From Lineus longissimus (lineage: Eukaryota > Nemertea > Pilidiophora > Heteronemertea > Lineidae), in NCBI RefSeq assembly GCF_910592395.1, contig NC_088318.1, forward strand, positions 3,968,001 to 4,032,000: a DNA stretch of 64,000 bases, given 5' to 3'. Positions 1 through 64,000 of the stretch are shown here, piece after piece. Made by a program: the position numbers and the translations under genes. Below the pieces are notes generated by a model. The model did no database searches. It saw only the letters and a list, made by a program, of their open reading frames with translations, and had not been told where the DNA came from. Each line of letters begins with the position of its first letter. The first letter of the stretch is position 1.

Positions 1-50
1 TAGTCAACCGATGACCTTTTTTTTGGGTGTGATCGGGGATTCTAAACTCG
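1..50. repeat. copy of short inverted-repeat element (right part)
   Basis: The first 50 bases match 58403-58452 almost base for base. At that second locus the sequence is the right half of a small element with 16-bp perfect inverted ends. The window therefore opens inside another copy of the same dispersed repeat. Confidence 0.75.
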
Positions 51-109
51 TTCTGTTTTAAGCAGGTTTACCTTATGTAAACTTTTCATGTAATTGTATA
101 CAAATCCTA

Positions 110-475
110 TTAGGCCTAAGTAATCAGCGACCATGTGTGCGGGGGATGACCCCCATTACCAAGGAATGTTTTGCTACTCCTTGTATTTACGTGCTTAAAC
201 AATTTAGCCCCACATTACATATCCTCCCTCATAGAAGTCTACCAACCTAGACGCAGTCTCTGTTCCTCATCTGTTGGCCCACTGTTGGTGCGACCAAGGA
301 GTAGGTTGATAACGTTTGGCGACCGAGCCTTCTCCACTGCAGCCCCAAGGCTCTGGAATCAACTTCCACGCTGTGTGAGAGAATGTGCCAGCATCTCGGT
401 CTTCAAATCGCATCTTAAATCCTATCTCTTTGGTCGCTACCACTCCTTATACATGTCTGTCTCTCTTTTGTAAAG
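110..475 (+). pseudogene. 3' end of a non-LTR retrotransposon ORF2 (reverse transcriptase C-terminus)
   Basis: The frame at 171-473 translates to a segment typical of the extreme C-terminus of CR1/L2/Jockey-type LINE proteins: a 'CLNNLAPHYIS' stretch, then 'GDRAFSTAAPRLWNQLP', then 'FKSHLKSYLF' and a stop. No catalytic reverse transcriptase motifs are present, so this is a 5'-truncated insertion, as is usual for LINEs. The stop is followed about 40 bases later by an ATT microsatellite, consistent with an element 3' tail. The family is recognised by eye; the exact clade is not resolved. Confidence 0.8.
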
Positions 476-514
476 TGTCACCAAGAGTGAGTGGATTCTG
501 GCACTATAAATCAT

Positions 515-563
515 TTGTATTATTATTATTATCATTATTAGTATTATTATTATTACTATTATA
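515..563 (+). repeat. ATT microsatellite, probable LINE 3' tail
   Basis: An imperfect ATT run with a few substitutions directly downstream of the LINE coding remnant. Simple-repeat tails of this type terminate many CR1/L2/RTE-like elements. Confidence 0.7.
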
Positions 564-1205
564 GTGCATTACATGAAAAATTGCACAGCATGCAAAAAGC
601 CTAAAATGGCTGGGAAAAATTGTCAGTATTTCGTATTTAATGGTCTGTTCTGATTCTGATTATAACAATTTTGCAATCAGTGCAGAAAAGATAAATCTAC
701 CCACGTGCTTCAGTTGTGCTTCCCTTCCTTTCGGATCATACAAATAGCTGGGACAAAATTACAACACCTGTTTGTTCATGCTAAAAGATAAAACTAAAAA
801 AGGTTTATTTGCTGTTTTTACTCCAAGGTGTTCGGTGCTGTGCCAGACGTCTTATGTGGCGTTATGTCTCAATGATTTTCTGGTCGCCGCCTTGAATGCC
901 GACAGACTGCTCAAACAGCCAAAGTTATCAGGTGCTCATAGGTAGGTTGTTTTATTGCAACATAAGTCGTAAGTTTGTGTGGACGTCTCATTGGGGTCCT
1001 CAAAGTGATGTCATCCGTCTTTGGCCAGTGGTCAAATTTGGTCTGGCTCTCACCTGGGATGTTGGGAACCTCCAGTACAGCTTCTAGGGTCACCAAGGCA
1101 CACAAGCTGGAGCACCACGGCAGGGTATTGGACCAGCACCAGATAGTTTAATGAGAGGCTGATATATTTGGCCTGCTGCCTTTTTCACAAGAGACTGCCT
1201 AGCAG

Positions 1206-1350
1206 GGAGCCGGTGTGGTGTAATGGTGTGAGTTTCAGATTAGCAGTCATGAGGTTCCTGGTTCGATTCCCTTCGATCAGCGTGAGACTCTAGTTAGGTC
1301 TATTTGCCCAACAGGCCTTGCTTGTTCAGGGTGTATGATATATCAAATTG
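1206..1350 (+). repeat. tRNA-derived SINE
   Basis: The sequence has an A-box-like stretch (GTGGTGTAATGG near 1214) and, about 45 bases on, a near-consensus pol III B box (GGTTCGATTCC near 1259). No tRNA acceptor stem closes around it and unrelated sequence follows, so this is a tRNA-derived SINE head rather than a functional tRNA gene. It lies in the intron before the first visible CNOT10 exon. Confidence 0.65.
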
Positions 1351-1493
1351 AATTTTGTTTTAAAATCACTCCGTAAGGGTCTAAGACTTTATAGAAAGGC
1401 ATGGTCCAATGAACTGTACATCAGCCGGCAAAACCACATTCTGTTTCTCCTTTCCTGATCTGATATTCAGGGATGTCTTTTTGTCTGTTTTAG

Positions 1494-3468
1494 ATACTTG
1501 GGCAATATGTACCTTGGGGAAGCCTTGGTGTCTTTGGACAGGATTGCAGATGCTGTGCAACATTTTAATCCAGATGCCATCACGGATGTTTCAGTCACCC
1601 CTCCTGACTACAAACAAGACCAGGGTAAGCATTCTTTCATGATTTTGTACGATCCCATGTTTCTGGATGATTGTATTTCTGGATGGACCAGCTTGACTTT
1701 CAAGGAAGTAGAATTCATGGCTTTTTATACAGACGTTCGAATGATACTTTAAACCGAGGTTCCTGGTAGTATCTGGTGTCTATGCCAGGGTATTAAGCAA
1801 AAAACCACCAAATGAGGAACATGAGGAGCTTGTGGGACTCGACGTTTGGCTGAAGTCGGCGTCACTGGGCATTGGCACCTAACTATTTCAGCACATTAAA
1901 GTGCTCATCCCACCTTGGAGAAGGAATACTCTCTGGAGAATAACACCGGCAAGGGTAGAGGCGCTGAAGAAGAAAAAGAAGAAGCTTTGTTCACCTTTCA
2001 TGGTTGACAGTGCCGATATCTGAGTTAGGGCACTGGATCTTGTTGGACCAACCTGAAATCGGACCAGCAACCCCAGTATATTGATTTTTAATCTGAAAAT
2101 CTATCATATACACCACATCTCGATGGATTATAAACCCCCCCCGTTATTTTTTTCCAGAACGTGATAGAAATGGTGAAGCACAGGAAAGTGAAAACCGAGG
2201 TATTAGGTCAAAATGTGATTTTATTGAAATGGACAATGTGGACCGCTTACTACTTGCTTGAGACTTCTTTACGCCTTGACCTTGGGTGCCCAAGGATTTT
2301 GCAAAATGTCCTTCGCGGTTGCGGCATTTTGCATTTTGCCTTTTACCACTTTTGCGGCTTTGTAAAAAAATCCAGACGAGATAATTGCCTACAGTCTTTC
2401 CCCAAGAAAGCAGCTTTCAACTGAGGCAAAGTTATTATGTCCTCCAAATGAATATTTTCCCGGTTTTGTTCAAAAAGGGTGAACTTTCATCACAGGACTG
2501 TGAAGCTTGTTGAGGACATGCCATCCTTTGAACGAATTTTAGACGCGGCTCATGGGAACACTCATCAGCTACTGTGTAAAAATAGACTTTAGGGAATATG
2601 CATGGGGAAAAACGACACTTACTGCAGTGCAATCTTGATCTCGCCTTGCAGGTGCTCTATTCAACTGGATACCCCGGGACGTGATGAAGGCCAAGGCGAT
2701 AATGCAGTACAATCTCGCAACAGCTCATGCTATCAGAGGCGAACATGAAAAGGCAATCATGAATCTGGCCAAGGTGAGTTTCGTTGTGTCATTAGTCTTT
2801 TTCCGAATGAGCACCTCTTGCAGAAGAGAGGCTGCAGTACCGGTTGTGGCCAGTTATGGGGTCAGTCTCTGTTGATTTCGTCGTGGCAGCTGACATTGTG
2901 AAAGATCAAAGGCTGACCTCGGAAGTTGGCCATTTTTATTCCCCACACAGAGCTCCAACACGTGGGGAACTCATCTAAAAAGAGGCAAATTTGCTATGCG
3001 CCATCTTCTTTCTCATGAATTTCCCAGCTTGAACGAAATTCTAGTTTGTAGTTTATGGTAGTACTAGAAATAAGATGTCTGTAGTGTATGCTACTTTCTG
3101 GGTCAGCCTAATGTGTTGATTTTGGAAAGGTGGTGGGCTCTGTTTTTTGATTTCAATTCAATTGGTTTGTCTGTCTTCATTTTTTAATGTTGTGACTTCG
3201 ATGACTGAATGGCTAAAAACTGATTTCATCCCCCCAGAAAAGCAGTGGTCTTCCAGCTTGGCATGTTGTTGTGGCCTGCTATTTGATCCGTTATCATTAT
3301 TTGACTTAAAATCTTGTCTGCTTTCAGAGTACTCAGGTTATTGGCACACCATTCCCATCTCACATCTACTTCCTGAGGCTGTACCTGGATCTGATGGAGG
3401 GCAGACGAAAGCTTGCTCAGGGTGTCATCAAGGAGCATTTCGGACACATGACACCAAACCGAGCTTAA
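1494..3468 (+). CDS. CNOT10: CCR4-NOT complex subunit 10, last three coding exons (5' part outside window)
   Basis: Exons are 1494-1624, 2652-2773 and 3328-3468 (stop TAA 3466-3468), each with clean AG/GT borders and matching phases (1, then 0). They encode about 130 C-terminal residues. Exon 1 has 'YLGNMYLGEALVSLDRI' followed by 'DVSVTPPDYKQDQG', which parallels the vertebrate CNOT10 segment ending EQDQG. Exon 2 has 'VMKAKAIMQYNLATAHAI', a TPR helix pair aligned with the vertebrate 'MLFNLGSAYCLR' repeat. Exon 3 covers the last helices and ends earlier and differently from vertebrates. CNOT10 is a cytosolic TPR scaffold that, with CNOT11, docks on the N-terminal part of CNOT1 in the CCR4-NOT deadenylase. 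The acceptor at 1492-1493 requires further exons upstream, and none is visible in 1-1493. The last exon is the first unit of a tandem duplication running into the 3' flank. Confidence 0.88.
1755..1990 (+). repeat. SINE-like dispersed repeat with GAA-rich tail, copy 1
   Basis: This shares several blocks with 52895-53145 and part with 13465-13690: 'GGTGTCTATGCCAGG' near the start, 'GCTCATCCC.CCTTGGAG' in the second half, 'AATACTC.CTGGAGAA' after it, and an A/G-rich GAAGAAG tail. Size (about 235 bp), dispersal and tail suggest a SINE; no pol III box is clear. It lies in the CNOT10 intron. Confidence 0.65.
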
Positions 3469-3790
3469 TTTGAAGGAAACTTATCTTAACTTGACTGGTT
3501 CAGCTGCGGAGCATTGAAAGGCACCAATGGTAACTTTAACAGCAAACTGAGGAAATGAAATTTCCCTCAAGGTGTTATGAAGGAACAATTTGGACACTGG
3601 GCTTGATTTGAAGGAGACTTGATTTGAAAGAGACCATGTCAACATGGACTTTGCTGGTTCAACTATGGAACGTTTAAGGTGATGATGGTAACTCTGATAC
3701 CAAATGAGCAAATGAAATTTCCCTCAAGGGGACACGAAGGAACATTCTGGACACATCAAACCGTGCAGACCCTGAACTTAATTTGAATGA
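3421..3790 (+). repeat. imperfect tandem duplication starting inside the CNOT10 stop exon
   Basis: Unit starts at 3421, 3571 and 3728 (spacings 150 and 157; third unit truncated) share the blocks 'CAAGGTGTTATGAAGGAACA', 'TTTGGACAC', 'CTTGATTTGAAGGA', 'TGGTTCA.CT', 'ATGGTAACT' and 'AAATGAAATTTCCCTCAA'. The first unit contains the last 15 codons and stop of CNOT10; the later ones are untranslated. Confidence 0.8.
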
Positions 3791-3800
3791 ATGTAGAACA

Positions 3801-3993
3801 TTTGTGACCCACCACGGCAAATGAGTCGCATGTCGCACAGAAGATGAGCCTAAAATGACACTAGGACATAATAGAAGAAATTGATATACTCCGATTTCAC
3901 AAAAGGCAGACAATAGTGGAATGAACAATCAGTCCGTCTCAACCTGTCAAGCTCCGAGCGACATGCGACTCATTTTGCCATGGCGGGTCACAT
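3801..3993. mobile_element. palindromic MITE, copy 1
   Basis: Long terminal inverted repeats of about 35 bp begin TTGTGACCC and end GGGTCACA. The interior matches, in reverse complement, the interior of the element at 38254-38446, including the block that reads 'CAGTCCGTCTCAACCTG'. No coding capacity. It lies in the CNOT10 3' flank. Confidence 0.85.
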
Positions 3994-4688
3994 TTTGGAC
4001 TCATGACACTGTGCAGAGAATGACAATTGGACTGCATTTGTTTACCTTTGCATCGCCTCGACTGAATGAAAATCGGCATGAATTTTAATCGAGAAATTTT
4101 CGATTGAGTGGATCTTGAATTAGAATGCAAAGACAAAAAACTTTTGTATTGTCAGAAGTGTTAGAAGTGTCAGTTTGGTTATTAAGACTCTGTCTGCCTG
4201 TCATTGGTGACTGGTACCTGGTACCACCAAAACTAGATTCTTACAAAATTCTTACAAAGGGGATCCTATCCATCATCTGCATGTAACCTTTGAGAATTTT
4301 CAAAGTTTTGATTGGTTGATTACAGTTGTTGAGTATGAAATGAATGAATTTTTACCTGCATATTTTTGAGGTATCAGCTGCTGAGAGATTCAATGCTTTT
4401 GAAATCTCATCTTTTAAAGTGTGCGGGTACTGATTTTCTTTGCTAAAAGTGTTAAATACTAAAAGTAAAAGTCGATTCTCATTATCAAAAATCAGACTTT
4501 GAAGCATGTACAGAATTATTGTATACATACTTGTGTGTAGAATATAATGATGAGAAATATTATCTGTAAATTGATATTTGGTTGTTTGTTGTTTATTTTT
4601 GGAATGCACTTGTAGAACATCTGCACTGGTGGAAACAGTTCTCTTGTATGTTTCAATACTTTAAGGGCAGACCAATTGCTATGTTTCT

Positions 4689-5455
4689 GGCATCTTCACA
4701 GGCCTGTGATTACTCCAAGCTTCTTGCAGTGATTCTGGCATCTTCACAGGCCAGAGGTTACTCAATTACCGTTTGCTGTCATTCTGGCATCTTCACAGGC
4801 CTGTGGTTACTCCAAGCTTCTTGCTGTGATTCTGGCATCTTCGCAGGCCAGTGGTTACTCAATTACCGTTTGCTGTCATTCTGGCATCTTCACAGGCCTG
4901 TGATTACTCCAAGCTTCTTGCTGTGATTCTGGTATCTTCACAGGCCAGAGGTTACTCAACTACTGGTTGCTGTCATTCTGGCATCTTCACAGGCCTGTGG
5001 TTACTCCAAGCTTCTTGCTTTGATTCTGGTATCTTCACAGGCCAGAGGTTACTCAATTACCGTTTGCTGTCATTCTGGCATCTTCACATGCCTGTGATTA
5101 CTCCAAGCTTCTTGCAGTGATTCTGGCATCTTCACAGGCCAGAGGTTACTCAATTACCGTTTGCTGTCATTCTGGCATCTTCACAGGCCTGTGATTACTC
5201 CAAGCTTCTTGCAGTGATTCTGGCATCTTCACAGGCCAGAGGTTACTCAATTACTGGTTGCTGTCATTCTGGCATCTTCACATGCCTGTGGTTACTCCAA
5301 GCTTCTTGCTGTGATTCTGGCATCTTCACAGGCCTGTGATTACTCAATTATCGATTGCTGTCCTTCTGGCATCTTCACAGGCCTGTGGTTACTCCCAAGC
5401 TTCTTGCTTTGATTCTGGCCTCTTCATATGCCTGTGATTACTCCAAGCTTCTTAT
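4689..5455 (+). repeat. minisatellite, about 48-bp monomer in alternating A/B (about 97-bp) order
   Basis: About sixteen monomers each begin 'GGCATCTTCACAGGCC'. They alternate between an A type continuing 'TGTGATTACTCCAAGCTTCT' and a B type continuing 'AGAGGTTACTCAATTACCG'. First starts are at 4689, 4737, 4786 and 4834. The last units (after about 5330) break the A/B order. The long open frames here are a by-product of the repeat. Confidence 0.95.
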
Positions 5456-7975
5456 AGTAGGACTTCAGTAATGGCAGCCTCTATTGGCAGTGACGGAACA
5501 ACGTCCCCATCGATTAATCCAGTTCCGAGATGCACAGGAGTCTGGTTTCCCCAGCCCAGAATCAAGTGCTGCCATCTAAACAACTGGTGTGAACTAGGAT
5601 TCTCTGCGCCAGAACACCTCTATTACTACTGTAAAATTGGTTAGGAGCCATCACTGGGCTGTTCTGCAGTACCTCTTCTGTGCATCCTGACATATCAGGC
5701 AATTTCACTCGATACATGATTACTCCCTCCCAGAAACATGAGCAAGGAGGAGTCATGTTGTAGGCCCTTTGCAAGAGGATGCACTTCTGTGAGGATTGGA
5801 TGAGACAACATGTCATGGACAGGCAGAGCAACACTCATGAGAGAAAGACACAAAACTATTTCAAGGAAATTAGATATGCTGTCCCCCATCCCTATTCAAG
5901 TAAGGGTCGGTAAGAAGAACCCTGTCCCTGTCTCAGATGTTTTGGTAGACCATTTCGTCATCCCGATTGTCCATCCTCGGGCAACAGGACAAGCCCAATC
6001 CACTGCATCCAGAGTGTAATGTTTGGGCTGTGAAGCACAATTTGGAAGTTACCTTGGTAAAAGCTGTCCGAGATGTCTTGGTAGACTCCTTTGTAGTCCA
6101 TTTCGTCATCCCAATTGTCCTTCCTCGGGCAACAGGACAAGGCCAGTCCACTGCATCCAGAGTGTAATGTTTTGGTTGTGAAGCACAATTTAGAAGTTAC
6201 CTCGGAGCTACTTGGAAGCTACGCGGCTCTTTCCATGTTCTCCAACACTCCACTTAACAAAATTTGTCTCAGGTGTTCTGGTTGTGAATCCACTTGGCCA
6301 CTAGACAGAGGCTATCTGGCATGGCTCCTGATTACATTCTCTGTACCAACCTCTCAGTCCTGCTTTTTAATCCAGGTTTTGATCAAAAGTTGAGTCCTAA
6401 ACAATGTCCGATGGCACATGAAAAGAACACTTTTCTTCACCAAATTAAATGGGGTATTGAGATATTGGGCTATTTCCAAAATGATTAATAAAACCATCCC
6501 TCTAAAGAATTAGCTTCAGGGCATTCCATTGATTACAATCACTACAAAAAATTATTGGGAAATTGGCCACGAAATTCCCCTTAAAATGCCTGTGGTGTAT
6601 TTGACTGACCTTGTCATCTCTTGCCATGAGGTTTTGATGGCATTCAGCAGAACAAAAGTCACAACCTTCACTTACTTTTCTTTTTCATTCAATATCCTTC
6701 AGGGCAGCATGGAGCAGAGGTCAAAAATAAGTTACACGATTCTGGTTTTTTGGTTTTGCTCTTGGGTATTTAACTTTTTCTTCAATTAGTGCCATCCGGA
6801 TATTTTTATTGCATCGCAGATTGCATTCTCGCTCAGGCGATAACTCTTTCAAACTTTCTCGCACATTTTTTCTTTAAAACATTAGTTTTAATGGGATTTT
6901 AAGTGGCAGAGACTTCATTTCAAAGCAAAAGCATTCCTTGCGGACACTTTTAAAGATTTTGGAGAAGTTTGTACTTACCTTTTGGCAATGGAAATGGAGA
7001 AATTATGGTTTGTGGTCCAGTATGGATATAAAGTGCCCCGCAAATGACAATGGTAATTTCAGGGACCCTTCAAATGTAAAATGAGGTCTGCTTGATCAAG
7101 AGTTGTCAACATGTGTTGGCCAAGAGGACTTGGAGAACAGCTCTTTGTCGCCGGTGCCTCAAGAGGGACCACATTGACGAAATCAACATTGTCAATCCCT
7201 GGATAACCTTGAATATCATGTGTCATATATATATATATTATTTCAACCAAATACGCCTTGAGAGGAGAGAAAACTCTTTTCTGATAGAAAATTTAACATA
7301 CTGATAACTGTAAGGACGGCGCCAAAACATTTTTGGCATACTCTTGAAGGATTAACCCACTTGCAAAATATTTGAAATTTGTAGCTAAATTTGAAAGTTG
7401 CATATCTCAAAAACCTGCCAAATTCATAAAGGGCGTTTAGCTTAAAGCAGCGTTTAACTACTGAATAGACAGATTCAGGTCCTTCATGTAAATATTCACA
7501 GAATATGAATAGGCCCTGAAACTGATTAGAGAGAAGTTACACGCGTCCAACCCTTAAACACCCTTTATGAATGACTAACTGTGGTTTGTTCTTCACAGTA
7601 AATTTGGAAAAGTAAACTTTGGTCAGCCTCCAAGTTTCTTGTCCCAATCAGAGCTGGTCAATTCTGCAACACCACAGTGGTCATCACCCATTATATCACA
7701 CCACAGAGGCTTCGATCCGTTACGCTTGTAGAGGGAAGGGCCAGGCTGGTCTTATGGCTGAAAGACTGCCTGGCTTACCAATTTTGAGGGGGGAGTGGGC
7801 TTTTTGTCGGGACTAAATTGCCCAGAAATGACTCAAATTGACCGGGGCAGGGGGGAGGATTTGTCCTAGAACCACCATTTACATGCAGATTAATATCTTC
7901 AGCGCACAGTAGTGGATCGAAGCCTCTTCTAATGGGCTATTCAGCCATAGTCTCAAATTCCAGTATACTCAAATC
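5456..7975. other. no gene recognised; one 148-bp tandem duplication
   Basis: The only clear structure is a two-copy tandem repeat. 'CATTTCGTCATCCC' at 5951 recurs at 6099, and similarity extends from about 5935 to 6205. An AATAAA at 6487-6492 could serve CNOT10 if its 3' UTR runs through the minisatellite, but nothing shows this. No conserved coding segment is seen on either strand. Confidence 0.6.
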
Positions 7976-8310
7976 TTAAAGTGATACTATGATGTGATTT
8001 ACAACTTTGCTGAAATACGTCCGTTTTTAATTGTTGATCACAAATGTAAAGCTTAAATTTTCCATTTTTGATTAGATTTATTATAAAATCGCTGAATGTA
8101 AACCATCGCGACCGCGAAAATGTTCATGTTGTGACGTCATCAACGAAAACGGCATCGAAGCGAGCACTCCGGGCGGGATTAAACCATCAATTTCTAGAAA
8201 ATGTGCATTTCGATTCGAAAACCTTACTGATTTATGAGAAAGTGACGTAGTCATTTGTCAAAAACAGCTAAAACATTATATGGTGAAATTTGACACGAGT
8301 TACCCTTTAA
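7976..8310. mobile_element. TTAA-flanked MITE (335 bp), copy 1
   Basis: The element is bounded by TTAA on both sides (7976-7979, 8307-8310). Ends are imperfect inverted repeats (AGTGATACTATGATG against AGGGTAACTCGTG). The copy at 52203-52505 is highly similar with an internal deletion of about 30 bp. TTAA target sites are the hallmark of piggyBac-type transposition. A 60-codon frame inside is shared with the second copy and is not a gene. Confidence 0.8.
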
Positions 8311-9000
8311 TGTCAAATTTGGTTTTGATTTTTGTCAGTCAAAACTCCCAACAGGGTATTAAACCATACTCTACAATAAACTGCTGGTGTGGATTATATT
8401 TCTTGCACAGGCAGCTGGCACTCAAATGAAACAATACCATAGAAGACAGCCTCAAAAGACGTCAAGCGGCCAATATTTTTGACAGAAGACTCACCAACAT
8501 CAATGTTTCCCCTTTGGTTGGCATGACAACGCTACTACTGATGCAAACTCTCCTTGTAAAAAGTATGCGCTGAAGGTAATATGACGCAAACGAGTTGGTT
8601 ATCCCTGGACCCATTATTATTGTGCCCGGGGAGGAAAAGTTATGTAAAACGTCGCACGAATGAGCAATTTTTGTCACATCAACTTGCAATTATAATATCT
8701 GCAATGTGCAACTGTAATGAAGTAATATGTAGTGATATGAGAAATATTAGGAAGTTGTTGTATTTTGACATCTCTTAAAACCTTTATAGAATTCAAACAG
8801 TTCAGCTGATATTTTAAGAGTTCACAGGAGTTTCCAGTTAGTAAAACCAATTTCGTATTGTATTTTACTTTAACCAGCATGACAATTCTGTTATTAGTTC
8901 ATTAGTTCGTGTACATCCCGACAATAACATTAGCAACTTGTATCCCCGAATTCACAATAACAAATTGAAATGTATAATTGTTAATTGGAAAAATTAATGA

Positions 9001-11040
9001 ACCATATGGGTTATTGAGATGGACCTTACCACACTGGATGCGAATTGAAACCGAATTCCGTAGAGCGCTCTCCGGAATACGAATTGGTTAATCCAGTTTC
9101 AGAACGGTCGCGTCACACTGACCCGAATACGCATTCAAATCGGTTTAAAACGCGCTACACTCAATGCGTATACTAACATCAAGCATTCAATTTCAATCTG
9201 CAGATCCTGCAAGAAGCAAATTCTAGTACATGTACATACATACATAAAAAAATACAAGAACAGTTTCATTCAGCATACATTCCTAGGCCATTCACCATTC
9301 AATCTTTGGTCTCTGTGGCGTAACAAACAATCAAACCTCTGATAAGATCAACTTTACTCCGTTCAAAAATAAATCTATTCAAAATTGCATGAAAAAATTA
9401 TTCTAAAAACATCTTCATATTGTGTTTGGCAGATCATAACTCTACCATTTACCAGGCATTCACTTCAGCACATCCCACAAGACTAGCACAATCAATTGAA
9501 TTGATAGAAGTTTGGCGCGGAGAATTAACGGAAGAGGAAGTGCGCCGGGCGCATGCACAGTGCGATCGAAATTATTAATTCGTATCAAGCGCGTCACACT
9601 TGAAATCTCAATACGGTTTCGTTGATTCGGATTAGCTGATTCGCATTCAATTCGGTTTAAGAACCGTGTTGGTTGGGTCCACCTAATGTGCGTCCGGAAC
9701 TCTGTTTGCGCGTCCGGAAGAGAAAGTGCGCGTCCGGAACAATTTCCTATGTAAATATGAACCTATTGTTGCATTAGATGGCTTAAATAGCATTTTAATT
9801 CCATGTAGAGAAAATAAAATTGAAAAAAATCTTTTTGGTGACTTTGTATTTTACAATTTTCAGCGAGGTGGTTAATTACTAATGCCATAATCATATCCCA
9901 ACTTCCTTACGCGCCTTCTCCTGTTGTGGTCGTCTAAGTCGGTATGAGTTTGTCTTTGCGTGCCGTGGGATAAGGGGCAATAGCAATTATTGTGAAGCCA
10001 ATTTGCGCTTTTAGGGGGGAGGGGAGGGGATCGAGGGGGAAGGGGGAAGGGGGTCAACAAAATTCAGTGCGGTTTTAAGAGCTTCAACTAAAGATGAGCT
10101 TAATGATTATTTTCCTGGGTATATATCTTATTCATTAAAATAAAAATGCCAGTTTTTCTACCATTCGACAGAGTGGGCCCGGGAGGGGGGGACTTATTTT
10201 TTAGATTAATTTCTAATTGGCTACACTTAAATTTAGGTATGGCTTATTATCAAAGGATCTAGTGATGACAGTGGATTTAAGGATACACTCACATCAAAGA
10301 AGTAGTACAATTTTCACTTATTTTTCTCACAAAATATATTTTTGGGGGTTTGGGGGACTCATCCCCCAATGTACTGGCTAAATATGTCAGAAGGACGGGG
10401 TTTGGGGGGCTCCCCGGGTCCCCCATGTCAAACAGTTGTGTGAGTTCACTAGAGATTGCTCTTTACATATTAATGTGAACACATCTCACTAATTGACACT
10501 TTGACTGTATAGCGATTTTCAATAACATATTTGATTCTGATTTTTTGTGAAATTAACAATGATAAGACACTCTGACGGCATTCCATGTGCTGAGACACCA
10601 GATACCAGTCTAATCCATTATATTCTGCAACTGCAACAACAATTGGTTGAGGAGAAACGTCAGTAAACTGGGATTTGATGGCTGTGTAACACCCAAATCA
10701 CCCCGCTGAAAATTGTAAAATACAAAGTCACCAAGGAGATTTTTTCCAATTTTATTTTCTCTACATGGAATTAAAATGCTATTTAAGCCATCTAATGCAA
10801 CATTAAGTTCATATTTACATAGGAAATTGTTCCGGACGCGCACTTTCTCTTCCGGACGCGCTCCGGACGCACAAATTGTTCCGGACGCGCATTAGGTAGA
10901 CCGTGTTGGTTAAAGCGGATTGAGATCGGTATGAACCGAATTGAGTGTGACGCCCCAATACGTATCAACGTTTTAATTCGAATTCAATTCGTGTTAAAAC
11001 CCCAGTGTGACCACGGCATGACCATACGGGTTATGAAGAT
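9001..11040. mobile_element. outer foldback-type element flanked by imperfect direct repeats
   Basis: The segments ACCATATGGGTTATTGAGAT (about 9001) and ACCATACGGGTTATGAAGAT (about 11020) are near-identical and flank the block. Inside them lie AT-rich subrepeats with a recurring 'ATTCAATTCGGTTTAA' type motif near 9140, 9645 and, inverted, 10935. Terminal parts share CACACTGG and GAATTGAA in inverted orientation. It was later split by the element at 9676-10902. No complete ORF. Confidence 0.5.
9676..10902. mobile_element. Mutator-like element with about 200-bp terminal inverted repeats
   Basis: The left end GGTCCACCTAATGTGCGTCC (9676) is matched in reverse complement by the right end at about 10883-10902. 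The inverted similarity continues for about 200 bp on each side (to about 9872 and from about 10690). GTGTTGGTT occurs at 9666-9674 and 10903-10911, which fits a 9-bp target duplication (12 bp if ACC is included). Long TIRs plus a 9-bp duplication suggest a MULE. Both arms read as 'FLCKYE...VALDGLNSILIPCREN' in the inward direction. The interior has a segment shared with 42690-42856. No transposase is visible. Confidence 0.7.
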
Positions 11041-11238
11041 AAAAAGTTTAAATTAAAATTGTTATGAGGTACACGTTGCTTAAGGGATGGCTTTTTGGAA
11101 GTGAGGTCGCCACCTCCCAGTGGTCCAGCGGCCAACACCCTGATGTCCAACCAATAGGAATCGAGGTGGCTGATCACATGTTATCCAATTAGTCTGCGTT
11201 TATTAGCGTGGCCCTCCGGCCAAATCCTCAGAGACGAC

Positions 11239-11285
11239 CTCCAACCTGAACCTGTAACAACCTGAACCTGTAACAACCTGTAACA
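11239..11285 (+). repeat. short tandem repeat (16 bp, about 2.5 units)
   Basis: AACCTGAACCTGTAAC is repeated twice and followed by a shortened third unit. Confidence 0.8.
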
Positions 11286-12310
11286 GACGTACAACAAAGT
11301 TCTGAAAGAGATACACCTGACTTCTTGTCCTTTCACTTGATCCTGCCCTCACAAGAGCTAGTTCCCTAGGAGCCCATAGCAGAAGGAAGGGACTCCGCAA
11401 CACAACAAAATAATCTCTCATCTGTGGGTAAAACCGGTAATCGCTGGTTTGATATTGTTACAAATCTCTGCGTTCACCAATTTTTGTTGCAGTCACCTGT
11501 GATGACTGCATCAAACAGCGATTTTTGTCACATGCGATTAAAACACACCCAGTATAAAATGTACACATGTACCTCAGGTTTATTTTTGATAATCTTGGTT
11601 GGTTGCAAAGCAATGTTTTCAAAATTTTTGCCATTTGCTTCAAAAAACCATGTGACACTTCAACCTTAGGCTAAGGACAGAATATAGTCACGACAACTTC
11701 ATGATAAAGATGTTGAAACATCATTTCCCAAGTCTTCGGCAAAAATACTATTTCGCAAATGTCACAATATCATGTGAATGGCACAACTGAAGTGCCTGTA
11801 GGCCTAGTATGCCTCTTATGATGAGGCCAGCTTATAACTTGAACCATACAGGATGCAGATATTCCCAAAGTTTGTCTTGCATCCGCTTATCCATTTGTCT
11901 GCCACAGATTCTTATTTTCTTTCATCAGCGTTTCTGAATACAAATTGTCCATAAACCGCCTGACTTACTTTTGCCAACTTTCTAAATCCTGGTATTATGC
12001 CTTCGCAAGATAAGGACTAAGCTGCTGCAATATATTTTAGTATATCTGAACTTGTTGCGAGTAATTATCTCAATATCTAATCATCTTTGAACAGAAGTCT
12101 GGTATGACAATGCTACATGCAGGCTGTTGTATTCTTCCTCCGATTGATGAAAATATGCTCCATTCTGCTTCCTCTCTACACCAAGCCCGGTAACTTTCTC
12201 CCCACTCACACAATTTCTGTCCAAGTGAGCGCCCAGAGCATTATCAATTTTGTTCATCAAGATGCTTAGTAAAGAATGCCTGCAATTGTGCCATCTCATC
12301 AAATACATGT

Positions 12311-12436
12311 CATGGGGTGATATGAATAAAGACTAGCAAATGCTTTTTTCTAAATCTCCATGTACATTTACACTAGGCCTTCCTGTACAAAACCGGAGTA
12401 AAAGCATTTGCTAGTCTTTATTCATATCACCCCATG
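12311..12436. mobile_element. hairpin MITE with 37-bp perfect arms
   Basis: The arm at 12311-12347 (CATGGGGTGATATGAATAAA...) is the exact reverse complement of 12400-12436, with a 52-nt loop. A second, partly truncated copy is at 39372-39470. The perfect arms suggest a young insertion. Confidence 0.85.
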
Positions 12437-13464
12437 GTGTATGTTCACATCCAAGCTAGCTTTTTACATACTGAACTTCCAGTGGTAGGCCTATTGCTAA
12501 GATGGCTTTTTTTCCTGTTTGTTCAAATCTTTGCTCGCAGGAGTAAAAGACCTTATGATACAAACCAAAATAGTTGAATCACACCCAACATATTGCCCGT
12601 GGTTATCAGAGAGCTGTAAAATGAAATGGTCCAGGGACCATGTGCTCACCTCAGGTACCGGTAATGTAATGCATGTCATTTGCAGTGGATATGGGGAGAA
12701 CAGTTTCTGGCTAGTTTCACCAGTTTTGATTCCATTGAAGAATATTATTCTTCTCGGCTCAATGGCACAAAAGAAAATTACCGGTTCCATCTAAGTATAG
12801 TATTTTGGTTATAAAGTTGACTGAATTTCAGGGTTATTGAAGAGTGTACATGTCACATGGAAATTGGTTGACATCTGTTGAACAGTTTAGGAGTAATAGG
12901 ACTTTGTTGGATTTCCAAGATGGCGGCCTAGCGGCCATATTTGTCATGGGATTTGACTGAAAATGGGGAGTCACAACAGTTCCTGACCATTTTTACAGTT
13001 GTGAGCATTGGTCAGCATTTTGAGCCCACTCCTGGCCAGTCTGAATATCTTGTCTTGGTCACAATCATTATCAAGAACTCTGTTGAAATTTGAGACTCCA
13101 TCCCAGGGGCTCGGGAGCAATATACTGTGGACAATGGCACACTAGTTCTCTTACAAGAAGGACGAGTCTATTGACTATTATGTTATTTGTTATGTTGGGC
13201 TAGCAAGTGTACATCCTAATGCAGCAGAGTCAGAACAAGTCCACTTCTCTTGGAAGAATGGAAAGGACCACCCGATGTAACACTTTTAGAGGTCAACAGA
13301 CTTTTTGTTATAATAGAACAAGTCTACCATTGTCCACACTGTAGTGGAGGAGCAATCAATTGATGTACTAGGTCCAGTTCACTAGGTCCATCATTTGCAA
13401 CCTTTGGTAAGTCACTTCACTTTGATTCCAATGTCCTTTGAAATATGTAAAGCTGTGTTTCCTT

Positions 13465-13690
13465 GTATCGGTGTGGTGTCTATGCCAGGCATCCCGACCC
13501 GCAGGCCATTATCTCTAGAGAGTGATGCCAGGGCAAGGACAAGACACCAAAAGTCAATAGTTTAGGGTCTTGGTTACGTAACAGAGGTGACCTGATTGTC
13601 ACCACCTGGGTTGGCCATCCTACGTTTGGTGCCCAGCTAGCTCAAGCACCAAGAAGACACTGAGCACTCCTGATAAAGAAGAAGAAAGCA
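13465..13690 (+). repeat. SINE-like dispersed repeat with GAA-rich tail, copy 2 (divergent)
   Basis: It starts with 'GGTGTGGTGTCTATGCCAGG' and ends with 'GATAAAGAAGAAGAAAGC', the same start and tail as the repeats near 1755 and 52895; the middle differs. Confidence 0.5.
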
Positions 13691-14006
13691 TTCTGTCCTT
13701 TAGAACTTACAGTTTATTCATAACATTTTCATAAGCCCGAAACACAAGCTGGAGGTAGAACAAGTCACTCGGTGCAATGTTAGCGTAATACAATATTGCT
13801 AATACTAGTAGTAGATGATGTTGAACATACAGTTAATATTAACCTGAGAAAAACAAAAATATGCTAAATAAGAACCAATTCTAAGTTAATCTGTTTCTTG
13901 CCAACCTGAATGTTTTCCAGTGGTCAGTTTCACAAAACAATTGTTGGCATAATCTTACACTGACATTTTCTCCTTGGTGCAGCACGCCTGGTGATACTGG
14001 ACATTT

Positions 14007-14245
14007 ATGTAAACTCAGGACATGTCTTGTCCTCTTTGAAAGTCGCAGTGGTGCCTGGCCATTTTACAGTAAGGCTATTGGCGAAACGGGGCCCTGGTCA
14101 AGTTGATCTCACCCTGCTTTCATTGGACTTGTATGTAAACTCAGGACATGTCTTGTCCTCTTTGAAAGTCGCAGTGGCACCTGGCCAAGTTTACAGTAAC
14201 GCTATTGGTGAAAGAGGGCTCTAGTCAAGTTGATCTCACCCTGCT
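14007..14245 (+). repeat. two-copy tandem duplication, 126-bp period
   Basis: 'ATGTAAACTCAGGACATGTC' at 14007 recurs at 14133, and similarity continues through 'CAAGTTGATCTCACCCTGCTT'. The period is a multiple of three, so the frame stays open across both copies, but the peptide resembles nothing I know. Confidence 0.8.
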
Positions 14246-15595
14246 TGCATTGTGTTTTCGTCCGTGTTTTTTTTACACCAATCTCCAGGAAATACGCCTA
14301 TTGCCTAGTTGAGAACGAATAACAACTTTCAGAGTGTAGCAGACTAGATTTGGCCACTGTGAGGCAGGGCTGTACATAGTGCACATGGGCACCAAGATAA
14401 GGCACCACTGTACACAGTTCTCTTTAGTTGGGGATATACTAGGTGTACAATTGTGTTCTCATTCAAAAACTTCAAATTAACAAACAAATATAAAATAAAA
14501 GAATCTATTGTCAATTGTTGATAATTCTGATGACAAGAAACAGACTAACTTGTTTGGCCAAAAGTGTTTTTCACTCGAACTAGAAGAACCAGGACGGCTG
14601 TACACACTGTACAACATTGTCCAGGTTATAGCATTCTAGTTGCCATGAAATACACTGATGAATATGCAGCAACTGCTAAAATGATACAGTTTTTCACACT
14701 TAGTAAAAGAAATCGTGGCACCTGGTGCCTTTTAAATGAACTGGCCGAGAACCAGATGTGTTGTCAAGGAAATTATTTCGGACCTATTTTTTGGATTTGA
14801 GGTATAAATCGACATGTGAATTGCAGTTTGACTGGCCCCACAAAAACTATTTAATAATATAATTTACAATACCAGTACATTATGATTATGATTTACTGAA
14901 TTATGATAAATGCATGCAAATTTTAACAAAATCATTTATTCATTGATATAAGTTGAAAGGGGCCAGTCATCTGCAAGTCACTGATATCATTCCTTGGCAA
15001 AACCTTTTTTAAACGTGGTTAATTTAAATTGTTGACTACATTCGACACAGTGAGCACTTCATAAGCTCCACAAATTATCATATAATATACTTCTAAAACC
15101 ATTTAACCCTAGACCAAAATTTATCAGCTAGGAAATTAGCTTCTGGGACTGTTGACAAAGTTGCCAAATTCAGTGACCCATGTTTCAATTTTCAATCCTT
15201 TCTGCACAATTTGCTGTCCCTTTAAAGGAAAGCACAGCAAATAAGAGGGTTCACATGCAGTATATGATCTAGGAGAGACACAATACGTGGGTACATCAAC
15301 TATAGAGCGCGGAATCTGAGATGTTTCAATAATTTTAGACATTTGTTACCTGTATGATACTGCAAAGGTGAAAATACACCTTTACAAATAAAATTTGTAT
15401 GCGGTGGGTGTTGTCAATAGGTTTTAAAAGGAACGACATGAAGCAATTAGCTTCATTGTCGCTTAATATTTTCAACCCCTACGCTGTTTGTTCAAAATTT
15501 GAGACATCCTCGTGACTAACAAATGCCAGACAGGTGTTCTGATTACAAAGGTTAAATATAATAGAAACGACCTATTTGAGACCAACATTATACTT

Positions 15596-15653
15596 TCCTC
15601 AATAGAGAGGGCATCCGGCTAACAGAGGTGTCCACTAATGGAGGTGTCCACTG
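15596..15653. mobile_element. fragment of pogo/Tc1-type MITE
   Basis: It ends GTGTCCACTG followed by TA and contains 'AATAGAGAGG' and 'ACAGAGGTGTCCACTAATGG', matching the right end of the element at 46550-46727. Confidence 0.6.
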
Positions 15654-18150
15654 TACTGGTATTCCATTATATAGGTAATTTTTTTCCATGTCAAGTTCAG
15701 TTACTGTACAGCGGCAATGTTTAAGTTCTATTTAAAAACAATTTCTCAAAACAATCATGGCTTAGGATTCAAGATTTCAAAAAGAAGAAGCAGCTCAAAG
15801 AATTTTGTTCATTTTCAAAAGCTACACACTTTGACAAAGCGTTGTTCACCCCCTGCAACAATGACCGGCCAATGAAGAATGATAACATTGGAAAGACGAC
15901 GATTTATAATCAAACGCTCGATCAAAGTACATGTAATTCTATTTGATAGAATCAGGTGGCCGGTCATGTTCCTAGCTGGCACCATGAAAATAGTTTTTCA
16001 CAAAATTTTTCACGAACTAAAATCGTCATAAACAACATAGGGGACCTGGTAAAATTGAATTGTTTCATCCACTCCAAGGGACCTGTCACTTTCGTCCAAG
16101 GTTTTAAAGACTGGAAGGACAACATTTTATACTCAGTATCAGACAACAGTTGGACAAACACCCATTGCTAGTTAGTAATCAGAACAGAAACATTACAAGT
16201 TACCACTCGTTCTACATCAGGTACATTTAGAGGCCAAATTTAAGAGTAAGCTTTCAGTGCAGGTGTTGGGTCAAAATTGCCAAAAATATCAAATATCATT
16301 GCTGTGCAATTTAGCTTTGGAAAAGCGTTATGGAGCTGTGTCAAACATGCTGAACTACACCTCAAAAGCGACAAAGCAACTACCTTAATCGCTCTGCATT
16401 GACACATTTTAGCTGTGATGTTCATTTGACTTTTAAGAGGACCGCACCCACAACAATAAGCTGGAATCAGAACTCAACATGGGCAACCACATCCCGATAG
16501 ATTGATGAAAATGTGATCGAATCACCGAATGAGATGATAAAAACGTAAATCAACAATCAAATCTATTAAAATTTGAAAATTATAACTGACAAGGATAATG
16601 CGATATAAAATTTTGAGATTTACACTACAGAAAGTGAGACATACACAACTACCACACGAAATCCAAGACCATATTTTACTAATTTTACACTTACAGATTC
16701 CAACAAACTAAATAGATCTCCTTCAAAAAAATATAATACTCTGAATCACATGCATGGTAAAGGGTTCCCTTAATTTGGTGACATTCTAATTTTTGAAATC
16801 TCAAAAATTGCTCAAATCCAACAATGAAGAATACACTCAATTATCTTTGCCGTAAAAATTACCAAGAATGAAAGAAAACACAGTATCTTTTCACGAATTC
16901 CCAAAGTCAACTGATTGGGGAAAGTTGGATGCCGTGTCTTATACACCTAGCTTGTGATTTAGAGTACATCATGATACAGGACTGGATTTCACCTACCAAC
17001 ATCTCACTTCTAAAGGGTTCTTTTCCCAAATCTCATCTTGACCTTGACAAACCATCCCGGGCTGCACAGAGGTAATCAGTGTGAAGCAAGCAAAAAGCAG
17101 CATCACATGAAACCAATCAAAATTTGCAACACTGAGTTTTTTTGCCTTCAGCAGAATGCTAATGTTGGTACCTTTAGTATCGTCAAGGTTGACTGACCCA
17201 TAAAGTCTTTGACATATTGTTACAAAGTAAGACTGCATGCTTCTCGGAAATTAGTGATGCAAGCCACTGGGAGCCTGGACACATCATCACCAGCAGCAGT
17301 ATGTACACTGCTGTCAGAAGTCATGCCGTACATCCGAGACTGAGAGCAACATTTTGTACTGTTAGTCAGAAACCGGAGGTTACGGCATTTCATCAACTGG
17401 CTCAATTGTCCATCAATTCAGCAAGACTTCACAGAACAATGAATTCATTGCAGAGGCAACTTCTCAATCTTCCCACATCAGGACTTTGGATTGCCTCTGA
17501 AATACACTCACACCTGTGGGAATGTATTTCAGAAACGACCCCAAAGGTCTGCTACATGGGAGGATGACTTACTAACTTTTCCAGAGCCTAAAGCAGAGAA
17601 ACCCGTTCTCTAGATTTGCACATTCATAGACCCAAACCAAGATGGGAGTGAGAGGAGGACCCTGTGTTACACATTCGATCTATGTCTAAAAAGACTACAC
17701 CAGAGCGTTCTAAAGGTCTACACACACAAGATACACAATATTATTTACATATAATGATGCACTATACTGGAAACATAAGCAGACACCCGTATACTCCTTT
17801 GAAAAATAATAAAATGTCCTGCACGTATTTGGCAAGCAAAGAGGGGAAGGCACGAAACAGCATTACTGGTACTTCTGACAAGTATGAGGATGCTCCACGA
17901 CACCCAAAAATCTCCTCTTAGAGACGGAGATCCTCCGGCACAAAATAAACGACAATGTGCTGGGAAAAATGACAGCACATCGATGGAAATTCCTTCTTTT
18001 AATTGGGAGGAGGAAAAATGTTCCCAATTGACAAATATTTTCAATACAGACAACAATCTGTGGCATGCACCTTCTTCTGCGTTTGTCTTTTCCAAAGACG
18101 GCAACTGAGAGTTTGACCCTGTAACACTGGCAACATGATTCTTGAAATGA

Positions 18151-18187
18151 CAAGGTCAAGGTCAAGATCAATGTCAAGGTCAAGACC
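18151..18187 (+). promoter_or_regulatory. cluster of TCAAGGTCA nuclear-receptor-type half sites
   Basis: TCAAGGTCA occurs at 18156-18164 and 18174-18182, preceded by a further CAAGGTCA at 18151. This nonamer is the extended half site bound by NR5A (FTZ-F1/SF-1) and ERR receptors. The array could equally be a degenerate hexamer microsatellite; no gene is placed beside it. Confidence 0.3.
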
Positions 18188-21100
18188 AGGATGATGGTGG
18201 ATAGGATAAAGCACTGACCAGAAATGAAAAAGGCGCCAACCAAACTGAGCAATCAGTAGATTTGGTGGGTTTTAGATCAGAAATACGCGGAAGCTTCGTT
18301 TGTTTCAAAATATCCAGTCAGATTCATGTTCAATCACCATATCGCCAGAGCCATAGCAAGCATTTGAGTTTCACCCAAAAAAGCACATGGTTTATCAAAA
18401 CAGGGAGCGACTTATTTTTCACACATGATTAATGACTAGAAGAATTACCAGTAATTCTCCTGTTTTATAACAAATACCTAATGCTGCCTTGCAGTTCGCC
18501 AACTGACCAGAAAAGAAATGCGTTCATTTTTTAATCAGTCATATTTATGGCACCAAACAATCTGGTGCAATGAGTGTATGTCATCAATTTTTATGTGAAA
18601 ATAAAGTTGACCAAACTTCCACTTTGTGAATTTTAGACATCAAGTCTGTTGGTTCTGAGTACCGTTCAACAAAAAAAGTGCACAAGAAGACCCTGAAGTA
18701 CAACATATTGCTTTGCAAAGTAGCCCTGAGTTACAATGCTTTTTCAAAGCTGATGATAAAACAAAAAAACCACAATCATAACACACTTTCCTTTCAGTTT
18801 TTTAGTATACGGCAGGATAATTACTCCTCAAACCTGTCAGAAGTACACCACCACCACCATGACCGGTAATCTCGAGTCCTCCTCGCGCTGCTGCAGGCAG
18901 GGGACAATCAAATCACCAATGTAATGCTTGTTTTGCGCATTCCCAAAAAACAGCTCAACCTTTCTGAAAGCTGTAAGAATGAAAATGAAGAAATTTCTCA
19001 CGATTCTGAATGAAAATTCAACACAACAATAATTCTCTTCTGGAAACTGATCCTAAATTTTGTTATCATCAGACTGGTTGCAAGTTTAGATCTTTTGAAC
19101 AAAAAAAACTTTACACAATTTTATCATAGCATTCCAAAAGTCTCCAGCAGATTATTTTCAGTTGCCTAATTTTCTTGGACAGCTGAACTGGGAGTTTTAA
19201 GAAATTCTTCTTCATTTTCATTTCAAGTCTTCAAATAGAAAAGTGCCAAGCTTTCTAGATTCACTTGAGCAAAAGCATATTCACAATACACAGTCAACAG
19301 TCAGCAGTTTTATAGACAGTAGTTATACACAAGATGCAAAGCTACAAAAATGTACCTTTTTTTGTTGTTTTTTTACTAAACGACGAGGCAATGATATTCG
19401 TCATTTCTTCTCCACAACATTGATATCTAAAGAGAGGTAAAATTGTCCTCTTTTGAGGTAAGTAAGTTTACATACACCCGTATATATTCAAAGTCTGCAT
19501 AAAATAAATGTGGCAAAAGTTTGCTTTCTCTGAGGACCTTTTCAAGCTGTTCTTTCTTCAAGATTTTTTCTCTGGTACAATTTTGAATTGAATTTGTTTT
19601 CAACTGACGCCTCGAAAAACAAAATATGGTCGTGCCCTCTATCCATATGAGGCAAACCACCCAATAATGTGCTCAAATCAAATTCTCAGATACTGGGAGA
19701 GACACCTTTTGGTCACTCGTCAAACATTAATCTGGCCCACCTGGCTCACGCCTGATACTAAACCTACAAGCAACTCCAACGAAGATGAAGAAGTGAACAG
19801 AAATCCAAGGTCTGAGAAATATCAAGCAAACTTTTCAACCGTCGGACCAAACATTATTGCCTCGTCATTACATATACCTTTGAGGCTATAACTGCAAGCA
19901 GAAACTGGGGGGAAAGAGTTACACAACAATATCACGCAAATGTGTTTCACACATACTTTATGTGAAAGACTCGCCGTTATTCTTGCTAAAAGGCTGTCAC
20001 AGAGTTACTCGTACAACCGATACTACATCTCAATTATATCACTCAGATTGATAGAACTATATATAATGGAAGGTTTAATACTGCAAACACTAGTCTAATT
20101 CAGGACAGCTTCAGTTGAGAAGAAATCACAGGGGGAAATTCTGATGCACCTGATCCCTGCTAGCACCTGAACACCTGCTAGCACAGTGCTAAATACTGCT
20201 AAAGGATTCTTACAACTATAAATCGGCTCTCCATCTCATAAATATATTTTTCACATGAAATAGATAGTTCGAAACAGAGATAAAGACAAAAAGGCTGTAC
20301 ATTTTGCCATGATAACAGATGATTCAGTTGACAAAGGTTATACCGCAAATGGCCAAACCTGAAATAGACTTGACGTCTTTCAACAAGCTTTTAATCCAAT
20401 GCAATCTTTATATTAGACAACAATGCACTGTCAAGATGCAAGATTGTACTATCCTGAGATTCCGCCCTTTTCACTCTTTCCTCCATTGAATCTGGACCAG
20501 TCAATACAAGTACCGATTAGCTGGCCACTTTCACGCGAAACAATTTAGCTAGCAATAGGATTCATTGGGTCTTTCTCTCATGTAAATGACCCCTGCACGG
20601 TATGCAGAATGGATTATTACAAGCAACAGATTTTTATTTGGCGATTCTTAACAACTGTACCTGCCTGAATTCTATCTACCACCATGTATCATGAAGACAA
20701 TACGGCATAAGCATACAAAGACAATCAATTACCAAGCATAATCATTGGTGACAATTAAAACTTTGATTTCACAAGGTGACATGTCAAAACAGTGGTTGTA
20801 TATTTACTCTAGTTTCACCTATCTAAGACTGCTTAGATAATCATAAAGAAATCTACACAAGAGCCAAGCCAGAACATGTTGTAATGACCAACGGACTTAC
20901 TTGGTGTCGCCAACATGAACATTTTAAATAGGAGCGAAAGACTATTCGCATAATTTCACCTGTTCCTAGGATGATCAAAAACAGTCCTAGATTGGTGAAA
21001 CTACGGCAGAGTATCAATTACTTTTCAATTATATGACCAATAAAGAGAGAAATATATCAGTTCGAAAGAAGAAACAATTTAGTTCACACACACATATCAG

Positions 21101-24100
21101 ATATTCATATAATTTGACATCAAATATACTTCATTTTTCACAAGAAAACTAGACACAACATTGTATCTGCACCATAATAAGAAGAGATTTTATGAAAGTG
21201 TATTTGCCATCAGATTTTGTATCCCTTCATGTCATTATATCATTGTTAAAACATTCTTGTTTAAAAAACATAACCTGAAACCACAGAATACATTTGTAAG
21301 TCTAAGTGTATAATACACAACATTATAATAACATACTTTTTCTTTGCACCAAGGTTAGTTACCCTGCTTTCTATTTCAAAGAGCAGCTATGAATTTATCT
21401 CTGAAGGTGAACTCGTTGCAAAATATCTAAATAGTGAAAATGAAAACTCGCAGTAGTTATTCCATTTGATTACGATGATCATATTAACAACAAAACTGTT
21501 TTTGGGGGGGAGGGTGATTGCAATCTTGGCCAAATATACTGATGGTCATACCAGGAAGCTTGTACAACAGAAGCAGAGTAAAACTTTTTAATGGGATTTC
21601 ATAAAGGTAGGTCAAGGTCACATAGAACTGGGTCATGGTCACATAGAAACTAGGTCAAATTCTCCTAAACTAACCAACACACTACTAAAGTAAAAACCTT
21701 TTTAAGGCCCTCAATAAAAGCAACAGCATTTTAACATGATACAGTCATGTCAATGCCTTTAACAGTATTACAAAATATGGACCACATTGTTATAGCCATC
21801 CACTCTGTTTGACCACTTTAGTACAAAAGCTGAAATCTTTCTTTGAGACAGTAGTGACTGACAAAACTCAGGGAGTCACACAAATTCAAGTTTGAAGGAC
21901 TGTGTCCAAATATAATCCTGTTTTTGCATTATATGTTTCACTAATATCCAACCAAACTTGTAGATTTTTAACAATTTAAAATATGATTGGGTTTCTTAAC
22001 AAACCAATTGAATTTGCATCAAAATGGCCAAGTTTTGGATTCAGACCACATGGGTGCTAAATCATGCACCAACGGTTTCATGGTTCAACCACGGACAAAA
22101 TAAAGCCTATAGCCAATAATATTGACACACACCATGAACATTGGTTATCATTTTCAATGATGCTAATAGCAGCCTGTTTTGGGCAACTTTTAAAGCTCTC
22201 TCTATATGGCATGGGACATGGCAGTTTAAAAGAACACTCACAATTTTGTGCTTTTTTACCCTATTAAGCGAGATACATGAAATTGAAAGCAGGTCTACAT
22301 TAAGATGCAGGCAAAGTTGAACTCTGCAAGGTTTGCATGGGTTAAAATGAAAGCCTCTTTAAGGGCATCACAAGTTTACAAATTTACAAAGAGTTAAATG
22401 ATAATCATGAAAAGACGACTTTGAGTGGTTTTTTTGTCATAAATCTTAGACATGTTTGAGGTAAAATGCTTAGCTTTATATTTAAGTAAATCGTTCTAGC
22501 TGGAGACTAATGCAACTTATAAGTTGGGACCAACCAACACTGATATCTCTTAACTGAAGCTGCGACGACTCCTCTTCAATATTTTTCAGATGGGTTTTTT
22601 CCCTGACTTGCGATTAAAATAATAATTGTTTGATTTTATGAAAGCTCACTGTGATGAGAAATTTTACTTGCAGAGATTTTTATATTGCTCATTACAGCAA
22701 ATAATTATTACAACGACAACTGCAACAAAATTGCTTGTATGCAATGCACTAGAAACTGAATGGGTTTTTTTCGGGACAAGCTGTAAATAAAGAAGCGTCA
22801 TTTGGTCATCACAGTTTTAAAAGTGCAGTAGTTACCTAAGTGTACTAAAAACATGGCGGGCGATTTTGAATCGCTACCACCTGTGATCCAGTCATAAAAT
22901 GCTCCAATTGATAAAAAAATACAAAAATTAGTGAACCATGATTCAGCAGAAATATAATATAAGCAATTGGTGCGAAAAGTGAGAAGTGAAAAAAGAATAT
23001 TTGACAAGGCTTAACAAATCATGTTTTGAAGCAACCATGAACAGTGCCATTACAGATCACTGTGAGCTGAAAGGGTTAAAGCAAATAATGCCCATCGACA
23101 ACTGCAGAACATTGCACTGTGGTCTGCCTTTTTCCTGCGGCTGCAGGTTCACTGATTCTATTTTGGCAAGCTCTGCTTTACCTTATTCTGAAAATTCATA
23201 AAATATTGTCAATGAAAAATTTGTGATCTGTGAGATAAACTAAACCTGAGGTACTAAAATGTGCCAAAAAATTTGAACAGCATGTGAATGAATCAGTCGT
23301 GGCTGCCCATCGTCATTGGTCTTGAAGTTGTGCCGAGTGAAAACATTGAAATGAGATATTTTTCTGTCAATTGTCCTGGATAGATGGCACCACCATACTA
23401 TAGGCAATGTTACTTGAGAAGAACACTCATTTTTTCATTGTCAGTTCAAGTCCAAATGTATCATCTCCAGGATGGTAAACCTCATTTTTGCATTGCCTTT
23501 TTTTGGAAAATAAGTTACAAAGTTGACACTGATCAACCAGAAAACGCATTCCTCAAGCCACTTCGACTTTGGGCTGGGCTGAATACAAATTCATGGTCTT
23601 GAAATCCAAAACCAGCAAACCCACCTCTGTTCTCAACGAAGAGTTCCAAATAAGACATCTCTGACTTCCAAACATGTTGACATGAAACCCCGGGAACAGA
23701 AAACCCATAACCATGGCCTTGAACACAGAGAGTTCCAACGCTCTATAGGGTGGCCCAGAAATATTTTCCCTCACACAATGGATACACAATAGACTTCTAT
23801 TGTGCAACCGAAAATAATTCTGTGCCAGCCTGTAGTCTTAACTCCGGAAACAGAGAACCCATCTCCATTGCCTCACCAAGAATTAACTAACAAAGTTTAA
23901 CGGACCTAGAATGCAGAAACAGAAAGTACATTTCCTTTGCCTTACCAAGAGTTAAATAATCCATCCTGAGGGGGCTCCTGCTAATGTAATGTTTTGCATT
24001 GGTTGCCATGGCAAAGGGGATAGAAATGCATAACTGAAAACCCTTCATTACTCACAGTAGATTAGAATGGCCTGCATAATGGGAGGGTAGGCCAAATGGA

Positions 24101-24355
24101 GGGATCCAAAACAAGATGAGACACATAGCCCTACCTGATTCAAGCCAGAAATATCAGATATCAGAAAATCTGAACAGAGTCTATAAAGCTGTCCTACAGT
24201 CAGTGTCATCATGACCAAATTCTGACGTTTAGCAAAATAACTTTTCTTTACATGTATGACTTTTAAACAGAGTATTCTTTGGTTTGGCCTGATTGGTGCT
24301 GCCACCATGAAAAGTCTCTTAGTTATTTTGTTCTTCTTTACATGATCATTCTTTA

Positions 24356-24729
24356 GAATAGCATCCCGCGACGTTACTATTTATAGCTCACAAGGTCATT
24401 TGCATAAGATATTGTTGACGTTTTAGTCACGTGACAGTCGGACATCGACACTTATTTCTACGCATTTGAGCTTATTTCAAAGTCAATTATCTTTGACCCT
24501 GCATCTTTTTTTAGCATGAATGATACCATGGAGTCAGAGAGAGAAATATTCAGAACAATTATGTAGTATTTCCAACACTCGGACATGTGCCAGATTGAAT
24601 CTAACTGCCCTAGTTAGAAAGCCTGAATCCATTACGAAACCGCATGTTTGTCCGACATTGCCTGTAATTCAGCGATGGGGAAATAGAGGGCAGCAGCTGC
24701 AGTGACGTCATCTTCGCGGAATGCTATTG
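24356..24729. mobile_element. MITE with AATAGCAT-type inverted ends, long form
   Basis: The left end AATAGCATCCCGCGA (24357) is inverted at the right end (TCGCGGAATGCTATT, about 24714-24728). The internal 250 bp (24479-24728) are nearly identical to 44534-44784. The second copy lacks about 105 bp near the left end. No ORF. Confidence 0.8.
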
Positions 24730-27700
24730 GAAGACCACCAAGCTTCAATTGAACCAAAACTTGTATTCATGCCAAAAACCAGAAAGAATGTTTGCCCAAT
24801 TACCTCATTCTGAAGCCCAAGCAACTATATTTATCAAAGACTAACTAAATACACTGATAGGATTACATAATCGTACTTTAGTCTTAAGTCATCCTGAGTA
24901 ATAGCTCATATGTTATGCATAATACAATAATGTAGGAGTTTTTACCATGGGTGCATGTATGCTCGCATGTAAGTATACGCCTGCATAACATACATGCAGC
25001 TATCCATTCGCCTAATCATGCCACACTGGCAGAGAACCAGAACTTGTTCATGTGGGCTTGAAGCCAACAGGATATTATCACGTATTACAGACATAGGCCC
25101 CTGCTCTCTGCAAAACATGAATGGGGGATACTACAATGCATTAGGCCTAAAATTATACAAAAGTCAAATTCTTTCATTAGTTTTGCTGACTCTGGAAAGG
25201 GTTCACTTGAACCCCAATTTCCTGAACTGAAAGTTAACTATGCAGAAGAGGCCATCACAAGCTCCACCATACATGTACCTTCTACTTCAAAGAGCAAAAA
25301 AACACATCTTTTCCAAATATATTTCTTGAAACCATGCTAAAGCGCCTCAAATAGTCTTTTCTATTATGCTTTGATTTTAACAGCTAAGAAACTGGTGTTA
25401 TGATAGTTGAAAAAATCAAAATGAAATTGAAAAAAAAATTGTGGTTGACTGAAAATAATCCTGCCCTGCGATGGCTATAAAAAGAGGGCTAGTCAAATAC
25501 AAGAATGCAGCAGTAAACATGCAACTAGCAACTATTCCCTTCCATCACAATGATTTTCCGGCCAAAAAAAGAATTCAAACATTTCTGTTTTTGGATGGTT
25601 AAATGATAGTCGGAAGAAAAAAGAGGAAACAATTTGTGAGGAAAAAATCCAATATCCTTCCAGTAAACACTTCCCGAATACTTGTCCTTGGGCCATGTTA
25701 GAATCTGAAGTTTTTTCCCATCTTAATCAAATCAAAATTTCATTGTATTTCAAAAGCAAATACGCAAAATTGAGTTTTTCATAGAAGATAAATCAAGGAA
25801 AAAAGTCTGCGACTGCTCCTCTGGTTGACCTTTTGACCAAATTTAGACATAATTTTTTCATGACATTTTTTCTTGAATAAAAAGGTTTAAAAGCAGAAGC
25901 AGAGGTCGTCATCCTTAGGCAGTAGAATAAAAACTGAGTGTGCAATCAAAAAGAAAGTTTTTTTGTGATGGAAAAAGAATCAGAATGTTGAAAGAAGTCC
26001 TTATCACTTTTTTTCGACAAAAATATTAGACTTAAAACTATGAGTTTGACGATGAGTTTGAAATACATGTATGTAACAAATTCTATTTCAATAAAGCAAT
26101 TCAACAAAACAAACTAATCACTCCACAAAAACTTTTTAAAACAATTTTCCCTTCTCTGATAACTGACAGACTGAGAGAGGACAACCAATATTAAGCAAGC
26201 GACCGTTTCCATAGAAACCTGCATATCCAAAGAACAAGAACAACGACAGATGGATTGATGAATTCTGTATGGCTTTTAAAACAGAAGTCATACATATATA
26301 TTCAGTAAGAGCAATTGGTATCACTGAACCACTGATTTTTTTGATGAATGGATTCCACTTAGACTACCTCTTGTAAGAATACTGTCTGCACAAGACTTTA
26401 TAAGGGAATCTGACCATGAACACAGTGGGATTTTTGCCGACGTTGGATTAATTTCGAGATAGGTCCAGATATTGTCTCAACAACTGTAACTGATATGATT
26501 GAACACCTGCAAAAGCGGAAACTGCAACGATCTGTGGTGGAAGCGGACCCTAGTGATACCGAGGGTATATTTGGTTGTATTTAATTTAGTTAAATTGTCA
26601 TTTATTAATTGTGTTGTTAGCCCTATGTTAGAACCATTGCTAGGCTTGTATTTCTATAACAAGGAACTGGATTAGGCATTCCATGTTGGTATTACGTATG
26701 GTGATCATCGACATAACCATGTTGATACCACAACACGGGTGACCAAAGTCATGCCAAAACTTCCAGCTGGACTTCGCTTTACCCTTGCGTCACTGGTCAA
26801 GTTCCTAGAAGTTGTAGGTGTATATTGTGGTTCGATACATATGACCAACAGAATGTTGATGATTGCTAGGACTTAAAGCTAGTCTCTCTAGAAACAACCC
26901 CGTGACGACAGAATGTTTGGCGTATTCGCCCACTGAATTGAGTTCCTTATTTTGGTCATTAGTAACCTAAAACAAAACACAAAATGATATAAATTCTAGC
27001 TTGATTCCTAGTTCTAGAGAGATCAGGATAGATCGGAGTAGGCGAGGTCCACAATAATCTATGTACAGCAAGACTGATCCAATAAAGAAGCATATAGACG
27101 AATCCTGTTGTCCAGCTGTTTAAAGATCAACCAAACTAGGAGGATGTTGGTTTCACTAGTAGCGAGAGAGTCGTACTGAAGAGATAATCAGATATTTCAA
27201 AGCCAAGGTAAAAGTTGTACAACAATTGACATTGGGAGAAGTCAGTAAATGACGGGAGAAGGAATTCGACTTTTGCTTGTAGGCAATGCAAAAAAGATAA
27301 AATTAAGTTCATTTCAATGCTTTTTCTGAATTTTCAAAACAATGACAAAGACCGGCTTTCAAAAGCGTTTTAGAATCATATCAACTTCAAACATATTTTG
27401 ATGGACATCCACATGGACTTGATCCCCTGCCAAAAATAAAAGTCGACCAAATTTAAGGTATTTTGTACCAAAATCAATGCTGAACTGGTTTGATAACAGT
27501 ATTAGTTCTGAGCTTTTTTATCGAAACCATGTTCAGATGCAACAAAAATGCAAGTACCGACGTACAAGAATGAATATTTTACCCCTATAAACCTCACTAA
27601 AGTGATGAATTCTTCCCCACTTATTTTTATGTTAAAAAATTATGTTGGCGAAAGTCACAAGTACTTTTTTAAAAACTGTATGCTGTGTTAGTTCAATAAT

Positions 27701-28780
27701 TAATGCAATTTTCATGCGTATCTGTAGTTCAACTTCAATCAAAAACCTGAAGAACGTTGAATATTTCGAATAATGCCTAGAATGTAATTGCTGTTTCATG
27801 TCCAAAAAGCAATTAGAACCTGAATGCATCATGCAAATGAATTCAGTGAATTGATTTTCTAAAGAATTTCAAAATAGTATACATGTACAAGTTACTTACT
27901 ATTGCCCGCAAACGAGTGATTTCTATCGCTACGACCTATGACGATTATCATGACAAGGTTTCCAAACCATCTCAAGGTCTCCGGCACATGAGCAACAGTC
28001 CCCATCCGAAAAGTCTGCGACCGGCCATTTTTACGGCTTAAGAACAAACTGTCACCTGCATTCAAACTGATTTGATATGGATCGCGAGTCAAACCGGCGA
28101 CTGACGGCTTCTTGTCACAGTAACTGCGATGATCATGACCATAAATGACAGACTTTTGTCACAAGTCACACAGGGCGTGGCGAAAAAAACTGCTCGTTTG
28201 CAGGGCACTTTTCAATGAAGGTGCAGCGATATGATGCTCAAAACAGCCAAGGACAGCCAACATGCTTGATGCGAAAAAAAGCTGTGGCATACAACAATCA
28301 TAAGAAGCTATCATTAGCGTCGAAAGTTTCTCAACGACCTGGAATTTCACCGAATCCCTCAAACCACACTTGACCAAGATTAAAGAATGGGCAGTCAACA
28401 ACTTAACTAAACTCTGAGCAACTCTCCCTCTCCCGCATGCTTCTGATCTTCATCGATTCTGAACATAAAATAAAACTGTACCGTTTTTAAAAACTACCTG
28501 TTTACTGTGAGACAGCGCAGAAGCTAAATATATTGACCAAAACGGACATGTAAAAATGACACGGTCACTAAAACGTTGAAGGCTACTTTCTAAAAACGAA
28601 AAAGTCAGCAGTATGCTTGCATTGATAGCAAATACCATTTCCATTATTTATGTTATTATTATTCATTATCTGTGCTATCTACCGAATCAACAATAAATAG
28701 TCCTCACATTTGTCCTTATTCTCATTTACCGTACACTTTTTCTGAAATTAATACTACATCAATATATTACTTCGTAGAAG
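24730..28780. other. AT-rich interval, no gene recognised; possible minus-strand 5' exon near its right end
   Basis: No conserved coding sequence seen. On the minus strand a good splice donor (GTAAGTAAC) follows 27900. The 500 bases upstream of it (28400-27900) are less AT-rich and hold several short open frames, as a 5' exon might, but I find no matching downstream coding exon. Confidence 0.35.
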
Positions 28781-28782
28781 AA

Positions 28783-28790
28783 TCCCTGAG
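28783..28790 (-). promoter_or_regulatory. miR-125/lin-4 seed-match octamer in TRIM71 3' flank
   Basis: Read on the minus strand this is CTCAGGGA, preceded by T, giving complementarity to the first nine bases (UCCCUGAGA) of miR-125/lin-4. It lies about 700 nt after the TRIM71 stop, inside a plausible 3' UTR. Confidence 0.5.
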
Positions 28791-29492
28791 ATAAAGTATT
28801 GCCTTTGGCGTTTGAAATAATTTGTATAACACCTGAGCAAGAAGTATGGGTTTTTTCCTGAGTTCCAATACACACACATAGTATGATGAGAGTATCGCAC
28901 TCTCACTCTCAGGGGCAGATTTACCAATGACTGGGGCGACCGTTATTCACCAAAGAAAAAATTCATAAAAAATATCCATCACACGGCCATTCCAATTTGA
29001 TTGTTTGTTTTTCAAAAAATTTCGACCCGATGGTAAAAAAGACCATATTTCAAACGTTATGTCCTTTGCCACAGCTTTCTGGTGTTACAGAGAATTATCC
29101 AACACTACTGTTAGTGTCATTACTGCCACCCACTTTCTTTTTTGTTGAGAACAATTCTCCCTTGAAAAAGTATTACACCAGCAAGTTAACTAGATTAGAT
29201 AAAAAATTCACACATCCTGATCTTCAAGTGATTTGATACCCCCGCATCCTAAATTGACTTGGAACGTATATAAAATTATATTTTTTTAATTTTTGCCCAC
29301 AGGAAATCCTAAAACTGAACAATCAAATTGGTATAGCCTTAGAAGTACAGCGACACTCATCTATGAGTACTGTCAAGCCAAGCTTTTTCATTGGTAAAAT
29401 CGTTACCCTGTCTCCGGTCACCCCGGATGCGTGGACAAAAATATTGTCTCCACACCTCAGTCCAAGGGTTAGCCACCTGTAGAGACTGGTAC

Positions 29493-31799
29493 CTAGAACA
29501 GTTGAACACGATTGTTGCCAAAGTCCACCACGACCAATAAGCCGTCTGGTGAAACAGCGATCCCAGAGGGTCGATCTAAATTACCTGGTGCCCCTCCCTG
29601 GGATCCAAACTTACACAAAAACGTGCCATTTGGCTGAAAAATCTGGACCCGGTAGTTTCTGGAATCGGCAACTATGATGTTACCCTCCTGATCAACCACA
29701 ACACCTTGGGGTCGCATGAACTGACCATTTCCGGAACCCTCTGTACCCAGGAACCGTGCCGACTGAAAGTCTGGCTGAATCACAAGCAAACGATGATTAT
29801 TGAAATCTGTTACAAAGGCATGACCGAGACTGTTGAAGGCAACACCGCGTGGCGAATCAAAATGGCGCCACAACGGACCTTCGAACCCGTATTTGTTCAG
29901 AAACTGACCATCTTGTGTGAAAAGTTGAACCCTGTGGTTGCGTGTGTCTGATACAAGGATCTGGTTCTCAGAGTTACACGCCACGTCCCACGGATAGTTG
30001 AACTGCCCATTCTTACCACCTTTCTCACCAAACTTGAGGAGAAAAACACCTTCAAATGTGAAAATCTGAACTCTGTGATTATCTTTATCTGCTACGACAA
30101 TTCGGTTTTTCGCATCGATTTCCACGCCAGCTGGACGATCAAACTGTCCATTTCTTGATCCTGGTGAGCCGAACTGGTGCATGAACTTTCCCCTGGAGGT
30201 GAAGATCTGAACCCGATTGTTCGAACGGTCTGCAATGATGATGTTACCATCCTTATCACAACAGACTCCCCATGGCCTGCAGAGTCGACCCTCAAGTTCG
30301 CCTTCGCCGCCAAAAACGAATTCCGGCAAACCAGTCGTGGCAAGTTTGGTGTAATCTCGCCCGCTGCGAACAGTCACTGTAAAAGGACTATCACAAACAT
30401 GCTTACCATGAATTGTCACAGAGATAATGTGACTACCCTCGATCTGCGGACGATAATTCGCAGTGTAGGTTCCATTCTGACGATCAACGATTTCTGCACG
30501 ATACAGGACGCCCTCTGGACTCTGAATTATCACATCGATTGGATCGCCTCCCACCATCCGAGCATCCCCGTGATGATCCTTGGCTGCGATTTGAAAGTAC
30601 GTCACCTTCCCTTTGAGGGCGCGTTTCAGTCCGTCGCCAGTGGCCACACAATTTGGAGCATAGGCGCTGCTACTGATGAAGCCCATGTGACAGATGGCGA
30701 CATGAAGTGCAGCGTCTGGTGGCGTAAACACAATATAATTGTCCTCATGAGGTTGAAGATAGTTTCTCAGATGCCGCATGTTGTTTATTGACAAAACCAT
30801 ATCATCTTTGGTTTTAAGGACGTCAACATCAGTACCCGATTCCAGTGAAAGACGAACCTTTTCTACGGTGCCAGACAGACCACATAAACCTTTTTTCAGT
30901 TCCTCAACTTGCAAATGAAGCGACTTGCCCTTCACCTGACGAATTCTTTCCACTTGCCGCAAGAGCTGACGTTCGCGGTCCTCAAGGGCGTGAAGATGAC
31001 GGAGTGTTGTTTGACGCACCTCCGTCGCGACGGCCTGAGCTTGCGTTTCGACCTGTTCTGCCATTCCCTGAGTGGCTTTTATACTGTCCTCTATTGCTGA
31101 TATACCCGCTTCAGCATCTGATAGAAGTTTTAATGTTATACTTTTTGAACTTTCGACGGCGTCTTGGAGGTAGATGAAGCTATGCCTGAGGTGATCACTC
31201 ATGGTACATTCACGACAAATAGGTTGCGAGCAAGTATCACAATACAAACGTAATACTTCATGTTCATGTTTACTACAAAAACTAGGAGGTCGGTCCGAGA
31301 CTGGTTGAATAGGCGAGGCCACAAGCTGTGGCTGAGGTTTACTGGTTACAGAGTTATACATAAAGCGTACTATTTCATGATCTCTGGTGAGACGCACTCT
31401 TTGATGGGCACGCACACATTTATCACACAAGAATTCTGTACAATTACGACACTGTGAGGTAGCTTTACTCCCGTCTTCACACGAACTGCAATAGCGCGTT
31501 TTCTCGAGTTCCCGAGGCGATTCATATTCCTCTTCCTGAGTGACGACGTCAAGAATGTTATTGATGTTATTTATGAATGAATTTGATGGTAATCCATCCA
31601 CTCCCGCATCCCCTAAGGACATCCTCTGATGACACGTGGGGCACTGGACTATCCTGTCCTCACCCCCGCAAGCCAGGTCATCGAGACATCGTCGACAAAA
31701 TGAATGCATACACGGCAGCACTTTCGGGTCTTCTAAATGATCCAGGCAAAGCTGGCATGTGGACCTGTCGCCGAGCTGCTCTGGGTATGCTGCTGCCAT
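29493..31799 (-). CDS. TRIM71: TRIM71/LIN-41-type TRIM-NHL RNA-binding E3 ligase, intronless CDS
   Basis: A 768-residue protein from the first ATG (31799) to TAG (29495-29493). The frame is open for 23 more codons upstream but has no ATG there. Domains in order: RING (CQLCLDHLEDPKVLPC...CPTC, about residues 15-57), B-box 1 (CSSCEDGSKATSQC, about 103-142), B-box 2 (CSKHEHEVLRLYCDTCSQPI, about 172-214), coiled coil (about 214-330), filamin-type Ig domain ending 'SPFTVTVRSG' (about 380-480) and six NHL repeats to the C-terminus (repeat cores DRSNNRVQIF, DKDNHRVQIF, DTRNHRVQLF, DFNNHRLLVI, DSRNYRVQIF, DFGNNRVQLF). The NHL part is closer to vertebrate TRIM71 than to TRIM2/3, and like TRIM71 it ends directly after the last NHL strand. 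The family represses mRNAs bound through the NHL propeller and is the classic let-7 target in worms and vertebrates. Vertebrate TRIM71 has introns; here the CDS is one exon. Seed matches for let-7 and miR-125 lie in its leader and CDS. Confidence 0.95.
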   Translation of the reverse strand: MAAAYPEQLGDRSTCQLCLDHLEDPKVLPCMHSFCRRCLDDLACGGEDRIVQCPTCHQRMSLGDAGVDGLPSNSFINNINNILDVVTQEEEYESPRELEKTRYCSSCEDGSKATSQCRNCTEFLCDKCVRAHQRVRLTRDHEIVRFMYNSVTSKPQPQLVASPIQPVSDRPPSFCSKHEHEVLRLYCDTCSQPICRECTMSDHLRHSFIYLQDAVESSKSITLKLLSDAEAGISAIEDSIKATQGMAEQVETQAQAVATEVRQTTLRHLHALEDRERQLLRQVERIRQVKGKSLHLQVEELKKGLCGLSGTVEKVRLSLESGTDVDVLKTKDDMVLSINNMRHLRNYLQPHEDNYIVFTPPDAALHVAICHMGFISSSAYAPNCVATGDGLKRALKGKVTYFQIAAKDHHGDARMVGGDPIDVIIQSPEGVLYRAEIVDRQNGTYTANYRPQIEGSHIISVTIHGKHVCDSPFTVTVRSGRDYTKLATTGLPEFVFGGEGELEGRLCRPWGVCCDKDGNIIIADRSNNRVQIFTSRGKFMHQFGSPGSRNGQFDRPAGVEIDAKNRIVVADKDNHRVQIFTFEGVFLLKFGEKGGKNGQFNYPWDVACNSENQILVSDTRNHRVQLFTQDGQFLNKYGFEGPLWRHFDSPRGVAFNSLGHAFVTDFNNHRLLVIQPDFQSARFLGTEGSGNGQFMRPQGVVVDQEGNIIVADSRNYRVQIFQPNGTFLCKFGSQGGAPGNLDRPSGIAVSPDGLLVVVDFGNNRVQLF
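31065..31072 (-). promoter_or_regulatory. miR-125/lin-4 octamer inside TRIM71 CDS
   Basis: The minus strand reads CTCAGGGA, in the coiled-coil coding region (codons for T-Q-G-M). Confidence 0.4.
31167..31173 (-). promoter_or_regulatory. let-7 heptamer (CTACCTC) inside TRIM71 CDS
   Basis: The minus strand reads CTACCTCC, a match to let-7 nucleotides 2-8, just after the second B-box. Confidence 0.4.
31455..31462 (-). promoter_or_regulatory. let-7 octamer (CTACCTCA) inside TRIM71 CDS
   Basis: The minus strand reads CTACCTCA across the A-T-S codons of B-box 1. Confidence 0.5.
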
Positions 31800-31834
31800 C
31801 GGGGACGTTGACCATTGGGCCTTGGACTTGACGT

Positions 31835-32031
31835 TGAGGTAGTACAGGAAATAGGCCAAGCTGAGCAATCCGATTACACACAGTGCAGTACATTACACTG
31901 TGTATCAACATACATGAACACTTTCACAAAATGTCCAACACTAAAAACGGCACTGTTTACGGGCTGATTTCATATTCCCTGAGGTAGAGACTGAGCGTGA
32001 AGGTACCACAACATCTTAATTTATGAGGTAG
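31835..32031 (-). promoter_or_regulatory. cluster of three let-7 octamers in TRIM71 leader, one fused to a miR-125 octamer
   Basis: On the minus strand CTACCTCA occurs at 31842-31835, 31987-31980 and 32031-32024. The first is extended to TACTACCTCA, complementary to let-7 nucleotides 1-10. The second continues into GGGA, so CTACCTCAGGGA contains both the let-7 octamer and the miR-125/lin-4 octamer CTCAGGGA, sharing four bases. All lie between the inferred promoter and the ATG. Confidence 0.65.
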
Positions 32032-32118
32032 ATCTGACCAACCGGGCCTCCTATGTTCTTTTGGGCCAAAATGTTCGTGTTTATGTGGTACGGCATGCAC
32101 TACGAGTCGACATCAACG

Positions 32119-32188
32119 GCGCCATCTTACTACGGGTGGGCGTGGCCACCTATTTAAAGAGCCCTGTCAATCAATTACCGTCCAATCA
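32119..32188 (-). promoter_or_regulatory. candidate TRIM71 core promoter
   Basis: Reading the minus strand: an inverted CCAAT box (TGATTGG, 32188-32182), a TATA-like CTTTAAATA (32159-32151), a CACCC/KLF-type box (CCACGCCCACCC, 32145-32134) and a YY1-like AAGATGGCGCC (32129-32119). The YY1-like motif lies about 25 nt past the TATA-like box, where a start site would be expected. This gives an unspliced leader of roughly 320 nt. Confidence 0.45.
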
Positions 32189-32199
32189 ACGGGTGGCGC

Positions 32200-35100
32200 T
32201 GCTTCAGCAGAATTCCAGAGTATTGTTGTATTTACTCGCTAAAATCAGTTTTAAAAGCACAAATTCGACTTTGAAATAGTTTACTAGAATCCAGAATATC
32301 GTATCCAATGCATAAAACACTTTCTATCAAATATAGGACCATGAAATAGTAGTTTTTCCCTCTAATTTCGAGCGTAGAATTCCGACCCTCGCTGGACAAT
32401 GCTTCATGAATGAAATAGTGGCCCCAATGTGCGCTCACCAAGGTCACTCGAGGGCGGGAAGGCCGGATCGCTGAACAATATTACGTAACTTACGGAATAA
32501 TTACACAGTTATGCAAGTATCTAAGGCTACGCCAGGGCAATGGCTTTTTTGGTTCTTTTGAGTTTTGCTTTCACTGAGAATTCGGCCGCAGTTGAGGTGG
32601 TTCACAAGAATCCCGGTACATTAGACAAAAGTAATTAGACAACGGTATTTTCGACAAAGTGAATAAGACAATGATAATCACGAAAATTGTCATTTTCTAA
32701 TTTACTGGATACCGGTTTACAATACTGCTCTACACTCCGGACGTAGTGGACCGGCCTCGTTCCTAACCATAAGGATGACGCGATGGGCTGCCAGGGAGTC
32801 TAATACTCACAGGTCATATACTCATAACTATAACCATTTATCCCCATTTTCTCATCCTCAATGTTTTGACATTGCTATGCATTTTCTATGCCAAAATGGA
32901 TGTGCATTGCACCGGCCTCGTCCCTCACCCTAACTGATGAGATATTAGGCTACGAAGGAGATGACGAAATGGACTACTCTGATATTAAAGCTATAATCAT
33001 CACCATCTCCATTCTCTGAAAAAAGTACCGGACTACACTCCGGTAGACTCCCTGGGGAGTCCATTGCGTCATCCTAATTAATTGAATGTCCATTGCGTTC
33101 GGAGTGTACACTCCAGACGCAGTGGACTGGTGTCATCTCGTCCTGTCGTTGAGGAAAGACAATCATAATGACTGCATGGTCCAACTGTCCCCCGTAGATG
33201 TAAAACCCTTGATGGTCAAGATGCATCCTAGAGTGCATTGATGGACTTCGGGCGAGGGATGGACATTCATTGATGTGGGTGGGTGTGTGCTTTCCGCACC
33301 ATCACAAAGATAAGAAACCACTGATTGTTTTTAATCCGCTATCCTGATACACAGATCAGGAAGTTACATAATAATGCCACCTGTACCTGTGTCTTCCTAT
33401 CGCGCTCTTCGTGTTTGCACGAGAAAACAGGATTGAAGATCAAATATCCTGGGAACATTCCTTGATGCATCCACCCCATAGCTTTCATTTTTCGGTGGGG
33501 AGTGTCATCGAAAGATTGACGAAATTTGGCGGGAATAAGATGCGTCCACGTGGTTCCACTTGCTTGAGTTATTTGTCTTTACCAAATGTTCAGTTCACTT
33601 TTGTTCAATTATTTTCAGTATTGCCTCCATAGCCTCCGCCCATACTATGGACTGAACTGCATGCAATGTCAATACGGCCTCCTAAATGCGCGCGGGAAGT
33701 GTTTTAGAAGTCGCGTCGTCGCAATTTAATTTGGCAAAGGTGAACAAATTACAATTCATGAATGTCCCGAATTTTACACACTGAATATAAATGTCATTGT
33801 GTGGGTTTTGTCAAAGCATATCCGGAATGTGTCTCTGGAATAATGATCTGATTGAATCGATGCCAACAACTCTTAATGTGTATAATATCGAAATTGGCTG
33901 CTTGACAAAAAAACTGTAAACCATAAAATACTATTACTATAACGGCAGTGCATCCTCGTGCATGCAGTGCTTCGCAGGAAGGATGAAAGTCGTCCCGGTC
34001 TATCGGAACGCTAAAATTTGGTCATAACCAACCCACGACCCGGAGCAAACAGCAAATAACGTGACGTGACTGAGTCTCTGAGGCTGTTTATTCCTGCTTC
34101 ATCACCAAGTGTCACCATGCGACGGCTCCTGGTCGACTTGGCAGTCCATCATATTCTACAGACCAAAGACTTTACAGACCTCGTTTTTTGGCGCTCATTT
34201 TTTTTATTATTGGAGATTTTTATGAAATCTAAAGTGATATTAGATCAGAAACAGTTTCCGCATATGCCCAGAAAGAAATTTTTGAAAAAAATAAAATTTT
34301 AGTACCTTGATTTTGATGAAATAGAAGTCTGTAATTCTCAGAATTCGAAATAAGAAAAAACAGACCAACTTCAAAGGCAAATTAAGATATTTTAAAAACA
34401 TTTTTTAAATAAAAGATTAAGTTTGTTATGTGGAGGGTGATACAAAGATTATGAGTATGTCAACAAACAATCGATAATTTTAATAGTTAAAGAAATATCA
34501 CGGATTTTCTGAACACCTCTCAAAACGTCAACAACAAAAAACATGGCCGCTGGAAGGGAATTTTTGTGAAGTTTATTATTAACGCTTTCGATATTCATCA
34601 AAATTACAAGTTGTCATTCGGTAAAAGTAGCCTAAAATGGACTTTGAAAGCAAGCACAATTTCGCAAATATTTCAGACAGAGTACGCCTAGTAAAGGGTT
34701 ATGGACTTGGTACACTATGTAGCAACACTGCCATGGTGCGCTATGAAGGGGGAGGGTACATCCAGAAGACATGGGACCACCACGTAGAACCTGACACAAT
34801 TGGGGACAAGGCGCACCAAGTAGCGAAAAGGAACATCCATTAGAGGGAAGGGCCAGGCCGGTCTACTGTCTCACGGCAAAAGTCATTTCTGAAGAACATG
34901 GTTCTCCCCAGCAGATAAACAACATCAGAGACTTTCTATACAATGTATAGAAAGACTCTGACAACATAGAACCACGGTAAATCCATATGTGTCATATTTC
35001 GTAACTGTCAGGTATACCGCCATCTAAGCTAAGAAATTGGAACTAGGCATTTGCGTAAAATTTAAAATATCGCCCGTTTTTTTTGGGGCGTGGGACGATT

Positions 35101-35880
35101 TACAGCTGGAACCCCTGAACCAGCTCCCGCAGATCCGTCATTCATCAAGTCAAAGCAAGTATGAACCTGGTTTAATCATGCGGTTTATTATTCACAATGT
35201 GATCTTATTTCTGTTCCTGAAAAGTTGTTTTCAGTGTATTTTCTCCTTGAAATCGATCACTTCAGGTACTATTACTGTGCATACCTAGCTAAATTAGTGT
35301 CTAGTTTCGTCTCTGATGACATTTATTTCGTAAAAATCGCTGTTTTTTTCTAAAAAGGTGTTTTTGTGGTCATTTTGGCTGTTTATTTCGAGGGTACGGT
35401 AGTAGGTCATCGTTCACTCGATAACTCTTTTTAAAATGAAATAAACGCGTTTTAAGATACATGATATGAATTGATATTAATATTCGTTAAGTGGGATTGT
35501 CGGTGGACGTTCATTGTTGAACAGTTGTGCTGGAATTACGAAAATATATCGATATCGTTGAGAGTTCATTCATTAGGGGCCTGCTCTCAATTTTCCTTAC
35601 AAAGTTACAACGCCTCTAGCACTGGGCAATTGCCACCATCTTGAAAAGCAGTGCCGCGGATGGCTATCGCATCGCCACTACGCATGAGAACACGATGGCT
35701 GCCCTGCGCTGCATTGATAGTTCGTAATAAATTCACATAAAAACACACCAGAAGATCTCCGATTTTATTTACAAAGATCATATTTTGTTATTTATTATAA
35801 AACAAGCCATTTTACCACAGCAGGTGACACATATTAGGCCTGAATAAGACTTTAGAATTTGAAGTGGTGGTGACGATGCC
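32200..35880. other. intergenic, repeat-bearing; no gene recognised
   Basis: Contains the inverted repeat at 32732-33112 and a 23-bp near-perfect small palindrome at about 34932-34954 (CTTTCTATACA arms). 'AGAGGGAAGGGCCAGGC' near 34845 also occurs near 7731, hinting at another dispersed repeat. No conserved coding sequence seen. Confidence 0.5.
32732..33112. repeat. inverted-repeat element, arms about 70 bp
   Basis: The left arm (32732-32803, containing 'AAGGATGACGCGATGG' and 'CAGGGAGTCTA') pairs with the right arm (33042-33112, containing 'TAGACTCCCTGG' and 'CCATTGCGTCATCCT'). 'CACCGGCCTCGT' is present in the spacer and in the left arm. Probably a non-autonomous foldback element. Confidence 0.6.
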
Positions 35881-36419
35881 GATATCCAAGATGGCGGAAT
35901 TATACCAGTGGTCAAATCTCATCTATTTTGGGTAATTGCATCATTATTTCTTTTTGTGATTGGTGATTTGTAAAATTGAGAATGATTGAAAAATCAGTAT
36001 TTTTTCACCTAAAGGCATGAGTGAACATTTGATAAGTTTATTGTGATTTAATTGGTAATTTGGTCGACATTTTGACAATTATATTTAGCAATATTTCGAT
36101 AAATGCGGACCTGCTTCTTCCTCTTTTCGTTATCCGTTCGAAGGGGTGACGGTGTTTCGATAACTCAGGTCAGTTTCACGGCAAAAATAAGTGGTAGTTT
36201 TGAAATTCGAATGTGATGTACACTACAATGCACGTGATTGATGGTTGAACATTCACTCTCGTTGACAGTGTATTATTGAAATACTTATTTGATTATGATG
36301 ATGGTGTATTGTACTATAAGTATAGGCCTTGCATGCTCCCAACGTGTGGCATATTTCACATTGATACTACCAGTAGGCCTATCAATTACAAAAAAATAGA
36401 TTGTGAGTAAAAATAGGCC

Positions 36420-36660
36420 TACAATCATTGCTACATGTCATGAGGGTGGGAACGGGGAAGGGGGGGGGGTAACTGTCTCGACGTCCCGTAAGGAAAAAAG
36501 GCTTATCCCGTTTCCCAATAAGCAATTTTAGCCGAATCGTGACGCAAAACACGGCTTGTCTCGAATCCCGCTAAAATAAGGGTGTCTATCCCGAATCCCG
36601 ACAGTTATTTTCGGCCCATCCCAGTGTCCCGAAAATACCCGTTCTCCCCCTCATACATAG
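36420..36660 (+). repeat. low-complexity 'TCCCGAATCCCG' repetitive stretch
   Basis: A C-run-rich tract with repeated 'TCCCGAATCCCG' and 'CCCGTT' phrases after a G10 run. It looks like dispersed repeat debris rather than coding sequence. Confidence 0.4.
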
Positions 36661-36702
36661 TAGACCATATTGTCACATTGATGTTTTCTTTCATTTATAC
36701 AG

Positions 36703-37469
36703 TTAGACTTCCGAGATCTACATTTTCGACAAAGGCCTGGTGTAATATTACGTACTTGATGAAGGTAATATTAATTTCTTCAAATTTGAAGCATGACGTT
36801 AATGGAGTACCAGCACAACTTCATTGACTGCTACGTGGCGCTGGTGGTAACTAAGGTATTGCATCGCTCATATCACTTGAAAAAAACATTTACCCTAGTT
36901 ACGACCAAAGCTGCTTAGCAGAGGGCGATACCTCATCAGGAGCGCCACAATCATATCATTGGTGTGAAAGCATTTGTATGAAGTTTTTCAGTTCTCAATG
37001 TGTTCAAAACCTTAATTGTGAAATTGTGCACTTCGAATTCAAATTCACGTCACTACGTTAGTTTGACATCCATTGATGTCACGGTAATTTCACTGTTATG
37101 CTGTGCTGCTTTCAGGTTTAATGACACGAATGAGTACAAGTACATTACATTTTTCGACGAAGGCCTTCTGTAATTTCATACGCTTCTTACGGTTAGTATT
37201 GATTCATAATTTCTAGTAAAAAAGTTAATTTTGAAAGTGAAAAATATGTTACAATACAATAGACCTGCAAATACCATATACGCAAGTTTTGAACAAATAT
37301 CACACATATTCCCCAGTTGACTTGTGATGATATTGATAATGGTGGTGGTGGTGTTATCATGTACATGGCTTCTAACGTAGTAAATGTTTTCTTTTCAGCA
37401 ACATTCAATAGATTTATTTACTGTATTATCATTTCGACCAAGGCGAATTCGACACTTCAATTACACAAG
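36703..37469 (+). other. three homologous exon-like cassettes of an unrecognised transcript
   Basis: Three short segments are each bounded by a good acceptor and donor: 36703-36764, 37116-37191 and 37399-37469. In the reading frame that starts two bases in, they encode related peptides: 'STFSTKAWCNITYLMK', 'STLHFSTKAFCNFIRFLR' and 'FIYCIIISTKANSTLQLHK'. The end phases are 0, 2 and 0, so they are not simple interchangeable exons. Upstream, 'CCAAGATGGCGG' at 35886 resembles a YY1 start-site motif. No known domain. Confidence 0.35.
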
Positions 37470-37513
37470 GTTAGTAACTTTTGTTCACAAAATCCAAATG
37501 GAGGCAAATACAG

Positions 37514-38075
37514 AACAATCAAACTTAGTCATTCCAGTCAGTTACTGAAGCACAGTGAAAACTGTCGGGAGCAGTGCAACTGATGGCATGTCAAACTTCC
37601 AGTGACTGTCCCTGTCCATATATTTCAAGACAGTACAAATCTTGTAATCATTTTGTTTAAGCAATGTACGTTATTATGTATCATTTCAGCACAATCAAAC
37701 TTAGTCATTCCAGTCAGTTACTGAAGCACAGCGAAAACTGTCTGAATTAGTGCTGCTGATGGCATGTAATTACTCTACTACCACTACCAGTGACAGTCAA
37801 TGTCCATATATTTTCAAGTGTGCGAAATTAGTACTCGTCTACTTCTTAGTGTTATTTGAATGCAATGTATGTTATAAAAATATTTTTTTGACACTATATC
37901 AACATTCTCATTCCTGTCAGTTTCTGAAAATCAGCTAAAGCAATCGCTACCAATGCAGCTGATAACAGCAATTCTTTTTGTTCCCAATGCCCATCCATGA
38001 CAATATATTTCACGCATGTGACAGTCATGTAATCATCCTGTTTTTTGTGTTCTATTCATGCAATAAATAAATTCA
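37514..38075 (+). repeat. three-unit imperfect tandem repeat (about 180-200 bp)
   Basis: 'ACAATCAAACTTAGTCATTC' followed by 'CAGTCAGTTACTGAAGCACAG' occurs at 37516 and 37690. A third, diverged unit begins near 37900. Each unit also contains 'CCATATATTT' and 'GCAATGTA' type blocks. AATAAATAAA at about 38062 could end a transcript. Confidence 0.65.
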
Positions 38076-38253
38076 GTTTTTTCAAATCATTGGTGCTACA
38101 AAACTATTCTCATTATAGATTATTCATATTTTATAAAATGCTGTCATGTCAAATTTTGTGTCCTATAAATCATTATGAAGTCGGCATTTTATATACAACT
38201 TTTGTACTCCTCCTAAATAAACATACAAATCTTGTTTTATGTAAACTTTGTAT

Positions 38254-38446
38254 ATGTGACCCGTTACAGCAAAACCAGGCACATGTCGCTCTGAGCTTGG
38301 CAGGTTGAGACGGACTGTTTGTTCATTTATCTATTGTCTGCCTTTTGTAAAATATGAGCACATCAATTTCTTCCATTATCTCCTGGTGTCATTTAGGCTC
38401 ATCTTCTGTGCGACATGTACCTGGTTTTGCTGTGACGGGTCACATA
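38254..38446. mobile_element. palindromic MITE, copy 2 (inverted relative to copy 1)
   Basis: Terminal repeats start TGTGACCCGTTACAGC and end GCTGTGACGGGTCACA and extend inward through 'AAAACCAGG.ACATGTCGC' on both arms. TA flanks both ends. The interior is the reverse complement of that at 3801-3993. Confidence 0.88.
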
Positions 38447-39088
38447 TTCTATAGATATATACAACACTCTAATGTCACAATGCCTCTCTCACTCGCTTTT
38501 ATATAGCAAGATGTATGAATAAACATGACACACCAACTATGTACAAAATTGCTAACAAACTGCACCATTTGTCAGTACACCACATGAAATACAGAGATAT
38601 GTCTTAATTCTAATCTTTCATTAGCGGCACCATTTCTTACCCGAGTGCCTCCTTCATTCATACATCTTGTACTTTGACATTTAACTCAAGATACCCATCT
38701 TTGAATATTTTTAGTATACCAAGTACCGGTACTACAATGTCAATGTATTGAAGTCATGTTCTTGTAGTGTTATTGGCTTTCAATTATCTTGTCAAAATAC
38801 CACTTGGTTCTTGCAAAATCTCAATAAAAACAAATGCTATTGCATGTATTGCATATTCTAACAGCTATCCACTGTATCGATTTATCCATCATCTGTACTA
38901 TTTGTCACAAAAATGTTATATTATGTAAATCATATTTCATTACATAATGCACACTGCCAATTACTGCTGAACCATTCATATGTCATTTAAATAAATAATT
39001 TTCAACTTTTTAAAACCGTCTTATAGTACTGTTCTTGTCACTTAGCTGAACCAATTGCTCTATAGCATGAAATTTCCAGAAATGCCCC

Positions 39089-39237
39089 AGGGACTGAAAA
39101 GTGCTGTTTTAACAGAGAGGTGTCCTAATCTGAGAAGTCGAGTTGAATGGAAACAACCAATTTGGAACCAAAAACTACTGTCCTTATTAAAGAGGTTGTC
39201 CTCAATAGAAAGGTGTCCACAAGAAGTAGGTCCACTG
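39089..39237. mobile_element. pogo/Tc1-type MITE, partial
   Basis: Shares 'AACAACCAATTTGG.ACCAAAA' and 'AGAGGTTGTCCT.AATAGA' with 39676-39790 and 46550-46727, and ends GGTCCACTG before TA. Confidence 0.7.
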
Positions 39238-39371
39238 TATATGAAAGTACAAACCCTGGTACATGTAGTGACATCATCTACTCCTCGATGTGGACACCTG
39301 CAAATGCAGCGACAATGGGTGATATGTCTGGGGGTATTTTGTTAGTTTTTGAAAGAATTTGTGACAGAAGG

Positions 39372-39470
39372 TTAGCAATGCTTTTATCTAAAACTCCATG
39401 TACATTTACACTAGGCCTTTCTGTACAAAATTGAAGTAAAAGCATTTGCTAGTCTTTATTCATATCACCC
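39372..39470. mobile_element. hairpin MITE, second copy with truncated left arm
   Basis: Matches 12345-12430, including the loop phrase 'CCATGTACATTTACACTAGG' and the right arm 'AAAAGCATTTGCTAGTC'. Most of the left arm is missing or diverged. Confidence 0.8.
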
Positions 39471-39675
39471 AATGTCACATCAGTTATTTAATTCATCGTC
39501 CTTTGTGCAGATGGCACCACCCATCAAGCATGTTGGTGACGAATAGTGTCGCAGCATTTCGTCACCGAGCTTACACGAAAATGCACTGTCATTCATTCAG
39601 CCATAAGTGTAAGACTGTAGGGTTGTTTCCAACCAAAACATGTTCGAAATGTGTCAAGCATTCGGAACACCCAAA

Positions 39676-39790
39676 GACTGATTAGAGAAGTCAAAATTGA
39701 ATGGAAACAACCAATTTGGGACCAAAACTAGTGTCCTTATTGGAAAGGTTGTCTTTAATAGAGAGGTGTCTACTAACGGAGGTTCCACTG
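39676..39790. mobile_element. pogo/Tc1-type MITE, partial
   Basis: Ends GGTTCCACTG followed by TA. Internal blocks match those of the 46.5-kb copy; the left end is missing. Confidence 0.7.
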
Positions 39791-40869
39791 TATATAATGT
39801 AGGAACCCTGGTTGTGACATTGTCCATTCCTCCAGCTGCACACCACCAAATCCACAACAATGTCACACCAGTTATTTAGTTCATCATGCTTTGCGCTAGA
39901 TGGCACCAACTGTCAGGCATGTTGATGAATATAGAAGATAAGTGTCCCTGCATTTGGTCTCAAACCCAGGTTGTGACGTTGTCCTCAGGCTGTTCATTCA
40001 TATCTTTGGAATAGGTTGGCCAAGCCTCATGGTAGAGTTTGCTAGTAAATTTCGTCTTGGTGTTTTGAATGGTTGACACATTCTCAACTTGTCAATTCTT
40101 GACAACTTGTCAATTCTTGACAGGAAACAACCTTATGGCTGAATAAATGGTCCTGGTCTCCAGTCATCTGCAGCCATTAGGGTATTCATTCTTTTGCTGG
40201 CTGCTTCAATCTCTGCTAGTTGAAAATGGGTCATCCTAAACATCATCCACAAGGATTTTAGTCATTAATTGCAATAAATTGTTATGATCATAAATTCACA
40301 AACATCATAGACTACCTGTGATAGATGCCGATTGTTTCAAATAGTTGCCACATTTCGAACTTTTCATAGCTGGCATAACGCTGCAGTCCTACACTTACAT
40401 GAATGCATGAAACTCTCCATCAAATCGTGTGCCGTAAACTGCCATAGCCAATACAATCGCCATGCCCCCCACGACAATTTCACTTCCTTTTGCTTACCAG
40501 ATAAGAAAGACTGTATAGCTGATTACTATATATATTAGAACCTTGTAGGTCAACACTGCTGAATACTACATACCTATTTATGATCACCAATCTTCTCCCA
40601 CTCTTTCTTCTTACCGAATGTGTCCACACTGCACTTATGGTCATTGTACTTTCATCTTATGTAAAATGTAACTTTTTACACGGTTTCAATAAACGATTTG
40701 TAATTTGTATTGTAAATTATAAATTTCACTAATAATTTGACGCCGCCAATTCCACTGGTCTTCGAAATACGTAAGCTACACTGTTGACGACTATGACACT
40801 CCTCACAAACCACATTGTGAATCAGACGCCGATAGGCTTGTCTTAACTATACTATACCTATCAAGTTGT

Positions 40870-41105
40870 TTATATACCCGTCAGTTTCTTGCGGCATTGC
40901 TCCCATGGGTACGTCTTGTATACGTTAGCATTCTGAATGTCAACACCGAGCTCATTCCAAAGCCTTGCCGCTTGGACAAGGAAAGTCTTGCCACAGTACG
41001 TCTACAGGCGATTCCTCTGATCCGCAGGAAACAATGTCCCCGGACCTCAGGAATCGCCCGGGGTCGGATGTGAGTAGGGGCAAGTGCTTTGAAGAGCAGT
41101 AGCAA
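40870..41105 (-). pseudogene. probable LINE C-terminal remnant
   Basis: In one minus-strand frame the sequence reads 'CGKTFLVQAARLWNEL' followed by further residues to a stop, resembling the 'AAPRLWN.LP' segment near the end of LINE ORF2 proteins. An in-frame stop lies just upstream of it. Weak but consistent with the LINE end at 110-475. Confidence 0.4.
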
Positions 41106-42171
41106 AATGAAGAATGAATTACAGAATCATTAAAAAACTTGTTGCAGAATATAAAGCTAGTAGTTCAAGTTCCATGTCACAATGCTATCAAAGTAGGCAA
41201 TTGTATTCTGTTTCGAATGTTTGCAGGTTTCGAAACTGAGCGCCCTACGAACGACCTTGGAAGTATAATTCCTCCAAGGAACGACGAACTACAAAGTACG
41301 AGTGTCTGTCGAGTCATCAAGTCCTCTATCTGCAAATTGATTTACGCGACGCTGAACCATCTTTTATACGTGGTTGTAGGAGGAATTGGGGGAAATGATA
41401 AAAAAATCGTTGATAAAAAAATGCATTTACATCGTCCTTTGGCTTACGGAACCTTCCTTATGCATTTCCACAGTTGGGCAAACGTACATGTACAAGTATG
41501 TATGCTAAAGCCAAGCCCACATTTTGACAATGCCTGTCATATTTTTGACAATGCCTCTCATATTGATCCATTGACAGAACAAAAGACTCTGGTGAGCAGG
41601 TAACTGCTAGCCGGCCTGGCTCAAGGGGTAGAGGAGTATAAGTGCCCGAACGCTGTAACGTCAAATGGTTGATTTGAACGCCAGTCGGTTGGTGTGTGAG
41701 CTGCGGAGAACATCGCGGGAACACTTAATTTCTCCGATTTCAAACGTAAAAATACCTTCAAATTTTCCGAAACAAATCAAAATAGACGGCTGCAGCAGAA
41801 GGTTAGCACAGTATCTGTTCCTGATAAAAGTATGGATTGGTTTCAAAGGGTTTTTATTGTAGAAATAGTCATGCGATCAAGGTGGGAATGAACTGCGCAG
41901 TTTGAAATTTCAAGTCAGACATGTGAATTATGTACATCACTATACTTCATGTACAAGTTCAACGGCAATTTTGATTGCTATCCCTAATCAAATACCATTT
42001 GCTCAAAAACCTAAAGGCGCACGTTCAAGTCATGATGGTAAGTATGGAAGTGGTCATGTTAAATCTGCGTGATGCCATCACTTCGGTTCTATCCTGTGAT
42101 GTGGAAATCTCCATTGAATTCATGAAGGTTTGTCTAATTATATGTAAGTTGACGTGAACAGTTTTAACAGT

Positions 42172-42357
42172 TTTAAATTCAACAACCATTCATTTGGCGG
42201 CCACTATCCCGACTGTGGTGTAGCACCCGACTATAACTGGCATGAAAAGGGGATACGCTGGTTGTGGATGTCAGATCGTGGTTCCCTGACCTTTGCAAAC
42301 AATTTCACTGGACGTAACCCACGCGGCGACACCAAGGACCGCTGGCTGATCTATTGA
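42172..42357 (+). CDS. possible terminal exon of unidentified gene
   Basis: After an acceptor-like 'TTTTAACAG' the frame is open to TGA and gives about 60 residues rich in W, D, G and H ('GGHYPDCGVAPDYNWHEKG', 'RWLWMSDRG', 'RGDTKDRWLIY'). Codon use looks more protein-like than the surroundings. A donor-like GTAAGTATGG lies at 42032. I recognise no family; it may be a gene fragment. Confidence 0.3.
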   Translation, partial: FKFNNHSFGGHYPDCGVAPDYNWHEKGIRWLWMSDRGSLTFANNFTGRNPRGDTKDRWLIY

Positions 42358-42689
42358 TATGTTCGTATAGGGTGTCAAAGTCGGAGAGAAGAAGAGCCAC
42401 TCGTCTCTTGTAGGGGGTCCATTGTTTGCATTTGTTAGCCTATAAACACAAGATTTTAATCCTTCATTCTCTGGTTTGGCGGAGAGAGCTAATCTTACAA
42501 AAGTCCCAGAACAATATCATATGTCTTTATGGCAATATTTATTACTGGGACCCAGTACAGTGACGTTCTATCCAATATTCTTTGAGGCTGTTGGAGAGGC
42601 TTCTTGTCTAAACAGTACCATTCTGCCCCCTTTAAGGCATACGTTGGTAACTAATGAATTGACTGCGAAATGAAAGCAGCCTTCCCCCA

Positions 42690-42856
42690 AATACTGGCTA
42701 AAACCTGTCACTTTCAGAGAACGGGGGAGGGGGTTTGGGGGACTCATCCCCCAATGTACTGGCTAAATATGTGAGAAAGACGGGGGTTTGGTGGGCTCCC
42801 CCATGTCAAACAGTTGTGTGAGTTCACTAGAGCTTGCTCTTTACATATTATCAATA
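42690..42856 (+). repeat. segment shared with interior of the MULE-like element
   Basis: 'GGACTCATCCCCCAATGTAC' and 'TCAAACAGTTGTGTGAGTTC' and the following 'TTGCTCTTTACATATTA' recur in the same order at 10340-10480. Probably a solitary fragment of the same transposon family. Confidence 0.7.
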
Positions 42857-43550
42857 ATTTTTATCAATAATTTTAAACGCATGCATTATTATTTTTGTAG
42901 ATTTCCAGGAAATTTGCGTAACATGCTCGTGGTTATCGGGGGATTATGTGCGCAGTGGTTTGCAGGCGGTGGAGGAATTCGACGTCAGCGACAGCGCACG
43001 GGTACTCTCACGGCAAATGAGGAAGTCACTTTATGGAGGTCAACAATAACAACACCAAAACTCTCAGAAAATTTATCCAAGTTTTTTAATGTTTTTGACA
43101 GATCCTATCGTATTTATACGGTAATTTTCACATGAACTATAGTATACGACTACATTATTCATCTTAGAAGTTTAAAGGTATTCCTAATTGCACAGTTCAT
43201 GGCTTATATTGCCTTCTCAAAAAAATCTCTCATCCTGTACATTTGGTAGTGTAAAAAATACTTGTACAGGGTCAGGGTGCACCATAAAAAATCACAACTT
43301 TGGGTTTTGAAAACAGCTTGATTTCGCTGAATCTGAATCTAAATTGTTTGCCCAGGTGTCGCAATTCTGCAAAAGTACCTAGGTAGCCTCTGATGCTGCT
43401 TCATGATAAAATTTTGGTCGCTACATCATTTTGATCCCCTTTTCATTTGATTTGGTCAAACTCAAACTGGGAATGAGAGTGTAACAATGTAATATTTGCA
43501 ATCATTTTCTTTTCATGAGTTTAGGTCGAAGATACATCCCATTACCAACC

Positions 43551-46500
43551 ATGGATGTGCTGCGCCCACCTTTGGTGTGGGCAATGGGCCAGTGTTATAG
43601 GAAAAATCTCTCATCAGAGGTTGAGGATGGGAATCAAGAGGACCCGGAGGACACAGCATATCATGGTGAGTTGGAGGTAGCCACACACTTTTGAAAATAC
43701 ACTTGCCTCTAGAATTATTTGACTGAATTGTACTCAAATTTTTCAATTGAATTTCAGATGAGTGTGGATGGAATGATGAAGTATGTGACAGTCTTATCTT
43801 GGAAGAGACTGACTCTGGCTTCAGATATGAGATGAGCGTCCCAAGTGCTTATTTTAAATTCATCATCGGAAAAAAGGCCGAAACAAAACGACGCCTGGAG
43901 AATGAGACAGCGACACAGATCAGGATTCCTAAACCAGGTCAAGATGGACCTATAGGTAAAGCTGTGAGATATGTTCTGGTTCCATTTCATCAGGCCTGCT
44001 CGAAATACCGTTCAACTTCTGATATCGATTTCAACTATGTATGTCAGAAGTTGTGGAGCTTTTTTGGAGTCATAGATTTTAACTATTAGTGTGTTAGATT
44101 TTGTGGAGCTATTTCTACAAGCAATGTGTGTAGTCATGAGAGCAAGCAGATTATGCATAACTACTGAGACCATAGCAGGAGGCTGGTAGGTCAGATTAAG
44201 TTACACAATGTGATACAATGAAAATAATCACGCTTGTATCAGTGGCATAATTATCACTGAATCAAACACAACACAGATTCCTAACTGTCCGTACTAGTCA
44301 TCGGAATTCTTGAAGACCGGAAGAATTTGATACCCTAGCTCCTGCCTATAGGCCCCCTTTAAGTTTATTTCTTAACTCTATCGGCATTGATCTGGTTTTA
44401 AAATGTTGTAGGTTCTTTGATGTGGCGGGTATGCAGATGCACTTTAATGCCTCCGTGTTAAGAATTGGTCACAAATAAGTTCAAGGTTATAACTTCCTAA
44501 ACTTTTCAAATCAATAGCATGCCGCGAAGTTATTCCAAAGTAAATTATCTTTGACCCTGCATTGTTTTTAGCATGAATGATACCATAGAGTCAGAGAGAG
44601 AAATAGTCAGAACAATTATGTAGTATTTCCAACACTCGGACATGTGCCAGATTGAATCTAACTGCCCTAGTTAGAAAGCCTGAATCCATTACGAAACCGC
44701 ATTTTGTCCGACATTGCCTGTAAATCAGCGATGGGGAAATAGAGGGCAGCAGCTGCAGTGACGTCATCTTCGCAGAATGCTATTCCTTTTTACCAATATA
44801 TTTAAGTTGCCCATTGTCCTTCAGTGATTCTTAGTCGTGAGCGTAGAGGTGTGGTGTCAGCCAAAACCAGGATAGATGTGATGGTCGATTCAGCTCGTCA
44901 GAGGCAACCGTTCACACATTTCCTCTCCTTCCCTGTGAATGGTCAGTCTGTCAAGGATTCATTCATGGACTTCAAGCATGATGTCTTACGGGAATGTGAC
45001 GGGGTGCGTATATTCTTATAAAGTTTACAGATAATTTTCAGAGGCAGACAGATAGAAATAGCGCTCCGCACTCCTGGCATAATAATCACTGGTGACCTTG
45101 ATCTCAGAAACATTGCTCCATTGTGCGACCGAGACATGACATTAGTTTGGTCTGTCATTTTCGTACTTTCTGATGGGTTTGTACTAAAATTGAGACCATC
45201 GTGTGGAGCTCAAATTATCATTGTTGCGCATCAGTCCGGCAACTCCTTTGTATAAGTGAGGACCAGAGTTATCCAACACTTTTGATGAATTAGAATGGCA
45301 TGCAGGGGCCTCTGATTCTTAACAGTACTAAATTGCTCAAAATAGATGAAGATTCGAAATGAGTGACCGTCTTCAACATTTTATCATATATGTGTGTTGT
45401 GATATTATAGCCTGTATTTCTTATAATCATAGGCCTACTTAACGAGTGTACTTATTACTTTTTGCCAATTTTCAGGATAGGGGCTTGGATGACACTTTAT
45501 TTCAGAATTCGTCCAAACTTCACCTGACCCTGGGAACCTTGGTGCTCCTGGATGATGCTGAGGTACAGCAGGCAGAAGAACTGCTTCAGGAATGTAAACA
45601 AGATTTAATAGGGTATGTCTCGAATTCTTATCGCAGGCTTCAGAAAAAAGTGACTATTGTGCAGCATTCATTTCTGTTTGCATCTTTTGGGATTCAGAGC
45701 ACACACTGAAACTTCTACCACAGTGCAAGACAGAGCAAATTTTTGTCTCAACAGTGAAATTTTGTGCAGTTCTTGTTTGGAAGTCGAGTTATTAAAAATA
45801 GACAATTGTCCACACTGCATGTCATCGGTTGAGCAGAATATTACAGTACCACGTCTATGGACATATTTTCCCCACGTCATTATTCTTTCCAACTTGCAGC
45901 ATATTCAGGTCAGGTCTAAGGTGTGCACCAATAGTTGCCTTTCAGGAGGAAAAGTGTTACCAATCTCGTCGAATTCCACCAGAGTCATGCACATTTGATA
46001 CACCATTCGTCATAATTAATGCAGAATACACTCAGTGGACTGTTGTACTAGCACTGGAGTTGCCTTGTTCAAGACATCGTTATTATCTTTTTCTGTCTTT
46101 TAGACCTGTCTCGAAGGATGAGCCACTGAAAGTCTACATCCAGGGCTTGGAGTACATGAATGATGATCCAAATGCTGTTGATGTGTTGTATGCTAAAGTG
46201 GAATTAGAAGATGAATCAGACAGGTTTGTAAGACATTTTTTAAGTTGAATCCATCTCCAATTCTTGGTGCCTTGAACCGTGGTTCTTCAAATAGCAAATT
46301 TCGACTGTGGCCAATCTTAACTCAAGGGCCACTCTTTGGAATTACTGACAGATGTCATAATGTGTCCATGATATTAATTTCCTATATGCCCATTTTTCCG
46401 AATGCAAAATTAACAGGAATCATCTCCAAAATATCACCCTGTGATTGGCTGACACTCCGTAAATGCAGAATTCGAATTCTCTCAAACATTCCGTTCAGAA

Positions 46501-47756
46501 ATCCCTGAACAGTGAAGGTGACAAAAAGTGCAACCAAACCGAAGAAATACAGTAGAACCTCTCTATTAAGGACACCTTCGGGACTGGCAAGTGCTGTCCT
46601 TAATAGAGAGGTGTCCTGATTAGAGAGGTCAAATTGAATAGAAACTACCAATTTGGGACCAAAACTAGTGTCCTTAATAGAGAGGTTGTCCTTAATAGAG
46701 AGGTGTCCGCAAAGGGAGGTTCCACTCTAGTTGGTTGAACATTTGTGTACATTGTAGAATGTCTCCGGTACCTCTCTGAAATTTATAGCCAACCTGTCAT
46801 GGAATAAAATGCAATTGTCTTCTTCTTTTCAGGTTACAAATACTCTGTGATCGCCTCGTAGATAAGTTTGTATCGTCTGGTTTGATGCACCGCGACTCCG
46901 ACCGTGTGAAGATTCATGTGACTGTGATGAATACGATGTTCCGTAAGGATCCCAGTGGGGCGGTCATCCAAGCCAAGAGCGGACAGAGAGGTGCTACAAA
47001 AGAGCGAGTCTCTTTCGACGCTTCTAATGTTTTAAGAGTGAGTGACGCAATCCCTCCTTGTTTTACATAACTCTTGGGCAGTTTTCATTTTCCTGCAGTT
47101 TGAATCATCAAGTTCAAAGACGGAATCCTACAGTTTAAATCATCATGTTCAAAAACAGAATCCTACAGTTTGAATCATCATGTTCAAAAACAGAATCCTA
47201 CTGTTTGAATCATCATGTTCAAAGACAGAATCCTACAGTTTGAATCATCATGTTCAAAAACAGAATCCGACAGTTTGAGTCATCATGTTCAAAGACAGAA
47301 TCCTACAGTTTGAATCATCATGTTTGACAACAATATGAAAAACTCGAAGAAAGCTTGTCAAAGTGAATTGTTTGCAACACCTGACATATGTGTCCGTTCA
47401 TCTACATGTATCTCTGTGGACAAGTGTGTCACAAGCAGACACTGTTATACATACGTGTACTATAAAAAGGACGATCACATGGACACTTTTTTTGTTATTC
47501 AGGGTGGACAAGTGCACTGGTGTTACCTCATGAACAAAGAATATGATCATTGTTCTCCTTGCATGTAAAGCAAGTACAATTGTACACAGTACATAGCCAT
47601 CTATTTCACTGATTTTGCTTCTATGCTTTATTTCAGCTATTTGGAAACTACAGTTTTGGACAGCTAGTCATTGGCCAACTGCATCTATCGCAGAGGTATT
47701 CAACGAGTTGTGATGGTTACTACCAAGCTGCCGCAGTGATAGACTTGCCGTCGTAG
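43551..47756 (+). CDS. ASCC1: activating signal cointegrator 1 complex subunit 1
   Basis: Seven coding exons: 43551-43665, 43758-43955, 44825-45003, 45476-45612, 46104-46223, 46833-47037, 47637-47756. Together they are 1,074 nt, 357 residues plus TAG. The ATG sits in a strong context (ACCATGG), in an exon whose acceptor is at 43523-43524, so a 5' UTR exon lies upstream. The N-terminus 'MDVLRPPLVWAMGQCYRKN' aligns with vertebrate ASCC1. A KH domain follows (FKFIIGKKAETKRRLE), then the AKAP7-type 2H-phosphoesterase domain with both H-x-T motifs (KLHLTLG and VKIHVTVMNT) and the conserved 'EYMNDDP..VDVLYAKV'. The protein works with ASCC2/ASCC3 in ALKBH3-linked alkylation repair, transcription coactivation and ribosome quality control. 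The KH GxxG loop reads GKKA instead of the vertebrate GKRG. Introns host a MITE, a pogo-type MITE and a minisatellite. Confidence 0.95.
44185..44365. repeat. dispersed repeat in ASCC1 intron 2, also near 53440-53730
   Basis: Shared phrases in the same order include 'GGTAGGTC.GATTAAGTTACAC', 'CTGAATCAAA' and 'CCTAACTG'. A related end, inverted, is near 60765-60820. Family not identified. Confidence 0.45.
44512..44785. mobile_element. MITE with AATAGCAT-type inverted ends, short form, in ASCC1 intron 2
   Basis: The left end AATAGCATGCCGCGAAG is inverted at the right end (CTTCGCAGAATGCTATT). It is nearly identical to 24479-24728 over 250 bp. The right end lies only 40 bp before the ASCC1 exon at 44825. 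Confidence 0.85.
46550..46727. mobile_element. pogo/Tc1-type MITE in ASCC1 intron 5 (complete)
   Basis: TA flanks the element on both sides (46548-46549, 46728-46729). Inverted ends are CAGTAGAACCTCTCTATTAA and, at the right, the complement beginning GAGTGGAACCTCCCTTTGCG. Several internal repetitions of 'CCTTAATAGAGAGGT' are present. No ORF. Confidence 0.85.
47090..47325 (+). repeat. 35-bp minisatellite in ASCC1 last intron
   Basis: About 6.7 units of a 35-bp monomer beginning CCTACAGTTTGAATCATCAT and ending AAACAGAAT, with few substitutions. Confidence 0.93.
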
Positions 47757-47892
47757 CAATGGATGTGTGGACTTGTTAACTGTTGTGGTGGTGTTGGTTA
47801 TATTGTATACACCATTCTCATCTCTGTGCTCATATCCATGGGTTAAGGGATTTTGTGCATGGCAGTTGTGTCACTGCTGCAAAAAGTTGTTA

Positions 47893-47898
47893 AATAAA
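47893..47898 (+). terminator. ASCC1 poly(A) signal
   Basis: AATAAA about 140 nt after the ASCC1 stop, followed by a second overlapping AATAAA. Only candidate in the proximal 3' flank. Confidence 0.7.
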
Positions 47899-48039
47899 AA
47901 TAAAACTGTTATTTTTCAAAAGACTTGTTTTCAATTTCGTGCAAGGACCATGATCATGCAAGTTTTTAAAAAAAGAACCCAAGGTTTGAACAAGGTCTTT
48001 TGGATGGTCAGACCAGGTATGACTTGTCTCCTCTAAGGT

Positions 48040-49170
48040 CAGACTAGATACAACACCTCTTCACTGCGCATTTATACTGTTGTTGCCGACGTATGTGTAC
48101 ACTGAACTTGGGATGTGCGTCGGCCCCGTGTTGAAATGCCGTCCAGTGCCAGTTGGTGCGTTTTTCACTGATTTGTGCAAAATTCAACATATCTCAAAAG
48201 TTCAATGGTTAACCCTCGATTTTTTTTGACTTTTGTGTAGCGTAAGCAACTGTCTTTCATGGGAGAATGGTCTCTGTAAGAATTATCAGGAAGAAATGTA
48301 TAATATTTGGGGTTTTTCGTGATTGTCCGGCCCAATTGGCAATATTGCCATTTGGGATGGTGAACAGAGCTAGGAGCAAATGAGACGCTTATGATTTATT
48401 TAAAGAAATAAAATGCCCGATTTAACATCCTGCAGAATCGGGGGAATCGGGCGTTTCCAGTGATATACGACATAAATTGGTTGTCCTCATGCATTCACTT
48501 TGGAAACGCATTTTAAAATAGATGTTACGTCCTGTTAATGGGGCACTTCATCATCACGTACATTTGGGAAAAACTCCCTAACGAGACCTGAAACGAATCC
48601 ATGGACTTGAGAAACATTGTTTACATTGGATAAGTCGAATGCACGTTAACCATAGTACATGTAGTAGCACTTCGCAGAAAAGCCTTATGATGTGACCAAT
48701 TCTCCCAACAGTGATATGTAGGTGCATGTTTGGTAACTGTAGTGTAGCTGCAGTTAGGCGTCTTCACAGCAAAGCCGAGGGCCTATTGGACTGCTTGTCA
48801 GAGTCCATATGAAGGACGTGAGCCAACATGGACCCTATTTATTTCATGACCTTTGAGGTGATGTTTTTTTTATTGTACAATTTGTCCAGTCAGATGAAAT
48901 TTGACACGGTCTCCAAAGAGGTTCAGCTGGATGTGACAGTCTGACAGCTGGCACCAGACAACACTGGAAGTTGATCTTGTCCACAGTGTTTTCAAATGTC
49001 CATCAATATTCATGTGCAGGTGAACAAATTTTTAAAAATGTTTGTGAGTCACTGCCAGCAATTTCTGGCAGTATGTCATCAGCTACTTAGCTTCTTGCTT
49101 CGTTAGTCACAGCTGTACATTGAACTAAAAACACACAAGAAGGAATCAAACAACGCTGTTGTATTTAGTA
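48040..49170. other. intergenic, nothing recognised
   Basis: Space between the convergent ASCC1 and gene B 3' ends. No repeat family or coding segment identified. Confidence 0.5.
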
Positions 49171-49176
49171 ACAAAC

Positions 49177-49182
49177 TTTATT
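49177..49182 (-). terminator. candidate poly(A) signal of gene B
   Basis: The minus strand reads AATAAAG. It lies about 820 nt downstream of the gene B stop and would end its 3' UTR. Confidence 0.5.
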
Positions 49183-49998
49183 TAAAAAAGAGACAGTCGA
49201 TTTGACATGCAGTATCGAATATTACATCGTGCATAATAATTTACAGTCAAAAAACAAATCCGAGTGTATATCTTTAAACAAGAAATAAGTTCAGAATGAG
49301 GTTCATATAACCAGCTCTGACAAAAAGTAAAAATCTACCAAGGAGATTCAAAGACACAGTTCGCCAGCAGTATAGTGCTGCCATTCGGTAAGATAGACTT
49401 TAAATAAAATAAGAGAAAATCCATGCAAAAAAACATCACAAAATTGCTTGGCCAATACCATACTATGAGTTAGCGTCAACATGGTACCAAAGCACATTTT
49501 TGGCATCGTCTGAAACTGAATTCAATTTTTAAACTGAGTTCAATTTTTTTGGCAATGAATACAGGCTAAGATTCTCATGGGAATATGATAGAAATATACA
49601 TGAAAATGTCTTTGCTTACAACCCACCAACAAAAAGTAAACATGGGGCCACAAAATGAAGGGACAACTGTATACATGTATAAAGGCTTTCACATGAAGCC
49701 ATTCAAAGCTGAATGTAAAATATGACCATTGAGTTTCCTTTCAAAATTGAATGTTTGATAGATAAAGTTCACTGTATATATAATGACTAGGTTTTACATG
49801 ATAATTGCAATAAAGACTAACTATGTTCGGATCAATGTTTGCAAGTTACTTTAGACCCAATAGATACTCAAGGCCTATTCTGTTTCACCACTTCCATATT
49901 ACCAGTCCTGCATGCTGTTTTCATTCCCCAATGAATATTACACCGATAGATAAAAATGCAAAAGTAAGAAAGTTTGATCATGTCCATTTCACTTCGCC

Positions 49999-52900
49999 CT
50001 AAGGGGGATGGGTAGGTGGAAAGTGTGCAGACTCCTCATAGGTAGGAAGCTGCAATGAAAAATGCGAACATACTGTTACGCACCCGTCGAAAAGTTATTT
50101 CAAATGGCTCAAATATGGCGTACATTTTTGACAAAAACAATAAGTTCCCTCGACTTTATTCAAGTCAATGAATTCTCCAGGGGCATTTTTAAATTTGCTA
50201 ACAAAGTAGTCAGCAGTAAATGCTGGAGTATAGTGTAGACTACCCCCTGCAAGAGGTGACACCAGTGGAAAATCTATCGACTGCGCTTGTGCTATAAGGT
50301 ATGAATTTACATCAGGCACATAGACTGTGCATGTGCTATAAGGTATGAATTTACATTTGGCACATACATGTACACTGCGCATGTTCTGGAAGGTATGTAC
50401 TCAACATCGCAAGCAGGAGATGTGATGCACGGGAGAACTATATTTACCTCAGGGTCAGCTCTTTTATACTGGTCTTGATTCGTGACAACCTCGGAGTATG
50501 ATGGAGGAGGTGCTACTGTTGGCAGCGGACCAGCAGGCTAGAACAGAAAGAAAACAATCAGGCAAAGGATATAGTATTATTAGATTAACAACCACTGCCC
50601 CAACAGAAATTTGTGCCGTCTTCTCCTGAAGTGCTTCCTCTGGTGATGAAGGGGACTCTTTTCCGAGCCAGTGGTTTCCTGCAATATTTATCACCAATAG
50701 GACTACTACTATAGAGCTACATGTATATCCCTGTTGACACTCAGTTCTCTAATCAATACCAGACTGAATAGTATTAACTAATGTCACTCACTTCTTGAAA
50801 TGAGTACCCCGTCGTAGGCCGAGTTACTGGTACGAATCCCAGGTTGTCGTTGGCAGGGGTAACAGGCATGCGTGGCATCTCAAACTCTTGGCCAGCACCA
50901 CCTCTGACTGGCCTTGCCGGTTCGTATTGCGATAACCTCCTGTTGCTTGCAAGAATGGCAGCTGAAGCGACAATAACATGGCCTAAAATTGCAGAGATAT
51001 CACACAACACAAGCATGAACTCATAATCATAACGTCAACTACAATGTATTACCTTTAGTCTGCTTTGGACTAGCATTGTGTAATCAGATCAGATGGTTTA
51101 TTTAGTTCAGGCATGGGAGTCATAAAGTTTGACAAATTAACTGGAATATGGTAGAGTATAGTTTCACTTTCATTTTAAGTGTTTTGGCTCACCTTCCTCC
51201 TGGTGCCGTCGTCTGCTCTTGTTCAGCATCCACCAGCCGCGTAATATCATCAGAGTGATGAGAATAGCAGCACCTAGCGACCCCAACAGCATCTCAAGGC
51301 TGTCATACCCAGAATCTGAAACAGAATATTTCTCTTTTAGTTCACTGTGGCCTACATGGGCACCTGTAACGAATAGGAGTAAGGCACAGAGCAGATTGCC
51401 AATGCCAGCAGTCCAGACACCAGACCACATTCTACAAGACAGTCCCCTGCACCAGGATTTGTGACAGAAATTCAGGCCCGCAGACACCAATGTTGAGGTA
51501 AAACTGTGGGGAACACAGCATGACCTCGAAATGACACGCCGTTTCATCTCCGCCACAGGACTGAAGTTATAGTTTTAGGCAGGTTGAAGACCGACGGAGA
51601 AGAAGTTCACTGGGACCTTGTTGTGTTTTATTAACTCTCAGGGTTCATGTTTCGAAACATGATTATTGTCTCCAGTTCTCCGTAATGACAAGTCTACTCA
51701 ATTAACTCACAAAAAAACTGCGGTTTGCCGTCAAGAAACACAAAATTGAGTTATTCACAAAGTCATATAAATAATTGTCAAGCATTTTTCACAGCCTAAA
51801 ACGTGTCCCCCCTTCATGGGTCAAGCAATACTCTACAACCCAGAAAGTTTTAATACAACAGTCAGCCTACAATTTAAGGGCAGTGTTAATTTTGAGATAC
51901 AGTTAATTAAGAATAAGATACTTCACTTCAGCTAATTCGTATGCATGATAACTGCACTATGACATTGTGTATAATTGCATTTCTATTTTCCTGGACCAGC
52001 AGGAATTACGAACGGCGTACCCCTCAAACCATACCTTGCCTGGGTCGATCATTTGTTTTCGGACAGTTCAACTCATCTGATCTATCTAAGCAGTCTGGTA
52101 TGTTATTACACTTTCGGAAGAAATCATAACATTTCCCCGTATCTTGACATCGGTAGCCCATACATATATCTGAAATGTAAACAATCATATAACGAAAATA
52201 GTTTAAAGTGATACTATGATGTGATTTACAACTTTGCGGAAATACGTCCGTTTATAATTGTTGATTACAAATGTAAAGCTCAAATTTTCCATTTTTGATT
52301 AGATTTATTATAAAATCGCTGAATGTAAACCACCGCGACCGCGAAAATGTTCATGTTGTGACGTCATCAACGAAAAAACCATCAATTTCTAGAAAATGTG
52401 CATTTCGATTCGAAAATCTTACCGATTTATGGGAAAGTGACGTAGTCATTTGTCAAAAACAGCTAAAACATTATATGGTGAAATTTGACATGAGTTACCC
52501 TTTAATTTCTAGTACCTTAATCCACTAGAGTAATCAATGACGCAGGAAATATTTTCCACAGAGACAAAAGACGCAAGCTTTGAGGTTGTTCTTGAAGGGA
52601 TTAAAGGTCTAGGACAACATGGGCGTGGGATTTAGTTGGCCAGGAGGATAATACCCCTACTCACCACCAGACGCTGATCTCCAATATTGATTTTCCCTAG
52701 TGTTGAAAGGCAGTTTTGGACCAGGCTTGGAGATTTCAGGTAAGCCTACAGTTACCTCCAATGGTCAGCCACATCACAAATGCAGGCAGCAATCCACCGA
52801 TCTTTACAAAGGTCTGTACTCGTAGAGTGATAGCCCTTGGAGTGATTGGTTTATACAGGCAACAGATATTGTACTTAACAGTTCTTCGAATGAGACTTAA

Positions 52901-54635
52901 AACCAAGGTTCCATGTATCTGGTGTCTATGCCAGGGCAGGTCACAGACCTCACCAAGTGAGAAACATGAGTACCTTGCGTGGACTAAACCTCTCACCGAA
53001 GTCGGATTCACCAGGCCAATAAACCCAATTGGCGTATAACCGTAGTGTCACGCATAAACGCTCATCCCGCCTTGGAGGAGGAATACTCCCTGGAGAAAAT
53101 CACCTCCAAGTGCAGAGTGAACGCTGTAGAAGAAGAAGAAGTGAACTAAAACTTTGTAGGTCAAAGATGAGAAACACGTACCACAGTAGCCCTTGTACTT
53201 TACACATGTACCATTAGAACACCTCTTTTCGTCACTGCGACATGGCTTAGGTTTCTGGACTGAAAAACAAATGGTTGCCACATGATGACCTCGTCAAAAC
53301 AATCATTCTGAGTTTGAATATTCCTTTGCATACAAACTTAGTACTTGCCCTGTGGTATAGACTCAAATAAGGGTTAGGCCTATCTGCGTCAATGGCTTGT
53401 GTGCTAACCACATGACGTCAAAAGGTGAGACTACATACATGAGCCAGGTAGGTCTGATTAAGTTACACCAAGTCGCCAAAAGGGGTTTCTCTATCCCACA
53501 GTACATTGAAACTAATGAACACTAAGTTACTCGTTAATACTTTGATAATACACCAAAATTGGTCAAACACAACATAGTCCTCCGACTACAACAGAATGAT
53601 GATGTTCACACAGTAGAAGGAAAATAACTATAGCTGAATCAAAAACAAGCCAGGCCCCTAACTGCTGCATACTTGTCACTTGAAGACTACGAATTAGACC
53701 TCATGGGTCCAGCCTGCCTATCGTCCCCATATAAATCAAAGAAACGCTCTTAGATTTTCTTGTGAGAGCATAGTAGCCTCCACTTAACTTGAGAGTAAAT
53801 ACTGTATCATTTACTTACCACAATATCGAGATGAGTACGCGCACTTGCCAGGGTAGTCAAGACAAGGCTTTGTGTAGTTGTAGTGCCGTAAATTGGAGAA
53901 ACCGCACGGTCGCACTGCAAGTACAAAATGGAAAGTCAAACGGGATTCCGCACGGCCAGCGATTCAGGATATTATTACCATTTTCTTGGGCGGTGAAAAT
54001 AAACCTCCTCATTTCCTGTTTTAAAGTCTGGCGCAGATTAGTTAGTTAAATAGATTCGGTGTCCTGATGAACGTGTGGACAATAGGGCCCGCATTAGGGT
54101 TCCATTCAGAACACCGTACTATATGACTTGATGACGCATCTATTGCTTGGATACTGACTGAGGGGCGGGAAGGACATTGTATTTCTTATGCGAAATTCAC
54201 TTTAACAGAAAAAACTCATAGTAACCGGAAAACTTACTGCAATCACGATCCGAGGTGACACAGTTATCCCCATTTTTTTTTCCACAGTAGACTGCACCTC
54301 GCCTTAATGACCCGCATTTTGCCCATGAAGAATCTGCAAAGAATTTTAAAGAAGATCTTGATGAACAAATACATCTTCTACACTTTAAAAGTGCCACGGA
54401 AATCCCTTGTCCCTTTAACTGGAGTTTCGAGTACCTGGTAACAGATAAATTTCTTAATTTTTGGAGTATGCTAGTGATTTCTACCAACATTCAACCACAT
54501 GCTGTTAACAGACTTTTATAGACACCTAATTAACTTCATTGGAAAAATGGTTTCCAACTCACCACATTTTATTGAATGATTAACGCATTTCCCATCAACG
54601 CACTGATACTTATAAATGGGACATCTCTTTCCCAT
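49999..54635 (-). CDS. gene B: single-pass membrane protein with four half-LDLa-like Cys modules and PY-motif tail
   Basis: Eight exons on the minus strand: 54635-54563, 54333-54238, 53914-53819, 53259-53182, 51315-51193, 50982-50792, 50537-50448, 50049-49999. Total 798 nt, 265 residues plus TAG. Exons 1-5 all end in phase 1. Exons 1-4 each encode one four-cysteine module: CPIYKYQCVDGKCVNHSIKC; a CG..YCG..GDNC..DC type; a CG..PC..PGKC..YC type; and CRSDEKRCSNGTCVKYKGYC. The last gap is always six residues. Exon 5 encodes the membrane span (LLGSLGAAILITLMIL) and a basic stop (NKSRRR). Exons 6-8 are cytoplasmic with 'APPPSYSEV' and 'LPTYEES', motifs of the kind bound by NEDD4-family WW domains. 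An alternative exon 6 acceptor at 50961 keeps frame. No signal peptide is visible; one may lie further upstream. Family unknown. Exon calls rest on splice sites, phase and similarity to gene C. Confidence 0.75.
51935..52025. repeat. dispersed repeat, also (inverted) at 62279-62390
   Basis: 'CATTTCTATTTTCCTGGACCA' and the following 'AATTACGAA' match, in reverse complement, the 62.3-kb sequence; the adjoining 'TGCATGATAACTGCA' also corresponds. A third related piece is at 59575-59727. It lies in the gene B intron. Confidence 0.6.
52203..52505. mobile_element. TTAA-flanked MITE (303 bp), copy 2
   Basis: TTAA at 52203-52206 and 52502-52505. Same sequence as 7976-8310 apart from few substitutions and loss of a block of about 30 bp after 'GACGTCATCAACGAAAA'. 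It lies in the gene B intron between exons 4 and 5. Confidence 0.85.
52895..53145 (+). repeat. SINE-like dispersed repeat with GAA-rich tail, copy 3
   Basis: Shares 'CTGGTGTCTATGCCAGGG', 'GCTCATCCCGCCTTGGAG' and 'GGAATACTCCCTGGAGAA' with the repeat at 1755-1990 and ends GTAGAAGAAGAAGAAG. Confidence 0.7.
53975..54163 (+). repeat. dispersed repeat in gene B intron, copy at 61203-61383
   Basis: Starts 'TTTTCTTGGGCGGTGAAAAT' and ends 'TTGGATACTGACTGAGG', matching the gene C intron sequence at 61203-61383 in the same plus-strand orientation. Relative to the two genes the orientations are therefore opposite, so the repeat was not simply copied with the gene. Confidence 0.7.
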
Positions 54636-56217
54636 AGTTGATTTGGAAGTAGTACTATGGATATCAATCCCGAAGTCAAATCATCTGAAAAAAATTTCAG
54701 GTCAATATTATTTGAAGGGTTGACAATGTAGTTCCTAAAGGATTTCTCTATCGATAGATATTAATTACCCAAAGGATAAATGTTTTAGGCCCACTGTTCA
54801 ACTGGATGAAAAGGCAAAGGGCAGGCCTATCATCATGATCATGCTTATGCCTTGGGCTTGGTATTATGGTAATGAAAATTGATAGGCTAGCTATACTCAC
54901 TAGACTAGTCTCATGCAAATGTAGGCCTATGCTATCCTTAAATTCCTCACCAGAACATCAGTTTCTTCCATTGCATCATTGTCACATCAATACAGTGACG
55001 TCTAATTTCAAGCAATGATGCAAAAATGTTGTGAGAAGAAGCTGAAATCGACAAGAAATGTGAATTTAAATGTGGTATTGTAAATGGGTTCCTGACATGC
55101 CCGAGTATTTGTGTTCTGCGCCAATTGCCGATTAGCGCTATCTTAAGATTGCGCTGCGCATTCTTAGGATCCTTTAATTGCGCGGCAATCTCGAGATCGC
55201 GCAAGGGTGTCTCTGCGCTTTTTGCCGATTGCGCATTTTAGAGATCATCCTTTTATGGCTTTGTAAGAAACAGATTTTCACTCATTTTACGTTGGTGTCT
55301 TTATTTTTAACCTGACTTTTTGCTACACCTTCGATTTGTCACGTTACTGTCATGTGACTGTCTATGGGATGCCGGATATGATGTGAATGCTGGCTCAGGG
55401 TCCGTCTCAAATCTTTGACTATGGTGATTTGTATGATTGTAGGCCTATTTGTACCGATATTTATGCTCCTGGTTTGGCTACTCTAGTTATTATTATAGTT
55501 TCTCCAATTACTTTGGCATTTTACTGCCTTTATAGCATGTTCTAAGCCTCAATTACTGCCACTCTTAATGTCTGTTGTCTTGTCATGTAGGCTAGGCCCT
55601 AGGCCTCCCCTGGCCTCAAGGTCTTCCTTGGGAAGGGAGACCTCATGCAAATGGTTAGGCCCTATTTCTTATAAGACACTCTATGCTTTATGTTATTTTC
55701 TCATTATAAATATAATATCAACTACATGTATTTTCTTTTCCAGGTTACTCCGGCCACAGCTTGCAGATATCCATCCTGAGAGTGACCACGCCCCTTTTGA
55801 TTGATCAAATACATTTGATTATAGTCCTGCCTGTAGTCTCCCTTCTTGGTCCAATTTGGTCATCTCCATTAATGTTGATCCCATTCCCTTCTTAAGCAAG
55901 GGGTCATCCATTTTATGATATGCATCTGAGGGGGGGAGGGGCGTCAATGTAAGCCCTACATTTTTACCATTTGAGGGGGGTGTCCGGAAATCCAGACTTT
56001 TATGCGTATGAAGCCTGCTAAATGGATGGCCCCTTTCCAATACAGCCTGTAAACCGTCCGCCTTTGATAAAATGAAAAACATAAAATTTTCAAGCGCATC
56101 GGTTGAAGTTATTTCACACAGAATGATGTTGATAATGACGATGAATAAAGACCAGGATCACTTCATAATTAATAGTTTATAGTTTATAGTTCATAGCTCG
56201 TACTAATAGTCTGTCTT

Positions 56218-57429
56218 TCACCACACTCCTTTACACACGACACACTTCCAGTTTTCGATTTTCGATTTCTTAGTCAGACGGTAACAGTCGTAATGACACC
56301 ACGTTAGGCATCTTTCACATTCGATCATCTTTGATCCATCGTCAATACCGCGACACTTGCAATGAATCGGCGCGTCGTAGGTTCGCAGAGTGGCGGTTCG
56401 AAATAGGCATTCTGACACGAAACGATTAAAGAAGCCTCTCTTGATTCCGTCGGATAGATCTTTTCGTACATCATCGTATGTCAGCGATACGGGATCCTCC
56501 CCGTAGGCGATCGATACTGCGTAGGCGACGGCAAATGGGCCACAGTCGGAGAAGTTACTTTGTTGCTGCACGTTCGCGAGTTCGAATGACAATTTCTCGT
56601 TCTCTGATTTAACAAATTTTGCCACGGATTGTTGCACTTCGGTCGATATCTCGCCCCGGTGTAGAGAGTCGTATACGGTAACAACGTTGTCTTTATTGCC
56701 GATTGCGTTTGAAGCCGTAACCCAATGGTCGTTTCCAGCATGTATAAATTGGACGAATTTCCCGGACGGTTTCTTGGTTTTAACATGCCCGTGGAGTTGC
56801 CGAACTGTTGATTCGAGGCCCGACAGTGCTGGTTCGATCTTCTTGATTAGACGATTTGATTCTTCCATATGTCGGTCCGTCAGCCAGTTGTTGTCGCCAA
56901 CGTACAGCATCGGGTTGAGGTTGGCATCACGTTGTTGATGTCGACTTGGTTTGGGTCTCTTGCAGGATCGGCTTGGGTGGCAGTGACTAGTACACTCTTC
57001 GTTCTCCCGAAAACAGGCGCATCGTTGCGTATCGCACTTTCCTCTACAGTTGCATTTGGCTTTGGACATCTTTTTCGGGTATGCTGATCTGGCGGCTGAT
57101 CTCAGGGACACGGTGGCGTCGAACTTCGGCACAATCGTGGATGAGTATGGCATTAGGTCACCTCCACGATAAGACCCGATATTGCCATACTCCGTGCAGA
57201 GGTGGTACTGCTTATCGTGATCTCCCGTAATCTTCGTTATGATGGCGGGTAGGCGGCGTGGATTGCTGCTGGCTCTGTCTAGCTTCGGGACTTCAATGGT
57301 TACGTGATCACCGACTTCAAATTCTGCGACCCGAATTCTTTTCCTCCTCTGGTAATTAAGGCGGCCATGCCTTTGATAATGTGAACAGATCTCACTATGA
57401 CACTTTGACCAATATTTTCTGACCATCAT
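56218..57429 (-). CDS. Ginger-type transposon protein, C-terminal part: GPY/F, Cys-rich, Ulp1/C48 protease, PHD
   Basis: A 403-residue frame from ATG 57429 to the TAG that ends at 56218 ('VVCKGVW'). In order: a GPY/F-like segment (VGDHVTIEVPKLDRASSNPR followed by LPAIITKITGDHDKQYHL, about 40-85), a CRC/CXC-like cysteine cluster (KCNCRGKCDTQRCAC, about 122-155), an Ulp1/SENP-like C48 cysteine peptidase with 'NNWLTDRHMEE', catalytic His in 'HAGNDHW', Asp in 'VTVYDS' and Gln/Cys in 'QSNFSDCGPFAVA' (about 178-340), and a PHD finger (CKCRGIDDGSKMIECERCL, to the end). Ginger1 DNA transposons are known for an integrase followed by GPY/F, PHD and Ulp1 domains. The integrase core expected upstream is absent: the start lies in the first of three tandem 100-bp copies. 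It may be a truncated but intact-looking accessory ORF. Confidence 0.8.
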   Translation of the reverse strand: MMVRKYWSKCHSEICSHYQRHGRLNYQRRKRIRVAEFEVGDHVTIEVPKLDRASSNPRRLPAIITKITGDHDKQYHLCTEYGNIGSYRGGDLMPYSSTIVPKFDATVSLRSAARSAYPKKMSKAKCNCRGKCDTQRCACFRENEECTSHCHPSRSCKRPKPSRHQQRDANLNPMLYVGDNNWLTDRHMEESNRLIKKIEPALSGLESTVRQLHGHVKTKKPSGKFVQFIHAGNDHWVTASNAIGNKDNVVTVYDSLHRGEISTEVQQSVAKFVKSENEKLSFELANVQQQSNFSDCGPFAVAYAVSIAYGEDPVSLTYDDVRKDLSDGIKRGFFNRFVSECLFRTATLRTYDAPIHCKCRGIDDGSKMIECERCLTWCHYDCYRLTKKSKIENWKCVVCKGVW

Positions 57430-57634
57430 CTCAGAAGCCTAATTAGCAGTGCTAATTAAGGCGGCCATGCCTTTGATAATGTGAACAGATCTCACTATGA
57501 CACTTTGACCAATATTTACTGACCATCATCTCAGAAGCCTAATTAGCAGTGCTAATTAAGGCGGCCATGCCTTTGATAATGTGAACAGATCTCACTATGA
57601 CACTTTGACCAATATTTACTGACCATCATCTCAA
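57354..57634 (-). repeat. exact 100-bp tandem triplication at the ORF 5' end
   Basis: Units start at 57354, 57454 and 57554 (third unit 81 bp). They differ by single bases. Each encodes, on the minus strand, the same 'KYWSKCHSEICSHYQRHGRL' peptide; units are joined by a 20-bp linker containing stops. Only the first unit is continuous with the long ORF. Confidence 0.95.
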
Positions 57635-58328
57635 ATCCAACAATAAATCACTGAACAATATGGTAGAACGAATTCTACTACTAGTAATACGTAGGGGACA
57701 CCATTTTCTTTCACACCAAGTTTCCCGTCCTCATTTTCTTTCATTCTTTACCGTTTACCGTTTACCGTCATAGCGGCATCTTGGCCCATGAAGGGTCTTT
57801 GCCTCCTTCATACGTAAACTTCTGCACTTCTTCATTTTATACGCATTCTGTCCCTTATACAATAAAACATTGCAGAAGTTGATGTTACTTTTCAGAATTC
57901 AAGCCCATGATCCGTGCAGAAGATTATTGTTGGAATGGCTACCCATATTTCATATATTTCATCATAATTTATGCAGTTTGATGTTGCAAATTCTCGGAGA
58001 GAACATAAACTCAGTTATATTATTTGCAGGCCAACATCTCACATTGGCTCATGCAACACACACAACACCCCAACTCCCTTGCGCGATCTCGAGATTGCCG
58101 CGCAATTATAGGATCCTAAGAATGCGCAGCGCAATCTTAAGATAGCGCAGATCGGTAAAATGCGCGGAACATTTGCATTTCAAGCTACAGTAGAGCCATC
58201 TACAGTATAGTACAGTAACTAAGACAGATCACTCCTTGCCAACTCGGCCCGCCCGTAAACTTTAACGTGGGTTAATTGTAATCTTACTCTCTACATACCA
58301 AAGTGATTTATATCCTCTAGGGTTAAAA

Positions 58329-58448
58329 TTTACAATCCCCGATCGGAAATGACGTAGTTTGATCGCATTCAACTATAAATCCATTGAACAGTGGTGCTTC
58401 GTTAGTCAACCGATGACCTTTTTTTGGGGTGTGATCGGGGATTGTAAA
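58329..58448. mobile_element. short inverted-repeat element (120 bp)
   Basis: TTTACAATCCCCGATC (58329-58344) is exactly inverted at 58433-58448. The right half recurs at the very start of the window. Probably a MITE. Confidence 0.65.
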
Positions 58449-58730
58449 CTCGTTCCATATCTAGGAATACAGTTGAACTTCACTGAAAACTATGGTGTGT
58501 TGACATGGTTAATATCATGAGTTCAATGAATTCCTTTGATTTTCCTGGCGAACTTACGTCCGACAATGATCCGTTGACGTGTACCTGCATTTCCATTTGT
58601 GTGTGTTAACAGTTATCTATTTTCGGACGAAGCTCAGTCCATCACAAACTTTGGTCGATTTCAGAGAGAACCTCTCATTCCATTTAGTCAATTATTCATG
58701 TGTTTTTTTCATCATGCCTACGGCTCAGTT

Positions 58731-58743
58731 GGGGGGGGGGGGG
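58731..58743 (+). repeat. G13 homopolymer run
   Basis: An uninterrupted run of G in the gene C upstream region. Confidence 0.85.
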
Positions 58744-59063
58744 CGAATGCCACACTTACTATTTTAATGTTCCTCTTCTTGATCATTGATGATGGCAAAA
58801 GTTAAGGCTGTGACAATGTCTCCGGCCGTGAAGTGGATAGGTCTGCTTGCCTCATGGCTTCTTCTCATTGTCCGCGAAAAAAGATAATTCTGAATGTATA
58901 ATATGATTGGCGTCTCAGGTCCTGCGGGTTGTCCCTGGGTTGGGGTGGGGTTGATTTTAAAATCTATGGGTGCCGGTAGGGAGATTTGGTTAGCAACTCC
59001 CATATGTCATTTTGTCATGTTCTTTCTGACAACTTTTTCTTTTTTTAGTGAATCACTGAAACT

Positions 59064-62000
59064 ATGAGTTCCAAATGCACTGGAAATAAGCCGTGGCAGT
59101 GCACTGACGGCACCTGCGTAGATAACTATTTTTCCTGCGGTAAGTCATGATACATCTAGAGCACCACATAACATGTGACCCATCACATCAAAATGGGTCA
59201 AGTTAAAGGGAACTGGAACCGCCGAGCGATTTATTCAACTTTTCGACTTTCACCGCCCGAGAAAGTCAAACTTCCAACTTCCTATTCGAGTTCAGATTTG
59301 TAGCTCCGCCCCCAGTGCCCGAGCTTGCGCAGTTCAATTTGTTATTATTGAGAATCATGTGAGAATCACGTGAGTCATGCGATCTTTCATTCATGAGTTT
59401 TCGTAGTAAATTCCATAGTAGTGACGTCACTCAATGATTGACAGCTAGGCGCCATGTTTCATTCATGCCTCGTTCTGATCACCCGATACGCGGGAAATGA
59501 AAACGAGGTCATACGAACTGGCTTGGCGGTTTCAGTTCCCTTTAAGCTCAGGACAGGTGGAGAATACACAGTGCTGTAGTGCAGTAATCATGCATATGAA
59601 TTTGTTGAAATTTGGTTTAAGTATTTGTGTATCATCGGCAATGCTGAAATTTATATTTAGTGTGTATCTATGCAATTAGAAAGTTTCTAATTCAATTGCA
59701 AATTACAAATTCTTAACGAATGGCCTCAAAGATTTGAAGTGTAATCTTCAGTTTTATACCACTCCCACTGTTGTATCTCGTGTCGTGCCTGTGATATTCG
59801 TGAATATATTTGGCCATCACTGCCTAATGACAAGTTCAGAAGATCGAATTGAGTTTTCTTTCTCTGGGTAACAGGCTAGATGAAGGTACATTTTCATGCA
59901 TTAGTGTAATGTAAAAGTAACTGAAACTAGCCGGGCGAAATTCTCTCTAACAACAGTTCTTCAATTGTATGATTCAAATGTGATACTTTTTTATTGCAGT
60001 TAGTCCGAGCTCAAAATGTAGGGGGAAGCTCAATTCGTACTACTGTGGACATCTTAATGGAGATAACTGTGTTTACAACGATGTTAATTGCAGTAAGTTG
60101 AAGTCAGTTCAGACAGGCAATTCAAATTGCTGTTGCCTGCGAAAATCACATGTGACTATAACTGCTGTGCCTCGATATCAAACCCAGTAACTACTTGTTT
60201 TACCTGCAGACGATTGATTCTTATGTTCGCTCATTAGGCCACACTTGTTGGTTTTGTTGGATAACGAATCTTTAGAGTCGAAACCTATGTGGGTGGGACG
60301 GAAATTTAAAAAGAATTAAAGATAATTTTTTCTTCAGGCTCAAAGCTATGTGGGGTGGGAATTAAAAAAAATTCCATCAGACTCAAAATCTATGTGGAGC
60401 AGGGAAATAAAATTAAAACATGCTTATTTTTCATCAATTTTAGTGTCAGGTCATACGAGAGGACCCAAAAAAATAAAAATTTGTTGAAATTGGTCGTTGG
60501 GAAAAATCTTTTTTCATTTCTCTCTATTTTATGGTTGGGGAAGGGAAAAAAGTGTGTCAAAAACGGTCGTCGGGACTTTCTTTTTTCCACTTTCCGGAAA
60601 ATGACCTCCGGCGACTTCGTAATCCAACAAATAAGATAGGGGGACCAGGCAGGAGCAGTGGGGTTAAATTGGGGCAATGGGTCATGTTAGATTTAGCTCT
60701 TAATATATTCGTTGTACAAGCGTGAATAGTTTTGACATAATGTGAGATGGAAGAGACCCCTATTGCCGATATTGTGTAACTTGATCTTGCCTACCTAGCA
60801 GCTGCCTATAGTGTCCCTTTAAGATAACTTCTTTTTTTACTTTTCTTTTTCCATTTCAGTGAGGGAGTGTGGCATGAATTCAGACGAAATGCATAAGTTT
60901 GACCGTCCCTGTCCAGGCTTCCCTGGAAAGTGTACTTGGATATCTTTTTATTGCCGTGAGTGCCAAATAAACAAATATTTCACTGCCATTTTTCCCTGCA
61001 ATTCCCACTAGCTTTAAATTCACCACCGCTGGATACAGCAGACTGCCCAGAGTGTCATTTTGTGCAAATCTCCTTCTGCCTATGTCTGACAGATGACGAT
61101 TGGTATGTACATGTACTTTATTGTTTAACCTGGAAACCTGAAACTATTCACCAGGTCAACTTTTAAAGGGATTCTGCACAATCAACATTTCTCCCTACAT
61201 TTTACATTTTCTCGGGCGGTGAAAATGAACCTTCTCATTTCCTGTTTATACGTCTAACGCAGATCAGTAAGCTAGACTCGGCCTGATGAACATGTGGACA
61301 ACGGGGCCTGCAATTGGGTTCCATTCTGAAACTCTCTTATGACTTGATTGATGATGCATCAATTGCGTTGATACTGACTGAGGCCAATAAGGCCATCTGG
61401 GTGTACCGTTAGGGAGGGTGATACGCCGGTAATAAAAATGTTAAAACTAATTTGCACATTTGTTTTCCAGCTTTTTCATGTGGTGATAAAGTCAACTGTC
61501 CACACAGTAACAGGTGTGAAAAGACATTGGCGTTTTGTGGTAAGTAAGTATTGTCGAAGTGGTTGGGACATCAGCCTATCAGGTCAGGGCTTATATCAGG
61601 GGTCCTTACTGGCTTTCTCAAGGTAGGGTGGTACCCTTGATATTCCAAATGTTTTGCCAGTCTGAAACAGAAGGTAGGGTGGCCAGCAAGTTGAGTTCGG
61701 GTGGCCCTATAGAAACCCTTCAAAAAGTCAAGAACAAGATAGGTTGGCTGCTTCCAATGGACGGTGGTAAGCTGCCAAGGTAGGGTGGGACACCCTGACA
61801 AATGGTCTTGTGGAGAACACTGTAAAATACCTGACGTTGTAGCAAAAGGTTACTTGGAGTTTCACTGCCATGGCCCTGTGGCTGCTGGTCCATTTCTGGT
61901 TATGTGCCGTGTATTGGCTGCTAGGTGGAGAGAAGCAATTTCATATCAGTTTTGAGATAAGGGGCTTAAAGAGGACGTGCAATGGTATATCGAGTATTCT

Positions 62001-63928
62001 ATTGAGTATGAATGCAGTACAAGACGGAATGTCATTCGGAGCGCAAAACAGAGCATTTTGTATGTCACGACTGACGTCACATTGTTTAGCATTTGTCAGC
62101 CTTTCCTTGCATGGACCAAGATCGCCTGCCATGGTTTTGGGAGTTATGGTAGCAACACAACTTCTGAGAGGAAATGTGTGGCAGTATTGTAATATGATGT
62201 TCCGTATGATAAATTGGGTGTTAAAGTTTTGATTGAACCATCTTTCTCATTAAAACGTCCTCTCTAGATAACCGCATTAAAGAGGTTTCTTCGTAATTAT
62301 GGGTGGACCAGGAAAATAGAAATGAAGTTGCTGTATGCACAATAGCGTTATGCAGTATCATGCACGCAATTTTGCTGAAACTTGGTGTGTCGTTGTAGTA
62401 TTTTTGCATCTGTTTACACAACGGCAATGTAGAAATTTATTTCTAATACGTACATACGCAATTGGAAATTCTCAAATTTAAATATTTTACGAATGGTGTA
62501 CGCCTTTAATCTTTCATTTTTTCAGATTCTTGTTTCAATTTCCGATGTGCAAATACAGGGATTTGTATTGCCAGTTACAAAGAGTGTAATGGATTCAATG
62601 ACTGTGGAGACTATTCAGATGAAAGGAATTGTGGGTCTTCAGGGTCAGGGTCTTCAGGATCAGGGTCTTCAGGATCAGGGTCTTCAGGATCAGGTTCTTC
62701 AGGGTCAGGGTCATCAGGGAGAGGCACGATCGATGTCAGTGGCCCAGCAGGTGAGAGAATTAAACTGACGTGTTCTCCTACTGAATAAACTGAAAGCCCT
62801 TTGATTCCTCACAATCGTGCCCAACCAGGCCGCAACTGTAATCTATCGTGTGAAATTGCGAACCACTTTTTTTTTTTTTTTTTTTATATAATTTTTATTT
62901 TCAAAAGTATCACACAATACAGAATATCATATAGCAATACAAAACAGGTACGTGTACATTTGAATTTTTTTTTTTTTTTAAACATAGACACCGTTCCCCC
63001 CTCACCCCTCCCCCCCTACGCACACACACCCTTACCCTTTCCCCTGGATAGTACTACATGAAAACTCGTTTGTGTCTGTTCATCCCGCAGAGCTAGTGAT
63101 TCCATTTTTTTTTCCTGTTTTTCAATTATTTTTTTTCTCCTTAAAGAGCCAACATAATCCTTTCGTTCAAGGTATTTAGATTTTAGGTTTATTGGGCTTT
63201 TTCCCCTGTCCGTCAAGCCTGGACCACCTGGAACCACCCTGAGTGCAGTTCCTGGGTGGTACCAAGCGGTGCATAACCCAGCGGGAGGGAAAGTCGCCTT
63301 TAATCATGTTGCGAACCACTTATCCCAATCAAAATTACTAATGGAACGATTAGTGTTCAAAGATGATGTCAGACGGTACCGCAGACGTTTTCAAAAGAAT
63401 TGTCGGCAAGAGACTGTATATATAGTATTAAAAGGGTACGGCTTATCCGAGAGTACCTGGTCTAGATCACAGGGAACTAAAAGACCAACCAAGTACACCT
63501 GGCCGGCAGTATCAAAGAGTTAACTGTCGAACAGTATCTTTTGAAACCTCAATCGGTAGAGCAGTGGACCAATAGTTGTTGAAATAACAGAAATAGACCT
63601 GCAGTTTGTAGAATGATTGTGTACATTTTCTAGTGCTTTCTAGAACGGCCTCCTACAGGAGAAACACTATAACCAACTGGGCATAATATCTTGTAGTTGT
63701 ACTGCTTTAGGGGACGTTGAACCCTTTACAGTTGGAGTCTGTATAAGCTTAGGAATTTTTATTCAATTTGATACTTCTATGCATTAACTGTATCATGTTG
63801 TATTCTTTCAGCGGACACCATGCCTATTGCCGTTGGAGTCTCTGTCAGCGTAGGAGTGTTCATTTTGATACTTGTGTGTATTCTCTGCATGGTACGAAAA
63901 AGGAACACGAATCGTGGAGGACGTGGAA
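59064..63928 (+). CDS. gene C: single-pass membrane protein with four half-LDLa-like modules, one LDLa repeat and Gly/Ser linker (3' end outside window)
   Basis: Exons 59064-59139, 60000-60092, 60860-60955, 61471-61539, 62526-62750 and 63812-63928, all ending in phase 1. Modules: CTGNKPWQCTDGTCVDNYFSC; CRGKLNSYYCGHLNGDNC then VYNDVNC; CG..RPC..FPGKC..FYC; CGDKVNCPHSNRCEKTLAFC. The last gap is always six residues, and the first three correspond one-to-one to gene B. Exon 5 holds a complete LDL-receptor class A repeat ('CFNFRCANTGICIASYKEC' then 'NDCGDYSDERNC', with the Ca-binding acidic motif) followed by five SSGSG units. Exon 6 has the membrane span (VGVSVSVGVFILILVCILC) and basic RKR. The tail continues past the window. 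The ATG at 59064 has an in-frame TGA 15 bases upstream within the inferred exon, so no signal peptide can be read through from there. Likely an N-outside membrane receptor-like protein; function unknown. Confidence 0.78.
59203..59545. mobile_element. TTAA-flanked MITE (343 bp) in gene C intron 1
   Basis: TTAA at 59203-59206 and 59542-59545. The inverted ends AGGGAACTGGAACCGCC and GGCGGTTTCAGTTCCCT differ by one base. A different family from the 7976/52203 pair. Suggests piggyBac-type transposition. Confidence 0.88.
59575..59727. repeat. dispersed repeat, copy of 62343-62500
   Basis: Shares 'AATCATGCA', 'GCAATG..GAAATTTAT' and 'CGCAATT..AAA' type blocks in order and ends ACGAATGG like the 62.4-kb copy. 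Confidence 0.55.
61203..61383 (+). repeat. dispersed repeat in gene C intron 3, copy of 53975-54163
   Basis: Begins 'TTTTCTCGGGCGGTGAAAAT' and ends 'TTGATACTGACTGAGG'. Clear similarity across about 185 bp. Confidence 0.7.
62279..62500. repeat. dispersed repeat in gene C intron 4
   Basis: The left part is inverted relative to 51935-52025 and the right part matches 59575-59727, so this copy links the two other fragments into one family of about 220 bp or more. Confidence 0.6.
62634..62712 (+). repeat. 15-bp in-frame tandem repeat coding the SSGSG linker of gene C
   Basis: Five units of TCTTCAGGATCAGGG type with single-base variants lie between the LDLa repeat and the membrane exon. The period is a multiple of three, so unit number can change without frameshift. 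Confidence 0.92.
62869..63308 (-). mobile_element. poly(A)-tailed retroposon insertion with 13-bp target-site duplication
   Basis: TTGCGAACCACTT is present at 62856-62868 and 63309-63321. Between them is a 440-bp insert whose minus strand ends in a poly(A) of about 20, preceded by an AATAAA-containing stretch. This is the signature of LINE-mediated retroposition. The insert has a 73-codon frame ('KYLERKDYVGSLRRKKI') that I do not recognise, so it may be a truncated LINE or a processed transcript. Confidence 0.85.
63322..63523 (+). pseudogene. degenerate chromodomain-like retroelement fragment interrupted by the retroposon
   Basis: The frame reads 'YIVLKGYGLSESTWSRSQ', close to the second half of chromodomains found at the C-terminus of Ty3/gypsy integrases, with the conserved aromatic of 'VKW' replaced. 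The reading frame to the left of the retroposon joins in the same frame at the target duplication, which suggests the fragment was there first. In gene C intron 5. Confidence 0.45.
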
Positions 63929-64000
63929 GTGAGTTGTTTTTTACTTTGACACAAGAAGACCTGACCTAGTTTCATTGCGCAGAGTCCGTAGTTGTCATCG

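Follow-up and report, generated by a model that had tools for sequence, protein, structure and literature searches.

Two oppositely transcribed neighbors, gene B and gene C, raise the question of what the four-cysteine modules repeated along their ectodomains are and where they came from. Both genes lie in the 64-kb window (the whole stretch of DNA analyzed here), and the initial annotation had read their modules as LDLa domains truncated past the fourth cysteine. Judged from its sequence, each product seems to be a small membrane receptor. We put at about 60% the probability that the locus holds a duplicated pair of single-pass receptor genes, encoding four four-cysteine modules, a calcium-type LDLa, and a tail.

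Gene models and module arrays

Gene B occupies the minus strand (9 exons, 54635 to 49999, 303 residues) and gene C the plus strand (6 exons within the window, 59064 to 63928, 225 residues so far), a divergent arrangement as first described. Both models have GT-AG borders and in-frame exon joins, and both follow the same order: modules 1 to 4, one intact LDLa, and one transmembrane segment. In gene B, the coding part of exon 1 (54563 to 54635) carries the apparent start ATG and module B1, a putative half LDLa. Exon 2 (54238 to 54333) encodes module B2, without an LDLa match; exon 3 (53819 to 53914) encodes module B3, with a weak LDLa resemblance; and exon 4 (53182 to 53259) encodes module B4, again a putative half LDLa. 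These are followed by the complete LDLa (exon 5, 52035 to 52169), a transmembrane segment with a basic stretch (exon 6, 51193 to 51315), and a cytoplasmic tail spread over exon 7 (50792 to 50961), exon 8 (50448 to 50537; PPSY, a PPxY motif), and exon 9 (49999 to 50049; LPTY motif, C terminus, and stop).

In gene C, the apparent start ATG and module C1, a putative half LDLa, share the coding part of exon 1 (59064 to 59139). Module C2 (exon 2, 60000 to 60092) lacks an LDLa match, module C3 (exon 3, 60860 to 60955) resembles LDLa weakly, and module C4 (exon 4, 61471 to 61539) has no Pfam LDLa match. Exon 5 (62526 to 62750) encodes the complete LDLa and then a Gly-Ser repeat linker, and exon 6 (63812 to 63928) encodes the transmembrane segment. 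Since exon 6 ends at a donor and the reading frame is still open at the window end, gene C should extend past the window. Introns are phase 1 from module 1 through the first tail exon, with phase 0 for the final pair in gene B; introns between modules measure 229 to 1,012 bases. The Gly-Ser linker 3' of the gene C LDLa is encoded by a 15-bp tandem repeat (5.7 copies, 62633 to 62718).

The module pattern, C-x(5-13)-C-x(4-7)-C-x6-C, was scanned for in six frames across the 64-kb window. Exactly eight matches were detected, four per strand, and all fell in the gene B/gene C region, which bears out the eight modules and the constant gap of six that had been reported. One base past the Cys-4 codon, all eight have a phase-1 GT donor (GT, matching GTAAGT at 4 or more of 6 positions). 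By comparison, when the window was resampled 20 times under a first-order Markov model, the pattern occurred 1.35 times on average, and 0.05 times with such a donor (at most one). A looser scan returned 12 matches, comprising the eight modules, the two intact LDLa domains, and two isolated sites elsewhere that do not fit the stricter pattern. That every module sits on its own phase 1-1 exon is true of six of the eight: the first module of each gene instead appears to be preceded by a 5'-UTR acceptor and to contain the start ATG.

Paralogy of the two genes

The ectodomains of the two products aligned over 145 codons with a score of 319, whereas 200 cysteine-keeping shuffles reached 136 at most (the shuffles took the first 150 residues per protein; for the real alignment, the leading 160 residues of B and 155 of C were used). 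Divergence was estimated at a dN of 0.61 to 0.66 and a dS of 1.37 to 1.53, figures that are rough because dS is near saturation. B1 and C1, B2 and C2, and B3 and C3 are mutual best partners, and the pairing at position 4 is unclear. Since positions 1, 2, and 3 pair between the genes, the array is older than a single duplication of the whole multi-module gene. This pairing contradicts an eightfold multiplication of the modules and does not show the multiplication by exon shuffling that had been suggested. The head-to-head pair probably goes back to duplication of an ancestral gene encoding a small single-pass receptor.

Relation of the modules to LDLa

Searched singly against PF00057, B1 matched positions 1 to 23 of 37 (E = 3e-4), C1 positions 2 to 22 (E = 0.035), and B4 positions 2 to 23 (E = 1.8e-4). 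The best module score, 22.1 bits, is below the gathering score of 24.1, so that three of the eight modules are subthreshold matches, as is likely for half a domain, and five have no match. None of 75 cysteine-keeping shuffles matched Pfam LDLa (these were searched concatenated, where filters are possibly less sensitive). The likeness of B1, C1, and B4 to LDLa takes in the first 22 to 23 of 37 positions, a DGxC-type turn, and the C3-x6-C4 gap; modules 2 and 3 and C4, in contrast, go unrecognized by Pfam. A profile of B1, B4, and C1 retrieved only LDLa proteins from PDB (33 of 33 at E ≤ 10). A profile of all eight modules retrieved six PDB sequences at E ≤ 10 (best E, 0.0045), of which five were LDLR or VLDLR and one was unrelated (tau).

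In profile comparisons against LDLa front halves, 23 of 40 cysteine-keeping shuffles scored as well as module 2 and 7 of 40 as well as C4. No shuffle of 40 equaled module 3, yet its probability was 27% over 13 columns. The reference for these comparisons consisted of eight front halves, two of them taken from gene B and gene C themselves; when these were aligned automatically, the first cysteine was out of place in three of eight rows, and the reference omitted one partial repeat as too short, plus weaker fragments. From these sequence comparisons and their shuffle controls, the truncated-LDLa reading of the initial annotation holds in part: LDLa ancestry appears supported for B1, C1, and B4, weakly supported for module 3, not clearly supported for C4, and not supported for module 2.

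The intact domains differ from the modules in their second half. Exons 5 of both genes encode six cysteines and DxSDE, and score 26.8 (gene B) and 37.7 bits (gene C) against the cutoff of 24.1; a complete LDLa is thus present not only in gene C, as had been noted, but also in gene B. All eight modules carry four cysteines and lack the six-cysteine LDLa spacing. The module exons lack both the fifth and sixth cysteines and the acidic calcium site (cysteines 4 to 6), as was previously pointed out, and no separate exon for these was found in the introns.

Folding of LDLa requires calcium and three disulfides. It is conceivable, though we regard it as tentative, that cutting LDLa past cysteine 4 produced a self-standing, calcium-free domain with two disulfides, from which all four module types arose by duplication and divergence. 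A gene in which exon-bounded LDLa front halves stand beside an intact copy would indicate that the module can be cut and yet kept by selection, providing a natural test of which LDLa half carries the fold.

Alternatives to a self-standing half domain

The modules might instead not be independent, with cysteine pairing crossing exon borders, a reading that we consider unlikely. In this scheme, module 1 would borrow the leading two cysteines of module 2 in place of LDLa cysteines 5 and 6, forming a calcium-less LDLa-like knot. Its appeal lies in spacing: from the first cysteine of module 1 through the second of module 2 the order is C-x6/7-C-x4-C-x6-C-x6-C-x9/8-C, near the C-x4-C-x5-C-x6-C-x5-C-x8-C found in the intact LDLa of these two genes, and the linkers between modules are just 2 to 6 residues long. 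However, the stretch between these two module 2 cysteines contains no acidic residue in either gene, and therefore no calcium site; the same scheme does not fit module 4 plus the LDLa; and modules 2 to 4 each occupy their own phase 1-1 exon. Somewhat less likely still, the modules may represent an older four-cysteine domain distinct from LDLa, with modules 1 and 4 having converged on the C-x-DGxC spacing of LDLa. The five modules without a Pfam match would fit such an origin, as would the module 2 and module 3 profiles, which match nothing in PDB at E ≤ 10, and a module 2 model (poor, pLDDT 65.5) with one unrelated Foldseek match (E = 6.7). Against it, B1, B4, and C1 resemble LDLa beyond their cysteines, and both genes include a phase 1-1 exon that encodes an intact LDLa.

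We think it very improbable that each module continues as a full LDLa domain, its second half encoded on a small, overlooked exon. The introns between modules leave room for such an exon, but a hand-made LDLa second-half motif that scored 19.5 in both intact domains did not exceed 11 in any of the eight introns following the modules, and the scores of the three introns at 10 or above were equaled by 8 to 18% of shuffles (n = 50 each). A scan of nine introns turned up no small, open exon of phase 1-1 that contained at least two cysteines and passed the splice filters.

N terminus and topology

In each gene, the start codon appears to belong to the first module. In exon 1 of both genes, a TGA in the module frame lies within four bases of the first acceptor, making the exon 1 ATG the likely start. 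The start context AACTATG is common to both genes. No signal peptide was found in either gene model. LRAD3 has a signal peptide, and LDLRAD4, with a single LDLa close to its N terminus, is not known to have one. An ordinary type I receptor with a signal peptide on an upstream exon is a possibility to which we give limited weight. A cysteine-rich ectodomain without a leader is unusual, an alternative acceptor within exon 1 is conceivable, and an open reading frame immediately 5' to exon 1 of gene C (58789 to 58887) opens with a signal-peptide-like hydrophobic stretch. However, the in-frame TGA and shared start context argue against such an exon in both genes, the one other open frame of gene B exon 1 is out of the module frame, and a scan for GTRAG-type donors gave none for the open reading frame at 58789. 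Three N-glycosylation sequons in the gene B ectodomain weakly favor an outside N terminus; the visible part of gene C has none and gives no such support. N-outside single-pass receptors are the most likely products of both genes.

Likeness to known receptors and a proposed mechanism

Gene B combines an LDLa, one transmembrane helix, and a PPxY tail; the gene C tail lies beyond the window. Among PDB sequences, LDLRAD3 (LRAD3) matches the gene B protein best, across the intact LDLa (E = 1.8e-5); LDLRAD3 likewise has LDLa, a single membrane pass, and PPxY-type tail motifs. To our knowledge, PMEPA1 lacks an LDLa, and neither LDLRAD4 nor PMEPA1/TMEPAI has a four-cysteine array. According to excerpts of PMC5331069, Lrad3 has two PPxY motifs and activates Itch and Nedd4; it has three LDLa repeats, compared with one intact in gene B, and the excerpts make no mention of four-cysteine modules such as those of genes B and C. 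TMEPAI is described in part of PMC5316989 as a type Ib protein that is mono-ubiquitinated via Nedd4 interaction through two PY motifs, and in these features (single-pass, N-outside, PY motifs in the tail) the predicted gene B product resembles it. For PMEPA1, an extract of PMC8508116 reports PY-dependent NEDD4-2 binding and a short extracellular domain, unlike those of genes B and C.

By analogy with LDLRAD3 and PMEPA1, PPSY and LPTY in the gene B tail suggest recruitment of NEDD4-family ligases. We propose a receptor in which the N terminus would lie outside, followed by four four-cysteine modules, an intact calcium-type LDLa adjoining the membrane, a transmembrane helix, and a tail with one PPxY and one LPxY motif (seen in gene B). 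Modules 1 and 4 would be LDLa descendants cut past cysteine 4, and modules 2 and 3 either far more diverged LDLa relatives or of other origin. The short modules may form a disulfide-pinned, calcium-free stalk presenting the LDLa, a candidate ligand site, and the tail would recruit a NEDD4-family ubiquitin ligase, leading to sorting of receptor and cargo. If expressed, the gene B product would accordingly be expected to bind ligand via its LDLa and to be sorted by a NEDD4-type ligase.

Neighboring elements

Between the two genes lies a transposon-like element (55112 to 58171) with 99-nt inverted arms that are 91% complementary. TTTG occurs at both outer borders, possibly as a target-site duplication. 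A minus-strand open reading frame within it (56221 to 57438) matches Ulp1 peptidase C48 and, slightly under the cutoff, a PHD finger; the element also contains a 100-bp unit present in 2.8 copies that are 99% alike (57353 to 57633). Elsewhere in the window, a minus-strand open reading frame of 799 residues (29496 to 31892) encodes RING, B-box, filamin, and NHL repeats, as in a TRIM-NHL-type protein. Plus-strand open reading frames at 43751 to 46245 encode a KH domain and an AKAP7_NLS domain, together presumably similar to ASCC1.
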